From positions 1 through 64,000 of the forward strand of contig JASMJM010000022.1 in assembly GCA_030749725.1 (NCBI GenBank): a stretch of 64,000 bases of DNA. The letters are read 5' to 3'. Source of the DNA: Pseudomonadales bacterium. GTDB lineage: Bacteria; Pseudomonadota; Gammaproteobacteria; Pseudomonadales; Azotimanducaceae. This document shows positions 1 to 64,000 of the stretch, in pieces. The stretch's first letter is position 1, and each line of letters opens with the position of its first letter. The position numbers and the translations under genes are program-made. A model generated the notes under the pieces. The model was not told the DNA's origin. It did not search any database and was given only the letters and a program-made list of their open reading frames with translations.

Positions 1-984
1 ACGCCTGAAGGACATGTCATCGACATGATACCCGCGGCAACGCCGTTGGACTTCGCGTACAGAGTGCATACCGAAGTAGGACACAGTTGTAGAGGCGCAA
101 AGGTCAATGGTCAACTGGTGTCGTTGAATTCGTCATTACAAACAGGAGACCGAATCGAAGTTCTGACAGCGGATGAGTCCGTACCCAGACGAGAGTGGCT
201 CTTACATCACCTCGGATATCTGAAAACTTCCCGTGCCAAAGCCAAAGTACAGAACTGGTTTAGACAAAGAGATAGGGCAAAGAACATATCTGAAGGGGAG
301 AGTGTATTGGCGAGTGAATTTCGTCATCTAGGAATCGAGCAGGTGAACTATGCCGAAATCGCTGAGTTAATTGAAATGACGAGTGCCGATGATCTGTTTG
401 TTGCAGTGGGAGCGGGCGAGTTGGATACGAGTCGCGTCATTGAGGTCGCGCAGAAACTGGTCAACACGAATGACCATAACACCCAGTTGAATCTCTCCCT
501 GACCGAACCGGCGCAAGAAACGGTTGATAGCTCACACGCGGTGGTTGCTGGTGTGGGTAACATGAGCACAAAGATGGCAGAGTGCTGCAATCCGGTTGCT
601 GGGGACCTGATTGTGGGTATGATAGATCAAGAGAATTTGGTGTACATCCACCAGCAAGACTGCTTGGGAGTATTGCTCAATGATGAACCAGCCAATCTGA
701 TTGAAGTATTCTGGGAACTGGAAAAACATCACACCTTTCCGGTCGACATCGTTATCCGAGCCTACGATCGGGCTGGATTGCTGTTTGATATCACTGCTGT
801 TTTAGGTAATGAACGAATAAACATGAAATCTGTAAACACACAGCTGCATCCTTTGGAGAATACTGTGGATCTCATGTTGACAGTTGATATTTCAAGCTTT
901 GACTCGCTACTGAAACTGTTGGAAAAGATTGAACATATCCCCAATGTAGTGGAAGCGAAACGGCGTGTATCGCAGATTGAGTAG
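1..984 (+). CDS. relA: (p)ppGpp synthetase RelA, C-terminal part (5' truncated by window edge)
   Basis: The reading frame is open from base 1, so the gene begins upstream and only about 327 C-terminal residues are visible. The order is TGS domain (STPLDFAY-like motif, here ATPLDFAYRVH), then helical and zinc-finger-like regions with an adjacent Cys pair (AECCNPVAGD), then a C-terminal ACT domain starting near DRAGLLFDIT. The segment LGYLKTSRAKAKVQNWF resembles the RelA type rather than SpoT. The family makes (p)ppGpp at the ribosome when uncharged tRNA accumulates; the synthetase domain lies outside the window. It is followed 56 bp downstream by adk on the same strand. Confidence 0.93.
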   Translation, partial: TPEGHVIDMIPAATPLDFAYRVHTEVGHSCRGAKVNGQLVSLNSSLQTGDRIEVLTADESVPRREWLLHHLGYLKTSRAKAKVQNWFRQRDRAKNISEGESVLASEFRHLGIEQVNYAEIAELIEMTSADDLFVAVGAGELDTSRVIEVAQKLVNTNDHNTQLNLSLTEPAQETVDSSHAVVAGVGNMSTKMAECCNPVAGDLIVGMIDQENLVYIHQQDCLGVLLNDEPANLIEVFWELEKHHTFPVDIVIRAYDRAGLLFDITAVLGNERINMKSVNTQLHPLENTVDLMLTVDISSFDSLLKLLEKIEHIPNVVEAKRRVSQIE

Positions 985-1040
985 GCGGTCTGTTCGATAA
1001 TCCTTAAGAAATGTAATTGGTGTTTGAAGGAGTAACTGTA

Positions 1041-1694
1041 GTGAAGTTGATATTGTTAGGTGCACCCGGAGTAGGTAAAGGTACACAGGCCCAATTCCTT
1101 ACTGAGAAATACTCGATTCCCCAGATCTCGACCGGTGACATGCTTCGCGAGTCGATCAAAACCGAATCCGAGCTTGGTGAGCGAGTGCAGAAAGTTATGG
1201 AATCGGGCGCTCTGGTAACAGACGAAATTATTCTGGATCTTGTCAATGCCCGAATTCAGCAGGCAGACTGTAAGGGAGGATTCCTGTTTGATGGCTTTCC
1301 TCGCACGATCCCTCAGGCGGAAGCATTACTGCAGGAATCCATATACGTCGATCATGTGATCGAAATCATATTACCTGAAGATGACATTGTTGCGCGCCTG
1401 GGAGGAAGAAGAGTACACTTAGCATCAGGCCGGATCTATCACAACCTATACAATCCGCCAAAGATAAAGGACATTGATGACGTTACCGGCGAGCCATTGA
1501 TACAGCGAGATGATGACAAAGAGGAAACAGTCAGGGTTAGGATGCAGGTTTACAGAAAACAAACAGAACCGTTGGTGTCGTTTTACAAAACAACGTCCGC
1601 AGACGAGCAATACAATCTCAAATACTCAAGCGTTGAAGGCGTGGGAACTGCTGAACAGATTAGAGATCGAATTTTTGCAGCTTTGTCCAACTAG
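1041..1694 (+). CDS. adk: Adenylate kinase
   Basis: Cytoplasmic enzyme interconverting ATP + AMP and 2 ADP. The P-loop [10 protein letters not shown] lies at residues 7-16, the AMP-binding STGDMLR follows, and FDGFPRT and the long LID domain ([13 protein letters not shown]) are present, so this is the long form without zinc cysteines. The frame is open from a TTG at 1017, but a GTG at 1041 preceded by GAAGGAG matches the family N-terminus ([10 protein letters not shown]) and gives 217 residues, close to the usual 214-218. It follows relA, an uncommon neighbour pairing. Confidence 0.96.
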
Positions 1695-2281
1695 TTCTGC
1701 TCTTCCATTGTTACCGTACAAATCTTGACATCTTCGATCTGACATAAAAGGTATGTTGATCAAGGTGTCGAATTTCAGTAGTGACTGTTTTCTATTTATG
1801 AAAACGAAATTGGTAGGTCGCGATTGTCAATTCAGTAAGGATAGTTCTTGTTCGAAAGTAAAAGACACTGTTAAGGCGCAAAAAAAAGACGAAAAACACA
1901 CAAAACAAGTTATTTCGAAAGAAAATTGTTTTTTTTTGGTGCAAAACAAAAAAATTTTACATAAACTTTGCGTGTTTGTTTAGTGACTTAAGTATAGCTG
2001 CTGAACTTCGGGGTGTTAAATACCTCTGCAGAGGAGGTAAGAATTAGTTGTCACCATATTTTGGGTCAACGAAAAGGCAATATCTGTATGAGGATGTAAC
2101 ATCGTTAGAGGATAGCAAGTTACACAAACGCGTAGATGCTCAGGGTAGAGCAAATCGATTGGCCACAAGTTAGAAGTTTTTGCCAGATCTTTAACCGCAA
2201 ACAGGAAGATTGAACCGCAGTAGCTCGACTCCACAATAATTAGAAACCAGATACACAACAGCATCTAAACAGCAAACCACA
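1695..2281 (+). other. AT-rich intergenic stretch with clustered A- and T-tracts
   Basis: There is no convincing gene in these 587 bp. Runs of A or T (A8 at 1880-1887, A5 at 1892-1896, T9 at 1929-1937, A7 at 1948-1954, T4 at 1955-1958) recur about every 10-20 bp, a pattern expected of bent or UP-element-like DNA. A 76-codon open frame (1753-1983) is Lys/Phe-rich, lacks a good ribosome site and looks like a by-product of the composition. The likely role is upstream control of the basic-protein gene at 2282; this is inference. Confidence 0.5.
1956..1984 (+). promoter_or_regulatory. Possible sigma-70 promoter for the H1-like gene
   Basis: TTTACA (1956-1961), 17-bp spacer, TTTAGT (1979-1984), directly downstream of the A/T-tract cluster. 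The -35 box is good and the -10 box weak. A transcript from here would have a leader of about 290 nt before the ATG at 2282. Confidence 0.3.
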
Positions 2282-2671
2282 ATGAGGAAGCAAACAGTGA
2301 CCACAAAGAAAGCGACTAGAAAGAAGGCAGCCAAGAAACGACCAGCAGCTAAAAGGAAGGCCGCTGTTAAAAGGAGAAAACCCGCAGCGAAAAGGAAGGT
2401 AGCTGCCAAGAGAAGACCAGCCGCCAAGAAGAAAGCTGCAAAGAGAAAGACCGCAAAGAGAAAGACAGTAGCCAGGAAGCGACCAGCAGCTAAGAAACGC
2501 AAGGCTGCTGCCAAGAGAAGACCAGCCGCCAAGAAGAAGGCTGCAAAGAGAAAGACAGTAGCGAGAAGGCGACCAGCTGCCAAGAAGAAAGCTGGAGCCA
2601 AGAGAAGACCAGCTGCCAGGAAGAAAGCAGCAAAAAGAAAGACAGTAGCCAGGAAAAAAGAAAGACAGTAG
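2282..2671 (+). CDS. Histone H1-like Lys/Arg/Ala-rich repetitive protein (3' end frameshifted)
   Basis: The 129-residue product is almost only K, R, A, P, T and V, in degenerate PAAKKKAAKRK / RRPAAKK repeats, like bacterial H1-like or AlgP-type DNA-binding proteins. It should bind DNA through charge; a specific role cannot be read. The frame stops at 2671, but the -1 frame runs on with the same repeat chemistry (RKTVARKRPAAKKRSRR) to a TAA at 2710-2712, directly before a strong terminator. The shift coincides with a 23-bp tandem duplication (2632-2676); without it the original frame would read to 2712. The A6 run at 2654-2659 could also allow slippage. Confidence 0.75.
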   Translation: MRKQTVTTKKATRKKAAKKRPAAKRKAAVKRRKPAAKRKVAAKRRPAAKKKAAKRKTAKRKTVARKRPAAKKRKAAAKRRPAAKKKAAKRKTVARRRPAAKKKAGAKRRPAARKKAAKRKTVARKKERQ

Positions 2672-2676
2672 CCAGG
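2632..2676 (+). repeat. 23-bp tandem duplication that breaks the H1-like frame
   Basis: A unit (A-run, then GAAAGACAGTAGCCAGG) is present twice, with a 23-bp period (2632-2653 and 2654-2676). As 23 is not a multiple of three, the duplication shifts the frame and produces the early stop at 2669-2671. Confidence 0.85.
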
Positions 2677-2739
2677 AAAAGACCCGCAGCGAAGAAACGC
2701 AGCCGCCGATAATTGACGCCCTGCCAGTCGCTGATACAG

Positions 2740-2775
2740 TAACGCCCTCCCCTGAAGGAGGGCGTTATTGTTCTA
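2740..2775 (+). terminator. Rho-independent terminator after the H1-like gene
   Basis: An 11-bp GC-rich stem (TAACGCCCTCC at 2740-2750 with its complement at 2757-2767) has a 6-nt loop and is followed by ATTGTTCT. It lies 28 bp after the -1 frame TAA, which suggests the gene originally ended there. Confidence 0.8.
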
Positions 2776-3091
2776 GTCCATCAATAACCCCAGTTTTAGA
2801 ACACCGCTCTGCATCCGAGAAGTAAACGGCTCTAATCTGACTGGATTGCAGCCACCCTTGTACCCGTGAGCGATGATCGCAGCGCCGTTCCCATGTTGCG
2901 GCCGATGAGGATTTCGTTAACTACTCCTGTTACAACCAGCCCGTGTCATGGCTATCCCGGTATTCCTGATAGGATCACTGCTAGATTGGTACGCGTCTGA
3001 CGAGTTTACGCAAAGCACCACAGCAGGCCGAAAAATCTGTATTATTGACCGAGTGGAACTGTGGACGAACAACAATTGAGACGTCAGTGGA
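2776..3091 (+). other. Intergenic region upstream of the helicase gene
   Basis: About 316 bp with no open frame, RNA gene or clear promoter that I could support. It presumably carries the promoter of the helicase gene. Confidence 0.4.
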
Positions 3092-5026
3092 ATGACTCAG
3101 GATTCAACCGTAAGCAGCGCCCTGTTGCTAAGTGACTCGGGACCATTTGTAGAAAAACTGCAAGGCTTCATACAACGGCCACAACAGCAAAGAATGGCAG
3201 CTGCAATCGAAGAGGTGTTGCTGGACGGAGGCAGTTTGGTGGTTGAAGCAGGTACTGGCACGGGCAAGACACTGGCATATCTTGTGCCCGCAATCATGAC
3301 GGGAATGACAATTATTGTTTCAACCGGCACTAGGAATCTACAGGACCAACTTTTTTTCAATGACATACCTCTGATAAGAGACGCGCTGGATATCCCGTTC
3401 AACGCATCGATTCTCAAGGGCAGATCGAATTATCTGTGTCCACACAGATTGGCGCTTAGCCTTAAGGGTGAGCAGCTTGGTGTAGGGATCTCGTTCGACG
3501 AATTAGATACCATACGTGCATGGTCGACGGGAACAACAACAGGTGATATTTCAGAGATTACCGGTATTGAAGAGAGTTCCTCCATCTGGCCAAGTGTGAC
3601 CAGTACAGTGGACAACTGTTTGGGGTCAACCTGCCCAAAGATCAGTGAGTGCCCCGTATACCAGGCACGTGCCAGAGCGAATGAAGCGGATCTGATCATT
3701 GTCAATCATCATCTGCTATTCGCGGATCTCCTCCTGAAAGAGGAAGGCATTGGCCATGTTCTGCCATATGCCGATGGCATTATTCTCGATGAAGCACATC
3801 AACTTGCTGAAACTGCCAGCCGTTTCTTTGGTTCCACCTTGAGCAGTCGTCAGCTGATTGAATTGGCAAGAGATACACTGAAGGAACAATTTCAGTTCGG
3901 ACATGACGATCTCAGATTGATCGACGCAGCCCAAAAACTTGAAAGAAACAGCCGAACATTGCTGTCGAGTTTTGGAAACGGGAGTTCCAATGCAACCTGG
4001 TCAGACGTTCAATCGGATGGTGGCGTCAGGGAAGCCGTTAGCAGTGTGGATGGTTCCTTGCTCGAACTGATGCAAATATTGGAAGAGTCCTCGGTCAGAA
4101 GTAAGGGAATGCTGAGTTGCTATCGTCGCTCAAGTCGTCTGGTGGACCTCTTTGCAATGCTGACGGAAGAGTCGGTCACTCACAATTTTGTCCACTGGCT
4201 GGAGACGACTGCAACGAGTTTTATGATTCACCTGTCACCTGTAAGCATTGCGGACCAATTCAGCGCCCTGATGAGCGAAAAGGACTGCAGCTGGGTGTTT
4301 ACCTCCGCGACACTTGCGGTGGGCGAGAGTTTTGATCACTTCTTGAGCTCTTTGGGACTTGAACATGAATCCCAGGTACTCAAATTGGAAAGCCCCTTTG
4401 ATTTTGAACGGCAGACACTCTTCTATGTGCCTGAAGAACTCGTTTATCCATCCGACGCAGACTATACCTCCGTTGTGGTAGAACGTGCGTTGCCTGTCAT
4501 CCAAGCCTGCCAAGGGCGCACCTTCTTCCTGTTTACCAGTTACCGGGCGCTTGACCAAGCAGCGCAGCAGCTTGGCAGAGAGAGTGATCTCGTCTGCCTG
4601 GTACAAGGAAGCTTACCGAAATCGGAGCTACTGTACCGATTCTTACATACCGAGAGATCGGTACTGTTGGCGACCAGCAGTTTCTGGGAAGGTGTGGATG
4701 TCAAGGGCGACTTGCTTACCTGTGTCATCATCGATAAATTGCCGTTCATGAGTCCGGCGGATCCAATTGTCCAAGCCAGGCTTGAGGCAATGACAGACCT
4801 GGGAGTCAACGGGTTTTATAACTACATGTTGCCGCAGGCAGCGATCTCTCTTAAACAGGGATTTGGTCGCTTAATCCGGGATGAGGTAGACAGGGGAATC
4901 TTTATGTTGGGCGATCCACGCATATTGACCAGTGCATATGGGAAGGTCTTTCTGGACAATTTGCCGACCATGCCTTTGACGAGAAGTCTCAATAAGGTCG
5001 AGTCATTTCTTGAATCGATGGCGTAA
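3092..5026 (+). CDS. yoaA: ATP-dependent DNA helicase, YoaA/DinG family
   Basis: Superfamily 2 helicase of the XPD-like iron-sulfur group. It has Walker A (EAGTGTGKT, near residue 55), a Cys cluster CLGSTCPKISECPVY (near residues 175-190) expected to bind a 4Fe-4S cluster, then NHHLLFADLL, a DEAH box, VFTSATL and a C-terminal motif VI (QGFGRLIRDEVDRG). The 644-residue length fits YoaA. The family unwinds damaged or stalled DNA. tsaB follows 11 bp downstream, a frequent gammaproteobacterial pairing that favours YoaA over DinG. The ATG has only a weak upstream GTGGA. Confidence 0.88.
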   Translation: MTQDSTVSSALLLSDSGPFVEKLQGFIQRPQQQRMAAAIEEVLLDGGSLVVEAGTGTGKTLAYLVPAIMTGMTIIVSTGTRNLQDQLFFNDIPLIRDALDIPFNASILKGRSNYLCPHRLALSLKGEQLGVGISFDELDTIRAWSTGTTTGDISEITGIEESSSIWPSVTSTVDNCLGSTCPKISECPVYQARARANEADLIIVNHHLLFADLLLKEEGIGHVLPYADGIILDEAHQLAETASRFFGSTLSSRQLIELARDTLKEQFQFGHDDLRLIDAAQKLERNSRTLLSSFGNGSSNATWSDVQSDGGVREAVSSVDGSLLELMQILEESSVRSKGMLSCYRRSSRLVDLFAMLTEESVTHNFVHWLETTATSFMIHLSPVSIADQFSALMSEKDCSWVFTSATLAVGESFDHFLSSLGLEHESQVLKLESPFDFERQTLFYVPEELVYPSDADYTSVVVERALPVIQACQGRTFFLFTSYRALDQAAQQLGRESDLVCLVQGSLPKSELLYRFLHTERSVLLATSSFWEGVDVKGDLLTCVIIDKLPFMSPADPIVQARLEAMTDLGVNGFYNYMLPQAAISLKQGFGRLIRDEVDRGIFMLGDPRILTSAYGKVFLDNLPTMPLTRSLNKVESFLESMA

Positions 5027-5037
5027 CGAGCACTGAA

Positions 5038-5739
5038 ATGAGTAGCCAACCGCTGCATGTGCTTGCTCTGGATACGTCTACTGAGGCCTGTACCGTTGCT
5101 CTGCAGCACGCTTCCGGTCTTGAGGAGATATTCAGGATCATACCGCGCGATCACAATCGGCAGATTCTACCCATGCTGCAGGAAATCCTGACTCGCGCGG
5201 AGTTACAGTTTCAGGAACTGGATCTCTTCGTGGTGGGTCGCGGTCCCGGTTCGTTTACAGGTTTACGAATTGCAACGGGAGTGGTTCAGGGCCTCGCATT
5301 CGGATTGGGTAAACCGGTCGTGCCGGTTTCGACGCTTGCGTGTCTTGCCCAGGGCCAATTTCGAACCGGCGGCCAACTTCAAATCATGGTTGCTCTGCAG
5401 GCAAGGCGGGATGAGATATATTGGGGTTGTTTTGAAATAGTGGCCGGACTTGCCACTGCAGTTGGGGACGAGAACGTGCTGGATTGCCGCGATCTGAAGC
5501 TGCCAAAGGAAGGAAATTGGTTTGGGGTGGGAAACGGCTGGAAACACAAAGCGCTAATCGAGCAAGCAATTGGTATTGAAGTCGAGGGAATAGAGTTGAA
5601 TGCCTATCCCGTGGGCAGGGATCTGATAACGCTCGGGGTCCGAGACCACCTGCAGGGACGATCCGTGGCAGCGGAAGCCGTCAGACCCGTTTATCTCAGA
5701 GAGAAAGTAGCCGCCGCTCCGGGCGAATCTGCCAGCTAG
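5038..5739 (+). CDS. tsaB: tRNA threonylcarbamoyladenosine biosynthesis protein TsaB
   Basis: ASKHA-fold partner of TsaD/TsaE in making t6A37 on ANN-decoding tRNAs. The N-terminal LALDTSTEACTVAL, the RDHNRQILPML helix and VGRGPGSFTGLRIATGVVQGLAFG are typical. It is 233 residues, as expected, and lies in a likely operon with the helicase gene (11-bp gap). The start at 5038 matches the family N-terminus. Confidence 0.95.
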   Translation: MSSQPLHVLALDTSTEACTVALQHASGLEEIFRIIPRDHNRQILPMLQEILTRAELQFQELDLFVVGRGPGSFTGLRIATGVVQGLAFGLGKPVVPVSTLACLAQGQFRTGGQLQIMVALQARRDEIYWGCFEIVAGLATAVGDENVLDCRDLKLPKEGNWFGVGNGWKHKALIEQAIGIEVEGIELNAYPVGRDLITLGVRDHLQGRSVAAEAVRPVYLREKVAAAPGESAS

Positions 5740-5862
5740 TACAACTCATACTGAATCAATATATGGCGTCAGTACCCGGTATGACAAAATCTGTTCCAGT
5801 GAGCCATTCCTGTTACTCCTGCTTGATGGGCCTCCCGGTTACTTATTTGGAAACATCGCATC

Positions 5863-6624
5863 GTGATAGCTGATCAGGCGATTGCGGTATTCACTGAGGA
5901 TAAGAGATACCTGCAGCAGGCGGTCGACTTGGCCGCTGACCTTGTGTTGCCTCTGGTGAATAAGCGACCTGATGAAGAGTCCTTGCTGCTAGTCGTCGAT
6001 CGGCACGGCGTTTCGCTTGTGTCAACCGCAATGGCCCATGGTCCACTCAGAATCGATTTTTCATCTCCCTCTTTGAACTATCGGCGAAGATTTGGCGGTG
6101 GCAGAGGACAGGCCATTGCCAGGGCGGTGGGTCTGAAAGGTGGCAACACACCGAGGGTATTGGATGCGACGGCCGGCCTGGGGCGAGACAGTTTTGTTCT
6201 GGCTTCCCTCGGATGCACCGTTATCATGATTGAAAGGTCCACCATTATGGCAGCGCTGCTCGCTGACGGATTATCGAGGGGGCAAAGAGATTCCGATATC
6301 GCTGCTGTGATCGATCGAATGAGTCTCCGTGTAGCGAATGCTGTGGGCTGGATCAACGCTGATGAGAATATCGATTTCGATGTCATCTACATCGATCCCA
6401 TGTTTCCACCGAGAACGAAAAGTGCTCTGGTAAAAGGGGACATGCAGTTGTTACATAAACTACTCGGCGTTGATGAAGATATCGAATTACTGTTGTCGAC
6501 TGCACTGCAGTCAAATGCCTCTCGGGTCGTCGTAAAGCGCCCCAAGAAGTTCGGCAACGTGGTTGGGTTGAAACCTAGCTTTGTTTTGCAAGGGAGATCA
6601 AGTCGTTTTGATGTGTATCTTTAG
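5863..6624 (+). CDS. rsmJ: 16S rRNA (guanine-1516 N2) methyltransferase RsmJ
   Basis: SAM-dependent methyltransferase of the RsmJ (YhiQ) family. The SAM motif is VLDATAGLGRDSFVLASLGC (near residues 98-117); the catalytic region IYIDPMFPPRTKSA and the late VVKRPKK motif fit the family. The start is a GTG at 5863 and the product has 253 residues. Its 3' end overlaps the convergent plsB by 50 bp. The 123 bp upstream hold no other gene. Confidence 0.92.
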   Translation: MIADQAIAVFTEDKRYLQQAVDLAADLVLPLVNKRPDEESLLLVVDRHGVSLVSTAMAHGPLRIDFSSPSLNYRRRFGGGRGQAIARAVGLKGGNTPRVLDATAGLGRDSFVLASLGCTVIMIERSTIMAALLADGLSRGQRDSDIAAVIDRMSLRVANAVGWINADENIDFDVIYIDPMFPPRTKSALVKGDMQLLHKLLGVDEDIELLLSTALQSNASRVVVKRPKKFGNVVGLKPSFVLQGRSSRFDVYL

Positions 6625-9118
6625 AGGGTTCGCTGGTGATATGGCGCACAGCCTGTAGAACGCCATACCTGAAATCACGTTCCAGGATGGGTTCAATGGC
6701 TGCGCTTATCTGCTTGAAATCTTCGCTTACAGTCAGTGCGCCAGCATTGATTTCGAGTTCCTTCCGTTGCACCAGCGTTGCCAGAAAGGTGGAGAACAAC
6801 GATTTTTCAAAGAACTCCGGCGCGTTGATTCCGTAAAGCACCGATATGTTCTGGGCAATATTGTGACAGGTACTCTCCAGCAGATCCCTCGTCAGGGAGA
6901 GTGTATCGCTCTGGTTCAGTAGCGAACAGGCGATGAAAAAACGCTGCAGCGTGGGTTCGACAATCTGAGCCAACACTGTCAGGGAGGCGAATTCAGGAGA
7001 CATGGGCGATGGCGAGTCTATACCGCCATCCCGTTTCACCGCTAAACCAATACTTATCATGACGTCAACGATGCGCTGACAGATCGAGTCCATCCCATGC
7101 AATGGCCAGGGGAGAAAGAATTCTGACTTAAGGTAGGGGTATAGGTCCTGGACGCTACCGAGCAGATTGTCGAGGGCCACGCCGGGATCTGTCTTAATCA
7201 GGCGTGCAATCAAAGACGGTAATGCTAACAGGTGGGCGACGTTGTTGCGGTAGTAAGTCATCAGTATCGCTACGTCTCCTTGTACGGAAAGAATGTCCCC
7301 AATGGGATAGGCGACGCGCTGGATCAGAGAAATCGTCTCAGCCTGCTCGATGATCTCATCTGTAGAGAAACTGGTTATCGTTATCTCTTCACTGTAAGGC
7401 ATGTTGCGCAGCAGTTGGAGATAGATCTGGATGTGCTGTTGTAAACTCGTTTCCTCTATGGCCTGCTTTGGGGTTGCGAGCAGGATCAGTGCCACCAAGT
7501 TGATTGGATTTACCGCGGCAGCCCTATTGATGTTGGTCGCGATTTCATCTGCCAACAAGGAACAGGCTTTGGAGAAATGATTCTTGTCGATGCTTTCCGG
7601 ATCCTGCCAGCCGGGCAGCTTGTCACTCAGAAATTCAGTCAGATATACCGGCTGACCGAAATTCACATTGACTGACCCGAAGGAGCTTCGCAGGGATCGC
7701 AATACTCGGAAGATGTCACCCAGAGATTCCTCCGTCTTCTCCTGGCCCTTTAGTTCTCCCAGGTAGGTGCTGGCCTCCAGTATCTTTTCATAGCCGAAGT
7801 AAACCGGCATGAACGCGATAGGCAGCGAGGGGTTTCGCTGGAAGCTTCTCATTGTCATGCTCAACATGCCTGTTCTCGGTCGTAACATTCGACCGGTTCT
7901 GCTTCTGCCACCTTCGATGAAGTACTCCACTGAATATCCCTTTATGAACGTCATATGGAGATATTCGTCGAACACCGTTCTATAGAGCTGGTCATCCTGA
8001 AAGGACCTGCGCATAAAGAAGGCGCCGCTGCGACGCAGAAAAGGGCCCACCAGGGCCAGGTTCATATTCTTACCTGCAGCGATATGAGGCGGCGTTAGCC
8101 CGTTCATGTAAAGGACATAGGAAAGCAGCAGGTAGTCCACGTGACTTCTGTGACAAGGCACATAGACGATCTCGTTTCCCAGGGCCAGTTCCTGAACCCG
8201 TTCGACATTCTCCACAACGATGCCGTTATAGAGTTTGTGCCAGAACCATGTCAGTAGCAGACAGAGAAAACGGATCACGCGATACGACTGGTGAGCAGCG
8301 ATCTCCTCAGCATAGCGGCGCGCTGTTGTTTCAATCTTCGACAGAGGCTTGTTTTGCAGCTTGGCTTCTTCAAGGATAGCGGCACGTACAGATGTGCTGC
8401 TTAGAAGCGAATCCAGTAAGGTGCGGCGGTGGGACAGGTCCGGCCCGAGAATGGCCTGCTTTTGACGCCGGTAGTGAACCCGCAGAATCCGGGAGAGTTT
8501 TCTGACTCTTCTTCTCTCATCTTTCTCGCCGTCGAAGAGTGCGCGTAGTGAAATCGGTCTGCTGTATTGGACGACGATATGGTTGTGTTGAAAAATCAGC
8601 GCCAGCATCCGTTTGAAGCCACTGGTGACTGACCAGTTATCTGAGAGGACAAGCTTGAACAGTGATTTTTCCCGCTCCGGGGCATGTCCCCAGAAAAGGG
8701 ACACGGGGACCAGCTGCACATCCATAGTCCGATTAGCAGTGAGTGTTTCCACTATGCGTAGCAGTCTTGGTGAATGGTGCCTTGAACTTTTTCTTTTGAA
8801 TAAACGCCCTTCCGTGTGGGCAAGGAAGAAGAAAGAGCGCCCCTCCTGCTCGAAACCGTTGGTCATCGCATCGTGGGGCCGTGGTAGATCAGCTTTTTCG
8901 CAGGAGTCGTCGACAACCAGCAAATCTGTCAGGGAACGGTTGGGGAGTACGTAGCAGACGGGCTTGGATAACTCAAGACCAAGCCGTTCGACATCATCCC
9001 CTATTATCTGTGGTCCAACCCATGCCAGGAGTAGTTTTCTCAGGACATGGTAGTGGAGTTCTTTTACCTTCGTAAACGAGAAACGCGTCTGTAACGAGTC
9101 TATCCCGTACGTCTTCAT
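6575..9118 (-). CDS. plsB: Glycerol-3-phosphate 1-O-acyltransferase PlsB
   Basis: First acylation of glycerol-3-phosphate in phospholipid synthesis, at the inner membrane. The large PlsB form (847 residues) carries the acyltransferase blocks in order: the HX4D motif (CHRSHVDYLLL), GAFFMRRSF, FIEGGRSRTGR and PVYFGYEKI. It lies 20 bp downstream of gspD on the same strand, and its tail overlaps rsmJ. Confidence 0.96.
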   Translation of the reverse strand: MKTYGIDSLQTRFSFTKVKELHYHVLRKLLLAWVGPQIIGDDVERLGLELSKPVCYVLPNRSLTDLLVVDDSCEKADLPRPHDAMTNGFEQEGRSFFFLAHTEGRLFKRKSSRHHSPRLLRIVETLTANRTMDVQLVPVSLFWGHAPEREKSLFKLVLSDNWSVTSGFKRMLALIFQHNHIVVQYSRPISLRALFDGEKDERRRVRKLSRILRVHYRRQKQAILGPDLSHRRTLLDSLLSSTSVRAAILEEAKLQNKPLSKIETTARRYAEEIAAHQSYRVIRFLCLLLTWFWHKLYNGIVVENVERVQELALGNEIVYVPCHRSHVDYLLLSYVLYMNGLTPPHIAAGKNMNLALVGPFLRRSGAFFMRRSFQDDQLYRTVFDEYLHMTFIKGYSVEYFIEGGRSRTGRMLRPRTGMLSMTMRSFQRNPSLPIAFMPVYFGYEKILEASTYLGELKGQEKTEESLGDIFRVLRSLRSSFGSVNVNFGQPVYLTEFLSDKLPGWQDPESIDKNHFSKACSLLADEIATNINRAAAVNPINLVALILLATPKQAIEETSLQQHIQIYLQLLRNMPYSEEITITSFSTDEIIEQAETISLIQRVAYPIGDILSVQGDVAILMTYYRNNVAHLLALPSLIARLIKTDPGVALDNLLGSVQDLYPYLKSEFFLPWPLHGMDSICQRIVDVMISIGLAVKRDGGIDSPSPMSPEFASLTVLAQIVEPTLQRFFIACSLLNQSDTLSLTRDLLESTCHNIAQNISVLYGINAPEFFEKSLFSTFLATLVQRKELEINAGALTVSEDFKQISAAIEPILERDFRYGVLQAVRHITSEPSKDTHQNDLISLAKQS

Positions 9119-9138
9119 TTTTTCTCAGGGAATCTCTT

Positions 9139-11055
9139 CTATGGTCGTTCACCATCAAAAAGACCGTCGATGACTTCTTTGGGATCGACACCTTCAATGA
9201 CGACCTCCCATACACCGGTAAACTTCCTCTCATTGATTTTGGCTGAGTCCTCCTTGGAGGCAAGGACGGTTGGTCTGAGGAATATGAGCAGATTTTGCTT
9301 CTCATACTTTTCTGCAGTGCTCCTAAATAGTCTACCCAGAAAAGGTATATCACCTAACAATGGAACCTTAGTATTACTGTTAGTCACCTTATCTCGCATC
9401 AGGCCTCCTAAGACGATGACTTCGCCGTTGTCAGCCAGGATGGTTGTTTCGAGCGTACGCTGGTTGGTGATAATATCGGCGGCGGCCTCTGCACCAATGT
9501 TCTGTAGATCATCCACTTCAGAGATCTCCTGCGAGACCTCCAGTCGAACCAGGTCACCATCGTGGATGTGAGGCGTAACCGTGAGCGTCAAGCCCACATC
9601 TTCCCTCGATATGGTGGTAAAGGGGTTGTTGGCGCCCTGACTGCCGGTAACCGTCGATCCGGTCCTGAAAGGCACGGTCTGACCTATGACGATTTTTGCT
9701 TCCTGGTTGTCCATTGTCATTATGCTTGGCGTTGACAGCAGATTGACATCAGAATTCAGTGACAGGGCACGAATAATCAAGGCAAAGTTGATACCGTCAG
9801 CATTGGTTTTTCCTGCGGCAAAAAGAGGAGCGTCGCCCAAGGGGGGTGCCGTTGTTAAAGTGGGATCCACTGCCAACGATTGAAGAAGTGATGCCAGAAT
9901 GCCCGATGGCGCTGTGATACCTAAAGGTAGTGACGAAGATGATGTATCACCGACGATCAATTCAGACCCCAACTGTTTTTCAAAATTGATGGTAACTTCA
10001 ACGATTGCCGACTCGATCAGTACCTGCAACCGTCGGACGTCCAGTTGCTGAACAATGCTTTTTATCTCAGCCATCGAGGTCGGATTGGCACGGATCACCA
10101 ACGCATTCAATCCCTCATCCGCTTGGATGTTAACAGCGTCATCCTGTGCGCCCGCTGCTTTCGGTGCTTTGGTCGTGTCCGTAACCAAGTTCTTGAGCAA
10201 TTCAGCCATGTCTGTGGCATCTGCATGGGCGAGGCGAATCACCTGGGTGGTGCCCGTGCGTGTAGCAGGTTGATCCAATTGTTCAACCAGGGCCTGCATT
10301 TTTTCAAGCGTCGAGCTCTCGCCCTTGAATACCAGACTATTTGTTCGTTCACTGGCAACTACTGTGACTCTGTTTGGACCTTTTGCCCCTTTGCCGATCT
10401 GTTCAGGGGCAATCTTTTCCAGCAGTGCAACCATATCTTCTACCCATGCTTCCTTGAGCTGCACGATTGCGAGCCTGGATGTATCGGCAACGTCGATTCT
10501 GTCGACAATGTCGATCAATCTGAGAATGTTTGAAGCGTGGTCGCTGATGATGAGCACATTGGGTGAAGCGAGTCCGGAAATAAAGCTATATTGTGGAATC
10601 ATGGGTCTGATTACCTTAACGAGTTCGACTGCCGATGCATTCTTTACCGGAATCACTCTCGTGATCAATTCTTCAGACGCCCGTTCTGAGGAGAAATCCA
10701 TGGTGTTTCCGCTCTGTTTTGCCAGAACCTGTTGGATGATCTTGACCACATCGCCTGCCGGGACGGCCGCGTAGCCATGCACACGCAGGACACTCAGAAA
10801 CAGTTCATAGGTTGCATCGATGTCGAGAGAAGTATTGGAGATAACCGTGACTTTACCTTTGACTCGAGGGTCGACTACGAAACTCTTGCCGGTGACAGTT
10901 GAGATCCAGGTAATGAACTCCTTAATATCGGAGTTCTTCATGTTAACCTTCCATGTCTGCTCTTCTGCCTGAAGATGAAGTGACAGGCTCAGAAGGAAAA
11001 CAGACACCAATATTTGCTTGGTTTGCAGCAGTAACCTACTTGTTGTTTGCTTCAC
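9139..11055 (-). CDS. gspD: Type II secretion system secretin GspD
   Basis: Outer-membrane secretin of the general secretory pathway. A signal peptide (hydrophobic VSVFLLSLSLHLQA) is followed by the N0 domain, N1-N3 repeats (for example VIPVKNASAVELVKVIRPM and TQVIRLAHADATDMAELL), and the C-terminal secretin core with VPLLGDIPFLGRLFRS. It is 638 residues long. It follows gspC by 148 bp. The inner-membrane and pseudopilus genes gspE-M are not nearby, so the system must be completed from another locus. Confidence 0.95.
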   Translation of the reverse strand: MKQTTSRLLLQTKQILVSVFLLSLSLHLQAEEQTWKVNMKNSDIKEFITWISTVTGKSFVVDPRVKGKVTVISNTSLDIDATYELFLSVLRVHGYAAVPAGDVVKIIQQVLAKQSGNTMDFSSERASEELITRVIPVKNASAVELVKVIRPMIPQYSFISGLASPNVLIISDHASNILRLIDIVDRIDVADTSRLAIVQLKEAWVEDMVALLEKIAPEQIGKGAKGPNRVTVVASERTNSLVFKGESSTLEKMQALVEQLDQPATRTGTTQVIRLAHADATDMAELLKNLVTDTTKAPKAAGAQDDAVNIQADEGLNALVIRANPTSMAEIKSIVQQLDVRRLQVLIESAIVEVTINFEKQLGSELIVGDTSSSSLPLGITAPSGILASLLQSLAVDPTLTTAPPLGDAPLFAAGKTNADGINFALIIRALSLNSDVNLLSTPSIMTMDNQEAKIVIGQTVPFRTGSTVTGSQGANNPFTTISREDVGLTLTVTPHIHDGDLVRLEVSQEISEVDDLQNIGAEAAADIITNQRTLETTILADNGEVIVLGGLMRDKVTNSNTKVPLLGDIPFLGRLFRSTAEKYEKQNLLIFLRPTVLASKEDSAKINERKFTGVWEVVIEGVDPKEVIDGLFDGERP

Positions 11056-11086
11056 AGAACCGACTCACTCTGTATGTAATCGAAAG

Positions 11087-11106
11087 CTGGTTAACTCAAT
11101 AACCAG
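11087..11106. other. Small hairpin between gspC and gspD
   Basis: A 7-bp perfect stem CTGGTTA / TAACCAG with a 6-nt loop, in the 148-bp spacer between gspC and gspD. It could stabilise or attenuate the polycistronic message. No U-run follows on either strand, so it is not a classical terminator. Confidence 0.3.
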
Positions 11107-11203
11107 GCTGAATAGTGACAGGGAGATGTTACTTTAATTTGCTCGAGAACCCAATTGATTAGATATCGGCCTAACGGATGTTGGTTGTTTGCTGTCCACT
11201 GAT

Positions 11204-12169
11204 CTAACGGATTGGCACGGTGATAAAAAACCGCCGTTCTTGTCTTTGAATTTCAACTCTGACGCGACCCGCCGCCATTGCCTGATCCACCATGGATCTG
11301 TCCTGCATGACATCACCCACAGGCCGACCGTTAACGGACAGAATTATATCCCCGCCCTGCAAACCTGCCTGCAGAAGCTGTTGCTGAGATATCTGATTGC
11401 CCACCCGATAACCGCTGGTTTCACCTGCAGAGACTGATTCAATGCCGAGTTCCCTCAGCACCGACTCGGGGTCACTGTCGATCCTCTCTCGGTAGGAACT
11501 GACGACGTCGCTGATGGATCTCTGCTGAGTCGCGCTGCTGCTACTTCTTTGTCTGCTCTCTGCCTGTTTTTGGCGCGCCCTTTGTAACCTCGACTCTCTC
11601 AGCTTTTGGCTGCTTCTTCTGTCCCTGCGCTGGGGCTTTGTCGCTGGTCGCTCGCTGGTCGCTGCTTCGATGGCTGTTGACTGAAACGCGTCTTCGCTAA
11701 ATCTCAACTTTTCATAGCGGGAACCACGTTTAAACAGGATGTGATCATCGTGGACGGCAGAGAGAATAGCATTGCCGGGCAGCCGGTCACCGATACGGTA
11801 GAGTTCACCTGTCTTGTTGGACTCTGACACTATGGCAGTCGATTCAGCCTGGTTTTTGGCGGTAAACACGCCCTTCAATTCAAGGTTCAGCTTGGTCTCG
11901 GGTGCATCCAGATCCGGTGAGATATTTTTCTGCTCGACAACACCAAATAGATTGAAATCCGCAATGCTGGTCTTTTTCGTGTTGCTTGGCGTTCGAGATT
12001 GACCCTGTTCGACCGGATCTGGCGGTTCGATGGGAGATTCCGTTAGATTGTCGATGCCAAACAGTGCTGTATCGGCGATGGAGAGAGTAATCAGCACGAC
12101 CAACAGAAACATAGTCATTCTTGCTAGATTTTGGCTGTGTTTTGAAAAAAGATCCAAGAATAGATGCAC
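11204..12169 (-). CDS. gspC: Type II secretion system protein GspC
   Basis: Inner-membrane clamp protein that contacts the secretin. It has one N-terminal membrane segment (MTMFLLVVLITLSIADTALF), an HR domain (ELKGVFTAKNQAESTAIV through YRIGDRLPGNAILSAVHDDH), an Arg/Gln/Ser-rich linker (about residues 175-220), and a C-terminal PDZ-like domain (GLQGGDIILSVNGRPVGD). It is 321 residues. The charged low-complexity linker is longer than in most homologues. Confidence 0.9.
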   Translation of the reverse strand: MHLFLDLFSKHSQNLARMTMFLLVVLITLSIADTALFGIDNLTESPIEPPDPVEQGQSRTPSNTKKTSIADFNLFGVVEQKNISPDLDAPETKLNLELKGVFTAKNQAESTAIVSESNKTGELYRIGDRLPGNAILSAVHDDHILFKRGSRYEKLRFSEDAFQSTAIEAATSERPATKPQRRDRRSSQKLRESRLQRARQKQAESRQRSSSSATQQRSISDVVSSYRERIDSDPESVLRELGIESVSAGETSGYRVGNQISQQQLLQAGLQGGDIILSVNGRPVGDVMQDRSMVDQAMAAGRVRVEIQRQERRFFITVPIR

Positions 12170-12268
12170 AGGAGATCTCTACCGGACGTGATCATTTACC
12201 TTAACAGGGAACACCGTTATATTCCATGTAAACAGGCATCTGTGTGCCCTCCAAGCTGATTGGGGTCG

Positions 12269-13012
12269 TCACCATATCTTCTCCTCTACCTCCAGTACAA
12301 CATCGTCGGGTGCGCCCGGGATCGGCCACGGCTGGGCAGCCAGGTCGAATAGGCGACCTCTGAGGACAACCTTCCCCCAACCGTTTCGGTCAAGCCGAAC
12401 AGCCAGTACGGGAAGTTGCTTATCTTTCTCTTTTATCTGCAGAGTAACCTCGGATGATTGCAGCGCCAGGTCACCGATTAACGGTGGCAGTTCATATAAA
12501 TCGGTGGTGCGATAGGTGGAGTATCTAACTGCGCCGCCCGACCATTCAAGATCCCCACTCAACTGCTCAATCCAATTGTCTTGTATGTGGAATGCCAAAT
12601 CATGCAGATCCAGGCTACCGGACACCTGAAGGCCGTACTTGTGTATTACCGGATTGACCGCCCCTGCCTGGATGATTCCTGATAGCTCGCTGATCTGCAG
12701 ATAATTGGATGCAACTGAAACAACCGTCGTCAACTGATGGAAGGAGCCGTCTATATTCAGATGGGTCTTGAGCTGGCCCGTCATCAGGTCGAGCGGCTTG
12801 ATCTGCCATGCTACCTTTCCAGGTTTCAGGAACTCCCCGTCCAAGATGGCAGAACCGCGCCAGACAGTGCCTTCAATTCTGGACAAGGAGACCAGCGGGG
12901 CCGCGTACTCATCCCCGAATGCTTGCCAGATGATTCGCGCCGGCGCAAAGAGAACCACAAAAAGTACGAAGGTGACAGTTCCGACAGCGAGATATGTTTT
13001 GAAGTGACTCAT
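12269..13012 (-). CDS. gspN: Type II secretion system protein GspN
   Basis: Inner-membrane-anchored accessory protein of the type II secretion apparatus, with one N-terminal membrane segment (YLAVGTVTFVLFVVLFAPA) followed by a beta-rich periplasmic region beginning SRIEGTVWRGSA, typical of the GspN family. The frame is open from a GTG at 13048, but that part lies in a duplicated 21-bp repeat; the ATG at 13012 gives the usual N-terminus and 247 residues. It is first in the gspN-gspC-gspD order. Confidence 0.85.
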   Translation of the reverse strand: MSHFKTYLAVGTVTFVLFVVLFAPARIIWQAFGDEYAAPLVSLSRIEGTVWRGSAILDGEFLKPGKVAWQIKPLDLMTGQLKTHLNIDGSFHQLTTVVSVASNYLQISELSGIIQAGAVNPVIHKYGLQVSGSLDLHDLAFHIQDNWIEQLSGDLEWSGGAVRYSTYRTTDLYELPPLIGDLALQSSEVTLQIKEKDKQLPVLAVRLDRNGWGKVVLRGRLFDLAAQPWPIPGAPDDVVLEVEEKIW

Positions 13013-13022
13013 TTGAATACTT

Positions 13023-13064
13023 ATCACTTGGTGAGCTTCCGTGATCACTTGGTGAGCTTCCGTG
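13023..13064. repeat. Perfect 21-bp tandem duplication before gspN
   Basis: Two identical adjacent copies of a 21-bp unit beginning ATCACTTGGTGAGCTTCC (13023-13043 and 13044-13064) lie 10 bp upstream of the gspN ATG. The identity implies a recent event. It changes the spacing of any leader or ribosome-site sequence of gspN. Confidence 0.9.
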
Positions 13065-13083
13065 ATCTAGGAAGCAGGTCATT

Positions 13084-13476
13084 TCACCAGGTTATGACAG
13101 ATTCACCCTCCTGACAAATGCTCAGCCACTCATCCGGATTCTGTTCCGGTGACCATGATCCGGCACAGCATCTGACTTCCACCCGGAGATGACGGAATGC
13201 ATCGCGCGCGCAATCGAGGTCCGATTCCCAAGGGGTGTTGGGGGAATCGAAGAGGACACTGCTGTAACCATCCAGGACCTTCTCAACGATGATGATCCTG
13301 ATGGTTGCAGTGTCTGTTTTAGCCAGCAAGTGATGAGTGGTTGAATTGCCCTTCGCCTCTGTGTCCGGCAGTAACAAAACGAATCTTTTCTTCAACCACT
13401 CGACGATATCGCTTAGTCCTTTACTGAGCAGATAGATCTCGATATCGGCATAGACTGGCTTGGCTTTTCCATTCAT
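13084..13476 (-). CDS. Conserved-looking hypothetical protein downstream of dapE
   Basis: I do not recognise a named family. The 130-residue protein begins MNGKAKPVYADIEIYLLSKG, is soluble, has mixed alpha/beta character (an IRIIIVEKV strand, then VLFDSPNTPW), and ends with a WSPEQNPDEWLSICQ segment carrying two Trp. Codon use and position (28 bp after dapE, same strand) support a real gene. Co-transcription with dapE is the only clue to role. Confidence 0.65.
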   Translation of the reverse strand: MNGKAKPVYADIEIYLLSKGLSDIVEWLKKRFVLLLPDTEAKGNSTTHHLLAKTDTATIRIIIVEKVLDGYSSVLFDSPNTPWESDLDCARDAFRHLRVEVRCCAGSWSPEQNPDEWLSICQEGESVITW

Positions 13477-13504
13477 AGCAATCCTCGTGAGGCCAATGTA
13501 AGCA

Positions 13505-14641
13505 TTACGTCAGTAGTACCTCCAGGACTGTCCCGTAGATTTCGGCGAGTTGATCGAGTTCATTTACGCTTACACATTCGTTCGCCTTGTGAATGGTCTG
13601 ATTGACGGGGCCCAACTCCACCACTTCGGCGCCGGTGGGCGAGATGAATCGACCATCCGATGTCCCGCCGGACGTGGATAGTGCCGTAGCGCCGCCGGTC
13701 ACCTTTTGAATGCTCTGTTCTACAGCAGTGATAAGCTGGCCCGGCGAAGTGAGGAAAGGCTCTCCGGAGAGATTCCACTCAAGGGAATAGTCAAGCCCAT
13801 GCCCATCGAATATTTGCTGGCAGCCTTGCTGCAGGGATTCCACGCTGGATTGAGGTGAATACCTGAAGTTAAAGAGAACTTCCAGCGAACCCGGTATGAC
13901 GTTTACGGCTCCGCTGCCGGCATGCAGGCTCGAGATCTGCAAACTGGTTGGTGGGAAAGTCTGATCGCCACCGTCCCACTCCCTGCTGACCAGTTCAGCC
14001 AGTGCTGCCAGAGACTTGTGAATAGGATTGTCGGCGAGCGCCGGGTACGCTACGTGTCCCTGGGTGCCTTTGATGAACGCTCGACCGTTTAGCGAACCCC
14101 TACGACCGATCTTCACGGTATCACCGAGAGTGGTTTCGCTACTGGGTTCACCAACGAGGCACCAGGTTATCTGTACGCCGCGTCGTTTTAGTTCACGCAC
14201 CACTTTGACTGTACCGTCGACGGCATCTGCTTCCTCATCGCTGGTGATCAAGAAGCCGATGCTGCCCTTGTGATGCGGATTGGACGCCACAAAATCCGCC
14301 ACTGCAGTGACCATGGCGGCGAGACTGCCTTTCATATCGGCTGCGCCTCTGCCGTATAGAAATCCATCCTTTATGGTGGGGAGAAAAGGTGGATCTATCC
14401 AATCGTCCAGGAGACCGGACGGAACCACGTCTGTGTGGCCAGCGAACACAAAGAGGGGTGAAGCGTCGCCGCGAGTGGCCCAGAAATTGCTGACATCACC
14501 ATAGGGGAGGTGCTCGATCTCAAATCCCAGCTCTTCCAACTGCGCCGTCAAGAGCTGTTGGCAGCCACCATCATCGGGAGAAATTGATGGGATGCCAATG
14601 AGTTTCTGTGCCAGTTCCAGAGTCGACGATAGTCCTCCCAT
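13505..14641 (-). CDS. dapE: Succinyl-diaminopimelate desuccinylase DapE
   Basis: Dinuclear zinc M20-family hydrolase removing succinate from N-succinyl-LL-diaminopimelate in lysine and cell-wall synthesis. The metal motif FAGHTDVVPSG (near residues 66-76), GRGAADMKGS, the catalytic TSDEEADA, LVGEPSS and the late TSGGTSDGRF are present. It is 378 residues, the usual length. It lies 44 bp after dapD on the same strand, so three pathway steps are adjacent. Confidence 0.96.
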   Translation of the reverse strand: MGGLSSTLELAQKLIGIPSISPDDGGCQQLLTAQLEELGFEIEHLPYGDVSNFWATRGDASPLFVFAGHTDVVPSGLLDDWIDPPFLPTIKDGFLYGRGAADMKGSLAAMVTAVADFVASNPHHKGSIGFLITSDEEADAVDGTVKVVRELKRRGVQITWCLVGEPSSETTLGDTVKIGRRGSLNGRAFIKGTQGHVAYPALADNPIHKSLAALAELVSREWDGGDQTFPPTSLQISSLHAGSGAVNVIPGSLEVLFNFRYSPQSSVESLQQGCQQIFDGHGLDYSLEWNLSGEPFLTSPGQLITAVEQSIQKVTGGATALSTSGGTSDGRFISPTGAEVVELGPVNQTIHKANECVSVNELDQLAEIYGTVLEVLLT

Positions 14642-14685
14642 ATAGAATCTCTTGTCCCGCCTGCGCTAATTGGGACGGCTAGTTC

Positions 14686-15717
14686 TCAATTGTGTGCATG
14701 CAACGCTTCGTTCAGGCTGATAGCCCTTTTGTTGGTCCGGCATTCTACGGTGCCCGTTTGCGAGTTACGAATGAACAGCATATCCGACTGCCCCGCCAGT
14801 TCTCTGGCTTTAACTACTTTAACGGGATTCTTGTCTTCATCGATTACCTGCACCAGGGTGCCCGGCGTCACGTATAGTCCAGCTTCGATGGTGCATCGGT
14901 CGCCGAGCGGAATGCCGGTGCCGGCATTTGCGCTGATGAGACAGTCCTTGCCGATCGTCAAAACGATGTTACCACCCCCTGAGAGAGTCCCTGCGGTACT
15001 GGCGCTGCCACCAAGGTCGCTGCCGGCTTCGATGGTGACTCCCTGCGATATGCGGCCTTCGATCATCCCCGGCCCGATGGCAGCAGCATTAAAATTGACG
15101 AATCCCTCATGCATTACCGTAGTTCCATCTCCCAGATAGGCACCCAGACGCACTCTTGCCGAGTGCGCAATTCTCACACCTGTTGGAACGACGTAGTTGG
15201 TCATCTTGGGGAACTTGTCTACTGACGCCACCTCCAGGACTTCCCCTCTCATTCGGGCCTGCAGTTGAATCTCGAATAATTCATCCAGGTCCACGGCGCC
15301 ACGGTCGGTCCAGGCAACGTTGGCAAGCAGTGCATAGATGCCATCCAGATTCTGTTGGTTTGGTTTAACGAATCGATGGGAGAGAAGATGCAGCTTCAGA
15401 TAGGTCTCAGGTGTGGATGTTAGCTCCCTGTCCTCCTCGATAAAGGTAATCACTCTCGGTTGGTCGCTGGATGTCATGGCGGTCAGAATTGTCTGCTGCC
15501 GTTCGTCCTGTAACAGCGGCGTGAGCTTTGACAGCGCAGCCGAGTCTAGCTCGATAGATTCGTTTCCTCCTTGGTACCCGATTGCCGCGCCGATGATTTC
15601 CACCAGGGCGGCCTTCGGCTGAAACAGGGGCTGCGGGTAATACACCTCCAGCCACTCGCCTTTACGATTCTTGGTGCCAACGCCGAATGCGAAACTGTAG
15701 AATGCGTTATCTGTCAT
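14686..15717 (-). CDS. dapD: 2,3,4,5-tetrahydropyridine-2,6-dicarboxylate N-succinyltransferase DapD
   Basis: Trimeric left-handed beta-helix enzyme that succinylates tetrahydrodipicolinate. At 343 residues it is the longer Pseudomonas-like form. The hexapeptide-repeat core runs from about residue 180 (VRIAHSARVRLGAYLGDGTTVMHEG-type turns), including MIEGRISQGVTIEAGSDLGG. It lies between dapC and dapE, with 11 and 44 bp spacers. Confidence 0.95.
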   Translation of the reverse strand: MTDNAFYSFAFGVGTKNRKGEWLEVYYPQPLFQPKAALVEIIGAAIGYQGGNESIELDSAALSKLTPLLQDERQQTILTAMTSSDQPRVITFIEEDRELTSTPETYLKLHLLSHRFVKPNQQNLDGIYALLANVAWTDRGAVDLDELFEIQLQARMRGEVLEVASVDKFPKMTNYVVPTGVRIAHSARVRLGAYLGDGTTVMHEGFVNFNAAAIGPGMIEGRISQGVTIEAGSDLGGSASTAGTLSGGGNIVLTIGKDCLISANAGTGIPLGDRCTIEAGLYVTPGTLVQVIDEDKNPVKVVKARELAGQSDMLFIRNSQTGTVECRTNKRAISLNEALHAHN

Positions 15718-15728
15718 ATTTCATTCTC

Positions 15729-16949
15729 TTAAGCATATTCTGACCGCGTGAATTCCAGAAACTCCACCAAGCGAGAGGCAGCTTCAGTACACCTGTCTAA
15801 CGGTGCAACTAGAGCCATTCTTAGTCGATGACTGCCTGGATTGATTCCGTCCACCTGTCGTGACAGGTAGCTGCCTGGCAGAACGGTAACATTCTGCCGC
15901 TGAAATAACTGTCTGGAAAATTCCTCATCGGCCATCGAGATCCTCGGCCATAGATAGAATCCTGCCTCGGGTCGTTGTACATCCAGACGGTCGCCCATGA
16001 TATCCAGGACGGCGTCGAATTTCGCGACGTAGTTGGCGCGGTTTTGAATCACGTGCTCTTCGTCGCGCCAAGCCAGCATGCTGGCGGTTTGATTTTGTAT
16101 TGGCATGGCTGAACCGTGATAGGTCCTGTAAAGGAGAAACTGCGCCACTAATTTCCTGTCACCGGCAACGAATCCCGACCGTAGTCCCGGCAGATTCGAC
16201 CGTTTGGAAAGACTGTTGAACACAAGGCAACGACCATAACTGTGCCTGCCGATGCTGCTGCAAGCTTCCAGCAAGCCAACTGGTGGCTGCGCTTCATGCA
16301 TGTATATCTCTGAGTAGCACTCATCTGACGCAATCACGAAATCATAGCGGTCGGCCAGCACGATCAATTCCTGCAAAGTCGTGAGGTCGATCACTGATCC
16401 ACTGGGATTGGCTGGAGTGCACAGGTAGAGCAATTGACATCTTAGCCAGGTCTCTTCCGGGACATTGGAAAAGTCCGGCAAGAATCCGTTGTCGTCAACA
16501 CAGTTGAGATAGACAGGCTTTGCACCGGCAAGGATTGCTGCCCCTTCATAAATCTGGTAGAAGGGGTTCGGCAGCAGGACTGCAGGGTCGTTACTTCGTT
16601 CTATCACAGCCTGTGCAAACGCGAACAGTGCTTCTCTGGTTCCATTGACGGGCAGTACTTGCGTTTCGGCGTCGATGGAATCTTCCTCAAGATTGAAACG
16701 GTTGGCCAGCCAGTGAGCGATGGCTTGTTTTAGTTCCAGCATGCCTTTGGTCGCAGGATATGTACCGAATGCCTGCTTCAACATTGTGTGATCGCTGAAC
16801 TGATCGATTATGAATTGTGGTGCAGGGTGTTGTGGTTCACCCAGAGACAGAGGAATGTTGCTGAGAGAATGGGGCGGCGACAGATCAGCAAGCAACTGGT
16901 TTAGCCGCTCGAATGGGTAAGGGTATAGTTTCTCAAGCAGGGTGTTCAT
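15729..16949 (-). CDS. dapC: N-succinyldiaminopimelate aminotransferase DapC
   Basis: Fold-type I PLP aminotransferase. The PLP-lysine region is VFNSLSKRSNLPGLRSGF (Lys in SLSKRS); NPFYQIYEGAA and the SDECYSEIY aspartate are present. The N-terminus (LYPYPFERLNQLLADLSPP) and its place directly upstream of dapD identify the succinyl-DAP enzyme rather than another aspartate aminotransferase-like protein. It is 406 residues. Confidence 0.92.
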   Translation of the reverse strand: MNTLLEKLYPYPFERLNQLLADLSPPHSLSNIPLSLGEPQHPAPQFIIDQFSDHTMLKQAFGTYPATKGMLELKQAIAHWLANRFNLEEDSIDAETQVLPVNGTREALFAFAQAVIERSNDPAVLLPNPFYQIYEGAAILAGAKPVYLNCVDDNGFLPDFSNVPEETWLRCQLLYLCTPANPSGSVIDLTTLQELIVLADRYDFVIASDECYSEIYMHEAQPPVGLLEACSSIGRHSYGRCLVFNSLSKRSNLPGLRSGFVAGDRKLVAQFLLYRTYHGSAMPIQNQTASMLAWRDEEHVIQNRANYVAKFDAVLDIMGDRLDVQRPEAGFYLWPRISMADEEFSRQLFQRQNVTVLPGSYLSRQVDGINPGSHRLRMALVAPLDRCTEAASRLVEFLEFTRSEYA

Positions 16950-16973
16950 ACACTGGCTACTGGGCGACTAACT

Positions 16974-17110
16974 AGTGCCCATCCGTATCTAAAGTCCGTA
17001 CTTCGGGTGCCCATCCGAATGCGGCCCACTCAAATTATCCTTTTTTGCAGCAAACATTTCTACCCTGTCGCATTGATTTCGCCAAAAACACCTATTTCTG
17101 GATGGACACT
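16974..17110 (-). mobile_element. Short element with terminal inverted repeats, copy A (MITE-like)
   Basis: The 137-bp element lies between dapC and glnD, with ends AGTGCCCATCC (16974-16984) and GGATGGACACT (17100-17110), which are imperfect inverted repeats. It is flanked by AACT on both sides (16970-16973, 17111-17114), possibly CTAACT, as expected of a target-site duplication. On the minus strand it holds the conserved core GGCACCCGAAGTACGGACT found in copies B and C. It encodes no protein. Its end supplies part of the glnD stop codon (17109-17111). Confidence 0.6.
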
Positions 17111-19811
17111 AACTATTGGCATGATCATCCAATTCTGAGATCACTGCCCGTTTGAGATTGTTACAGAGTTCAGAATCACCAATCGGACTTTTGTTCTTGT
17201 CACAGATGAAAAACACATCTTCAACTCTATCGCCCAGCGTGGTGATCTTAGCGTTCAGCAGAACTATTTCGAACTCGACAAATATACGCCCCAGAAGTGC
17301 TAACAGTCCCGCTCTGTCTGGTGTGGCGATTTCGAGTACAGTCTGTTGTGTAACGATGTCATTGCTGATTGTAACGTGGGTTTGCACATTGAACTGTTTC
17401 AATGACCTGGAGGTCCTCCTCTTCACCAGATTGGAGTATTCCTCAGGATAGCTCAGGTGCTCTTTGAGAATTGCCAGAATCTTGGCAATTCTCTCCTGAT
17501 TTTCGCCAACAGGCTGACCATCCACGTCCAGCACGACGAAGGTGTTGAAGACAAGATCACCTGCAGAGGTAATGATTCTGGCTTCCTGGACACCCAAATT
17601 CAACTGATCCAAAGCGGTTACTGTGGCAGCAAACAGATAATCTCTGTTGCGTGCATGCATGAATATCTGTGTCGCGCCCTCTTCTCCCTGTTGGTAGTAA
17701 CGATCTTTGATGAGAACCAGCGGTCCTGAATCCAACGAGTGTTTGAGAATGGCCTCGGTATGCCAAACGATGTCGGCAAGTGACTCGCGGATGAAATATT
17801 CATCGCCGATGTTGTCCCACAAGGCCAAAATCTCGTGTTCTGTGATGCCTTTGGACGTTAGCCGATCGATGACGGCTGTCTGAGCATCGGCGATGTATTC
17901 AGATTTGTCGACGTAGTATTCCAATCCCCGTCGCAACACGCGTTTGGTGTCAAGATAGAGCTGCCTCAGTAAGGCCGCTTTCCACGTGGTCCAGATGACG
18001 GGGTTGGTAGCCGTGATGTCGGCTACGGTCAGCGTGTACAGATAGTCCAGTCTGACCTGATCCTGCACAAGAAGGGCAAATTCTCTTACGATCTCCGGGT
18101 CTGATATGTCTTTCTTCTGTGCTGTGACCGACATGACCAGGTGATTCAGCACCAGCCAGCCAACCAGGTTACTGTCCCACTTTCCCAGATTGTGTTGCTG
18201 ACAGAATTCAGCGACACACGTTGATCCCCATTTCGAGTGATCGCCTCCTTTACCCTTGCCTATGTCGTGATAGAGAGCAGCGATATAGAGGAGTTCTATC
18301 TTGGGCAATCTGGGAATGATATGGGCAGCCACCGGGAATCTTTGTTGATTGTCCTTGTACCGGAAAAGCCGAAGATTGCGTATCACCTGCATGGTGTGTT
18401 CATCTACCGTGTAGATGTGGAACAGGTCAAATTGCATTTGGCCGATTATCCGACCGAATTCCGGCAGATAGGCACCCAGGATGCCATATCGCTTCATTCT
18501 CCTCATATGGAACGAAAGCTTGTGAGGCGATTTCAGCAATTCCATGAACAGAGCGGTAGATTTGGGATCCGCTCTGAACTTGTCATCGATAAGATAGATG
18601 TGATTTCTCACCAGTCTAATCGTTGAAGATCTTACGCCCTCGATACTTTCATGGTTCCCCATCAGCACGAACAGTTCGATCAACGCTGGTGGAAAGGACC
18701 TGAATATATCGTCTGCAACGACCTCAATATAATCGTTGTGAATTCGAAATCGTTGGTTGAGCGGTTTGATGACTGCCCGTTCACCTTCCCGCAGAATCTC
18801 TTCTTCGAAATGCTGCAATAGCAGACTGGTAAGCCCGCGTAGACTCAGGCATGTACGATAGCAGTCCTGCATGAACTGCTCCACCGCCAGCAGATCGTCG
18901 CGGTCCTTATAGCCAAACAGTTCCGCGAGTCTGCGCTGCGACTCGAAGGACAACCGATCATCTGCGCGTCCCGATAAAATGTGCAGCCCATATCGAATCT
19001 TCCACAGGAACGCTCTGCCTCTCGAGAGCAATTCACTTTCAGATCTGGTGAGAAAACCGTGCTGCATCAGATCGTCCAGGCCTTCGGCATCAAATCTCCG
19101 CTTCGCCACCCACACCACCATGTGGATGTCTCTCAAACCGCCCGGGGAACTCTTTACGTTTGGTTCCAGGTTGTATACGGTCTCATCGTACTTTTCGTCC
19201 CGTTTCGCTTGTTCTGCGATCTTGGCTCTATAGAATTTCTCACTAGACCAAATCTTGCGCCGGCTGATTCTTTTCGACATTTTCAGTCTGAGTTCATCAC
19301 TGCCTGCAATTGTGCGGCTTTCCATCAAGGCAGTCATAATGGTGACATCGGATTTGCACTGGATTTTGCATTCGTTAATGGATCTGACACTGTGTCCCAC
19401 TTCCAGCCCGATATCCCATAACAGTGTCAGAAAATTCTGAATGTTCTGCTTGTGCAGTGTGTAGGTGTTTCGTTCCAGAAGTATCAACAGGTCGATGTCG
19501 GAGTGAGGGTGCAGTTCACGGCGCCCATAGCCACCAACTGCTAACAGGCTGATTCTGGTTTTTCTCCAGCTGCTGATGTTCTGGTTCCAGTTAAATCGAT
19601 GCCAGGTCAGATTGAGAATCTGATCCATAAAGACCGCCCGTTCGCGTACCAATTGCTCTACCGAAGCGCCCGCATAGAATCGATCTGCCAAGGTGCGCTC
19701 GGCAGATTTCAATTCAGCCTTCAAAACAGGGATCATGCGCGAGCGATTTACCAGCCGAATTTCAAGCTGCTTGCGATCCACGAGGTCGGTGGTTGGCAGT
19801 GCACGGTTCAT
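17109..19811 (-). CDS. glnD: Bifunctional uridylyltransferase/uridylyl-removing enzyme GlnD
   Basis: Nitrogen sensor that uridylylates and de-uridylylates PII. The nucleotidyltransferase motif GGYGRRELHPHSDIDLL is at residues 93-109, the HD motif (LYIAALYHDIGKGKGGDHS) near residue 505, and two ACT domains are at the C-terminus (RIITSAGDLVFNTFVVLDVDG and EIATPDRAGLLALLGRIF). It is 900 residues. It sits between map and the dap genes as in other gammaproteobacteria. The last codons and stop fall at the edge of repeat element A, so the extreme C-terminus may be altered. Confidence 0.96.
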   Translation of the reverse strand: MNRALPTTDLVDRKQLEIRLVNRSRMIPVLKAELKSAERTLADRFYAGASVEQLVRERAVFMDQILNLTWHRFNWNQNISSWRKTRISLLAVGGYGRRELHPHSDIDLLILLERNTYTLHKQNIQNFLTLLWDIGLEVGHSVRSINECKIQCKSDVTIMTALMESRTIAGSDELRLKMSKRISRRKIWSSEKFYRAKIAEQAKRDEKYDETVYNLEPNVKSSPGGLRDIHMVVWVAKRRFDAEGLDDLMQHGFLTRSESELLSRGRAFLWKIRYGLHILSGRADDRLSFESQRRLAELFGYKDRDDLLAVEQFMQDCYRTCLSLRGLTSLLLQHFEEEILREGERAVIKPLNQRFRIHNDYIEVVADDIFRSFPPALIELFVLMGNHESIEGVRSSTIRLVRNHIYLIDDKFRADPKSTALFMELLKSPHKLSFHMRRMKRYGILGAYLPEFGRIIGQMQFDLFHIYTVDEHTMQVIRNLRLFRYKDNQQRFPVAAHIIPRLPKIELLYIAALYHDIGKGKGGDHSKWGSTCVAEFCQQHNLGKWDSNLVGWLVLNHLVMSVTAQKKDISDPEIVREFALLVQDQVRLDYLYTLTVADITATNPVIWTTWKAALLRQLYLDTKRVLRRGLEYYVDKSEYIADAQTAVIDRLTSKGITEHEILALWDNIGDEYFIRESLADIVWHTEAILKHSLDSGPLVLIKDRYYQQGEEGATQIFMHARNRDYLFAATVTALDQLNLGVQEARIITSAGDLVFNTFVVLDVDGQPVGENQERIAKILAILKEHLSYPEEYSNLVKRRTSRSLKQFNVQTHVTISNDIVTQQTVLEIATPDRAGLLALLGRIFVEFEIVLLNAKITTLGDRVEDVFFICDKNKSPIGDSELCNNLKRAVISELDDHANS

Positions 19812-19872
19812 GTTGAACTCTCACGCGGTTCGAGTCGAAGCCTTGCAGGGCCTTGCGTGTATCTGACAGACA

Positions 19873-20655
19873 TCAGGAGCACCGTGTAATTGTCTCATCG
19901 GCGCGCAGAGTCAGAATTTTGAAACCGGTCTCAGTGACCAGGATCGTGTGCTCCCATTGAGCAGTCAGTTTGTGATCTTTGGTCACTACGGTCCACTGGT
20001 CTGGCAGCAGCCTCACGTGGCGCTTACCGGCGTTGATCATCGGTTCGATGGTAAAGGTCATGCCTGCTTCCAGTATCAAGCCGGTGCCGGGATTACCATA
20101 GTGTAAAACCTGGGGTTCCTCATGAAAGATAGCGCCGGTTCCGTGGCCACAGTATTCGCGCACGATCGAATATTGGTTCTTCTCTGCGTGTATCTGGATG
20201 GCGTGGCCAATATCTCCCAGCGAGTTGCCGGGTTTCACCGCAGCGATACCTTTGTAGAGACACTCCTGCGTGACTCTAACCAGACGTTCCGCCAGAACAC
20301 TGCATTTACCCACCAGGAACGTTTGGCTGGTGTCGCCGTGATAGCCATCTTTGATGACCGTGATGTCGACGTTTACGATGTCGCCGTTCTTGAGTATCTT
20401 CTTGTCGCTGGGAATTCCATGGCACACCACGTGATTGACCGAAGTGCATATGGATTTTGGGAAGCCCTTGTAATTCAGCGGTGCCGGAATGGCGTTTTGA
20501 ACCTGCACAGTGTATTCATGACAGATTCTATCCAGCTCTCCGGTACTGATGCCCGGCTCTATGTAGGCATGAATCATCTCCAACTGCTCGGCAGCCAGTT
20601 TTCCGGCCACTTTCATTTTTTCGATCTCTTCTGGAGATTTGATTCTCGTGCTCAT
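19873..20655 (-). CDS. map: Type I methionine aminopeptidase
   Basis: Removes the initiator methionine from nascent proteins. The metal ligands appear in order: VNVDITVIKDGYHGDTS (two Asp), GHGTGAIFHEEP (His, Glu) and WEHTILVTE (Glu). It is 260 residues from the ATG at 20655, which matches the family N-terminus (STRIKSPEEIEKM); an upstream ATG at 20673 adds six residues without family support. It is transcribed divergently from rpsB. Confidence 0.94.
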   Translation of the reverse strand: MSTRIKSPEEIEKMKVAGKLAAEQLEMIHAYIEPGISTGELDRICHEYTVQVQNAIPAPLNYKGFPKSICTSVNHVVCHGIPSDKKILKNGDIVNVDITVIKDGYHGDTSQTFLVGKCSVLAERLVRVTQECLYKGIAAVKPGNSLGDIGHAIQIHAEKNQYSIVREYCGHGTGAIFHEEPQVLHYGNPGTGLILEAGMTFTIEPMINAGKRHVRLLPDQWTVVTKDHKLTAQWEHTILVTETGFKILTLRADETITRCS

Positions 20656-20791
20656 GGAACTCGGTATCTTCATTGAAAACGCGAACTATAGCAGATCTGA
20701 GATTTCTCAGCGTTGGGCTGGCCGGGCTGCATAACCGGACCGGCGTAAGAGAGGAAGTGTTTTTAGCAGACCACAGCTGTCTTGTAAATGT

Positions 20792-20821
20792 TTGGTTATG
20801 GGGGCTGATTTATGGTATAAA
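20792..20821 (+). promoter_or_regulatory. Probable rpsB-tsf promoter with GC-rich discriminator
   Basis: Extended -10 TGG-TATAAA (20816-20821) is followed immediately by GCGCGCGC; a -35-like TTGGTT lies 18 bp upstream (20792-20797). A GC discriminator after the -10 is typical of stringently controlled ribosomal promoters. The leader to rpsB is about 130 nt, long enough for S2 autoregulation, which is known in the family but not shown here. Confidence 0.55.
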
Positions 20822-20959
20822 GCGCGCGCTTTTCGGTATCAGACGACCAAAATTCAAATTATTGAAATCACACATGCATCGACACATGATTTTGGGTGCC
20901 TCGAAAGGGGTTGAATCATGGGATGCATGGAGGCATAACCCTAACGATCGGAGTTCAAA

Positions 20960-21988
20960 ATGTCTAACGTATCCATGCGTGACCTGCTGGAAGCGGGTGT
21001 TCATTTCGGCCATCAGACAAGGTATTGGAATCCCAAGATGGATCCATTCCTGTTCGGTTCCCGCAATAACATTCATATCATCAATCTTGAGTATACGCTG
21101 GCTGCTTTTGAGGAATCATTAGCAGTTGTAAAGAACCTTGCCTCTCGCAGAAACAAAATACTGTTTGTGGGGACGAAACGTTCTGTTGGTAAAGTCATCA
21201 AGGAGCACGCCGAGAATTGTGGTATGCCCTATGTCGACAAGCGCTGGCTGGGTGGCATGTTGACCAACTACAAGACCATCAGGCAATCCATCCGTCGATT
21301 GCGAGAACTGGAAGTTCAAAGTACCGATGGCACTTTTGAGAAGCTAACCAAGAAGGAAGCGCTTTCACGGCGCAGAAACCTGGACAAACTGGAACGGAGC
21401 CTCGGTGGTATCAAGGATATGGGGGGACTCCCCGATATTCTTTTTGTCATCGACGTGGATCATGAGCGTATCGCTATTTGCGAGGCGAACAAGCTCGGGA
21501 TTCCGGTGGTTGGAATTGTGGACTCCAACTCCGATCCGGACGGTGTCGATTACATCATCCCAGGCAATGATGATGCGATCCGATCGATCCGATTATTTGT
21601 CGAAGGGGTGGCTGACGCCGTGATGGAAGGTCGTAGCGAAGCTGAAGGCGAAATGTCGGCAGAGGACTTTGTAGAAATAGCTGAACCGGAAGCCGCCCAA
21701 GCATCTGAACCGGAAGCTGCCGAAGAATCTGAACCGGAAGCTGCCAAAGAATCTGAACCGGTAGCTGCCAAAGAATCTGACCCGGCAGCTAACCAGGAAG
21801 CCGAAGTGGAAGCCGTCCCAGTGGACGCCGCCCAGGAACCTGAACCGGAGGTTGCCCAGGAACCTGAACCGGAAACTGCCCCCGTGGACGCTGCCGCAGT
21901 GGACGCTGCCGCAGTGGAAGCTGCTAAGGCGACCGAAGCGGGCACGCCCCCAGCCACTGATACAGAGAATACAGCAGACAAAGACTAG
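20960..21988 (+). CDS. rpsB: Ribosomal protein S2 with a long acidic repetitive C-terminal tail
   Basis: The core (about residues 1-232) is ordinary S2: [58 protein letters not shown] and [23 protein letters not shown]2 is normally about 240 residues; this one has 342. The extra C-terminal 110 residues are nearly all E, P, A, D, S and V: five copies of an 8-residue EPEAA-type repeat, then VDAA and EPEP repeats. The tail is acidic and probably disordered. It is followed by tsf, the usual partner. Confidence 0.95.
21683..21802 (+). repeat. Five 24-bp repeats encoding the S2 acidic tail
   Basis: In-frame 24-bp units start at 21683, 21707, 21731, 21755 and 21779, each beginning GAACCGG or GACCCGG and encoding E/D-P-(E/V/A)-A-A/N-x-x-S-like octapeptides. 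The middle units differ by only one or two bases, indicating recent expansion by unequal exchange. Confidence 0.85.
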
Positions 21989-22118
21989 GTTGCTTGTGGG
22001 GATGCATCAGGATTCACCTGCACAATCCCCGGCACCTACGTCGCCCACTACGGGAACAGTCTGTCGGCTGGACACAATGGCAAATGAAGAAACTAATGAT
22101 TTGGAGTGAGGAGACAAA

Positions 22119-22931
22119 ATGGCTGCGATAACTGCATCTTTGGTAAAGGACCTGCGCGATCGAACCGGCATTGGCATGATGGACTGCAAGAAAGCACTGC
22201 AAGAATCTGAAGGCGATATAGATGATGCGATCGCATTGCTGCGCAAGAATAGTGGTCTGAAGGCAGCCAAGAAAGCTGGCAGAACGGCCACCGATGGACT
22301 GGTCAAAGTGATGGTGTCGGATGATCGACAATCCGCGGCGATGGTGGAAGTCAACTGTGAGACGGATTTTGCTGCCCGGCACGAGGATTTTAGCAACTTC
22401 GTCGAGACAGTTACGGCACAGGTCTTTGCCAGCCAGGAAACCGATATCGACAAACTTTTGGCTGCCGGCCTTGAGAAGGAGCGGCAGGTGCTGGTTCAGA
22501 AGATCGGTGAGAATACAAGTATTCGCCGTGTCGAGACAGTCACCACCGACAGTGGCCAGATCGCGGAGTATGTACACAACGGCAAGATAGCGGTACTGGT
22601 CGTACTGCAAGGCGGCGATCAAGTGCTGGGTAAAGACATCGCTATGCATATAGCTGCCACCAATCCGATGGTGGTGAACCCGGAAGATGCACCTGAAGAG
22701 ACCGTAGCAAGAGAAAGAGAGATCTATGTCGCTCAGGCGGAAGCGAGTGGTAAACCCCCTGAAATAGTCGCGAAAATGGTCGAGGGGCGTATTCGAAAAT
22801 ATCTGTCTGAGATCAGCCTGCTGGATCAACCCTTCGTAAAGGACCCGGACCAGAAGATCGGGGCACTCTTGAAGGCGGCCGATTCCTCGATTGCCAGCTT
22901 TATGCGCTTTGAGGTAGGTGAAGGCTTGTAG
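22119..22931 (+). CDS. tsf: Elongation factor Ts
   Basis: Guanine-nucleotide exchange factor for EF-Tu. The N-terminal VKDLRDRTGIGMMDCKKAL and the following UBA-like helices are diagnostic, as are VEVNCETDFAAR and IAMHIAA. It is 270 residues. It lies 130 bp after rpsB with GGAGTGAGGAGAC upstream of the ATG, in the standard rpsB-tsf-pyrH-frr order. Confidence 0.97.
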   Translation: MAAITASLVKDLRDRTGIGMMDCKKALQESEGDIDDAIALLRKNSGLKAAKKAGRTATDGLVKVMVSDDRQSAAMVEVNCETDFAARHEDFSNFVETVTAQVFASQETDIDKLLAAGLEKERQVLVQKIGENTSIRRVETVTTDSGQIAEYVHNGKIAVLVVLQGGDQVLGKDIAMHIAATNPMVVNPEDAPEETVAREREIYVAQAEASGKPPEIVAKMVEGRIRKYLSEISLLDQPFVKDPDQKIGALLKAADSSIASFMRFEVGEGL

Positions 22932-23046
22932 ATCGAAGAAGGTGATGTTGCTCACCCAAAGTCGAAACAACGTACCAATGACCACGACATCACGGCGCGA
23001 ATAACCTAACAGAACGGTATAGGTTTTCATTCATCGGGATGATGCT

Positions 23047-23784
23047 ATGTCAGCGACAGGGTCAGCCAAGGGTTCAACCAAGTACCAGCGGATACTCCTT
23101 AAACTCAGTGGTGAAGCCCTGAGCGGTGAAGCAAGCTCAGGAATCGATCCGAGGCAGCTCGATCGAATGGCCGCTGAGATAGAACAGGTTACCGACCTCG
23201 GTGTGGAAGTAGGACTGGTCATCGGTGGTGGCAATCTGTTTCGTGGTGCAACGCTGCAGGCAGCAGGCATGAACCGGGTCACTGGTGACCACATGGGTAT
23301 GCTTGCCACCGTCATGAACGCTCTGGCCATGGCGGATGCCCTACGCAGGGCCAGTATCGCCACCGTGGTCATGTCAGCCATTCCCCTAAACGGCATCGCA
23401 GATTGTTTCGATAGGAATCACGCCATCAATCGTCTTGGCGGTGGTGACGTTGTGATCTTCACGGCCGGAACAGGGAACCCGTTCTTCACAACCGATTCGG
23501 CTGCCTGTCTGCGTGCAATTGAAATTGATGCCGATATCGTTCTTAAGGCAACCCAAGTAGATGGAGTTTATTCCGCCGACCCGATGGTTTATCCTGATGC
23601 CAGAAGGTTTGAGTCCCTGACTTATACAGAAGTGCTTGAGCAACAGCTTGGAGTGATGGACTTGACCGCTATTTGTCTGGCCAGAGATCACGGTCTCCCG
23701 GTGCGAGTGTTTGCTATGAGCGAAGCTGGCGCGCTCCGCAAACTGGTGGTGGGAGAGGACGTAGGGACCCTAATAGAGAGTTAG
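23047..23784 (+). CDS. pyrH: UMP kinase
   Basis: Hexameric bacterial uridylate kinase (amino-acid kinase fold). [12 protein letters not shown] at the N-terminus, [40 protein letters not shown] and [13 protein letters not shown] are all present. It is 245 residues and lies between tsf and frr. Confidence 0.97.
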
Positions 23785-23861
23785 AATAAAGGCTACCCGT
23801 CGCGTCAGTTAGCTTAAGAGTTCCGCCGTCACTTGAAGCAGGATTCTAGCTTCAGCTAACC

Positions 23862-24104
23862 AGTGCCTGTCCAGAGTAGTGTCAAGGTGGCTTAAAAGGT
23901 CAAGCATAGATCAAGTGTTAGCAGTAAAATCACGACTTGAGGCAGGCACCCGAAGCACGGACTCTCAATGGTTAGGTGTTAGCAGTAAGATCACGACTTG
24001 AGGCAGGCATCCGAAGCACGGACTCTCAATGGTCAGGTGTTGGCAGTCAAATCAAAACTTGAGGCAGGCACCCGAAGCACGGACTCTCAATCTGGATGGT
24101 CACT
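23862..24104 (+). mobile_element. Short element with terminal inverted repeats, copy B (MITE-like)
   Basis: This element fills most of the 335-bp pyrH-frr spacer. Its ends AGTGCCTGTCCAGA (23862-23875) and TCTGGATGGTCACT (24091-24104) are imperfect inverted repeats and match copy A. The conserved core GGCACCCGAAGCACGGACT occurs three times because a 61-bp unit is tandemly repeated. No flanking direct repeat is visible. The right end lies 15 bp upstream of the frr start, so it may affect frr expression. Confidence 0.55.
23915..24092 (+). repeat. Three tandem copies of a 61-bp repeat within element B
   Basis: Units begin at 23915, 23976 and 24037 with GTGTTAGCAGT or GTGTTGGCAGT and share GACTTGAGGCAGG or ACTTGAGGCAGG, CCGAAGCACGGACTCTCAAT. 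They are contiguous, with no spacers, so this is not a CRISPR. Copies 1 and 2 are nearly identical; copy 3 differs mainly in its first third. Confidence 0.92.
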
Positions 24105-24119
24105 AGCGGGGACGGTATA

Positions 24120-24677
24120 GTGATAAACGAACTACGGGAAGATACAGCGGTCCGCATGGACAAGACACTGGCTTCGCTGGAGGCCACTTTCGCCAAGATC
24201 AGAACGGGCAGGGCTCATCCGAGTTTGCTGGACACCATTCTGGTGCCCTACTATGGTACCGACACCCCTCTCAAGCAGGTTGCCAACATAACGGTCGAAG
24301 AGGCACGATCGTTGGTGATTACCCCGTGGGAAAAGTCTCTGATTCCGGCTGTGGAGAAGGCGATTCTCAAATCGGACCTTGGACTGACACCGTCTGCCAG
24401 CAGCGATAACGTACGTCTTCCTATGCCGGCATTAACTGAAGAAAATCGCAAAGACCTGACTCGTGTAGCGCGACATGAGGCAGAAAATGCCAGAGTTGCG
24501 CTACGGAATATCAGGAGAGATGCCAACTCTGATTTGAAAGAGCTCCTCAAGGATAAAGATATCAGTGAAGATGAAGAAAAGCTTGGTTTGGAGATGATTC
24601 AAAAACTCACTGATGAGAAGGTTGCTGACGTTGACAAGGTACTAGCGGCGAAAGAAACCGATCTGATGGAAAACTAG
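24120..24677 (+). CDS. frr: Ribosome recycling factor
   Basis: Splits post-termination ribosomes with EF-G. The GTG at 24120 gives VINELREDTAVRMDKTLASL and 185 residues, exactly the usual length; an upstream in-frame start at 24096 would lie inside the repeat element and has no homology support. KIRTGRAHPSLLD, LRNIRRDAN and LLKDKDISEDEE are diagnostic. cdsA follows after only 23 bp; uppS, often next, is absent. Confidence 0.95.
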   Translation: MINELREDTAVRMDKTLASLEATFAKIRTGRAHPSLLDTILVPYYGTDTPLKQVANITVEEARSLVITPWEKSLIPAVEKAILKSDLGLTPSASSDNVRLPMPALTEENRKDLTRVARHEAENARVALRNIRRDANSDLKELLKDKDISEDEEKLGLEMIQKLTDEKVADVDKVLAAKETDLMEN

Positions 24678-24700
24678 CAGTACAAACCGGACTAGGTGAA

Positions 24701-25507
24701 TTGCTCAAACAGCGAATTGTCACAGCACTGATATTAGCGCCCATCGTCATCGCCGGTATTTTCCTGTTGTCAGATCTTTATTTTGCACTGTTCGTGGGAC
24801 TCTTTATCGTCGTCGGTGCATGGGAGTTTGCTGATCTATGTGGTTTGGCACCCATACACAGGGTTTTCTACGCTGGACTGATGTTGCCGGTGTTGTTCGG
24901 CGCCTATTTCTTGAGTTCCGAGATGCTGCTGTGGATCGGATTCTTCTGGTGGTGCGTAGCCTTTGTCCTGGTGATCAGTTATCCCGATGGCGTTAAGTTC
25001 TGGGGCAATGTTTGGCAGCGTTCGTGCATAGGATTCCTTGTGCTGGTACCGGCCTGGATCGGTCTGATCCAGTTGAAGACACATGAAAAAAGCACCTTTC
25101 TGATCTTGTTGCTCATGTTTCTGATCTGGGGAGCCGACGTCGGTGCCTACTTCGCGGGCCGAGCTTTTGGCGACAGAAAGCTTGCACCTCGGGTCAGTCC
25201 CGGCAAGTCCTGGGCAGGTGTCTACGGAGGGCTGGGCACGGCGGCAGTTGTTGCTTTGCTGGCCATCTGGTGGGAAAACGAGATGCTGACCGGCAGTCAG
25301 TGGGTACTGTTCTTCTTCCTGTGCATATTCATCGTGGTGGTGTCCGTGCTCGGTGATCTGACGGAAAGCATGTTCAAACGTCACAGGGGTGTTAAGGACA
25401 GCAGTGGTCTACTACCAGGTCACGGCGGTATTCTGGATCGTATCGACAGTCTTTTGGCTGCCGGTCCGGTGTATGCTTTGTCACTGACTCTGATCGGCTG
25501 GAAGTAG
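24701..25507 (+). CDS. cdsA: Phosphatidate cytidylyltransferase
   Basis: Polytopic inner-membrane enzyme making CDP-diacylglycerol. Multiple hydrophobic segments are followed by the CDS signature SMFKRHRGVKDSSGLLPGHGG and LDRIDS at the C-terminal end. It is 268 residues. The start is TTG (24701), giving LKQRIVTALILAPIVIAG. Its product joins PlsB output in phospholipid synthesis. Confidence 0.94.
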   Translation: MLKQRIVTALILAPIVIAGIFLLSDLYFALFVGLFIVVGAWEFADLCGLAPIHRVFYAGLMLPVLFGAYFLSSEMLLWIGFFWWCVAFVLVISYPDGVKFWGNVWQRSCIGFLVLVPAWIGLIQLKTHEKSTFLILLLMFLIWGADVGAYFAGRAFGDRKLAPRVSPGKSWAGVYGGLGTAAVVALLAIWWENEMLTGSQWVLFFFLCIFIVVVSVLGDLTESMFKRHRGVKDSSGLLPGHGGILDRIDSLLAAGPVYALSLTLIGWK

Positions 25508-25511
25508 CAGG

Positions 25512-26699
25512 ATGCCGGAATCGCGGAAAAACGTAACCATACTGGGATCTACCGGATCAATCGGGCGCAACACGTTGGAAGTGATTGGCCGCCACAATGA
25601 CCTTTACGGGGTGTTTGCCCTGACGGCAGATACCAACATCCAGCAGCTCCTCGAACAATGTCACCAGTTTGAACCGCGCTTTGCTGTCCTGCAAAACACC
25701 GATGCGGCCCTGCAGTTGGCTGAACTGATGGCGGAGCAGGGGGCTAAAACCACGGTTCTGGGTGGTCTTGAAGGTCTGCTGGAGGTGGCTTCCCATAGCG
25801 AGTGCGATTACGTGATGGCTGCAATTGTGGGAGCAGCAGGGCTGAAGCCCACGCTGGCGGCCGTGGAAAGTGGCAAACGGGTGCTTCTAGCCAACAAGGA
25901 AGCGCTGGTCATGTCGGGCGCCCTCTTTATGGACGCGGTGAAGAAATCAGGGGCTGAAGTGCTGCCCATTGACAGCGAACACAACGCAATCTTCCAGTGT
26001 CTGCCGGACGGTTTCAAAACCAAGGACATCCGTCGGATTCTGCTGACCGGATCGGGGGGACCCCTGCTGAGGGAACCTCTGGATCAACTGAAGTATGTCC
26101 TGCCGGATAGGGCCTGCGCTCACCCGAACTGGAAGATGGGCAGGAAGATCTCGGTCGATTCGGCAACCATGATGAATAAAGGGTTGGAGTTGATTGAGGC
26201 AAACTGGCTTTTCGATGTAAAGATGGACCGAATCGAGGTCATTATCCACCCGCAAAGCATCGTCCACTCAATGGTTGAGTATCAGGACGGATCAATTCTG
26301 GCACAGTTGGGCAGTCCTGATATGCGTACACCGATCGCCCATGGGTTGGCATGGCCGAATCGAATTGATTCCGGGGTGGCGAGTCTTGATTTCTCTGCCC
26401 TGGGACAACTACTGTTCGAATCGGTGGATATGGAGAGATATCCCTGTTTGCGGCTGGCCATGGAGGTCCTGGCAGCCGGTGGATCACTGCCGACCGTTTT
26501 GAATGCTGCAAACGAGGTGGCTGTGCAGGCTTATCTGGATGAACTTATTTGCTTTACGGACATCCCAGTTATTATTGAATCAGTTCTTGAACGGTCGGAC
26601 ACTCCGGCAGCACACAGCATAGAAGAGATTCTGGAAATCGACAGGATCACCCGGCGTTCGGCCCAGGGAATGATTGAGACTGCGCATCGATCGCAGTAG
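25512..26699 (+). CDS. dxr: 1-deoxy-D-xylulose-5-phosphate reductoisomerase
   Basis: Second step of the MEP isoprenoid pathway. NADPH motif GSTGSIGRNTLEVI at the N-terminus, LANKEALVMSG, PIDSEHNAIFQ (metal-binding DSEH), and HPNWKMGRKISVDSATMMNKGLE are present. It is 395 residues and starts 4 bp after cdsA. ispD and ispF of the same pathway also lie in this window. Confidence 0.97.
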   Translation: MPESRKNVTILGSTGSIGRNTLEVIGRHNDLYGVFALTADTNIQQLLEQCHQFEPRFAVLQNTDAALQLAELMAEQGAKTTVLGGLEGLLEVASHSECDYVMAAIVGAAGLKPTLAAVESGKRVLLANKEALVMSGALFMDAVKKSGAEVLPIDSEHNAIFQCLPDGFKTKDIRRILLTGSGGPLLREPLDQLKYVLPDRACAHPNWKMGRKISVDSATMMNKGLELIEANWLFDVKMDRIEVIIHPQSIVHSMVEYQDGSILAQLGSPDMRTPIAHGLAWPNRIDSGVASLDFSALGQLLFESVDMERYPCLRLAMEVLAAGGSLPTVLNAANEVAVQAYLDELICFTDIPVIIESVLERSDTPAAHSIEEILEIDRITRRSAQGMIETAHRSQ

Positions 26700-26720
26700 C
26701 TACAGGATTGCATCGCAGAG

Positions 26721-28133
26721 ATGGCAGTTATTGAGACAGTTCTAGCTTTGATAGTCACCATATCCATATTGGTGACCATCCATGAATTCGGTCACTTTTG
26801 GGTGGCTAGATTGTGTGGTGTCAAAGTGCTCCGATTCTCGGTCGGATTTGGAAAACCGCTCTTCACGTATCGCTCGCCACCGGTCGAGATGATGCCGCCT
26901 CCGGATGATCAGCCGATCCGTACCAGGGCAAATGAACACTTCGGTACAGAGTTTGTAGTCGCTGCGATACCACTCGGCGGCTACGTTAAGATGCTGGATG
27001 AGAGAGAAGGCCCCGTGGCCGATGATGAACTGCATCTGGCTTTCAATCGTAAACCTGTACTTTCAAGAATCGCGGTGGTCGCTGCCGGGCCGCTGGCTAA
27101 CTTTCTCCTCGCCATACTCTGTTACTGGCTTGTGTTCACAGTCGGCGTAACCGGCATCGTGCCACTTCTGGGTGAGATTGACCAAGACAGCAAAGCGGGT
27201 GCCGCAGGATTTGTTCAAGGTGAGGAGATCATCAGCGTAGGTGGCAAATCAATCGCCACCTGGAGGGACCTCAATTTCGAGTTGTTCAAGAGAATTGGTG
27301 ACACAGGTACGATTCAATTCACGGTAAAAGCGCCGGAATCCGAGAAAACATCAGAACACTGGATCGATGTGACGGAGTGGCTTGCTGATGAAGAGAGCCC
27401 CTATCCAACTTCCGATCTCGGTCTGGTTCTACATCAGCCATCGGTGCCGCCAGTAATCGGAAGCCTGGTCAAGGGGGGTAGAGCCCTGCAATCCGGGTTG
27501 GAGGTGGATGATAGGGTGCTGGCCATAAACGGTATCCCGGTTGATAGCTGGGAGGAGTTTGTCGATATCATCCAGCAGAACCCGGAGCAGGACCTTGACC
27601 TGAAAGTGTCACGACTGGGGGATATCGTCTACCTGCGGCTCAGACCGGAAAGATCGATCCGCGATAGCAAAGAGATAGGACTTATAGGTGCAGCCACTCA
27701 TATGATCGAGATGCCCGATTATATGAAGAGGAAGGTGAGTTATCCCGTCTACAAAGCCTGGCTACCGGCTTTGGGAGAAACCTGGAGCATGTCCGTGTTC
27801 ACCTTGGTGTCTGTAAAGAAAATGATTATGGGTGCAATTTCGCCCAGTAATCTGAGTGGTCCCATTACCATCGCCAAAGTAGCCTATGCGTCTGCCAAGT
27901 CCGGGCTGGAGTCTTATGTTGGCTTCATAGCTTTGTTAAGCATCAGTCTGGGAGTACTAAATCTCATGCCGATACCGATCCTCGATGGTGGCCATCTGGT
28001 TTACTACTTGATTGAATTGATCAGAGGACAGCCGGCACCGGAACGTATTCAGGTGTTGGGGCTGCAAGTGGGCATATTTCTAATTGTCAGCATCATGTTA
28101 TTGGCGTTCTATAACGATTTTGCGCGATTCTAG
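26721..28133 (+). CDS. rseP: RIP zinc metalloprotease RseP
   Basis: Site-2 protease that cleaves anti-sigma-E (RseA) in the inner membrane. The HEFGH zinc motif is at residues 21-25 in the first membrane segment; two PDZ domains follow (GFVQGEEIISVGGKSIATW and LEVDDRVLAINGIPVDSW), and LNLMPIPILDGGH provides the third ligand near the C-terminus. It is 470 residues and lies upstream of bamA as in most gammaproteobacteria. Confidence 0.96.
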   Translation: MAVIETVLALIVTISILVTIHEFGHFWVARLCGVKVLRFSVGFGKPLFTYRSPPVEMMPPPDDQPIRTRANEHFGTEFVVAAIPLGGYVKMLDEREGPVADDELHLAFNRKPVLSRIAVVAAGPLANFLLAILCYWLVFTVGVTGIVPLLGEIDQDSKAGAAGFVQGEEIISVGGKSIATWRDLNFELFKRIGDTGTIQFTVKAPESEKTSEHWIDVTEWLADEESPYPTSDLGLVLHQPSVPPVIGSLVKGGRALQSGLEVDDRVLAINGIPVDSWEEFVDIIQQNPEQDLDLKVSRLGDIVYLRLRPERSIRDSKEIGLIGAATHMIEMPDYMKRKVSYPVYKAWLPALGETWSMSVFTLVSVKKMIMGAISPSNLSGPITIAKVAYASAKSGLESYVGFIALLSISLGVLNLMPIPILDGGHLVYYLIELIRGQPAPERIQVLGLQVGIFLIVSIMLLAFYNDFARF

Positions 28134-28196
28134 CCGAGTCAAGGAAGTCCTGGTGATCAACAAAGATGCAGCGTTCGGTAACCTGGTTCACCTAAT

Positions 28197-30524
28197 ATGT
28201 TAATCAAACGAATCTCATTATTTCTGCTGCTGACTCTGGCCAGATTGGCATGTGCCGACGTGTTTGAAGTATTGGATATCAGAGTGGAGGGATTACAAAG
28301 AGTTTCTGCAGGCACTGTATTCAGTGCTGTATCTCTGAATGTCGGCGATACGGCCGACGAGATTAGCATAAGGCAGGTGATTCGGGAGTTATTCAAAACC
28401 GGCTTCTTCCTGGACGTAAAAGTCGGCAGAGATGGCGATATACTGGTAATCAGTGTATCCGAGCGACCATCCATCAGCGATCTCCAGATAGAGGGAAACA
28501 AGGCCATCGAGACTGAAGCGTTGCTGGAAGGGTTGAAGCAGTCCGGTCTCGAAAGCGGGCAGATTTTCAAACAGTCCACGCTCGAACATATCAGACAGGA
28601 TCTGGAAAGGCAGTATGTCGCTCAGGGCCGTTACGGTGCGAAGATTGAAACTACCGTGGAGGAACTGCAACGCAACCGGATACAACTCCAAATTGATGTG
28701 ACCGAAGGTGAAGTCGCCGGGATACGACACATTAACATCGTTGGTAATACACTATTCAGTGATGAACAGCTCGGCGAAGTACTGGAGCTCAAACTCCCCT
28801 CCTTGTTTTCGTTCTATACCAAGGATGATAAGTATTCGAAGGAGAAACTTTCCGGAGACCTGGAATCACTGGAGTCGTATTACTTAGACCGGGGATACGT
28901 CAATTTCAGCATCGAGTCCACTCAGGTTTCCATAACGCCAGACAAGCGAGATGTTTACATCACGATCAATATTGTCGAAGGTGACAGATTCAGCGTCGGC
29001 GATGTAGAGATCGCCGGTGAATTACATGAAGTGCCGGAAGGTTCCATTTATTCTCTCCTGGTGGTAAGAAAAGGGCAGGTATTCTCTCGAGCAAGGATGA
29101 CGGCATCCGAGGAAAGGATAGAAACAGCGCTGGGCAATGCCGGCTACACATTTGCCAGTGCGACCGGAGAACCCGTACCTAATGGTAAAGATAGTACGCT
29201 GACGGTTAAGTTCTTTGTGGATGCGGGCAGAAGAGCCTATGTCAGACGCATTAATTTCAGTGGCAACACCGTTACACAGGACACAGTGTTGCGTCGCGAG
29301 ATGCGCCAAATGGAAGGTGGATGGGCGTCGACAGCTTCTATCGAACGCTCAAAAGTACGCATGGAAAGGTTGGGGTTTTTCAAAGCAGTCAACGTTGAAA
29401 CGCCGCCTGTACCCGGCACCGACGACCAGATCGATGTTGAGTATTCGGTTGAAGAGCAGCCGTCCGGATCGATCTCGGCTACCCTAGGCTATGCGCAGGG
29501 AACAGGATTAATTCTGGGTCTGGGATATCAGGAGACCAATATTTTTGGTTCAGGCAACAGTGTAAATGTGGGTGTAAATCGTAGTGACTTTCAAACAGCT
29601 TACAATTTTTCCTTCTTCGATCCCTATTACACAGTGGACGGCGTAAGCCGGGGTTACTCCATGTTCTTCAGGCAAAGCGATTACGGAGACTTTAATATCG
29701 CTACTTTTTCATCCGATTCATTTGGTGGAGCGGTCAACTACGGCTATCCCATCAGTGAGCTATCGAGGATAAATTTTAGTGTAGGTTATGAGAACACACA
29801 CATAAAAGAGGGGTTGTTCCCCGCCCAGGAAATATCGGAGTTTGTGGGCAACGAAGGGAGTTACTTTGACCTGGTTTCCGTGACCGGTGCGTATCAGATG
29901 TCGGCCCTTAACAGGGGCTTGTTACCATCGGGTGGTCGCTCACAGTCCGTTTCACTGGAAATGACTCTCCCCGGCAGTTCATTGGAGTTTTTCCAACTCA
30001 GATATACCGGCCAGATTTTTTTCCCGCTGACGCGTCTATTTACGTTACGGCTTCGCACTGACTTGGGATTTGGTTCCAGTTATGGGAAAACCAAGACCTA
30101 TCCCTTTTACAAACATTTCTACAGTGGCGGAATGGGTTCAGTGCGTGGATATGAACAAAACACGCTTGGGCCAAAGAGCACACCCTCTGAATTCAATATC
30201 TTGCGGGAGCCGGATCCGATCGGTGGGAATGTACTCATAGAAGGCAGTGCGGAAATACTGTTTCCGCTGCCTTTCGTAAAGGATCGACGTTCTCTGAAAT
30301 CTGTCTTGTTTGTGGATGCCGGCAACGTTTTTAACACCAATTGCCCCCAAGTCAGTACCTTCTGCAAAGATTTTGACTATCGTGCGCTCCGCTATTCAGC
30401 CGGTATCGCTGTCACCTGGATTACTGGATTTGCTCCAATCAGTTTCAGTCTGTCGGTTCCCTTCAATGACCTGAGAGGCGATGATACGGAGGCCTTTCAA
30501 TTTGAGCTGGGCAGAACGTTCTGA
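28197..30524 (+). CDS. bamA: Outer membrane protein assembly factor BamA
   Basis: Central beta-barrel of the BAM complex. A signal peptide (LFLLLTLARLACA-like) precedes five POTRA repeats (for example VEGLQRVSAGTVFSAV and INFSGNTVTQDTVLRREMRQMEGGW) and a C-terminal 16-strand barrel with GGMGSVRGYEQNTLGP (the VRGF/Y motif) and a terminal aromatic (ELGRTF). It is 775 residues. Confidence 0.97.
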   Translation: MLIKRISLFLLLTLARLACADVFEVLDIRVEGLQRVSAGTVFSAVSLNVGDTADEISIRQVIRELFKTGFFLDVKVGRDGDILVISVSERPSISDLQIEGNKAIETEALLEGLKQSGLESGQIFKQSTLEHIRQDLERQYVAQGRYGAKIETTVEELQRNRIQLQIDVTEGEVAGIRHINIVGNTLFSDEQLGEVLELKLPSLFSFYTKDDKYSKEKLSGDLESLESYYLDRGYVNFSIESTQVSITPDKRDVYITINIVEGDRFSVGDVEIAGELHEVPEGSIYSLLVVRKGQVFSRARMTASEERIETALGNAGYTFASATGEPVPNGKDSTLTVKFFVDAGRRAYVRRINFSGNTVTQDTVLRREMRQMEGGWASTASIERSKVRMERLGFFKAVNVETPPVPGTDDQIDVEYSVEEQPSGSISATLGYAQGTGLILGLGYQETNIFGSGNSVNVGVNRSDFQTAYNFSFFDPYYTVDGVSRGYSMFFRQSDYGDFNIATFSSDSFGGAVNYGYPISELSRINFSVGYENTHIKEGLFPAQEISEFVGNEGSYFDLVSVTGAYQMSALNRGLLPSGGRSQSVSLEMTLPGSSLEFFQLRYTGQIFFPLTRLFTLRLRTDLGFGSSYGKTKTYPFYKHFYSGGMGSVRGYEQNTLGPKSTPSEFNILREPDPIGGNVLIEGSAEILFPLPFVKDRRSLKSVLFVDAGNVFNTNCPQVSTFCKDFDYRALRYSAGIAVTWITGFAPISFSLSVPFNDLRGDDTEAFQFELGRTF

Positions 30525-30620
30525 TAACGCGCAAATCAATTGAATCAAACCGAGGAGTGTGCAAGTATCTGCGCCCTGAGAAGACAAGATCATGAATTCC
30601 AGTATCTGAGGAGATGTAAA

Positions 30621-31151
30621 GTGCACAAGATCCAGCAAGTTCTCACCTTTTTTTTGCTGACTGCAACTCTTTGCAGTACACCCGTGGCCTTGGCTGAGAT
30701 CAAGATCGCTGTAGTTGACTCGCAGAAGGCGATTCTGCAGTCAGTTGAAGCGAAAAGGTTATTGGCACAGATAGAGGAGGAGTTCAAGGGTGAACAAAAG
30801 GAAATCCGGGACATCGATGCTGAAAGAACGACACTGCTCGAGAAGGCACGCAAAGATGGTGAGGTGATGAGCCCTCCAGAACAGAGAAAATTGCAGCGGC
30901 AGATTGAGTCAATCACCAATGACCTCACATATAAGACTCAGAAATATCAAAAGGAGATCGTTGAACGTCAACGGGAACTCCTGGCTGGATTCAATCAGAA
31001 GATGCAGGATGCTATTAAAGCGATCGTACTCAGTGATGATTACGATGTGGTCGTCGCTCGGGAAGCTGTCGTTTACGCGAGTGAACTGTACGACATCACT
31101 CGCAAAGCTACCGAACAACTAAATGCGTTGGATGCAAAAAAGAGCCAATAA
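30621..31151 (+). CDS. skp: Periplasmic chaperone Skp/OmpH
   Basis: Trimeric coiled-coil chaperone for outer-membrane proteins. A GTG at 30621 preceded by AGGAGAT gives a clear signal peptide (QQVLTFFLLTATLCSTPVALA) and a mature start EIKIAVVDSQKAIL, as in OmpH homologues. A long charged helical region follows. It is 176 residues. The frame is open from 30540, but that extension has no ribosome site and precedes the signal peptide. Confidence 0.92.
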   Translation: MHKIQQVLTFFLLTATLCSTPVALAEIKIAVVDSQKAILQSVEAKRLLAQIEEEFKGEQKEIRDIDAERTTLLEKARKDGEVMSPPEQRKLQRQIESITNDLTYKTQKYQKEIVERQRELLAGFNQKMQDAIKAIVLSDDYDVVVAREAVVYASELYDITRKATEQLNALDAKKSQ

Positions 31152-31179
31152 TCTGGTATGTCTGCAGTCATAGGCCGCT

Positions 31180-32232
31180 ATGTCTCAAGAGAAGGGTTTC
31201 ACCCTTGGTGAAATCGCCAGATATCTTGGTATTGAACTCAAGGGTGATGAATCCACCCGGGTTGACGGGATCGCCAGTCTAAAAGATGCCAAACCGGGCC
31301 AGTTGAGCTTTCTGTTTAGTCCTTCATTTCGCAAGTATCTGAAAACGACTCGTGCATCGGCTGTGGTCATGGAGGATGACCACAGTGGCGACTGCACCAT
31401 GCCAGTGCTGATCGCGCCAGATCCACGACTGGCGTGGGCGAAGGTCTCTCATTATTTCGATTCACGTCCACAGCCGGATCAGTCCATACACCCTGGTGCA
31501 AGTGTCAGCGCTACGGCGAACATCGGCAAGAATGTTACCATCGGAGCAAACGTGGTAATTGCTGATGATGTCCGTCTGGGTGATGAAGTCGTCGTTGGGC
31601 CTGGTTGTGTTATCGGTGAAGGATGCCAGATCGATTCTGGCACGCGGCTGTCGGCTAATGTCACCCTTTATCATCAGGTGACCATTGGGAAAAACGGGAT
31701 CATCCATAGCGGGGCTGTGATCGGAGCCGATGGGTTCGGTTTTGCCTTCGATCCCGAGGAGCACCGTTTCCAAAAGATCCAACAGGTGTATGGTGTCAAA
31801 ATAGGGGATGATGTAGAGATCGGTGCGGGAACCACGATAGATCGCGGGGCGCTCAACGATACCGTGCTTGGCAATGGAGTGAAACTGGACAATCAGGTTC
31901 AGGTTGGACACAACGCGACCATCGGCGATCATACGGTGATTTCAGGATGCTCCGCCATTGCCGGTAGCACCAGCATAGGCAGCTACTGCCTGCTGGGTGG
32001 TGCCGTTGGGATTATCGATAATCTGTACATTACCGATCACGTCGAGATCACGGCCATGACTCTGGTAAGTCATTCAATCAAGGAACCCGGTCGTTATTCA
32101 TCGGGTACGGGACTGTTACCCAGCCATGATTGGAAGAGAAGCACCGTAGGTTTTAAGAAACTGGATAACATACTAAAAAGGCTGCAGCGCGTAGAAAAAA
32201 AACTACAGAGACCGGATGATGCAAAATCGTAA
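31180..32232 (+). CDS. lpxD: UDP-3-O-acylglucosamine N-acyltransferase LpxD
   Basis: Third step of lipid A synthesis. The N-terminal uridine-binding domain is followed by a left-handed beta-helix of hexapeptide repeats (from about residue 100), GADGFGFA and the catalytic-His region LDNQVQVGHNATIG, and a C-terminal helix. It is 350 residues. Confidence 0.96.
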   Translation: MSQEKGFTLGEIARYLGIELKGDESTRVDGIASLKDAKPGQLSFLFSPSFRKYLKTTRASAVVMEDDHSGDCTMPVLIAPDPRLAWAKVSHYFDSRPQPDQSIHPGASVSATANIGKNVTIGANVVIADDVRLGDEVVVGPGCVIGEGCQIDSGTRLSANVTLYHQVTIGKNGIIHSGAVIGADGFGFAFDPEEHRFQKIQQVYGVKIGDDVEIGAGTTIDRGALNDTVLGNGVKLDNQVQVGHNATIGDHTVISGCSAIAGSTSIGSYCLLGGAVGIIDNLYITDHVEITAMTLVSHSIKEPGRYSSGTGLLPSHDWKRSTVGFKKLDNILKRLQRVEKKLQRPDDAKS

Positions 32233-32243
32233 CGAGAAGTAAG

Positions 32244-32681
32244 ATGGATATAAAAGAGATCCAGAAATATCTCCCCCATCGGTACCCCTTCCTGATGGTC
32301 GACAGGGTTACCGAGTTCGAGTCGCACAAACGCATCGTAGCGATTAAGAACGTATCCATCAATGAACCCCTTTTCCTTGGCCACTTTCCCGTGCAACCGG
32401 TCTTTCCTGGTGTACTGATCGTCGAAGCGCTGGCCCAGGCGGCAGGTATCCTGGCTTTCAAGAGTCTTGATAGAACTCCCGAAGATGGATCTGCCTACTA
32501 CCTGGCAGGAACCGATAAGACCAAATTCAGGAGAGCCGTGTTTCCTGGGGATCAGCTGAAACTGGAAGTGGAGATCGTTCGACTTAGAAACCAGTGGATG
32601 AAAGCAGTGGGTCGGGCCACAGTGGATGGTGAACTGGTCTGTTCTACCACCTTGACCTGTGCCGAACAGGAGGTGGGCTAA
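32244..32681 (+). CDS. fabZ: 3-hydroxyacyl-ACP dehydratase FabZ
   Basis: Hot-dog fold dehydratase of fatty-acid elongation. LPHRYPFLMVDRV, and GHFPVQPVFPGVLIVEALAQAAG with its active-site His and Glu, are typical. It is 145 residues. lpxA, which usually follows and overlaps or abuts fabZ, is absent; 80 bp without a gene separate fabZ from lpxB. Confidence 0.97.
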   Translation: MDIKEIQKYLPHRYPFLMVDRVTEFESHKRIVAIKNVSINEPLFLGHFPVQPVFPGVLIVEALAQAAGILAFKSLDRTPEDGSAYYLAGTDKTKFRRAVFPGDQLKLEVEIVRLRNQWMKAVGRATVDGELVCSTTLTCAEQEVG

Positions 32682-32761
32682 CAAACGTCCGAGTGCTCCG
32701 GTGGGTGACCTTCGTCCGCCAATTCTGTGGGTGGACCTCACTCACGAACTAGAGAGACGTT

Positions 32762-33916
32762 ATGACAGATCCGTTGACGATAGGCATGGTGGCGGGAGAA
32801 GCGTCCGGTGACAATCTTGCCAGTTCTGTCATGCGGGAAATCAAAAGTCTGCGTTCGGATGTGACGTTCATGGGGGTAGGGGGTCCCCTCATGTTGGAAC
32901 AGGGTTTTCAATCCTGGTTCGATATGGAGCGACTGTCAGTCAATGGATTCAGCGAACCAATTAGACGCCTGCCGGAACTGCTCAATATCCTGCTCACTGT
33001 AAAACGTCGCCTGTTAAAGGATCCCCCTGACGTTTTTGTTGGGGTGGACTTCAATTTCTTCAATCTGCTGCTTGAAGGAATGCTGAAGAAAGCAGGCATT
33101 TCAACCGTGCACTACGTGAGTCCGTCCGTGTGGGCATGGCGACCGGGGCGAATAAAAAAAATCACCAGGTCGGTAGACTTGATGTTGACTCTCTATCCGT
33201 TCGAAACGGAGATCTACCGGCAGAATAACATCCAAGTCCGATTTGTTGGTCATCCCAAAGCGGATGAAATCCCGTTGACTAACAATCCAAGGACAGCGAG
33301 AGCGGCGCTGGGATTCAGTATGGACGACAAAGTTATCGCGATTCTACCCGGCAGCAGGGGCAGCGAGATCAAATACTCTGGCGAAGCATTTTTCAAAGCT
33401 GCCAACATCTGTCACAGTGAATTACCGGAACTCAAATTCGTGGTTCCCAGCGCGAACCCGCAAAGGAAAACGCAGATCTTGCAGTTGATAGGGCAGATCT
33501 CACCTGACTTGAAAATTAGAGTGCTCGACGGCGATGCCAAGACCGCCATCAGCAGTGCCGATGTCGTGCTGGTCAATTCCGGCACGGCCACGCTGGAGGC
33601 GCTGCTCCTAAAAAGACCCATGGTGATGTCATATCGTCTTGGCAACTTGACCTACGCCGTTGTCTCGAGGTTGGTCAAGACCCCCTATTTCGCACTGCCC
33701 AATATCCTGGCGGGAAAGGAATTGGTCCCCGAATTATTGCAGCACGATGCGACGCCGGAAGCTCTGGCGAAAGCACTGCTGCAGAGACTGGCACAACCGG
33801 AACAGGTGGAATTGATGAGGGAGTTCGAACAGATCCATCGTCTCCTGCAACGCAACGCGGGCGCCCGGGCAGCTGGAGCGATTCTCGAGCTGATTGAGGC
33901 TAAGACTCCGGAATGA
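32762..33916 (+). CDS. lpxB: Lipid-A-disaccharide synthase LpxB
   Basis: GT19 glycosyltransferase joining UDP-diacylglucosamine and lipid X. VAGEASGDNLASSVM at the N-terminus, GVDFNFFN, HYVSPSVWAWRPGRIKKI, ILPGSRGSEI and NSGTATLEALLLKRPMVMSYR are diagnostic. It is 384 residues. The stop overlaps a possible rnhB start by 4 bp. Confidence 0.96.
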   Translation: MTDPLTIGMVAGEASGDNLASSVMREIKSLRSDVTFMGVGGPLMLEQGFQSWFDMERLSVNGFSEPIRRLPELLNILLTVKRRLLKDPPDVFVGVDFNFFNLLLEGMLKKAGISTVHYVSPSVWAWRPGRIKKITRSVDLMLTLYPFETEIYRQNNIQVRFVGHPKADEIPLTNNPRTARAALGFSMDDKVIAILPGSRGSEIKYSGEAFFKAANICHSELPELKFVVPSANPQRKTQILQLIGQISPDLKIRVLDGDAKTAISSADVVLVNSGTATLEALLLKRPMVMSYRLGNLTYAVVSRLVKTPYFALPNILAGKELVPELLQHDATPEALAKALLQRLAQPEQVELMREFEQIHRLLQRNAGARAAGAILELIEAKTPE

Positions 33917-33999
33917 CAGCAATCAGTAGAAGTATTCGCAAAGCACCGCGTGATCAAGAACAGGCATCAGGAATCATGCAATCCGTAAGAGTATTCGCA
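33910..33999 (+). repeat. Imperfect direct repeat at the lpxB/rnhB junction
   Basis: Segment 33919-33940 recurs at 33978-33999 with 19 of 22 bases matching, and the similarity extends upstream (GGAAT...GCAATC) to about 30 bp with one indel. The offset of 59 bp is not a multiple of three, so the copies are read in different frames. It looks like a duplication of the rnhB start region. Confidence 0.65.
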
Positions 34000-34566
34000 G
34001 GTGTCGATGAAGCGGGGCGAGGCGCATTGGCAGGTGCGGTGGTCGCTGCAGCAGTTGTGCTGGATCCCTCTACCGCCATTGCGGGTTTGAGAGACTCCAA
34101 AAAACTGACTGCCGGCAGACGCGAAGTTCTAAACCAACAGATTAAGGAGCGGGCCCTGTACTGGTCAGTCGGGCGCGCCGAAGTCGGTGAGATCGATGAG
34201 ATCAATATCCTGCAGGCCAGTTTGCTGGCCATGAAGAGAGCCGTGGAAGCACTTACCTTCCCGGTAGAATATGTGATCGTGGATGGCAATAGATGCCCTC
34301 ACCTTTCCTGCCAAGTGGCCTGCCTTATCAAGGGAGATTCCATACTGGAGGCGATAATGGCTGCATCGATTATTGCTAAAGTCAGCAGAGACCAGGAGAT
34401 GGTTGAACTGGACAGTCGGTTCCCGAACTACGGATTGGCCAAACATAAAGGCTACGGCACAAAGGCTCATCTGGCTGCGATCAACGAATTCGGAGCGACC
34501 GATGTGCACAGAAAATCTTTTGCACCCATGAAGTTCAGACAAGGCGAACTTGCGTTCGATGAGTAA
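33976..34566 (+). CDS. rnhB: Ribonuclease HII
   Basis: Removes ribonucleotides and RNA primers from DNA-RNA hybrids. The catalytic DEAGRG motif (GVDEAGRGALAGAVV), LRDSKKLT, VDGNRCP and MAASIIAKVSRDQEM are present. The ATG at 33976 gives the usual short N-terminus (MQSVRVFAGVDEAGRG) and 196 residues. An ATG at 33913 overlapping the lpxB stop adds 21 residues encoded by an imperfect duplication of the start region, so it is less likely to be ancestral, although translational coupling there is possible. Confidence 0.9.
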   Translation: MQSVRVFAGVDEAGRGALAGAVVAAAVVLDPSTAIAGLRDSKKLTAGRREVLNQQIKERALYWSVGRAEVGEIDEINILQASLLAMKRAVEALTFPVEYVIVDGNRCPHLSCQVACLIKGDSILEAIMAASIIAKVSRDQEMVELDSRFPNYGLAKHKGYGTKAHLAAINEFGATDVHRKSFAPMKFRQGELAFDE

Positions 34567-34683
34567 TCTACCAGCGGTCTGATTTCCCACGTCAGATGCT
34601 TGCACTCGGGATCGCTTGCCCGTTTAATGAGGCGAAATTGGCTTCGAACCAGCAGTTCGACTTTCCGGCAGGTATGTGAAGGT

Positions 34684-37600
34684 ATGACATCAAGTTTTGC
34701 ACATCTTCGAGTTCATACTGAGTATTCATTAGTCGATGGCATGGTGAGGATTCAGCCGCTCGTCGAAGCGGTGAGTGCCAATCAAATGCCGGCGGTTGCC
34801 GTCAGCGATCAGTCCAATGTGTTTGCTCTGGTCAAGTTCTATAAGGCGGCCATGAGTGCCGGCATTAAACCGATCATCGCCAGCGAGGTCTGGATCCAGC
34901 CCAGAGATGAAGGCGATGATCCCAGCATCGCAATACTGCTGGTGCAAAATGAAACAGGCTACCGAAATCTGTTTGAGCTGCTGTCCGATGGCTATCTGAA
35001 CGGTCAGAAAATGGGCAGAGCCATGCTGTCCATGCAATGGATTCGAGACAGATCGGATGGGCTGATCGCTCTCTCCGGCGGCAAGGATGGCGACCTCGGC
35101 AGGGCGCTGCTCAACAACAGGAGAGATCTGTCCCTGGCATTGCTCGAGGAGTGGATGCAGATATTCCCCAACCGCTTTTACCTTGAGCTGCATAGAACCG
35201 GGCGTACCGATGAGGAGGATTATCTTCACATGGCCGTAGATCTGGCCCAGGAGTTCGCCTGTCCTGTGGTGGCGACCAACGACGTGCGCTTCATTACACC
35301 CGACCAGTTCGAAGCTCACGAGGTACGTGTTTGTATCCAGGAGGGGCGCACGCTTGACGATCCACGCCGGGAGAGACGTTACAGTGAGCAGCAGTACCTG
35401 AAGTCACCGGATGAGATGGTGGAGCTGTTCGCCGATATTCCTGAAGCCATAGCCAATAGCATCGAAATCGCCAGGCGATGCAGTGTCAGCATCGAATTTG
35501 GCAAATATCACCTGCCCAAATATCCAGTCCCGGATGGCACGTCATCCGACCAGTATTGCCGGCAAATGGCTGAACAGGGGTTGGAGAGTAGACTCAGCAG
35601 CAGTTTTGATGGTGACGACTTGACGGAGGCGAGAACGCGCTATCAGGAAAGGCTTGCTTATGAACTCACGGTGATCGACCAGATGGGCTTCACGAGTTAC
35701 TTCTTGATCGTGATGGAATTCATCCGTTGGGCGAAGCAGATGGGAATTCCCGTGGGTCCGGGGCGTGGATCCGGCGCTGGCTCTCTCGTTTCCTACAGCC
35801 TCGACATAACGGATGTGGATCCGCTCCGGTACGACCTTCTGTTTGAACGTTTTCTCAATCCTGACAGGGTATCGATGCCTGACTTCGATGTGGACTTCTG
35901 CAATGCGGGGCGTGATCGGGTCATCCAGCACGTGGCGGAACTCTATGGGCGCGATGCCGTTTCCCAAATAATCACATTCGGCACCATGGCTGCCAAGGCA
36001 GTAGTCAGGGACGTTGCCCGGGTGCAGGGAAAGCCGTATGGATTGGCAGACAAACTGTCCAAACTCATTCCCTTTGATCCCGGCATGACTCTGCAAAAAG
36101 CAATGGATGAGGAGGTATTGCTGAGGGATTTCGTCGCTGAGAACGAAGATGCTGAGGAAATCATGGAGATGGCGTTTAAGGTCGAAGGATTGGCTAGAAA
36201 TGTCGGCAAGCATGCCGGGGGAGTGGTCATTGCGCCGACTAAGCTGACTGATTTTTCCCCCATCTATTGCGATGAAGGTGGCGGTGGGCTGATGACCCAG
36301 TTCGACAAGAAAGATGTGGAACAGTCGGGACTGGTGAAGTTTGACTTTCTTGGCCTGAAGACGCTTACCATCATCGATTGGGCGCTGCAGAGCATCAATT
36401 CCCGCACCGGCGATCGGATCGATATCAATCAGATATCACTCGAAGATGCCGAAGTCTACAAACTGCTTAGAGAGGCGCGTACAACGGCTGTGTTCCAGCT
36501 GGAATCGAGAGGCATGAAGGACTTAATCAAGCGTCTGGTGCCGGACAACTTCGAGGACATCATCGCATTGGTTGCCCTGTTCCGACCGGGACCCATGCTG
36601 ATGGCGGATGACTTTATCAATCGTAAGAATGGTAAAGAGCAGATTGATTTCCTTCATCCGGATTTGGAACCTGTGCTCAAGAACACCTATGGTGTGATGC
36701 TGTACCAGGAACAGGTCATGCAGATTGCTCAGGTGCTGGCCGATTTCACTATGGCGCAAGCAGATCTGTTGCGCAGAGCCATGGGTGAGAAAAACCAGCA
36801 GGAGATGTCGACTCAGCGGGAGCTGTTTCTAAAGGGAGCTGCTGGTAGAGGAGTAGCTGAGAAGCAGGCAAACCACATCTTTGATCTGATGGAGAAATTT
36901 GCCGGTTACGGATTTAACAAATCACACTCGGTCGCCTATGCTTTGATCGCCTACCAGACAGCCTGGCTGAAGACACATTTCGCCTCTGATTTCATGGCTG
37001 CAGTATTATCGGTAGATATGCAGAATACCGATAAGATCGTTACCAACATCGAAGAGTGCAGGGAGCTTGGCGTGAAGATTCTTCCACCCGACATCAATCG
37101 GGGTGGCTTACGCTTCGTCGCCGATGGTGAGGACACCATCGTATATGGTCTGGGCGCGATTAAAGGTCTGGGCGAAGGTCCCATCGACAGTATCGTTAGT
37201 GTCAGACAAGCATCCGGTCCCTTTGCGGATCTGTATGATTTCTGTTCCCGAGTAGAATTGCACAAGGTGAACAAAAGGGTACTCGATGCGTTAATCGGTT
37301 CCGGGGCCTTGGATTTTCTTGTCCCCGAACCGGAAGATCTCGATGCCGCTGAAGTCATAAACTGGAAACGAGCGCTGTTAGCAATCAATCAGGAAGAGAA
37401 GGCAAAACTGGCAACGCAGGAAGCGCGGGACCGGGACAGTGGCAGCAGAGATCTGTTCGAGAAATCCACATTGAGTGAAGACGTGTCCGGCTACCAGCAT
37501 GTGCAGGAACTGCGCAGCTGGAGTTACCGGGAGAGATTGGCTAAAGAGAAAGAGACCCTCGGCTTGTACCTCACCGGACACCCCATCGATGTTTACCAAT

Positions 37601-38163
37601 CAGAGCTACAGAAACTGGCCAAGTGCAAGATCATGGATTTGCGAGTGGGCCGAGAAGAACAGACCGTCGTCGGATTTGTGCTGAGTATGCGTACCATGAA
37701 AAGCAGAAAGGGAGATACCATCGCGTTTGTAACCCTGGACGATAGAAGCGGGCGGGTGGAGGTCTCGGTCACCGGCGGCGTGTTTGAAAGTAACCATGAG
37801 AAACTGCAGAAAGACAGGGTATTGATGGTTTCCGGTTCGGTCAGCAATGACGACTATAGCGGTGGCATTAGAATGCGCGCCACCAATATCCACAATCTTC
37901 TGGAGGCGAGGGAGAGATCGGTAAAACGGATGCTGGTAAGGCTGCACAGCCGCGAGCTGGACAGTGATTTTCAGAGTCGACTGGCCGGCATACTGGAACC
38001 TTACCGGGGTAACGGTGGTTGTCCCGTTGTCATCGCATACAGCCGGGACGATGCTTGTGCAGAGGTGCTGTTGGGAGATGAGTGGCGGGTACAACCCCAT
38101 GACGATCTCATCCAGCAACTGAAGGATCACTATGGCACTGAGAGAGTCGATCTGGATTACTGA
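34684..38163 (+). CDS. dnaE: DNA polymerase III alpha subunit
   Basis: Replicative polymerase. From the ATG at 34684 (upstream GAAGG) the protein begins MTSSFAHLRVHTEYSLVDG, the PHP domain start; the frame upstream to 34600 has no family support. PVGPGRGSGAGSLVSY, the catalytic PDFDVDFCNAGRD, KFDFLGLKTLT, RPGPM and YGVMLYQEQVMQIA follow, with a C-terminal OB fold. It is 1159 residues. accA, the usual next gene, is absent; tilS starts 27 bp later. Confidence 0.97.
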   Translation: MTSSFAHLRVHTEYSLVDGMVRIQPLVEAVSANQMPAVAVSDQSNVFALVKFYKAAMSAGIKPIIASEVWIQPRDEGDDPSIAILLVQNETGYRNLFELLSDGYLNGQKMGRAMLSMQWIRDRSDGLIALSGGKDGDLGRALLNNRRDLSLALLEEWMQIFPNRFYLELHRTGRTDEEDYLHMAVDLAQEFACPVVATNDVRFITPDQFEAHEVRVCIQEGRTLDDPRRERRYSEQQYLKSPDEMVELFADIPEAIANSIEIARRCSVSIEFGKYHLPKYPVPDGTSSDQYCRQMAEQGLESRLSSSFDGDDLTEARTRYQERLAYELTVIDQMGFTSYFLIVMEFIRWAKQMGIPVGPGRGSGAGSLVSYSLDITDVDPLRYDLLFERFLNPDRVSMPDFDVDFCNAGRDRVIQHVAELYGRDAVSQIITFGTMAAKAVVRDVARVQGKPYGLADKLSKLIPFDPGMTLQKAMDEEVLLRDFVAENEDAEEIMEMAFKVEGLARNVGKHAGGVVIAPTKLTDFSPIYCDEGGGGLMTQFDKKDVEQSGLVKFDFLGLKTLTIIDWALQSINSRTGDRIDINQISLEDAEVYKLLREARTTAVFQLESRGMKDLIKRLVPDNFEDIIALVALFRPGPMLMADDFINRKNGKEQIDFLHPDLEPVLKNTYGVMLYQEQVMQIAQVLADFTMAQADLLRRAMGEKNQQEMSTQRELFLKGAAGRGVAEKQANHIFDLMEKFAGYGFNKSHSVAYALIAYQTAWLKTHFASDFMAAVLSVDMQNTDKIVTNIEECRELGVKILPPDINRGGLRFVADGEDTIVYGLGAIKGLGEGPIDSIVSVRQASGPFADLYDFCSRVELHKVNKRVLDALIGSGALDFLVPEPEDLDAAEVINWKRALLAINQEEKAKLATQEARDRDSGSRDLFEKSTLSEDVSGYQHVQELRSWSYRERLAKEKETLGLYLTGHPIDVYQSELQKLAKCKIMDLRVGREEQTVVGFVLSMRTMKSRKGDTIAFVTLDDRSGRVEVSVTGGVFESNHEKLQKDRVLMVSGSVSNDDYSGGIRMRATNIHNLLEARERSVKRMLVRLHSRELDSDFQSRLAGILEPYRGNGGCPVVIAYSRDDACAEVLLGDEWRVQPHDDLIQQLKDHYGTERVDLDY

Positions 38164-38190
38164 CCCCCCTAATGGCTCGTTGGACTGGAG

Positions 38191-39558
38191 ATGATTAAGC
38201 CGGAGTCTTTGCAGTATCTTTTTAGTGCACCAGGCAGCCGGTTGGTTGTCGGATACAGTGGCGGAATGGACTCCCATGTGTTGTTGCACCTGTTGGCCAG
38301 CCTGAAGAAGGAACACTCCTTTCCCACCGAGATCCACGCCCTGCATATCAATCATGGCGTCAGTCCGCAATCGAATACTTGGCAGGATCATTGTGAAATG
38401 ACCTGCAAGAAACTCGAGGTGGACTTCGCCGCCATCAACGTATCCGTCGAATTGGCTGGCAGGGGCACCGAGGACAGCGCCCGAGAGGTAAGATACAGGG
38501 CTTTTGGCGAATATCTCGTTGCGGGAGACAACCTGCTGTTGGCGCATCACGCAGATGATCAGGCCGAGACGATACTGTATCGACTGACCCGGGGTAGCGG
38601 CTTAAAAGGGCTTGGCGGGATGCCGAAGCGCCGCAAGCTCGGTGCAGCAACACTGCTTCGACCCTTGCTGCATGTGGCGAGGGAGTCACTGCAGGACTAC
38701 GCCGAGCAGGAGGGCCTGCAGTGGATCGAAGATGAAAGCAATCGAGATACGCGCCTGGACCGGAACTATATCAGGCACAACCTGATTCCTGTCATCAAAG
38801 AGAGGTGGCCCGGCTATGCACGGACCTGGACACGATCGGCACTGCTGGCGGCAGAGGGATCTGATCTGAACAGAGAATTGGCGGACCTTGATCTCAGGAA
38901 GCTATCCAGTGGCAACCGCGGTCGAATTGATCTGACAAAGCTGCAATCCATGTCCCATGCACGACAACGAAACCTGCTCTGCCGCTGGATCGAATGCGCT
39001 GCGCTGCCCCTGCCCAGCAATGCGCAATTGCAGCAGCTCGTTGTGCAGTTTGCCGCTGCCCGCCAGGACGCCAACCCGGTGGTGAGATGGCAGGGCGCGG
39101 AAGTTCGAAGGTTCAGGAATCATGCCTATTTGATGCAACCACTTGCGCAGCACGACGAGCGCGCTGAACTGCACTTGAATTCCGATCAAAGCCTTTTCCT
39201 TGCTGTTGGGACGCTCACGGTCAAGCAGACACAAGGCGGCGGCATCTGGCTCAAAGACGGACTGTCCAGCGTTGTCATACGATTTCGTCAGGGAGGTGAA
39301 CGCTGCCATCCGTCGGGTCGTGTCGGCAGCCATCCGCTAAAAAAGATATTGCAGGAGTTGAGGGTCCCTCCCTGGCTTCGAGACCGGATCCCACTGATCT
39401 GTGTGGGTGATCAGATCGCTGCTGTTGCAGGACTGTTCAACTGCCAAGGTTTCTCGGCGAGTGAAGCACAGATTGGCTGGGAGTTCCGCTGGTCGTTCAG
39501 CGGTTCGGGTTCAATGGACTTCTCCAACCCGCGCAACGGCATTGAAGTGAATCATTGA
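38191..39558 (+). CDS. tilS: tRNA(Ile)-lysidine synthase
   Basis: Converts C34 of the AUA-decoding tRNA-Ile to lysidine. The PP-loop VVGYSGGMDSHVLLHLL (near residues 18-34), LAHHADDQAETILYRLTRGSG, and the C-terminal TilS domains (RFRQGGERCHPSGR, PPWLRDRIPLI) are present. It is 455 residues. It lies between dnaE and pyrG as in other gammaproteobacteria, apart from the absent accA. Confidence 0.95.
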   Translation: MIKPESLQYLFSAPGSRLVVGYSGGMDSHVLLHLLASLKKEHSFPTEIHALHINHGVSPQSNTWQDHCEMTCKKLEVDFAAINVSVELAGRGTEDSAREVRYRAFGEYLVAGDNLLLAHHADDQAETILYRLTRGSGLKGLGGMPKRRKLGAATLLRPLLHVARESLQDYAEQEGLQWIEDESNRDTRLDRNYIRHNLIPVIKERWPGYARTWTRSALLAAEGSDLNRELADLDLRKLSSGNRGRIDLTKLQSMSHARQRNLLCRWIECAALPLPSNAQLQQLVVQFAAARQDANPVVRWQGAEVRRFRNHAYLMQPLAQHDERAELHLNSDQSLFLAVGTLTVKQTQGGGIWLKDGLSSVVIRFRQGGERCHPSGRVGSHPLKKILQELRVPPWLRDRIPLICVGDQIAAVAGLFNCQGFSASEAQIGWEFRWSFSGSGSMDFSNPRNGIEVNH

Positions 39559-39607
39559 TTGAGGCTGGTGAGCGAACCTGCTATTCTTCAACCCCATCTT
39601 GAATTGA

Positions 39608-41281
<1,674 letters not shown>

Positions 41282-41333
41282 ATGATAGATGGCCCAGTTG
41301 GAAGCCAGCGGCTGACAGACGTGGCAGACGTCA

Positions 41334-43773
<2,440 letters not shown>

Positions 43774-43784
43774 AATTGATTGAC

Positions 43785-44516
43785 ATGGCCAACGACAGTT
43801 CCTCTCCTTGTACTTGGGCGGTGGTACCGGCTGCAGGTGAAGGCTTACGGATGGGACAGGCAATCCAAAAACAATATCTGCAGATAAACGAAAAGACGAT
43901 TCTGCAGCACACTCTGGAACATCTCATCGCGACCTCTCTAACCAATATAGTGGTTGCAGTTTCACCAACTGATGAAAGATGGCGCCAACTGCCACTGGCG
44001 GGCCACCAGAAGCTAACATTTGTGGAAGGTGGTGATAGTCGTGCCGCTTCGGTTTTGAGTGGTTTGCAGGCAGTAATGAAGGAACAGGCAGGCGACTGTT
44101 GGGTGATGGTGCATGATGCGGTCCGCCCCTGCGTTAGAACGCTGGATATAGAGAACCTTATCGATTCGGTTGCAGATCACAACGTGGGTGGTCTGCTGGC
44201 AACCAGGACTACCGACACTTTGAAGAAGGCGAAGCTTCGTCGTGGCTCCACGCCGATCGAAGTTGAAGGCACCGTCGATAGAGAGAGGTACTGGTGTGCA
44301 CTCACCCCGCAGATCTTTCGTCTGGGCATGCTGCATAATGCGATTCTCAATGCAATTCAAACGGAAGTCGAAGTGACCGACGAGGCATCTGCGATGGAGC
44401 TGCTGGGGCACACACCCCTGCTGGTTGAAGGCAGTAGCGACAATATCAAGGTTACCTATCCCGAGGATCTGAAACTGGCAGAATTTTTTATGTCTATGCA
44501 GGAATCTGAACCGTGA
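43785..44516 (+). CDS. ispD: 2-C-methyl-D-erythritol 4-phosphate cytidylyltransferase IspD
   Basis: Third MEP-pathway step. The nucleotide motif VVPAAGEGLRMG, KQYLQI, VEGGDSRAASVLSGL, WVMVHDAVRPCV and ALTPQIFRLGML are present, ending with VTYPEDLKLAE. It is 243 residues from the ATG at 43785; a TTG at 43776 is an alternative. The usual Pro before KQY is replaced by Gln. It is co-transcribed with ftsB and ispF. Confidence 0.95.
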   Translation: MANDSSSPCTWAVVPAAGEGLRMGQAIQKQYLQINEKTILQHTLEHLIATSLTNIVVAVSPTDERWRQLPLAGHQKLTFVEGGDSRAASVLSGLQAVMKEQAGDCWVMVHDAVRPCVRTLDIENLIDSVADHNVGGLLATRTTDTLKKAKLRRGSTPIEVEGTVDRERYWCALTPQIFRLGMLHNAILNAIQTEVEVTDEASAMELLGHTPLLVEGSSDNIKVTYPEDLKLAEFFMSMQESEP

Positions 44517-44529
44517 TGCAGGAACTGAG

Positions 44530-45006
44530 ATGAGAATCGGCCACGGCTTCGATGCCCACAGGTATGGGGTCTCGGGTACAGCCACGGAAATCGTGCTGGG
44601 GGGAGTAAAGGTTGCCTTCGACAGAATCATCATTGCCCACTCCGACGGTGATGTTCTGATCCATGCACTGTGTGACGCTTTGCTGGGAGCAGCAGCCCAG
44701 GGCGATATGGGCAGCCACTTTCCGGACAGCGACAGCGCCTTCAGGGATGCCGACAGCCGACACCTGCTTAGGGAAACCTGTCGATTGATAGACAATGCCG
44801 GTTTCAACATCAGCAACGTGGACATGACGTTGATCGCGGAAGCGCCTAAGATATCCCATTTCACAAAGGAGATGCGCAACCTATTGGCTGAAGATATGGG
44901 CATCGAAGCAGAACAGGTGAGCATTAAGGCAACCACCACGGAAGGCTTGGGTTTTACCGGCCGGGTAGAGGGCATTGCCGCTCAAGCCGTTGTTTTGCTG
45001 GAGTGA
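44530..45006 (+). CDS. ispF: 2-C-methyl-D-erythritol 2,4-cyclodiphosphate synthase IspF
   Basis: Trimeric MEP-pathway enzyme. RIGHGFDAHRYG (Asp/His zinc ligands), IIAHSDGDVLIHALCDALLGA, GDMGSHFPDSD and IKATTTEGLGFTGR are diagnostic. It is 158 residues, directly after ispD. Confidence 0.97.
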   Translation: MRIGHGFDAHRYGVSGTATEIVLGGVKVAFDRIIIAHSDGDVLIHALCDALLGAAAQGDMGSHFPDSDSAFRDADSRHLLRETCRLIDNAGFNISNVDMTLIAEAPKISHFTKEMRNLLAEDMGIEAEQVSIKATTTEGLGFTGRVEGIAAQAVVLLE

Positions 45007-45021
45007 CGCTGGTTTGACACT

Positions 45022-45972
45022 ATGCAGCAGTATGACATCGAATTCCCGAGAGCTCACGGCGAACCGATCTGTTCGGGCAGGACAAAAGTACATGCGGAAG
45101 ACTTCGAGGTCATTGAGAATCTCGGGTTTGAACCCAGTGGGTCCGGTGAGCATCTGTATGTCAACGTCAGAAAAACGGATGCGAATACTGCCTGGGTTGC
45201 TGGGAAACTGGCTGACTTTGTCGGAATCCGCCGCAACGATGTGGGGTATGCCGGGCGCAAGGACCGACGGGCGGTCGCCACTCAGTGGTTCAGTTGTTGG
45301 CTCCCGGGTCGGCAGGATCCCGAGTGGCAGAACTTTCGCGCCGAGGGAGTTGAGATACTTGCGACCAGTAGACATTCAAGAAAGTTGAAGCGCGGCAATC
45401 TGGTCAGCAACGCATTCAGAATAATTGTTCGCGATGTGCCGGAGCAAGCGTAGCTTGACCGGAAACTAAGGCAACGGATCGACACACTACGGGAATGTGG
45501 AGTTCCCAACTATTTTGGCGCGCAGCGATTTGGCAGGGACTGTGGCAATCTGCATAGTGCGGATGCGCTGCTCGCGGGAAGAATACGAGTAAGAGATCGT
45601 CAGAAGAGGGGACTCTATCTATCTGCTGCCCGGTCCTACCTGTTCAATTTGATTCTGTCGGCAAGAGTGGAAGATAATTCCTGGCAGCAAAAGACAGATG
45701 ACGGCCGAGACCCAAGTGGCCCTTTGTATGGTTCAGGCCACAAAGGTTATCCAGAGGAGAGTGCTTTACTGGCCGGCATGCAGAGCTGGTGTGAAGGATT
45801 GCAGCGATTCGGGCTGAAACAGAGTCGAAGAGCATTGTTGATGGGAGTAGCCGAATTGAGCTGCGTGCTGAATCCACCCGACCAACTTGAACTCAGATGC
45901 AAACTTCAGAAAGGCTGTTATGCAACTTCGCTGTTGCGAGAGATAGTCAGTTTACAGGAGAACGATGGCTAG
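45022..45972 (+). pseudogene. truD: tRNA pseudouridine synthase TruD interrupted by one in-frame TAG
   Basis: TruD makes pseudouridine-13 in tRNA-Glu. The N-terminal half (142 codons after the start) has the catalytic motif GYAGRKDRRAVATQWF and ends at TAG, codon 144 (45451-45453). The same frame then continues without further stops for 172 codons with conserved TruD sequence ([39 protein letters not shown]) to 45972. No indel is needed to join the halves. A CAG-to-TAG change in a variable linker explains it. A recent nonsense mutation, stop read-through, or a sequence error remain possible. The 316-codon whole is close to family length. Confidence 0.9.
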
Positions 45973-46003
45973 GCGCCCCCGGCTAGCCGGGGGGTGCCTA
46001 GCC
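45967..46003. repeat. GC-rich imperfect palindrome at the truD 3' end
   Basis: A 37-bp inverted repeat centred on GGCTAGCC, with arms GGCTAGGCGCCCCC and GGGGGGTGCCTAGCC (one bulge, one G-T pair). It lies across the truD stop, where surE would normally begin. Confidence 0.8.
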
Positions 46004-46005
46004 GA

Positions 46006-46050
46006 TCGCGGCCCGGCCGAACGCGGCCCGACCGAACGCGGCCCGGGCGG
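46006..46050 (+). repeat. Three tandem 15-bp GC-rich units
   Basis: CGCGGCCCG followed by GCCGAA or ACCGAA or GGCGG, three times in a row with a 15-bp period, directly after the palindrome and before pcm. Local GC is far above the window average. It could be read as protein in the pcm frame but looks non-coding. Confidence 0.75.
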
Positions 46051-46087
46051 ACACAATTCTAACCGCGTAGGACGGCTGGAGCAGGTT

Positions 46088-46753
46088 GTGAATAAACTGG
46101 ATTTGACAGGCATCGGCATGACATCCCAGCGCACGCGAATGCGACTGGTGGATCGACTGCGTGAGCAGGGCATTGCGGATGAGGACCTGTTGGATATCGT
46201 CAGCTCCACTCCCCGACATATATTCGTTGACGAAGCTCTGTCGCACAGGGCCTACGAAGATACTGCGTTACCTATAGGATTCAATCAAACCATATCCCAA
46301 CCATACGTCAGCGCGCACATGTGTGCTGCCTTAATGCAGGGCGGTCCCTTAGTAAAAGTGTTGGAGATCGGCACGGGTTCCGGTTATCAAACATCACTTC
46401 TGGCGCAATTGGCAGAGCAAGTCTTCACCCTTGAACGCATCCGAGGATTACAGCAGAAAGCCCGTGAGAGATTAAATCTACTGGGTCTCAGAAATATCCA
46501 ATTCCGCCACTCTGACGGTGGTACCGGATGGCCGCAACAGGCTCCCTACGATGGCATCATTGTCAGTGCGTCTCCCCGCAAGGTGCCGATGGAACTGGTG
46601 GATCAACTGGCCACCCACGGTAGGATGATCATTCCTATCGGCGATGAAGAGGAACAAGAACTTCAGTTGATAACCCTGACCCCCGAAGGTACTAAAGTCA
46701 GGGTGCTGGAGCGAGTCAGATTCGTACCGATGCTGGGCGGTAAAGTCCAGTAA
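46088..46753 (+). CDS. pcm: Protein-L-isoaspartate O-methyltransferase
   Basis: Repairs isoaspartyl residues with [57 protein letters not shown], the SAM motif [18 protein letters not shown] and [10 protein letters not shown] are present. The frame is open from 45965 through a GC-rich repeat; a GTG at 46088 with GGAG six bases upstream gives a sensible 221-residue protein. Internal ATG 46118 is an alternative. surE, the usual upstream neighbour, is absent. Confidence 0.93.
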
Positions 46754-46762
46754 TCACATGCT

Positions 46763-46867
46763 GGTGTCTGTCCGTGGGTTGAATGAGAGCGACAAATGAC
46801 GTTTGCTGTTGGAACAGTGACTTGAGACAGGCACCCGAAAAGCGGCCCGTAAATCCGGATGAACATT
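46763..46867 (+). mobile_element. Short element with terminal inverted repeats, copy C (MITE-like, degenerate)
   Basis: This 105-bp stretch in the pcm-popT spacer resembles copies A and B. Its ends are GGTGTCTGTCCG and CGGATGAACATT, and it contains a core TGAGACAGGCACCCGAA matching the others. It is more diverged, and no flanking direct repeat is visible. Confidence 0.42.
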
Positions 46868-46906
46868 GGTGAGCAGAAGTGACCGTCATATGCGACTGAA
46901 AAAGAC

Positions 46907-47857
46907 ATGGGCAGAATAAACGTCGCCAGGCTGGCACTCGCGAAGCGGGAGACCCTCTACCTGTTTCTTAAGGGGGTGGCCATGGGCGCCGCCGAGGTAG
47001 TACCGGGCGTCTCCGGGGGTACCATCGCGTTTATCACCGGCATTTATGAAAGACTGCTGAACGCGATCAAATCGCTGACTCCCGGAGGTCTGTTGGTTCT
47101 GAAAGACCGGGGCATCGTTGCCTGTTGGCAACACATCGACGGCAGCTTTCTATTGGTTCTGCTACTTGGCATGGCAGTCAGTATTCTGACCATCGCGCAG
47201 GCCGTCAGTGTACTGTTGCATCAATATCCAGTTGGTCTATGGGCGTTCTTCTTTGGCCTTATCATCGCATCCTCCCTGGTCATCGGCGCACAGATTGAGT
47301 CCTGGAACGCGACCCCGGTTCTCTTCATCCTTTTGGGTGGGCTGATCGGTCTCATAGTCAGCAATGCCATACCGATCGATCTGGAAGCTACACCCCTGTA
47401 TGTATTCGTCGGTGGGGCGATTGCCGTTTGTGCCTGGATACTGCCTGGCCTGTCAGGTAGCTTTGTGCTATTGATACTGGGCCTCTACACAACCGTCATC
47501 GAAGCGATCAGAACGCTCGATCTCATGCTGCTGGGTATCCTTGCCGTCGGTTGCATCGCAGGTCTGTTGAGTTTTTCCCATTTTCTATCGCACATGTTCA
47601 AACGCTATAGAGATGGGACCCTGGCTACCCTGACTGGATTCATGCTGGGTTCACTGGCAAAGGTGTGGCCGTGGAAACATACTGTGAGCTATCAATTGGA
47701 CAGTCGCGGAGACCAGATACCTCTGATCCAGGAGGTGGTCACGCCGGACACTTATGTTCAACTTACCGGAGGTGATCCTCAATTGGCCATGGCGATCGTG
47801 CTTGCCCTGACAGGCTTTGGGATGGTTCTTATTCTGCAACGTATCACAAAAGAATAG
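46907..47857 (+). CDS. popT: DUF368 membrane protein, polyprenyl-phosphate translocase PopT family
   Basis: A 316-residue polytopic inner-membrane protein with about eight hydrophobic segments. GAAEVVPGVSGGTIAFITGIYERLL near the N-terminus and its internal echo WILPGLSGSFVLLILGLYTTVIEAI are hallmarks of DUF368. The family has been shown in other bacteria to recycle undecaprenyl phosphate across the membrane; here that function is inferred. It lies between pcm and nlpD, a place often used for other genes. The ATG has only a weak ribosome site. Confidence 0.85.
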   Translation: MGRINVARLALAKRETLYLFLKGVAMGAAEVVPGVSGGTIAFITGIYERLLNAIKSLTPGGLLVLKDRGIVACWQHIDGSFLLVLLLGMAVSILTIAQAVSVLLHQYPVGLWAFFFGLIIASSLVIGAQIESWNATPVLFILLGGLIGLIVSNAIPIDLEATPLYVFVGGAIAVCAWILPGLSGSFVLLILGLYTTVIEAIRTLDLMLLGILAVGCIAGLLSFSHFLSHMFKRYRDGTLATLTGFMLGSLAKVWPWKHTVSYQLDSRGDQIPLIQEVVTPDTYVQLTGGDPQLAMAIVLALTGFGMVLILQRITKE

Positions 47858-48015
47858 CTGGATGGCCGTAGAGCTTGTAAGCGTGGTTCACGCCATTGCC
47901 TATTTGCCGTTCATAGCGGTGAGTTTGCCGGCGACTCATTCCCATGGATCAATTCGCCAATCAAGAAAGTCGTCGTGATAAATAGAACAGCCTCGTGGGG
48001 TCAAGTTCAGAGCAG

Positions 48016-48783
48016 ATGAAGCGATGTCGAACGGTCTTTCCCATAGTCAGGACTGGCTACCTGCCGCTGGCTCTTTCGCTGCTCATTCTCTCTGGCTGCC
48101 AACAGGTCGCCCCGTTCGTGCCGGTGACCAGTGCCGGTGATACCGGCAAGGCGGCCCCTCGATTCCATTTGGTTCAAGCGGGAGAAACGCTGTATTCCAT
48201 TGCATGGCGATACGGGATGGATTATCGGGAGTTAGCCAGTGTCAACCAGATCGGGCCACCCTTCACAATCTATGTCAATCAGAAGTTGAATCTAGCTAAA
48301 GCACCGAAAAAGCAACGTGTGAAGTCAGCCAAGGCCCCACCTACCGGCAAAGCGATCGCCACGAAAACCAAGCGACCTAGAGCCCGCCCCTTGACCACGA
48401 GTCAGGCAACGAACATCAACTGGTCGTGGCCAGTCATGGGAACGGTAATCAGAGGATTCTCTCTGCAGAGGGGCCTCAACAAAGGCATCGATATCAAGGG
48501 TAAATTGGGTCAGCCTGTGTCCTCCGCGGCGGACGGTGTTGTGGTGTATGCAGGAGGCGGACTGAGAGGATTTGGAAAGCTCATCATCGTAAAACACACG
48601 CAAAACTACCTGAGCGCCTACGGACACAACCGGGTGTTACTGGTAAGAGAAGGAGAAGAGGTCAAGGGCGGGCAACATGTGGCGGAAATAGGGCCTAACG
48701 GGTCGAACGAAGAGATGCTGCATTTCGAAATTCGGCGCAACGGTAAGCCTGAGAATCCTTTGAAGTACTTACCCAAATTGTAG
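48016..48783 (+). CDS. nlpD: Murein hydrolase activator lipoprotein NlpD
   Basis: A lipoprotein signal with lipobox LILSGC (LALSLLILSGCQQ), a LysM domain (FHLVQAGETLYSIAWRYGMDYRELASVNQI), a basic linker, and a C-terminal M23/LytM domain. The M23 metal motif is degenerate (NKGIDIKG instead of HxGxD), as in NlpD, which activates amidase rather than cutting murein itself. It is about 255 residues from the ATG at 48016; a GTG at 47995 is an alternative. rpoS, which normally follows, is absent. Confidence 0.9.
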   Translation: MKRCRTVFPIVRTGYLPLALSLLILSGCQQVAPFVPVTSAGDTGKAAPRFHLVQAGETLYSIAWRYGMDYRELASVNQIGPPFTIYVNQKLNLAKAPKKQRVKSAKAPPTGKAIATKTKRPRARPLTTSQATNINWSWPVMGTVIRGFSLQRGLNKGIDIKGKLGQPVSSAADGVVVYAGGGLRGFGKLIIVKHTQNYLSAYGHNRVLLVREGEEVKGGQHVAEIGPNGSNEEMLHFEIRRNGKPENPLKYLPKL

Positions 48784-49087
48784 TATGTGGGTTTGCTGCC
48801 GGTGCGACATGGTGAATCCGTTAGGCTATTGTCAGGGAGCAGTGGATCGGGAGGCGCCCAATAACGGAGCCGTTCCGGACTAGCATTTTTTGGGGGAGTG
48901 GGAGATTGTCCCTGTGCTTTGTGCGATATGTCTGCATTTACTGTAGGACATGTCAGTCAATCATCGCGAATCCGAATTCAAAACTGCTCGCAAGTACTCA
49001 TGACCATAGGTTTTTTGACCGTAGGTGGTGATGCTCAGGCCACAGACCGAGCCGTTGCGGGACGCCATAACAGTGTAGACTGAGGGT
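48784..49087 (+). other. nlpD-to-sRNA intergenic region where rpoS would be expected
   Basis: No sigma-factor coding sequence or remnant is visible in any frame. The part 48834-48903 is rich in GGA triplets. An 18-bp stretch TGTAGGACATGTCAGTCA (48942-48959) partly resembles the GacA-binding palindrome TGTAAG-N6-CTTACA (5 of 6 in the left half, 3 of 6 in the right). A possible promoter, TGTAGACT (extended -10, 49074-49081), lies just before the proposed RNA. Confidence 0.4.
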
Positions 49088-49203
49088 CACTTTGCAGGGA
49101 TTACAGAGCCGGGGAAACACTGGCCATCGAGCCAAGCAGGGATGCATAGGGAAGGGAATCCTAAGAACAGGAAGCGATTCGCGGATCGCTTCCTGTTTTT
49201 TTT
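49088..49203 (+). ncRNA. Candidate CsrA-sequestering small RNA, RsmZ-like
   Basis: The proposed RNA is about 116 nt and ends in a strong terminator. It holds seven GGA triplets in 88 nt, four of them as AGGGA (49096, 49138, 49148, 49153), the CsrA/RsmA-binding motif. One AGGGA falls in the loop of a TAGG/CCTA hairpin (49147-49163). In Pseudomonas rsmZ lies between rpoS and fdxA; here the RNA sits upstream of fdxA in the same relative place, and csrA is 9.5 kb away. The start is estimated from a weak -10 (49076-49081). The Rsm identity is inference from motifs and location. Confidence 0.5.
49166..49203 (+). terminator. Strong Rho-independent terminator before the fdxA 3' end
   Basis: A perfect 13-bp stem (AACAGGAAGCGAT, 49166-49178, with 49185-49197), 6-nt loop TCGCGG and a run of eight T (49196-49203). 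The T-run is on the plus strand, so it ends plus-strand RNA from upstream. On the minus strand the same hairpin lies just after the fdxA stop but lacks a U-run. Confidence 0.9.
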
Positions 49204-49207
49204 GTCC

Positions 49208-49531
49208 TTATCTTTCCAGGTACTGAATCTTGCCTTTTACATCAGCCCACTCTTCGGCGTCGGCAGGGGCATCTTTCTTCTCAGTGATATTGGGCCAGAT
49301 CTGTGACAGCTCCGTGTTCAATTCCAGGAATTCTTGTTCGTCCTCAGGTAGCTCATCCTCGGAGAATATGGCATCAACCGGGCATTCAGGTTCGCACAGC
49401 GCACAGTCAATACACTCATCGGGACTGATGACCAGGAAATTGGGGCCTTCGTAGAAACAATCCACCGGACAGACTTCTACGCAATCTGTATGTTTACACT
49501 TAATGCATGCATCACTGACAACAAATGTCAT
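49208..49531 (-). CDS. fdxA: 7Fe ferredoxin FdxA
   Basis: Cytoplasmic electron carrier with 3Fe-4S and 4Fe-4S clusters. The cysteine pattern [18 protein letters not shown] and [12 protein letters not shown], the N-terminal TFVVSDACI, and an acidic C-terminal extension with EWADVKGK give the Azotobacter/Pseudomonas FdxA type. It is 107 residues. It is downstream of mutS on the same strand. Confidence 0.95.
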
Positions 49532-49660
49532 CTCAGAACATCCTTAGCAGAGGAAAAAAACGCATTCTAGCAGCTTTTTTGCCAAGGTGAATAGAGTAAG
49601 GCGGCGGGAAACTCCTCGTGCGTAGGATATTTCCATCATTGTGCTTTGTTTCCTGGCAAC

Positions 49661-52318
49661 TTAGTCCTTCTTCCTCTTCTCAGCCATCTCCTTGAGTCGA
49701 TAGAGCGCTTCCACTGCTTCGCGCGGTGTCATCCCATCGATATCCAATTCCCGCAGCTCATCCAGCGTGGCATCCGCGTCCTGGTCAGGTTCATTGCTGA
49801 CGAACATATCCCGCTGTCTTGGCATCGGCACAGACCGCACCACGTTTTCCTCCAGTGACAGGAGCTTCTCCTGTGCCTGCCGGATAACGGCGTCGGGTAT
49901 GCCAGCCAGTTTGGCTACCTGCAACCCGTAGCTCTGGCTCGCCGGACCATCCTGAACGGCATACAGAAAAATGATTCTGTCCTCGTATTCCCTCGCGCTG
50001 AGATGAACATTACTGACGCCATCGAGCAACTCGGGCAGGCTGGTCATCTCAAAATAGTGGGTGGCAAAGAGCGTAAGAGCCTTAATCTGTTGTGCGATAT
50101 AAGTGGCACAGGCCCAGGCGAGGGACAGACCGTCGAAGGTGCTGGTACCACGCCCGATTTCATCCAGCAATACCAGAGAATTTGCAGTTGCGTTGTTGAG
50201 GATCACGGCCGTTTCCGTCATCTCAACCATAAATGTGGAACGACCACTGGCAAGATCGTCGGACGAGCCGATACGCGTAAAAATCCGATCGACCGGCCCG
50301 ATTCGGGCGGCCTTTGCCGGTACAAAACTGCCGATATGGGCTAACAGCACGATGAGCGCGATCTGTCTCATAAAGGTGGATTTACCTCCCATGTTGGGGC
50401 CGGTTATGATCAAGGTGTGGCGCTGCGGATCCAAGTGCAGGCTATTCGGTACGAATGGATCGTCAAGCACCTGCTCTACAACACAATGTCTGCCGTCGGT
50501 GATCTCAAGGGTGGTGCTGTCCGTAAGTTCGGGCCGGCAGAACTCCAACGTAAGAGCCCGTTCGGCGAGATTGGCCACCACGTCCAGTTCCGCCAGCGCC
50601 GCGGCCGTACTCTGTAGCGGGGCCAGTTGCGTCAGCAGCACATCCAACAGGTTTTCGTAAATCTGTTTTTCCCTGGCCAGAGCCCGGCTCTTACTGCTCA
50701 ATGCCTTGTCTTCAAAGAGTTTCAGCTCAGGTACGATGAATCTCTCCGCGTTCTTCAAGGTCTGGCGCCGAATGTACTCCGGCGGCGCCTCCGCCGCCTG
50801 CTGTCGGGAGATCTCTATGTAGTACCCGTGCACACGATTGAAGCCGACTTTTAGGGTGTTGAGTCCAGTCCGTTGCCGCTCCCGGCTTTCGAGGTCGAGG
50901 AGATACTGGCCGGCATCATCACTGATGGAGCGAAGTTCATCCAGTTCGCCGTCATATCCGCTGGCGATGACACCCCCTTCCCGAATCACCATGGGGGGAT
51001 TCTCCACCATCGCTTCGGTCAATCTGGCAACGAGCTCGGGATATGCTGAAATCTGTTCCGCCAGTGAGGCGGTAAGAACGCAATCGAGATTTGACATTTG
51101 TTGTAAGAGAGAAGGCAGCATGGCCAGTGCATCCCGCAATCGAGCCACGTCTCGTGGCCGGGCGGACCTTAATGCGACTCTGGCAAGGATCCTCTCCACA
51201 TCACCGATATTGCCCAGCAGTGCCTGCAGGCTCTCATAACGGTAGTTCTGCATCAGGCAGTCGACGGCATCCTGTCTTTGTGCCAGTCGCGGTCGATCTC
51301 TCAGAGGCCGATTGATCCATCGATGCAGCAAGCGGCTTCCCATGGATGTACGCGTGCGATCGATGATCGCAGCCAGTGTATTGTCTCTGCCCCCGGCAAG
51401 ATTGGTGTCGAGCTCAAGGTTGCGTCGGCTGGAGGCATCGAGAATGATGCTGTCTTCCTGTCTGTGAGCATGAATCGCAAGGATGTGAGGTAGTGCGGAT
51501 CTTTGTGTCTCACCCACGTATTGCAGCAGGCACCCGGCTGCCTGGATCGCGATATCCATATCGGCACAATCGAAACCGGCAAGATCCTTGCTCTGAAACT
51601 GCTCGACCAATTTGCGCATTGCATTGTCGTAGTCAAACTCCCACGGTGGCTGACGCCGTACGCCTACACGATCTGCAGCAAAGGTCGGGTACTCATACTC
51701 CTCGTTCAGGATAAGCTCTGCAGGATTGAGTCTCTGCAATTCACCCAGTAAGGCGTCATCACCTTCGATCTCCTCCAATTCGAAGCGGCCACTACTGAGG
51801 TCCAGGCTGGCGATGCCCCAACTCGGTGCTTGCGGTACTACAGGGTTGCTCGTTGGCGGGCCTCGATTATCGCTCTGCTGGCCGCCGCGCTGCGCGCCCG
51901 GCTGGGCGCCCCGCTGTACTGCAACGATCAGGTTGTCGGCGTGTTCGTCCAGCAGCGACTCATCGGTGAGGGTCCCGGGAGTAATGATTCTTACTACGCG
52001 TCGGTCTACCGGACCTTTGCTGGTGTTGGGATCTCCGATCTGTTCGCAGATCGCTATCGACTGCCCCTGCTGCACCAGTTTAGCCAGATAGGAGTCCACT
52101 GCATGAAATGGTACGCCACACATCGGAATCGGTTTCCCATTGGCGCTTCCTCTGGATGTCAGGGTGATATCCAACAGTGGGGCCGCCTGTTTGGCATCGT
52201 CAAAGAAGAGTTCGTAAAAGTCTCCCATGCGGTAGAAGAGCAGCTCATCCGGGTGCTCCGACTTGATGCTGAGATACTGATGAATCATCGGCGTATGCTG
52301 CTTACTGCTGCTGGACAA
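49661..52318 (-). CDS. mutS: DNA mismatch repair protein MutS (with low-complexity insert)
   Basis: Mismatch-recognition ATPase. The Phe-x-Glu clamp motif is at residues 34-36 (GDFYELFF); the connector, lever, Walker A ([17 protein letters not shown]) and [12 protein letters not shown] follow. It has 885 residues against about 855 typically. The excess is an Arg/Gln/Gly/Pro-rich insert at about residues 136-164 in the connector domain, encoded by GC-rich 12-bp repeats (about 51827-51913). Confidence 0.96.
51827..51913 (-). repeat. GC-rich repeat encoding the MutS insert
   Basis: On the coding (minus) strand this segment begins with 12-bp units of the CAG-xxG-GGC-Gxx type, encoding [13 protein letters not shown], then a Ser/Asn/Pro-rich stretch. 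The composition contrasts with the surrounding gene and resembles the GC-rich repeat at 46006-46050. Confidence 0.6.
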
Positions 52319-52541
52319 GGGTTCGATTCCTTTACGACAAGAGGGTTGTCAGGCAGACGGAAATGGGACTGTATCGATGTGGCTGGGGGCTGTAGATTTG
52401 CTGCTCTTCAGGTTTGATGGTCTCGAATGGAAATTCTACGTTATTCCAACTTTAGTGTCGCCTGCCTCGATGACATCGCGGCCGGTTGCAGAAGCTGCGC
52501 TCAAAAAGCGGTTGGCGTCTGCCACAAATTATGAAATAATA

Positions 52542-52557
52542 CTGTCTATATGTACAG
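52542..52557. promoter_or_regulatory. LexA (SOS) box upstream of recA
   Basis: CTGTCTATATGTACAG is a full CTG-N10-CAG match with an AT-rich centre, 45 bp before the recA ATG. It overlaps a likely -10 region (AATACT). This is the standard LexA operator in gammaproteobacteria, so recA here is expected to be DNA-damage inducible. Confidence 0.9.
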
Positions 52558-52602
52558 TGCTCTCTGTTACACAAGCCAATCTAATCAGCAAGGGAAACTC
52601 CC

Positions 52603-53664
52603 ATGACTCAACTGGACTCAAACAAAGAAAAAGCTCTCTCTGCAGCCCTCTCCCAGATCGAACGCCAGTTTGGCAAAGGTGCAATGATGCGATTGGGTGA
52701 TACCGAATATGAAAGGATTCCGTCCATTTCCACCGGCTCCCTTGGGCTCGATATCGCATTGGGAGTGGGTGGCTTGCCAAAGGGCCGCATCGTCGAGATC
52801 TATGGACCGGAATCCTCCGGTAAGACCACCCTGGCCCTGCAGGTCATTGCTGAATGCCAGCGAGCGGGGGGTACCTGTGCATTTATCGATGCAGAACACG
52901 CACTCGATCCGATCTATGCGGAGAATCTGGGTTTGAATACCGATGAGCTACTGGTTTCCCAACCGGACACCGGTGAACAGGCGCTGGAAATATGTGACAT
53001 GGTGGTTCGCTCGGGAGCCGTGGATGTAGTGGTGATCGACTCGGTTGCTGCGTTAACCCCCAAAGCTGAAATCGAAGGGGACATGGGAGATCACCACGTC
53101 GGTCTGCAGGCACGCCTCATGAGTCAGGCGATGCGTAAAATGGCCGCCAACATAAAGCAATCGAATACCCTGGTGATATTCATCAATCAGATTCGCATGA
53201 AGATCGGCGTGATGTTCGGTAACCCTGAAACGACCACCGGCGGCAATGCCCTGAAGTTCTACTCTTCGGTGCGACTGGATATCCGCCGAATCGGTGCCAT
53301 CAAGGATGGCGATGAAGTGATCGGCAACGAAACCCGCGTTAAAGTAATCAAGAATAAGGTTTCCCCACCTTTCAAGCAGTGTGAATTTCAGATTCTATAT
53401 GGCAAAGGGATTTATCGATTGGGCGAGGTGCTGGACCTGGGGGTTCAGCTCGGTCTCGTCGAAAAGGCTGGCGCCTGGTACAGCTATAAGCATGATCGTA
53501 TCGGCCAGGGAAAGAAGAACGCTGCCGACTACCTTAAGGGGAAACCGGAGATCGCGGAAGAGATTGAGGGTCAGATCCGCTTTCAATTGCTGGGCGAAGA
53601 GCAAGCAGGGCAAAGTGGGACCCAGCCGGACGATGACAAAAGCGCAGAGATCTTGTCCATCTGA
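52603..53664 (+). CDS. recA: Recombinase RecA
   Basis: Strand-exchange ATPase and LexA coprotease. Walker [74 protein letters not shown] and an acidic C-terminus (QPDDDKSAE) are present. It is 353 residues. recX follows 19 bp later. Confidence 0.98.
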
Positions 53665-53683
53665 TCATTGGTTGTGAGGCAGT

Positions 53684-54127
53684 ATGGATGAGAAAACACC
53701 CACAACAATCCGCCGCACCGCTATGGATATGTTGGCTCGCCGGGATCATTCCCTTCATGAGCTCAGGTCAAAACTAGCCAGGCGTTTCTCCTCAGCGACT
53801 GACCTGATTGCCGATGAAGTAGACAAACTCAAACAGGAAGGCCTGCAGAGCGATGAGCGTATGGCCGATCACCTGATCAGATCACGCGTCGGCAAAGGCC
53901 AGGGCCCAGCGAAGATCAAAGCTGAACTGAGAGCCAAAGGTCTGTCGGATGACCTAATCCAACACGCCCTCCAGCAAACCGATGTGGATTGGGGGAATTT
54001 GGTGAAGGAAGTGGCCTGCAAACGCTTTGGCGATACTCCCCCGGTCAATCAAAGGGAGCGTGCAAAACGGGTCAGATTTCTACAGCAACGAGGCTTCCTG
54101 TTTGAACACATCAGTCTGGTAGTGTAA
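53684..54127 (+). CDS. recX: RecA regulator RecX
   Basis: Small helical protein that caps RecA filaments. Three-helix repeats are visible: AMDMLARRDHSLHELRSKLARR, LIADEVDKLKQEGLQSDERMADHLIRSR, and KIKAELRAKGLSDDLIQHAL. It is 147 residues. The location right after recA is the usual one. Confidence 0.94.
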   Translation: MDEKTPTTIRRTAMDMLARRDHSLHELRSKLARRFSSATDLIADEVDKLKQEGLQSDERMADHLIRSRVGKGQGPAKIKAELRAKGLSDDLIQHALQQTDVDWGNLVKEVACKRFGDTPPVNQRERAKRVRFLQQRGFLFEHISLVV

Positions 54128-54515
54128 ACCGTTGTCTCAACCTGACTGAGTAGACACGATTGACAGCAGGTGGACTTTTGGGATTCGCGCTACTAATAAC
54201 CTTGGGCAGCAGTTGGCCAGGAGGTGCGGGTTCATTGCCTGGACCCGCTCCGCATGCGGCCCAGTAAATACATCCCTGTACGCTCTGCCGGGCCGCGTGC
54301 GGATCGGCATCCCTGCCTCCGACGGTCCTGGCTATGACCCCTCCCTCCTGGCCCCGAACTTTGTTGCACTGAAAGGACACTGTCTGGCGTTCCCGGGTCG
54401 TATCGTTCTGGCAAAATGGTGCCATTCCGGTATTTAGATATTTTCCTTTTTTCTGTAGAGTGAGCCCTTAAAGCCAACTCCTGTAAACCCGTGGTCAGAG
54501 ATAATCCCTGGATCC
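54128..54515 (+). other. recX-alaS intergenic region
   Basis: 388 bp with no convincing protein or tRNA gene. Apart from the near-palindrome, the last 80 bp include a T-rich run (about 54438-54455) and presumably the alaS promoter, which I could not define. Confidence 0.4.
54215..54353. repeat. 139-bp near-palindrome between recX and alaS
   Basis: Three nested arm pairs line up: GGCCAGGAGG (54215-54224) with its perfect complement at 54344-54353; GCCTGGACC (54237-54245) with GGTCCTGGC (54324-54332, 8 of 9); and CCGCATGCGGCCC (54250-54262) with GGGCCGCGTGCGG (54290-54302, 12 of 13 plus a G-T pair). A GGGTTCAT/ATGACCCC block links the first two pairs. It would fold as a long hairpin or cruciform. 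A 74-codon frame through it (54213-54437) looks incidental. Confidence 0.7.
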
Positions 54516-57113
54516 ATGCATAGTTCAGAATTACGTCAACTGTTCCTCGATTTCTTCGAGAGCAAGAATCACCAGATCGTGGATAGCGGTTCTCTGATCC
54601 CCGACAATGACCCGACCCTGTTGTTTACCAACGCTGGGATGGTGCAGTTTAAAGACGCGCTAGCACAGCGGGAAGACCGCGGCTATGTACGAGCGGCCAG
54701 TTGCCAGCGCTGTGTAAGGGCTGGTGGCAAACACAATGACCTTGAAAACGTGGGCTATACTGAGCGACATCACACCTTTTTCGAAATGCTGGGGAACTTC
54801 AGCTTTGGTGACTACTTCAAACGAGACGCCATTCAGTATGCGTGGGAATTCCTCACCGAAGTACTAAAGATCGCGCCGGAAAAGCTGTGGATTACCGTTC
54901 ATGAGGATGACAAGGAAGCTGAAGATATCTGGCTGAATGAGATCGGTGCTGACAGTGAGCGGTTGTCCCGTCTCGGAGACGAGGAGAACTTCTGGACCAT
55001 GGGCGACACAGGTCCCTGTGGGCCCTCTTCCGAGATTTTCTATGACCATGGACCGACTGTTGCAGGAGGACCCCCTGGGTCACCTGATGACGATCTGGAT
55101 CGATACGTCGAAGTGTGGAATCTGGTATTTACCCAATTCGACCGAAGCGCTGATGGGACCCTGACGCCTCTGCCCAAGCCCTGTGTCGATACCGGCATGG
55201 GACTTGAGAGATTGGCTGCAGTGATGCAGGGGGGGCACAGCAACTACGACATCGATCTGTTTCAGAATCTGCTCAAAAAAGCATCAGAGATACTCTCCTT
55301 TGATGACCGCAACCACAGTTCACTTAAAGTGATCGTCGATCACATTCGTTCCTGTTCATTCCTCATCGCCGATGGGGTCGTACCCTCCAACGAAGGTCGT
55401 GGCTATGTTCTGCGCCGAATCATCAGGAGGGCGTTGCGGCATGGTCACCAACTGCAAGCCAGAGATCCCTTCTTCTACAAACTTGTGGAACCACTGGTTG
55501 CAGACATGGGGCAAGCCTATCCCCTGCTGGCTCAGACCCGAGAACAGATTGCCAGAATCCTGCTGAAGGAGGAGAAGCAATTCGATGTCACCCTCGATCA
55601 GGGATTAAGAATACTCTCTTCATCGATTCGTGACCTGGATAGCAAGGTGATACCGGGTGACGTGATCTTCAAACTGTATGATACGTTCGGTTTTCCAGTG
55701 GATCTGACCGGTGACATTGCCAGGGAAAGGGGTATGACACTGGATATGGATGGCTTCGAATCAGCCATGGAGGAGCAGCGGCAGAGAGGGCGTAGGGCGA
55801 GCAAATTCGGCGCGGAGACCCTTTCTGAACTAGGCCTTGAAGGCGTCACGCAGTTTACCGGTTATGAATCTCTATCAGGTGAATCTGCCATCACAGCCCT
55901 CTTCAAAGGTGATGCTTCGGTACAGGTCCTGAACGCTGGCGACGAGGGTCTCCTGGTTCTGCAGGATACACCCTTCTATGCGGAAGCGGGCGGTCAGGTA
56001 GGTGATAAGGGACAGGTCACTACTGGTGATGCAAGCTTTGTCGTTGTGGATACATTGAAGGAAGGTGACTCCTACATCCACAAAGGAAAGGTACTGCGTG
56101 GAGAGGTAGCTGTTGGCGAAATCGTTACAGTCACTGTGGATGAACCTGCAAGAAACGCAACGGTACTCAATCACTCGGGAACGCACCTCTTGCATGCTGC
56201 GCTTCGAACCGTGCTGGGTGAGCACGTCAGGCAGAGAGGGTCACTGGTAGATCCTGATCACCTCCGTTTTGACTTTTCGCACTTTGACGTTTTGAGCCAG
56301 ACAGAGATTACGCAGATTGAGCGCTTGGTCAATGAACAGATTCGTGGCAATACATCCATTGAAACAGAAATCCTCGGTCTGGAAGAGGCCAAGCGCAAAG
56401 GTGCGATGGCGATGTTTGGGGAGAAATACTCTGCCAAGGTCAGGGTCCTGACCATGGGCGAAGGGTTCTCTGTAGAGCTTTGTGGTGGCACTCATGCAAG
56501 CAGAACCGGGGACATTGGCTTGTTGAAAATCACCTCACAGCAGGGCATCGCGGCAGGTGTGCGTCGCATTGAAGCGGTTACCGGCAGTCAAGCCGTGATC
56601 TGGGTCGAGCAGTTGGAGGAGGGCATGAATGACTCTGCCCAGCTGCTCAAATCGGATCGAGATGGTGTGGTCGATAAAGTGAAATCCATACTCGAGCAGA
56701 ATCACCGACTGGAAAAGGAGTTGCAGGCCGCCAATGCAAAACTCACCAGCAAGGCAGGCAGAGATATCGCCGATCAGGCTGTGGACGTCAACGGTGTGAA
56801 AGTAGTGGCCAGCCGACTGGACAACTCCAATCCCAAAGCGCTACTGGAAACCTTGGACCAACTGAAAGATAAGCTGCAGAGTGCAGTGGTGGTTCTCGGC
56901 TGCGTAAATAAGGGAAAGGTATCACTCATCGCGGGCGTGACCAGCAATCTGCTTCAGCAAGTACAGGCCGGTGAGTTGGTCAACATGGTTGCCACGCAGG
57001 TGGGTGGCAAGGGAGGGGGCAGACCTGAAATGGCACGTGCCGGCGGAACCGATCCGGATGCCCTGCCCGCTGCCCTCGCTTCGGTGGCTGACTGGTTGAA
57101 AGAGAAGCTGTGA
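54516..57113 (+). CDS. alaS: Alanyl-tRNA synthetase
   Basis: Class II synthetase with editing domain. LFLDFFESKNHQIVDSGSLIP at the N-terminus, RHHTFFEMLGNFSFGDYFK, GYVLRRIIRRALRHG, the editing zinc motif NHSGTHLLHAALR with CGGTHASRTGD, and the C-Ala domain (GGKGGGRPEMARAGG) are present. It is 865 residues. The order recA-recX-alaS-lysC-csrA is standard in gammaproteobacteria. Confidence 0.97.
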   Translation: MHSSELRQLFLDFFESKNHQIVDSGSLIPDNDPTLLFTNAGMVQFKDALAQREDRGYVRAASCQRCVRAGGKHNDLENVGYTERHHTFFEMLGNFSFGDYFKRDAIQYAWEFLTEVLKIAPEKLWITVHEDDKEAEDIWLNEIGADSERLSRLGDEENFWTMGDTGPCGPSSEIFYDHGPTVAGGPPGSPDDDLDRYVEVWNLVFTQFDRSADGTLTPLPKPCVDTGMGLERLAAVMQGGHSNYDIDLFQNLLKKASEILSFDDRNHSSLKVIVDHIRSCSFLIADGVVPSNEGRGYVLRRIIRRALRHGHQLQARDPFFYKLVEPLVADMGQAYPLLAQTREQIARILLKEEKQFDVTLDQGLRILSSSIRDLDSKVIPGDVIFKLYDTFGFPVDLTGDIARERGMTLDMDGFESAMEEQRQRGRRASKFGAETLSELGLEGVTQFTGYESLSGESAITALFKGDASVQVLNAGDEGLLVLQDTPFYAEAGGQVGDKGQVTTGDASFVVVDTLKEGDSYIHKGKVLRGEVAVGEIVTVTVDEPARNATVLNHSGTHLLHAALRTVLGEHVRQRGSLVDPDHLRFDFSHFDVLSQTEITQIERLVNEQIRGNTSIETEILGLEEAKRKGAMAMFGEKYSAKVRVLTMGEGFSVELCGGTHASRTGDIGLLKITSQQGIAAGVRRIEAVTGSQAVIWVEQLEEGMNDSAQLLKSDRDGVVDKVKSILEQNHRLEKELQAANAKLTSKAGRDIADQAVDVNGVKVVASRLDNSNPKALLETLDQLKDKLQSAVVVLGCVNKGKVSLIAGVTSNLLQQVQAGELVNMVATQVGGKGGGRPEMARAGGTDPDALPAALASVADWLKEKL

Positions 57114-57239
57114 TGTCGAGTGGCGATCTCTCTCGCTCCCACGACCAAAGTCACCTAACAGTTTTCATTAGTGGTGAGTTAGTGTTTAAGACGCGCCCAA
57201 TCTAGTACGGCATACCTACTAGCTAAGGGAAAAGCCAGC

Positions 57240-58487
57240 ATGTCGCTCATAGTGCAGAAATTTGGTGGCACATCAGTCGGATCCATCGAACGCATCGAAA
57301 ATGTTGCCCGCAAGGTGATAAGCACCAAAGCCCAGGGGAACGATGTGATTGTCGTGGTGTCGGCAATGGCCGGTGAAACAGATCGGCTAAAAGCGCTGGC
57401 AGACGAGGTCGGTGCTGATTCTTCGTCTGATCACCAGCGCGAGATCGATGTCCTTCTGTCGACCGGAGAACAGGTATCGATCGCACTGCTCAGCATGATG
57501 CTGAAGAAACTTGGCTGCCGGGCAAGATCCTATACAGGTGGTCAAATCAGGATTCTGACCGATGACGCCCACACCAAAGCGAGAATTCAGGAGATCGACA
57601 CGGAGAAAATAGGCAGTGATCTTGCGGCGGACAAGGTGGTTGTAGTGGCCGGTTTTCAGGGAGTAGACAGTTCAGGCAACATCACCACATTCGGTCGTGG
57701 TGCTTCCGATCTGACCGCGGTGGCCATCGCCGGGGTTATGGCGGCGGCCGAATGCCGGATATACACGGATGTTGACGGTGTCTACACAACCGATCCAAAC
57801 GTCGTGGAGGGCGCCAGGTGTCTTGAAAGCCTTACTTTCGAGGAGATGCTGGAACTCGCCAGCCTGGGCTCCAAGGTACTTCACACCAGAGCGGTGGAAC
57901 TTGCCAGCAAATATAAGTTACCCATCAGAGTGCTATCCAGTTTTAACGAATCACCTGGAACACTGATTACCAGCGAGGAAGAACTTGATATGGAAAGACC
58001 GATGATATCGGGTATTGCCATGACCAGAGATGAAGCGAAATTGACCGTGTTGGGCGTTGACGATGTGCCCGGCATTGCACACAAGATTCTGGGACCCATC
58101 AGCGCTGCCAATATTGAAGTCGACATGATCGTGCAGAATGTCGCTGCCGACAACAGCACGGATTTCACCTTCACCGTGGCCAGAGCCGACTATGAAAAAT
58201 CTATGGATATTCTAAAAAAAGTTGCCAAAGACATTGAAGCGAGAGAATTTACAGGAGACAATAAAATTGCAAAATTGTCTCTGGTGGGAGTTGGTATGCG
58301 CTCCCACGCTGGCGTAGCCAGCAAGATGTTTGAAACATTAGCTGATGAATCGATAAATATTCAGATGATATCCACATCCGAAATCAAAATATCAGTGGTC
58401 ATTGCCGAAAAATATCTGGAATTGGCGGCGCGAGCGCTGCACTCCAAATTTGATCTTTCTGCAATAGCAGACTCGGAGCAAGAGTGA
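57240..58487 (+). CDS. lysC: Aspartate kinase
   Basis: First step of the aspartate family (lysine, threonine, methionine). VQKFGGTSVGSIERI at the N-terminus, LLSTGEQVSIALLSMML, GRGASDLTAVAIAG, and two ACT domains at the C-terminus (about residues 265-410) that bind allosteric effectors. It is 415 residues, the monofunctional type. AAGGGA precedes the ATG. No lysine riboswitch was seen in the 126-bp leader. It feeds the dapC/D/E steps encoded earlier in the window. Confidence 0.95.
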   Translation: MSLIVQKFGGTSVGSIERIENVARKVISTKAQGNDVIVVVSAMAGETDRLKALADEVGADSSSDHQREIDVLLSTGEQVSIALLSMMLKKLGCRARSYTGGQIRILTDDAHTKARIQEIDTEKIGSDLAADKVVVVAGFQGVDSSGNITTFGRGASDLTAVAIAGVMAAAECRIYTDVDGVYTTDPNVVEGARCLESLTFEEMLELASLGSKVLHTRAVELASKYKLPIRVLSSFNESPGTLITSEEELDMERPMISGIAMTRDEAKLTVLGVDDVPGIAHKILGPISAANIEVDMIVQNVAADNSTDFTFTVARADYEKSMDILKKVAKDIEAREFTGDNKIAKLSLVGVGMRSHAGVASKMFETLADESINIQMISTSEIKISVVIAEKYLELAARALHSKFDLSAIADSEQE

Positions 58488-58663
58488 CAGATCAGTGACA
58501 CTTCTTGCCATGCTAACGAGTTTTGTGTGTCGCAAAAGGGAATTTGAAGGAAGTACGGATAGTCGAATTGTTGTTTTAGGATTAAGTGCTAACACGTCCT
58601 TTGCTGTTTGTGGATGCTGGTCAGTACTTAATAGATGGTGACAAAGGCAGATGTAGTTTGTCT

Positions 58664-58691
58664 GCGACAATAAAACAATGTATGGCATAAT
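58664..58691 (+). promoter_or_regulatory. Probable csrA promoter
   Basis: Extended -10 TGG-CATAAT (58686-58691) with a -35-like GCGACA (58664-58669) and a 16-bp spacer. The predicted start is about 18-20 nt before the ATG at 58716, leaving a short leader with AAGGAGA. It lies in the 228-bp lysC-csrA gap. Confidence 0.5.
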
Positions 58692-58715
58692 AAGAGAAAT
58701 ATAAGGAGATGGCGA

Positions 58716-58913
58716 ATGTTGATTTTGACTCGAAGAGTCGATGAAACCCTGATGATTGGCGATGATGTTACGGTTACTGTACTTGGCGTGAAAGGTAACC
58801 AGGTTAGGATAGGAGTAAATGCGCCAAGAGAAATAGCCGTTCATCGCGAAGAAATCTATCTGAGGATTCAAAGAGAGAACGAAGAATCCGACAAAAACGG
58901 CACCAATGACTAA
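58716..58913 (+). CDS. csrA: Carbon storage regulator CsrA/RsmA
   Basis: Dimeric RNA-binding translational regulator. [36 protein letters not shown] and the RNA-contacting [15 protein letters not shown] are all present. It is 65 residues. It has a strong ribosome site (AAGGAGA) and its own likely promoter. The serine tRNA that often follows csrA is not present. The GGA-rich RNA at 49088 is a candidate antagonist. Confidence 0.97.
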
Positions 58914-58975
58914 TGCCTGACAAAGCGACCTGGAACCATCGCATACTCGCTTCCCGCCGAAACAACAACTGATAA

Positions 58976-59023
58976 GTCCACAACAAGAAAAGGAATCAAA
59001 CGATTCCTTTTCTTGTTGTGGAC
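58976..59023. terminator. 22-bp perfect hairpin between csrA and the CoA-transferase gene
   Basis: Arms 58976-58997 and 59002-59023 are exact complements (GTCCACAACAAGAAAAGGAATC) with loop AAAC. It lies 62 bp after csrA and 3 bp after the convergent CoA-transferase stop. No long U-run follows on either strand, so it may act as a bidirectional terminator or RNA-stabilising stem. Confidence 0.75.
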
Positions 59024-59026
59024 CTC

Positions 59027-60307
59027 CTAAATCACACCATCTCTGGTGAATGATCGAATCTCATCAGGCGAAAACCCAAGTGCTTCGTAAACCTCCTGAT
59101 TGTCTTCCCCAGCCAGCGGCGGCCGTCGCGTGATATGCCACGGCGTCTTCGACAGTTTGTATGGTGAGCCCGGGTAGGTGATGGTTCGGTCCAGTTCCGG
59201 GTGCTCCACAGCGACAGCCATCCCTCTGGACTGAAAGTGTTCATCGTCTATCATCTCTTCAGGCGAATAGATGATAGACACAAGCAAACCGTGATCCTGT
59301 CCGTAGCGAAAGAAATCATATGCGTCAATTTCTTTAGCGATAAAGATTAGTGCCTCTCGTGCTGCCGTTAGCATATCACGCACCTTCGGTTCAGTGCGCA
59401 ACTCTTCGGCTGTTATTGGGCCTCGATCCATGCCTGCCCTTAGTAGTTCAGTTGCTTCGAACGAATGCAGCAGATCAAGCTCCCCCAACCAGTCATGGAT
59501 CACTTTGAACATGGCTGGCGTACGTGCTGCGAAATTCAGATTCACATATCGACCGTCTGCACACTGAACCTGGCTCGGGTTGGATGGAGCTAGGCCGGCA
59601 TGACGGCCCGTCTGACGCTCCACCTGCTGGTTCGCAACCAGCCATCTAAATGATCCTGCTTCGGTGGTGACGTTGATGGCAGCGTTGAAGTTGACATCGA
59701 TAAACTGGCCTTCATCGGTCTGATCCCGATGCAGTAAGGCGACCAGCAGACTTAGCACGCCATAATGACAGCCGGTATGATAACCCTGGTTACCGCCGCC
59801 TCGAACTGGCGGCAGAGTGTGGTCGTCGTAGCCATTCATCCAGGCGATACCTCCCCCCGCCAGCAGGGTCAGATCCGTTGCCAGTTCATCCTTGCGTGCG
59901 CCATGGCGACCGAATGAGGTCATGGAGAGCCAAATCAGGCGTGGGTTGCTGGCTGTGACCTGCCGGTAATCGATCCCGAGGCTTTCCGCAAGACCGGGCG
60001 ACTGACTTTCTATGACGGCATCGGCGCCCTTCACCAGCTCCTTGAACAGCGTCTGGCCCTGCTCGCAGGTAAGATCCAAGGTGATGCTCTTCTTACCCGT
60101 ATTGTAGTTCCAGAACCACAGACTGCGTTCCGGATGCGGTGAGTCGTCCACAAAAGGTCCGTATTGCCTGGTTGCATCACCACTCCCAGGGGGCTCTATC
60201 TTGATTAGCTCAGCCCCCATGTCTGCGAGCAACTTACCCGCCCAGGCACCTTTCTCATCACACCATTCGATGATTCTCAGATCGTCGAGGGCCCGTGGCG
60301 TATTCAT
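59027..60307 (-). CDS. Class III (CaiB/BaiF) CoA-transferase, Asp-containing subunit
   Basis: Family III CoA-transferase, 426 residues: LRIIEWCDEKGAWAGKLLADMGAELIKIEPP, NYNTGKKSITLDL, GLAESLGIDY, and a candidate catalytic Asp145 in the TDLTLLAGGG block, where the family has its nucleophile. The C-terminal REPPLAGEDN-like segment (RRPPLAGEDNQEVYEALG) is typical. It overlaps the upstream gene by 4 bp (ATGA), so the two products are probably translationally coupled and may form a heterodimer. The substrate is unknown. It has no close functional tie to csrA across the hairpin. Confidence 0.85.
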   Translation of the reverse strand: MNTPRALDDLRIIEWCDEKGAWAGKLLADMGAELIKIEPPGSGDATRQYGPFVDDSPHPERSLWFWNYNTGKKSITLDLTCEQGQTLFKELVKGADAVIESQSPGLAESLGIDYRQVTASNPRLIWLSMTSFGRHGARKDELATDLTLLAGGGIAWMNGYDDHTLPPVRGGGNQGYHTGCHYGVLSLLVALLHRDQTDEGQFIDVNFNAAINVTTEAGSFRWLVANQQVERQTGRHAGLAPSNPSQVQCADGRYVNLNFAARTPAMFKVIHDWLGELDLLHSFEATELLRAGMDRGPITAEELRTEPKVRDMLTAAREALIFIAKEIDAYDFFRYGQDHGLLVSIIYSPEEMIDDEHFQSRGMAVAVEHPELDRTITYPGSPYKLSKTPWHITRRPPLAGEDNQEVYEALGFSPDEIRSFTRDGVI

Positions 60308-61560
60308 ATGGCACCATCCTCCCTTAACGCGTCAATATCCCGGTCGGATAGACCGAGAAGTTCACCGAATACATAATCATTGTCTTCGCCGAGGCAGGGA
60401 CTGGCCTTGCGCATCTGCCAGTCCGTTTTGGAAAGGTGCGCGGGTATGCCGTCGACCCGCACCTCACCCATCTCGGTGTGCTGCACGGAAGGCCACAATC
60501 CCCAATCACTGGTATTGGCATCCCCATCGATCCGCTCGCCGGGTTTACGCACGGGAGCAGCGGGCAGCGCAGCGCTCTGCAATCGATCAGACAGTTCAAT
60601 CTTGTCAAAGCCCTGCGTCCAGGAAGCCATCAATGCATCTAATTCAGTCTCGCGGGCAAGACGTTCTGTCAGCGTATCGAAGCCGGCATCGTTCACCCAG
60701 CTTGTCCCGACCTCATTCTTCAAGGCGAGCCAGTCGACGTCGTTGCGACATGCGATGGCAATCCAGTTGTCGTCACCGATGCATGGATAGATATTGTGGG
60801 GAGCCATCGCCGGGGAGTGACTGTGATTTGCATCGGGCATCCCATGACGGCGCTGGGGTCGCCGATTGACCGTGTAATCGAGCACTGCAGCCCCGTGCAG
60901 GACGGCCCCGGCCTCCGTCGCCGCCACATCGACATACTGACCCTCACCGGTGCGATTGCGATAGTGAATGGCCATCATTATAGCCATGGCCATGTAATAG
61001 GCCGCGGTATGGTCCATGTAGGAATATCCGTAGCCGGCAGGCTCCTGATCGGGCAGTCCCGAGGCAAAGGTCAGACCCGATGCCGCTTGCGCAATCGGTC
61101 CCATGGATTTATAGGTGCTGTACGGGCCCGTATGACCGAAGCCGCAATTGGTGGCGTAGATCATCTCCGGCCTGACACGGGTCACGGCCTGGTAGGAGAA
61201 ACCCAAACGATCCAATACGCCTGCGGCGAAATTCTCGGTCAACACGCTGCAAGTCTCGATCAAGCGCCAGGCCAGGGCTTTGCCCCGTTCATGCTTGAGG
61301 TTGATGGTGACGCCCAGCTTCCCGACGTTGTGATTGTTCCAGCCGCCACCAAGATTGATACCGGAACGCTCATCCACATAGGGTGGCCTGCCCCGGATCA
61401 TGTCCCAACGTCCCTGGCGTACCGGGTCTTCAATGCGGATCACTTCAGCGCCAAATGCTGCCAGAAATTTGGTGGCGCCGGCGCCCGCCAGAATGCCACT
61501 GAAGTCACACACTCGAATGTTGGCGAGAGGGCCGGCAGGATTCTGTGGTTCATTGATCAT
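60304..61560 (-). CDS. Class III (CaiB/BaiF) CoA-transferase, subunit lacking the catalytic Asp
   Basis: Same family, 418 residues from the ATG at 61560 (AGGTGG upstream; a TTG at 61569 is an alternative). NIRVCDFSGILAGAGATKFLAAFG, LGVTINLKHERGKAL, ENFAAGVLDRLG and GEGQYVDVAATEAGA are typical. At the nucleophile position the sequence is KSMGPIAQAASG, with Gly where the partner has Asp. Loss of Asp in one of two adjacent genes is expected for a heterodimeric enzyme such as benzylsuccinate CoA-transferase (BbsEF). The substrate cannot be named. Confidence 0.82.
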   Translation of the reverse strand: MINEPQNPAGPLANIRVCDFSGILAGAGATKFLAAFGAEVIRIEDPVRQGRWDMIRGRPPYVDERSGINLGGGWNNHNVGKLGVTINLKHERGKALAWRLIETCSVLTENFAAGVLDRLGFSYQAVTRVRPEMIYATNCGFGHTGPYSTYKSMGPIAQAASGLTFASGLPDQEPAGYGYSYMDHTAAYYMAMAIMMAIHYRNRTGEGQYVDVAATEAGAVLHGAAVLDYTVNRRPQRRHGMPDANHSHSPAMAPHNIYPCIGDDNWIAIACRNDVDWLALKNEVGTSWVNDAGFDTLTERLARETELDALMASWTQGFDKIELSDRLQSAALPAAPVRKPGERIDGDANTSDWGLWPSVQHTEMGEVRVDGIPAHLSKTDWQMRKASPCLGEDNDYVFGELLGLSDRDIDALREDGAI

Positions 61561-61675
61561 TTTGGTCAACCACCTATTATTGTTCTACGCAGACCGGGTG
61601 TAGGGATAACAAACCTTCGTTTTATTTAACGTCACGCAACTTGTGCTCAAGACAATTTAAATGGAACCGTGAACT
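61561..61675 (-). promoter_or_regulatory. Upstream region of the CoA-transferase pair
   Basis: This spacer must hold the promoter for the two CoA-transferase genes unless they are read through from the oxidoreductase gene. On the minus strand a TTGAGC, 16-bp spacer, TAAATA pair is a weak candidate. A CTTG-AGCA-CAAG inverted repeat overlaps the -35-like box. Confidence 0.3.
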
Positions 61676-62605
61676 CTAGTCGAAGGCAGCTAGCACCTCA
61701 GCATCGAATCGCTGATACCCCTCGAGATCGTCGGCTGGAATACCGCCGAACATGATTTCGTCAACACCTGCCTCGACAAACTTGCCTATGCAGTCGATCA
61801 CATAATTCTTGGGCCCCGCGAGCGTTCCGGCGCCCAGTCTGCGGTTGGCGAGGAATGCCGCAGCGGCCGACTCATCATCCGTGACCATGGTTGGCATCAG
61901 GATTGTGCGTTTGATCTCGCCAAAGTCTCGTCCTACCTTGTCACAGTGTCTCTTTAGCACATCGAGTTTGTGCTGGTAGTACTCAACTGACATGGGTCCG
62001 CCCGCCCATCCGTCCAGGTTGAACACATCTCCGTGCAGCGCCAGAGTGCGCAGCGTACGTTTCTCGCCGGTACCACCAATGAGGATGGGAAGTGGTTTCT
62101 GAAAGCAGCCGGGAGATAGCGGCGCTCGGTCAAGCTTGTAGTAACGGCCGTCAAAATCAACAGGTCCATCTCCCACAAATAATGCCCGAATCAGCTCACA
62201 GGCTTCCTGCAGGCGATCTGAGCGTTCCCTCATCTCCGGGAACGTCCAGCCGTATGCTTCGTGCTCGCGCTTGAACCAGGCGGCGCCGATGGCGAGTGTA
62301 AATCGACCGTGGGAGATCTGGTCGATCGTTGCGGCCATTTTTGCCACCAATGCCGGATTCCTGTACGTATTGCCAAGCACGAGGTGACCCAGTCGCAGGC
62401 GCTCCGTGAAACCGGCCACTGCAGCCGTTATCGTATAACCCTCGTAAGCCGTGAGATGTTCCTCCTCCGGCCTGCCGGGTGGCGGCAGGAAGTGATCCGC
62501 AAACCAGACGCTGCTCCAACGTCCCGCCTCCATGGTCTCAACCACGGTTCGTATGTCATCCCAATCAATCCTGTAACAGCTGACTTGAGCGCCGAATTGC
62601 ATCAT
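61676..62605 (-). CDS. Luciferase-like (LLM class) flavin/F420-dependent oxidoreductase
   Basis: A 309-residue TIM-barrel protein of the bacterial luciferase superfamily: WSSVWFADHFLPPPG, LRLGHLVLGNTYRNPALVAKMAATIDQISHGRFTLAIGAAW, KREHEAYGWTFP, and ILIGGTGEKRTLRTLALHGDVFN. The segment order fits the F420-dependent LLM class often annotated in actinobacteria, but the cofactor (F420 or FMN) cannot be read. It is co-directional with the CoA-transferase pair and divergent from the glycyl-radical enzyme. Confidence 0.85.
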   Translation of the reverse strand: MMQFGAQVSCYRIDWDDIRTVVETMEAGRWSSVWFADHFLPPPGRPEEEHLTAYEGYTITAAVAGFTERLRLGHLVLGNTYRNPALVAKMAATIDQISHGRFTLAIGAAWFKREHEAYGWTFPEMRERSDRLQEACELIRALFVGDGPVDFDGRYYKLDRAPLSPGCFQKPLPILIGGTGEKRTLRTLALHGDVFNLDGWAGGPMSVEYYQHKLDVLKRHCDKVGRDFGEIKRTILMPTMVTDDESAAAAFLANRRLGAGTLAGPKNYVIDCIGKFVEAGVDEIMFGGIPADDLEGYQRFDAEVLAAFD

Positions 62606-62658
62606 GTGCTCCCTTTCGTTGCGTCTGGTGGAAATCTCAAATTCAAACTACCCGTCAG

Positions 62659-62687
62659 AATATAGATCAAGCAGATCTGTAAGTGAA
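62659..62687 (-). promoter_or_regulatory. Promoter of the oxidoreductase gene with embedded operator-like palindrome
   Basis: On the minus strand TTCACT (62682-62687), 17-bp spacer and TATATT (62659-62664) form a good sigma-70 promoter. The spacer contains the palindrome AGATC-AAGCA-GATCT (62664-62678), which is well placed for repressor binding. The regulator is not in the window. Confidence 0.5.
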
Positions 62688-62753
62688 TGCTTTCTGGTGA
62701 TTCGCCTGTTCCATCCGGGTAGTCCGAACCAAACCGAATCAACCGCGTCTACT

Positions 62754-62783
62754 TTGACACTCTGACTGGTATTCGCGTATTCT
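62754..62783 (+). promoter_or_regulatory. Promoter of the glycyl-radical enzyme gene
   Basis: A perfect -35 TTGACA (62754-62759), an 18-bp spacer and TATTCT (62778-62783) lie about 33 bp before the ATG at 62816, which also has GGAG eight bases upstream. Promoter and start agree well. Confidence 0.6.
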
Positions 62784-62815
62784 TATATCCTCACCCAGAA
62801 CATGGAGATTCTTCG

Positions 62816-64000
62816 ATGCTGGACAGGGTAAAGCATGTAGACAGAGTCTTAACAATAACACCTACAGCAAGGGTCGAACGGCTAAGGCAAAGATATCTCG
62901 ATACCAGGGACAAGGCCGTCATCGACATGGGCCGAATCATCACCAGGGCGATGAAGGAAACTGAAGCTGAACCCCGCGTAACCCAGGGCGCCAAAGCCTT
63001 GGCCGCAACAGCGAGGGAGACACCAGTCAACATTTACCCGGATGAGCTGTTCGTGGGTTGGCTGTGGTCTGAGCCGCGTGGCACCGAGGTCGGCGTGTCG
63101 TCGTTCGGTCTGGAGAGGGAGCTGGATACGCTCAGCACGAGGGAATACACCCCATTTCTCATCAGTGAGGAGGTCAAACGCGAGCTGCGCGAGGAGATTT
63201 TCCCCTACTGGCGAACACGCTATTGGGCGCCGGCTGTGCCACCGGAAGCCACCAAACTCGGTATCAAGCACGCTGCGGAAACAAAGTTCCTGCCGCACAT
63301 TGCCGTCAACTATGAGAAGGTTCTAAAGAAAGGGCTGCTTGGCGTGATGCAGGACGCAGAGGACAGGCTGGCCAGGCTCGATCCCACTGATCCCGTAGAG
63401 GTAAAGAAGATTCCCTTCCTAAACGGCGTCATCATCGCGCTTGAGGGAGCATCCGAACTTGGCTTGAGGTTTGCTGCCGAGGCACGGCGACAGGCGTCGA
63501 CGGAAAAGGACAGCAACAGAAAGTCCGAGCTGCTCAAGATAGCTGAGGTCTGCGATCAGGTACCGGCCAATCCTGCCAGAACTTTTTACGAAGCACTACA
63601 GTCGGTTTGGTTTACCCATATGATCCTCGGCTGGGAAGTGGGATTCCACGGTGGCATAAGCCCGGGCAGAGCCGATCAATATCTGTATCCCTATTATGCC
63701 AACGACATAGAGGAGGGGAGACTTACAGAAGATGCGGCACAGGAACTACTCGACTGCTGGTGCATGCGCTATTCGCAGATGTTTACCCTATCCACCGAGG
63801 GTGGCGCTCGATTTATGTCCAATCACACGTCGGGGCACCACATTGGTATCGGTGGTATGAAGGCCGATGGCAGCGACGCCAGCAACGCCCTTTCATATAT
63901 GTTTATCGAGTCGATGATGCACACGCCTGGGATGGTGGAACCTACCCTTGGACTGCTGGTGCACAGCAGGACCCCGGAGTCCTTGCTGATAAAGGCTTGT
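62816..64000 (+). CDS. Pyruvate formate-lyase-like glycyl-radical enzyme, N-terminal part (3' truncated by window edge)
   Basis: 395 codons are open to the window end, about half of a usual 780-850-residue enzyme. Family features: TPTARVERLRQRYLDTR, EAEPRVTQGAKALAAT, NIYPDELFVGW, NPARTFYEALQSVWFTHMI, SPGRADQYLYPYYANDIEEG and LTEDAAQELLDCW, matching the PFL2/dehydratase branch rather than PflB itself. The active-site Cys, the C-terminal glycyl radical motif and any activase lie beyond the window. The substrate is unknown; dehydratase, decarboxylase, lyase or fumarate-adding enzyme are all possible. It is divergent from the oxidoreductase gene. Confidence 0.82.
   Translation, partial: MLDRVKHVDRVLTITPTARVERLRQRYLDTRDKAVIDMGRIITRAMKETEAEPRVTQGAKALAATARETPVNIYPDELFVGWLWSEPRGTEVGVSSFGLERELDTLSTREYTPFLISEEVKRELREEIFPYWRTRYWAPAVPPEATKLGIKHAAETKFLPHIAVNYEKVLKKGLLGVMQDAEDRLARLDPTDPVEVKKIPFLNGVIIALEGASELGLRFAAEARRQASTEKDSNRKSELLKIAEVCDQVPANPARTFYEALQSVWFTHMILGWEVGFHGGISPGRADQYLYPYYANDIEEGRLTEDAAQELLDCWCMRYSQMFTLSTEGGARFMSNHTSGHHIGIGGMKADGSDASNALSYMFIESMMHTPGMVEPTLGLLVHSRTPESLLIKAC

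Follow-up and report, generated by a model that had tools for sequence, protein, structure and literature searches.

The window analysed here, a stretch of 64,000 nucleotides from a draft Pseudomonadales genome (hereafter, the host), ends in a block of four genes. Two class III CoA-transferase genes, A (59027..60307, minus strand; 426 aa; PF02515, 246 bits) and B (60304..61569, minus strand; 421 aa; PF02515, 302 bits), overlap by 4 bp and lie beside a gene for an LLM-class flavin/F420-type oxidoreductase (61676..62605, minus strand; 309 aa; PF00296, 140 bits). The gene for a glycyl-radical enzyme (GRE) starts 210 bp from the LLM gene on the plus strand, divergent from all three minus-strand genes, and occupies 62816..64000 of the window with codons 1-395 of 795. 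The Pfam scores of the four genes are far above chance, and the initial annotation, which had placed these families together here, was accurate on gene content. Its proposal to extend the sequence past 64000 recovered the rest of the enzyme: the ORF stops at contig position 65203, 1.2 kb beyond the window, and the full-length protein of 795 aa matched PF02901 (565 bits) and PF01228 (102 bits), both over cut-off. The catalytic Cys443 (position 64142) and the glycyl Gly771 both lie beyond the window.

The divergent region between the LLM and GRE genes (62606..62815) contains a sigma-70-like match (10/12) at 62754-62783; by consensus match only, nine such sites were found in 58300-63000, versus 4.3 in shuffles. 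On the other side, between the block and a CsrA-like ORF (58716-58913, named by eye from its translation), lies a perfect inverted repeat of 22 bp with a 4-nt loop (58976..59023), which is the strong hairpin noted initially. This repeat was not among the four terminator-like sites of our scan, a count not above that in shuffles (mean 4.1), and its arm was matched at one of 192 loci, L009, which is the window's own place. Outside the family scans, genes were called as longest ORFs by a script, and the names of many were read by eye from the translations. Among the ORFs read around the GRE (listed from 80 aa within the window and from 100-120 aa beyond it), no acyl-CoA dehydrogenase or thiolase was seen, and one crotonase gene was found 8 kb past the GRE.

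The GRE clade and its activases

Glycyl-radical enzymes are oxygen-sensitive and open whole anaerobic pathways, such as those of toluene, choline, isethionate and hydroxyproline. Relatives of the window GRE were obtained by a six-row alignment search of genome contigs, among the best 80 of 578 matches; a single-protein scan of genome contigs with the GRE returned no relatives. They form a clade with a support of 100 in a 102-row tree (12 rows) and of 100/100 in a 23-row tree (13 rows). The members found are from the host (at least six), a genome of the same family (n = 1), three Lokiarchaeal MAGs (n = 5) and a deltaproteobacterial MAG (n = 1); these copy numbers are lower bounds, as each genome search evaluates only so many candidates, and one of them listed five of the six host members. 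All the loci compared are in draft genomes. The closest relatives among the matches listed are G229 C55 from a Lokiarchaeon (64% identity) and G089 C10 (57%). A tblastn search of 89 plasmid records gave no match at ≥60% identity, and a search for sponge-related literature gave nothing; no habitat is proposed here.

Judged by sequence, the clade is distinct, and no member exceeds any of the curated functional cut-offs tested. The window GRE, which has the PFL-like domain, the C-terminal glycyl radical motif and the thiyl Cys443 of the superfamily, scored below the cut-offs for TIGR01774 (PFL2/glycerol dehydratase subfamily; 575.6 versus 678.2 bits), CutC (TIGR04394; 531 versus 1050), HypD (NF043068; 516 versus 1100) and the (2S)-3-sulfopropanediol dehydratase HpsG (NF048011; 574 versus 1000). 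For full-length GRE equivalogs, its score came to no more than 57% of the cut-off. It was initially described as divergent, which the separate clade and these scores bear out, and neither the scores nor the trees place it in a named dehydratase clade. Another protein, G244 (645 bits in the class search), has GCVV at the catalytic site and was therefore not counted as a member. Two candidate signatures of the clade were dropped: the ALPSGR loop is also present in 8id1 and 2f3o, and the residue after the catalytic Cys, which is not Val in 13/13 clade members and is Val in 8/8 comparators, is not Val in other non-clade GREs either.

The host encodes two activases over the TIGR02494 cut-off, on contigs C112 and C68. 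Neither is linked to a clade GRE, and none of the host's clade GREs has an activase next to it, so activation would probably occur in trans. All six clade activases share a CS[ST]PxT signature, which is absent from the 51 others that the pattern retrieved from the loci compared. The radical-SAM activase expected from the initial annotation is thus represented by two clade-type proteins in the genome, both away from the GRE.

Genomic neighbours of the clade enzymes

The nearest NCBIfam model for the LLM oxidoreductase is TIGR03560, with a score (211.3 bits) below the cut-off (231.4), and both sequence and fold searches returned a mixture of F420 and FMN enzymes, the latter searches with a model of moderate quality (pLDDT 75.1) built from a two-row alignment. 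CofE was over its cut-off in G000, G089, G227 and G229, and its presence in the host indicates that F420 can be made there.

The Lokiarchaeon G227 yielded a single clade GRE and a single clade activase: a 51% identical LLM copy is located 1.5 kb from the former, and another lies 72 bp from the latter, which begins 80 bases from the end of contig C177. The probability that at least two of the three LLM copies of this genome (≥49% identity) fall within 2 kb by random placement is ~2e-5. The luciferase-like enzyme, part of the block as first described, recurs in this one Lokiarchaeon, next to a clade GRE and next to an activase of the clade. Its occurrence beside a clade GRE in both the host and a Lokiarchaeon points to an anaerobic degradation pathway not yet known, and a literature search returned no paper on the pairing of a clade GRE with an LLM enzyme.

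Each half of the CoA-transferase pair has its best solved match in its own subunit of 9fn0 (A: chain A, E 3.7e-47, versus chain B, 7.3e-22; B: chain B, 5.7e-52, versus chain A, 2.7e-27). The column of the catalytic Asp holds Tyr in A and Asp in B, and in 5/5 pairs or fusions aligned exactly one half has the Asp. By these comparisons the pair is like benzylsuccinate CoA-transferase, as first suggested.

It is doubtful that the four genes are neighbours by chance, i.e., that the GRE is real and new while the LLM enzyme and the CoA-transferases take part in other pathways, within a catabolic island that abounds in genes of these kinds. The 3.84 Mb of the host contain 45 CoA-transferase III domain hits (about 16 pairs or fusions, including the window pair) and 31 LLM hits, and given this abundance of CoA-transferases, catabolic genes may simply cluster. 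Chance is also favoured by the opposite strand of the GRE, by the absence of an LLM gene beside the two closest GRE relatives, which argues against a partnership, and by five of the eight LLM copies at ≥49% identity (both from G089, one from G229, G000 C24 and the third of G227), which have neither a GRE nor an activase in the stretch read. Set against this are the two archaeal LLM copies, one adjoining a clade GRE and the other a clade activase, and the enrichment of CoA-transferases around the host GREs. Using the LLM genes, another catabolic family, as the control, a CoA-transferase was found within 10 kb of 5/6 host clade GREs versus 2/31 LLM genes (p = 2.7e-4), or 4/5 versus 1/30 without the window (p = 4.7e-4); 5 kb, the other distance tried, gave a weaker difference (4/6 versus 2/31, p = 0.003). 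The count left out the two non-clade GREs of the host, on C131 (CoA-transferase 17.6 kb away) and C170 (none on the contig).

Beyond the host, no CoA-transferase was detected beside the clade GREs of L038, L040, L041 and L042 by tblastn, or of L191 by eye. The co-occurrence of the four genes across genomes, which the initial annotation proposed to test, holds only in part: an LLM gene of the window type adjoins 2/13 clade GREs, one of which is that of the window itself, and CoA-transferases are near clade GREs only in the two gammaproteobacterial genomes. The Lokiarchaeal run OppBCDF-LLM-activase resembles the window order OppBCDF ... LLM; transporter synteny was nevertheless rejected, as the window Opp permease scored 53.7 bits to the Lokiarchaeal permease versus 93.6 bits for the best host match, on C15.

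Active site and fold of the GRE

Fold evidence comes from a predicted model (pLDDT 91.6) of L039, a 57% identical relative, and not from one of the window GRE itself. The model is closest to propanediol dehydratase (Z 52.0), glycerol dehydratase (51.6), CutC (50.5) and HypD (49.5), and more distant from the fumarate-adding MasD (40.6) and BssA (39.0); the VIA structural comparison is a second look at matches already obtained from Foldseek. In the alignment, the catalytic Cys, the Glu at +2, the glycyl Gly and the His in the His164 column of glycerol dehydratase (1r8w) are present in 13/13 clade members. From its sequence, active-site residues and the predicted fold of its relative, we conclude that the window GRE is of the eliminase type (1,2-eliminase).

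An assignment to one of the known eliminases, as a divergent choline lyase or glycerol/propanediol, hydroxyproline or sulfopropanediol dehydratase with an ordinary substrate, seems improbable. The fold and the Cys/Glu pair match such families, and the conserved His164 column agrees with glycerol dehydratase. However, the His281 and Asp447 columns, which together with His164 we take to line the glycerol dehydratase substrate, are changed in 13/13 members, both CutC rows (n = 2) have Asp at the column where the clade has His, and the scores are about half of the CutC, HypD and HpsG cut-offs for an enzyme that belongs to a separate clade.

We consider it very improbable that the GRE adds fumarate like benzylsuccinate or alkylsuccinate synthase and feeds a BbsEF-like CoA-transferase, and the toluene/benzylsuccinate analogy of the initial annotation is abandoned for this enzyme. 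The type of CoA-transferase pair fits such a route, but the GRE retains the Glu at +2 from the Cys, which BssA is not known to have, its matches to BssA and MasD (E 7e-77 and 3e-89) are weaker than that to CutC (6e-151), the fold scores are Z 39-41 versus 50-52 for eliminases, and no gene for an acyl-CoA dehydrogenase or thiolase was seen among the ORFs read nearby. Also in favour of fumarate addition, PMC8163825 reads the GREs of Hermodarchaeota and some Lokiarchaeota as alkyl- or benzylsuccinate synthases (Ass/Bss). If those published Asgard sequences fall in the clade, an eliminase active site would bear on the growth substrates of those archaea.

That the GRE contigs were binned from another organism is equally hard to credit, since the 173-contig assembly with 3.04% contamination, the higher GC of the block (0.556 versus 0.521 for the window) and the lack of clade GREs in nearly all relatives searched are countered by AlaRS-, aspartokinase- and CsrA-like genes (named by eye) on the same contig as the GRE, by a GC of 0.54-0.56 at all six host clade-GRE loci, and by the clade GRE on a 234-kb contig of the same-family genome.

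Proposed pathway and known systems

The reading we prefer, though we put it somewhat short of an even chance, is an uncharacterised subfamily of eliminase-type GREs that Asgard archaea and gammaproteobacteria have exchanged, its probable partners being the LLM enzyme and the CoA-transferase. A more specific version is possible but unlikely: an undescribed module for anaerobic catabolism, made up of GRE eliminases and an F420-dependent LLM enzyme, would have come to be shared by Asgard archaea and gammaproteobacteria through inter-domain transfer, and its sixfold amplification in the gammaproteobacterium, with different asymmetric CoA-transferases, would serve a family of related substrates with two trans-acting activases. 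The clade matters for having its own type of activase and for occurring both in Lokiarchaea and in a six-copy gammaproteobacterium, with the same LLM enzyme as a companion on either side.

With residue roles carried over from other families, the activase would generate a radical on Gly771 under anoxia, which Cys443 would take over to abstract a hydrogen from an OH-bearing carbon. Glu445 would accept the OH proton, and loss of an adjacent leaving group would yield an aldehyde or a ketone. The LLM enzyme, which may use F420, might perform a redox step on the substrate or the product, its order relative to the GRE step being a guess, and the resulting acid could be loaded with CoA by CoA-transferase A/B and enter beta-oxidation.

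Compared with the GRE 1,2-eliminases (glycerol/propanediol dehydratase, CutC, HypD and N-methyl-hydroxyproline dehydratases), the clade shares the fold (Z 46-52 with the L039 model), the Cys, the Glu at +2 and the glycyl motif, but the model is only 34-36% identical to them, the clade is separate in trees, and the window GRE has an LLM enzyme and a CoA-transferase as its neighbours. BssA and MasD belong to the same superfamily and are farther in both sequence and fold. The window pair resembles BbsEF (9fn0) in its two overlapping class III genes and differs in its surroundings, where the ORFs read showed neither an acyl-CoA dehydrogenase nor a thiolase. The LLM enzyme has the Bac_luciferase domain in common with TIGR03560, the F420-dependent Fgd, Adf and Mer, and the FMN-dependent RutA, MsuD and SfnG, and differs from these known oxidoreductases in that copies of the window type adjoin a GRE or an activase in both a bacterium and an archaeon.

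Accessory block and its surroundings

The accessory block consists of two overlapping class III CoA-transferase genes, A (59027-60307) and B (60304-61569), and a luciferase-like oxidoreductase (LLM) gene (61676-62605), all on the minus strand, and the start of a divergent glycyl-radical enzyme (GRE) gene on the plus strand (62816-64000). This four-gene observation, made in the initial annotation, stands. Before the block lie ORFs resembling AlaRS, aspartokinase and CsrA (names assigned by eye on the translations). Core and accessory genes are separated by an inverted repeat (58976-59023) whose 22-bp arms pair perfectly around a 4-nt loop; the arm matched only its own place among the 192 loci compared.

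The window contig, C22, extends to 75524 in a host genome of 3.84 Mb and 173 contigs (96.6% complete, 3.0% contaminated), and the full GRE ORF (795 aa) ends at C22:65203. Past the GRE, the minus strand encodes OppFDCB-type transporter components, HypB (above the TIGR00073 cut-off), an ORF read by eye as HypA-like, and an Fe-S protein. A plus-strand crotonase gene comes next, at 8 kb from the GRE, and then a TauD-type gene on the minus strand. The HypB and HypA-like genes (13313-14340 of L009, the extended window locus) adjoin the Opp/nickel-type transporter, and no hydrogenase gene was present among the ORFs read around them.

A clade of divergent glycyl-radical enzymes

The window GRE scored below the cut-off of the broad TIGR01774 and reached at most 57% of every full-length GRE equivalog cut-off. 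The host genome has eight PF02901 matches, with five paralogues at 46-53% and two at 32-33% identity to the window GRE. Contigs were searched with a profile from a six-row alignment. Among the best 80 of 578 loci, which were kept, relatives were detected in PBRC01000004.1 (57%), in Lokiarchaeal MAGs (JABXKD010000031.1, 52%; JAFGGO010000108.1, 48%; JAEOTR010000030.1, 47%) and in a deltaproteobacterial MAG (JAFGHS010000028.1, 47%).

In a 102-row tree built with a quick method, 12 rows formed a single clade (support 100), separate from rows over the cut-offs for choline TMA-lyase (CutC; L107) and hydroxyproline dehydratase (HypD; L061). A careful 23-row tree recovered a 13-row clade at 100/100, with the window GRE and a Lokiarchaeal GRE (G229 C55, 64% identity) as sisters at 98/96. 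The host contributes six members, the Lokiarchaeal MAGs G229 and G230 two each, and the Lokiarchaeal G227, the deltaproteobacterial G228 and the same-family gammaproteobacterium G089 one each. Both halves of the clade mix Lokiarchaeal and gammaproteobacterial rows, suggesting that it may have passed between domains at least twice. The GC content of the loci is 0.36-0.37 in G227 and 0.32-0.33 in G229, uniform inside each genome, and 0.54-0.56 for the six host clade-GRE loci.

Five of 206 same-family genomes matched the alignment, two of them (the host and G089) at clade-level scores and the remaining three at 403, 343 and 50 bits. In a class sample of 369 genomes, two hits were better than E 1e-170, in the host and in G244; G244 (645 bits) was left out of the clade owing to GCVV at its catalytic site. 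The host also carries, at G000:C50:54374-54580 (L026, L034), a C-terminal GRE fragment of 73 aa (64% identity) with the DGYNA glycyl motif kept behind an in-frame stop; it may be a remnant or a spare-part-like cofactor.

The titles and abstracts listed by literature searches on glycyl radical enzymes contained no description of the clade or of a GRE-LLM pairing. PMC8163825 interprets as alkyl/benzylsuccinate synthases five GREs of Hermodarchaeota that share 29-33% identity with AssA1, and likewise GREs from five genomes of Lokiarchaeota; PMC6258724 describes pflD and assA as difficult to distinguish from other GREs.

Genes neighbouring the clade

A and B each best match their own chain of the benzylsuccinate CoA-transferase structure 9fn0, and the catalytic Asp column holds Asp in B and Tyr in A. 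By our own count the host has about 16 CoA-transferase pairs or fusions, and the five aligned (C22, C125, C46, C11, C131) have exactly one Asp per pair; there are 45 class III domain hits in 3.84 Mb, and nine two-domain ORFs of about 800 aa (own count). A CoA-transferase occurs within 10 kb of 5/6 host clade GREs versus 2/31 LLM genes (Fisher p = 2.7e-4), at gaps of 0.1, 1.3, 2.9, 4.1 and 5.7 kb, and none is present on the 17.6-kb contig of the sixth (C147). The corresponding figures were 4/5 versus 1/30 with the window left out (p = 4.7e-4), and 4/6 versus 2/31 at 5 kb (p = 0.003). In G089 a single CoA-transferase is 2.0 kb from the clade GRE (L126). Searches around the clade GREs of L038, L040, L041 and L042, and a reading of L191 by eye, turned up no CoA-transferase, and the evidence for the GRE-CoA-transferase link therefore comes from the gammaproteobacteria.

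An activase, sought after the initial annotation, is encoded in the host: two genes (C112 and C68) exceed the TIGR02494 cut-off, and neither adjoins a clade GRE. Neither passes the equivalog cut-offs for known activases. The C68 activase is 62% identical to one in G227 and the C112 activase 66% identical to one in G089. In L040 and L042 an activase gene lies directly upstream of the clade GRE, and the two host activases share 49-51% identity with these. An S[ST]PxT motif follows the radical-SAM Cys triad in 6/6 such activases and in 0/51 other ORFs caught by the pattern among the loci compared. C112 also carries, about 13.5 kb from its activase, another pair of overlapping CoA-transferase genes with an LLM gene after them (7321-10462 of L196, G000:C112:14000-32000).

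The LLM is probably a partner of the GRE subfamily. In G227, an LLM 51% identical to that of the window and the clade GRE (L038) are 1.5 kb apart, with a single 385-aa ORF lacking any Pfam match in between. Another copy (48%) is 72 bp from the clade activase, near a contig edge, in a one-strand run read as OppB, OppC, OppD, OppF, LLM and activase (OppD and OppF 42% and 48% identical to the window's; permeases named by eye). Of the four GRE matches in G227 one is at clade level, as is one of its two activase matches, and random placement would put at least two of its three LLMs within 2 kb of these two targets with P ~2e-5. The proposed co-occurrence holds in part: G227 has the LLM beside its clade GRE, and the window GRE's two closest relatives (G229 C55 and G089 C10) have no LLM beside them. 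Stretches were read around eight LLM copies of at least 49% identity, and five contained no GRE or activase: the third in G227, one in G229, both in G089 (71% and 60%) and one on host C24 (52%). An LLM of any kind is within 5 kb of 3/6 host clade GREs (C22, C147, C46), those of C147 and C46 having just remote likeness to the window LLM.

The host has 31 LLM hits in 3.84 Mb. The host and G089 each have a CofE above its cut-off, as do the two Lokiarchaeal genomes that were tested. In the host, CofE is followed by CofD-, CofC- and FbiC/CofGH-like ORFs and an LLM (7975-14285 of L195, G000:C45:12000-31999; all but CofE named by eye), apparently a complete F420 operon in a gammaproteobacterium. Given CofE and this run, the host can probably make F420.

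Other neighbours also recur. The host C125 locus and L038 share a glyoxalase-fold protein (45%), encoded 3.4 kb from the GRE in the former and 8 kb from it in the latter. A thiamine-diphosphate enzyme 0.4 kb from the host C170 GRE has 67% identity with one encoded 2.5 kb from the G089 activase; among solved structures it is closest to 2-hydroxyacyl-CoA lyase and benzaldehyde lyase. NAD epimerases adjoin LLMs in G089 C57 and G227 C177 (62% identical). Their family (46-62%; L147:8937-10184, L140:11035-12114, L144:7887-8969) is common to both gammaproteobacteria and the Lokiarchaeon, and is beside an LLM in two of the three loci.

Active site and fold compared with known enzymes

In glycerol dehydratase (GDH), His164, His281 and Asp447 surround the substrate. 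All 13 clade members keep the catalytic Cys, the Glu at +2, the radical Gly and a His in the column of GDH His164, and the His281 and Asp447 columns are altered in all 13. In the clade the Cys is followed by H, N, Y, F, I, L or S, and in 8/8 chosen comparators by Val; non-Val was dropped as a clade signature because further non-clade GREs also lack Val. The ALPSGR loop of the clade is present in 8id1 and 2f3o as well. According to PMC6453916, a conserved Glu takes the substrate OH proton in such lyases.

The fold comparison used an AlphaFold model (pLDDT 91.6) of L039, the relative 57% identical to the window GRE. The model was closest to propanediol dehydratase (Z 52.0, rmsd 1.7, 753 aligned), followed by GDH (Z 51.6), CutC (Z 50.5) and HypD (Z 49.5), whereas 4-hydroxyphenylacetate decarboxylase (Z 42.2), alkylsuccinate synthase MasD (Z 40.6) and benzylsuccinate synthase BssA (Z 39.0) ranked under these eliminases; Foldseek gave a similar order. 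The best reading of the data is that the GRE represents a new eliminase-type subfamily. The toluene/benzylsuccinate analogy originally drawn for the block fails for the GRE and holds for the CoA-transferase, whose halves match the 9fn0 chains.
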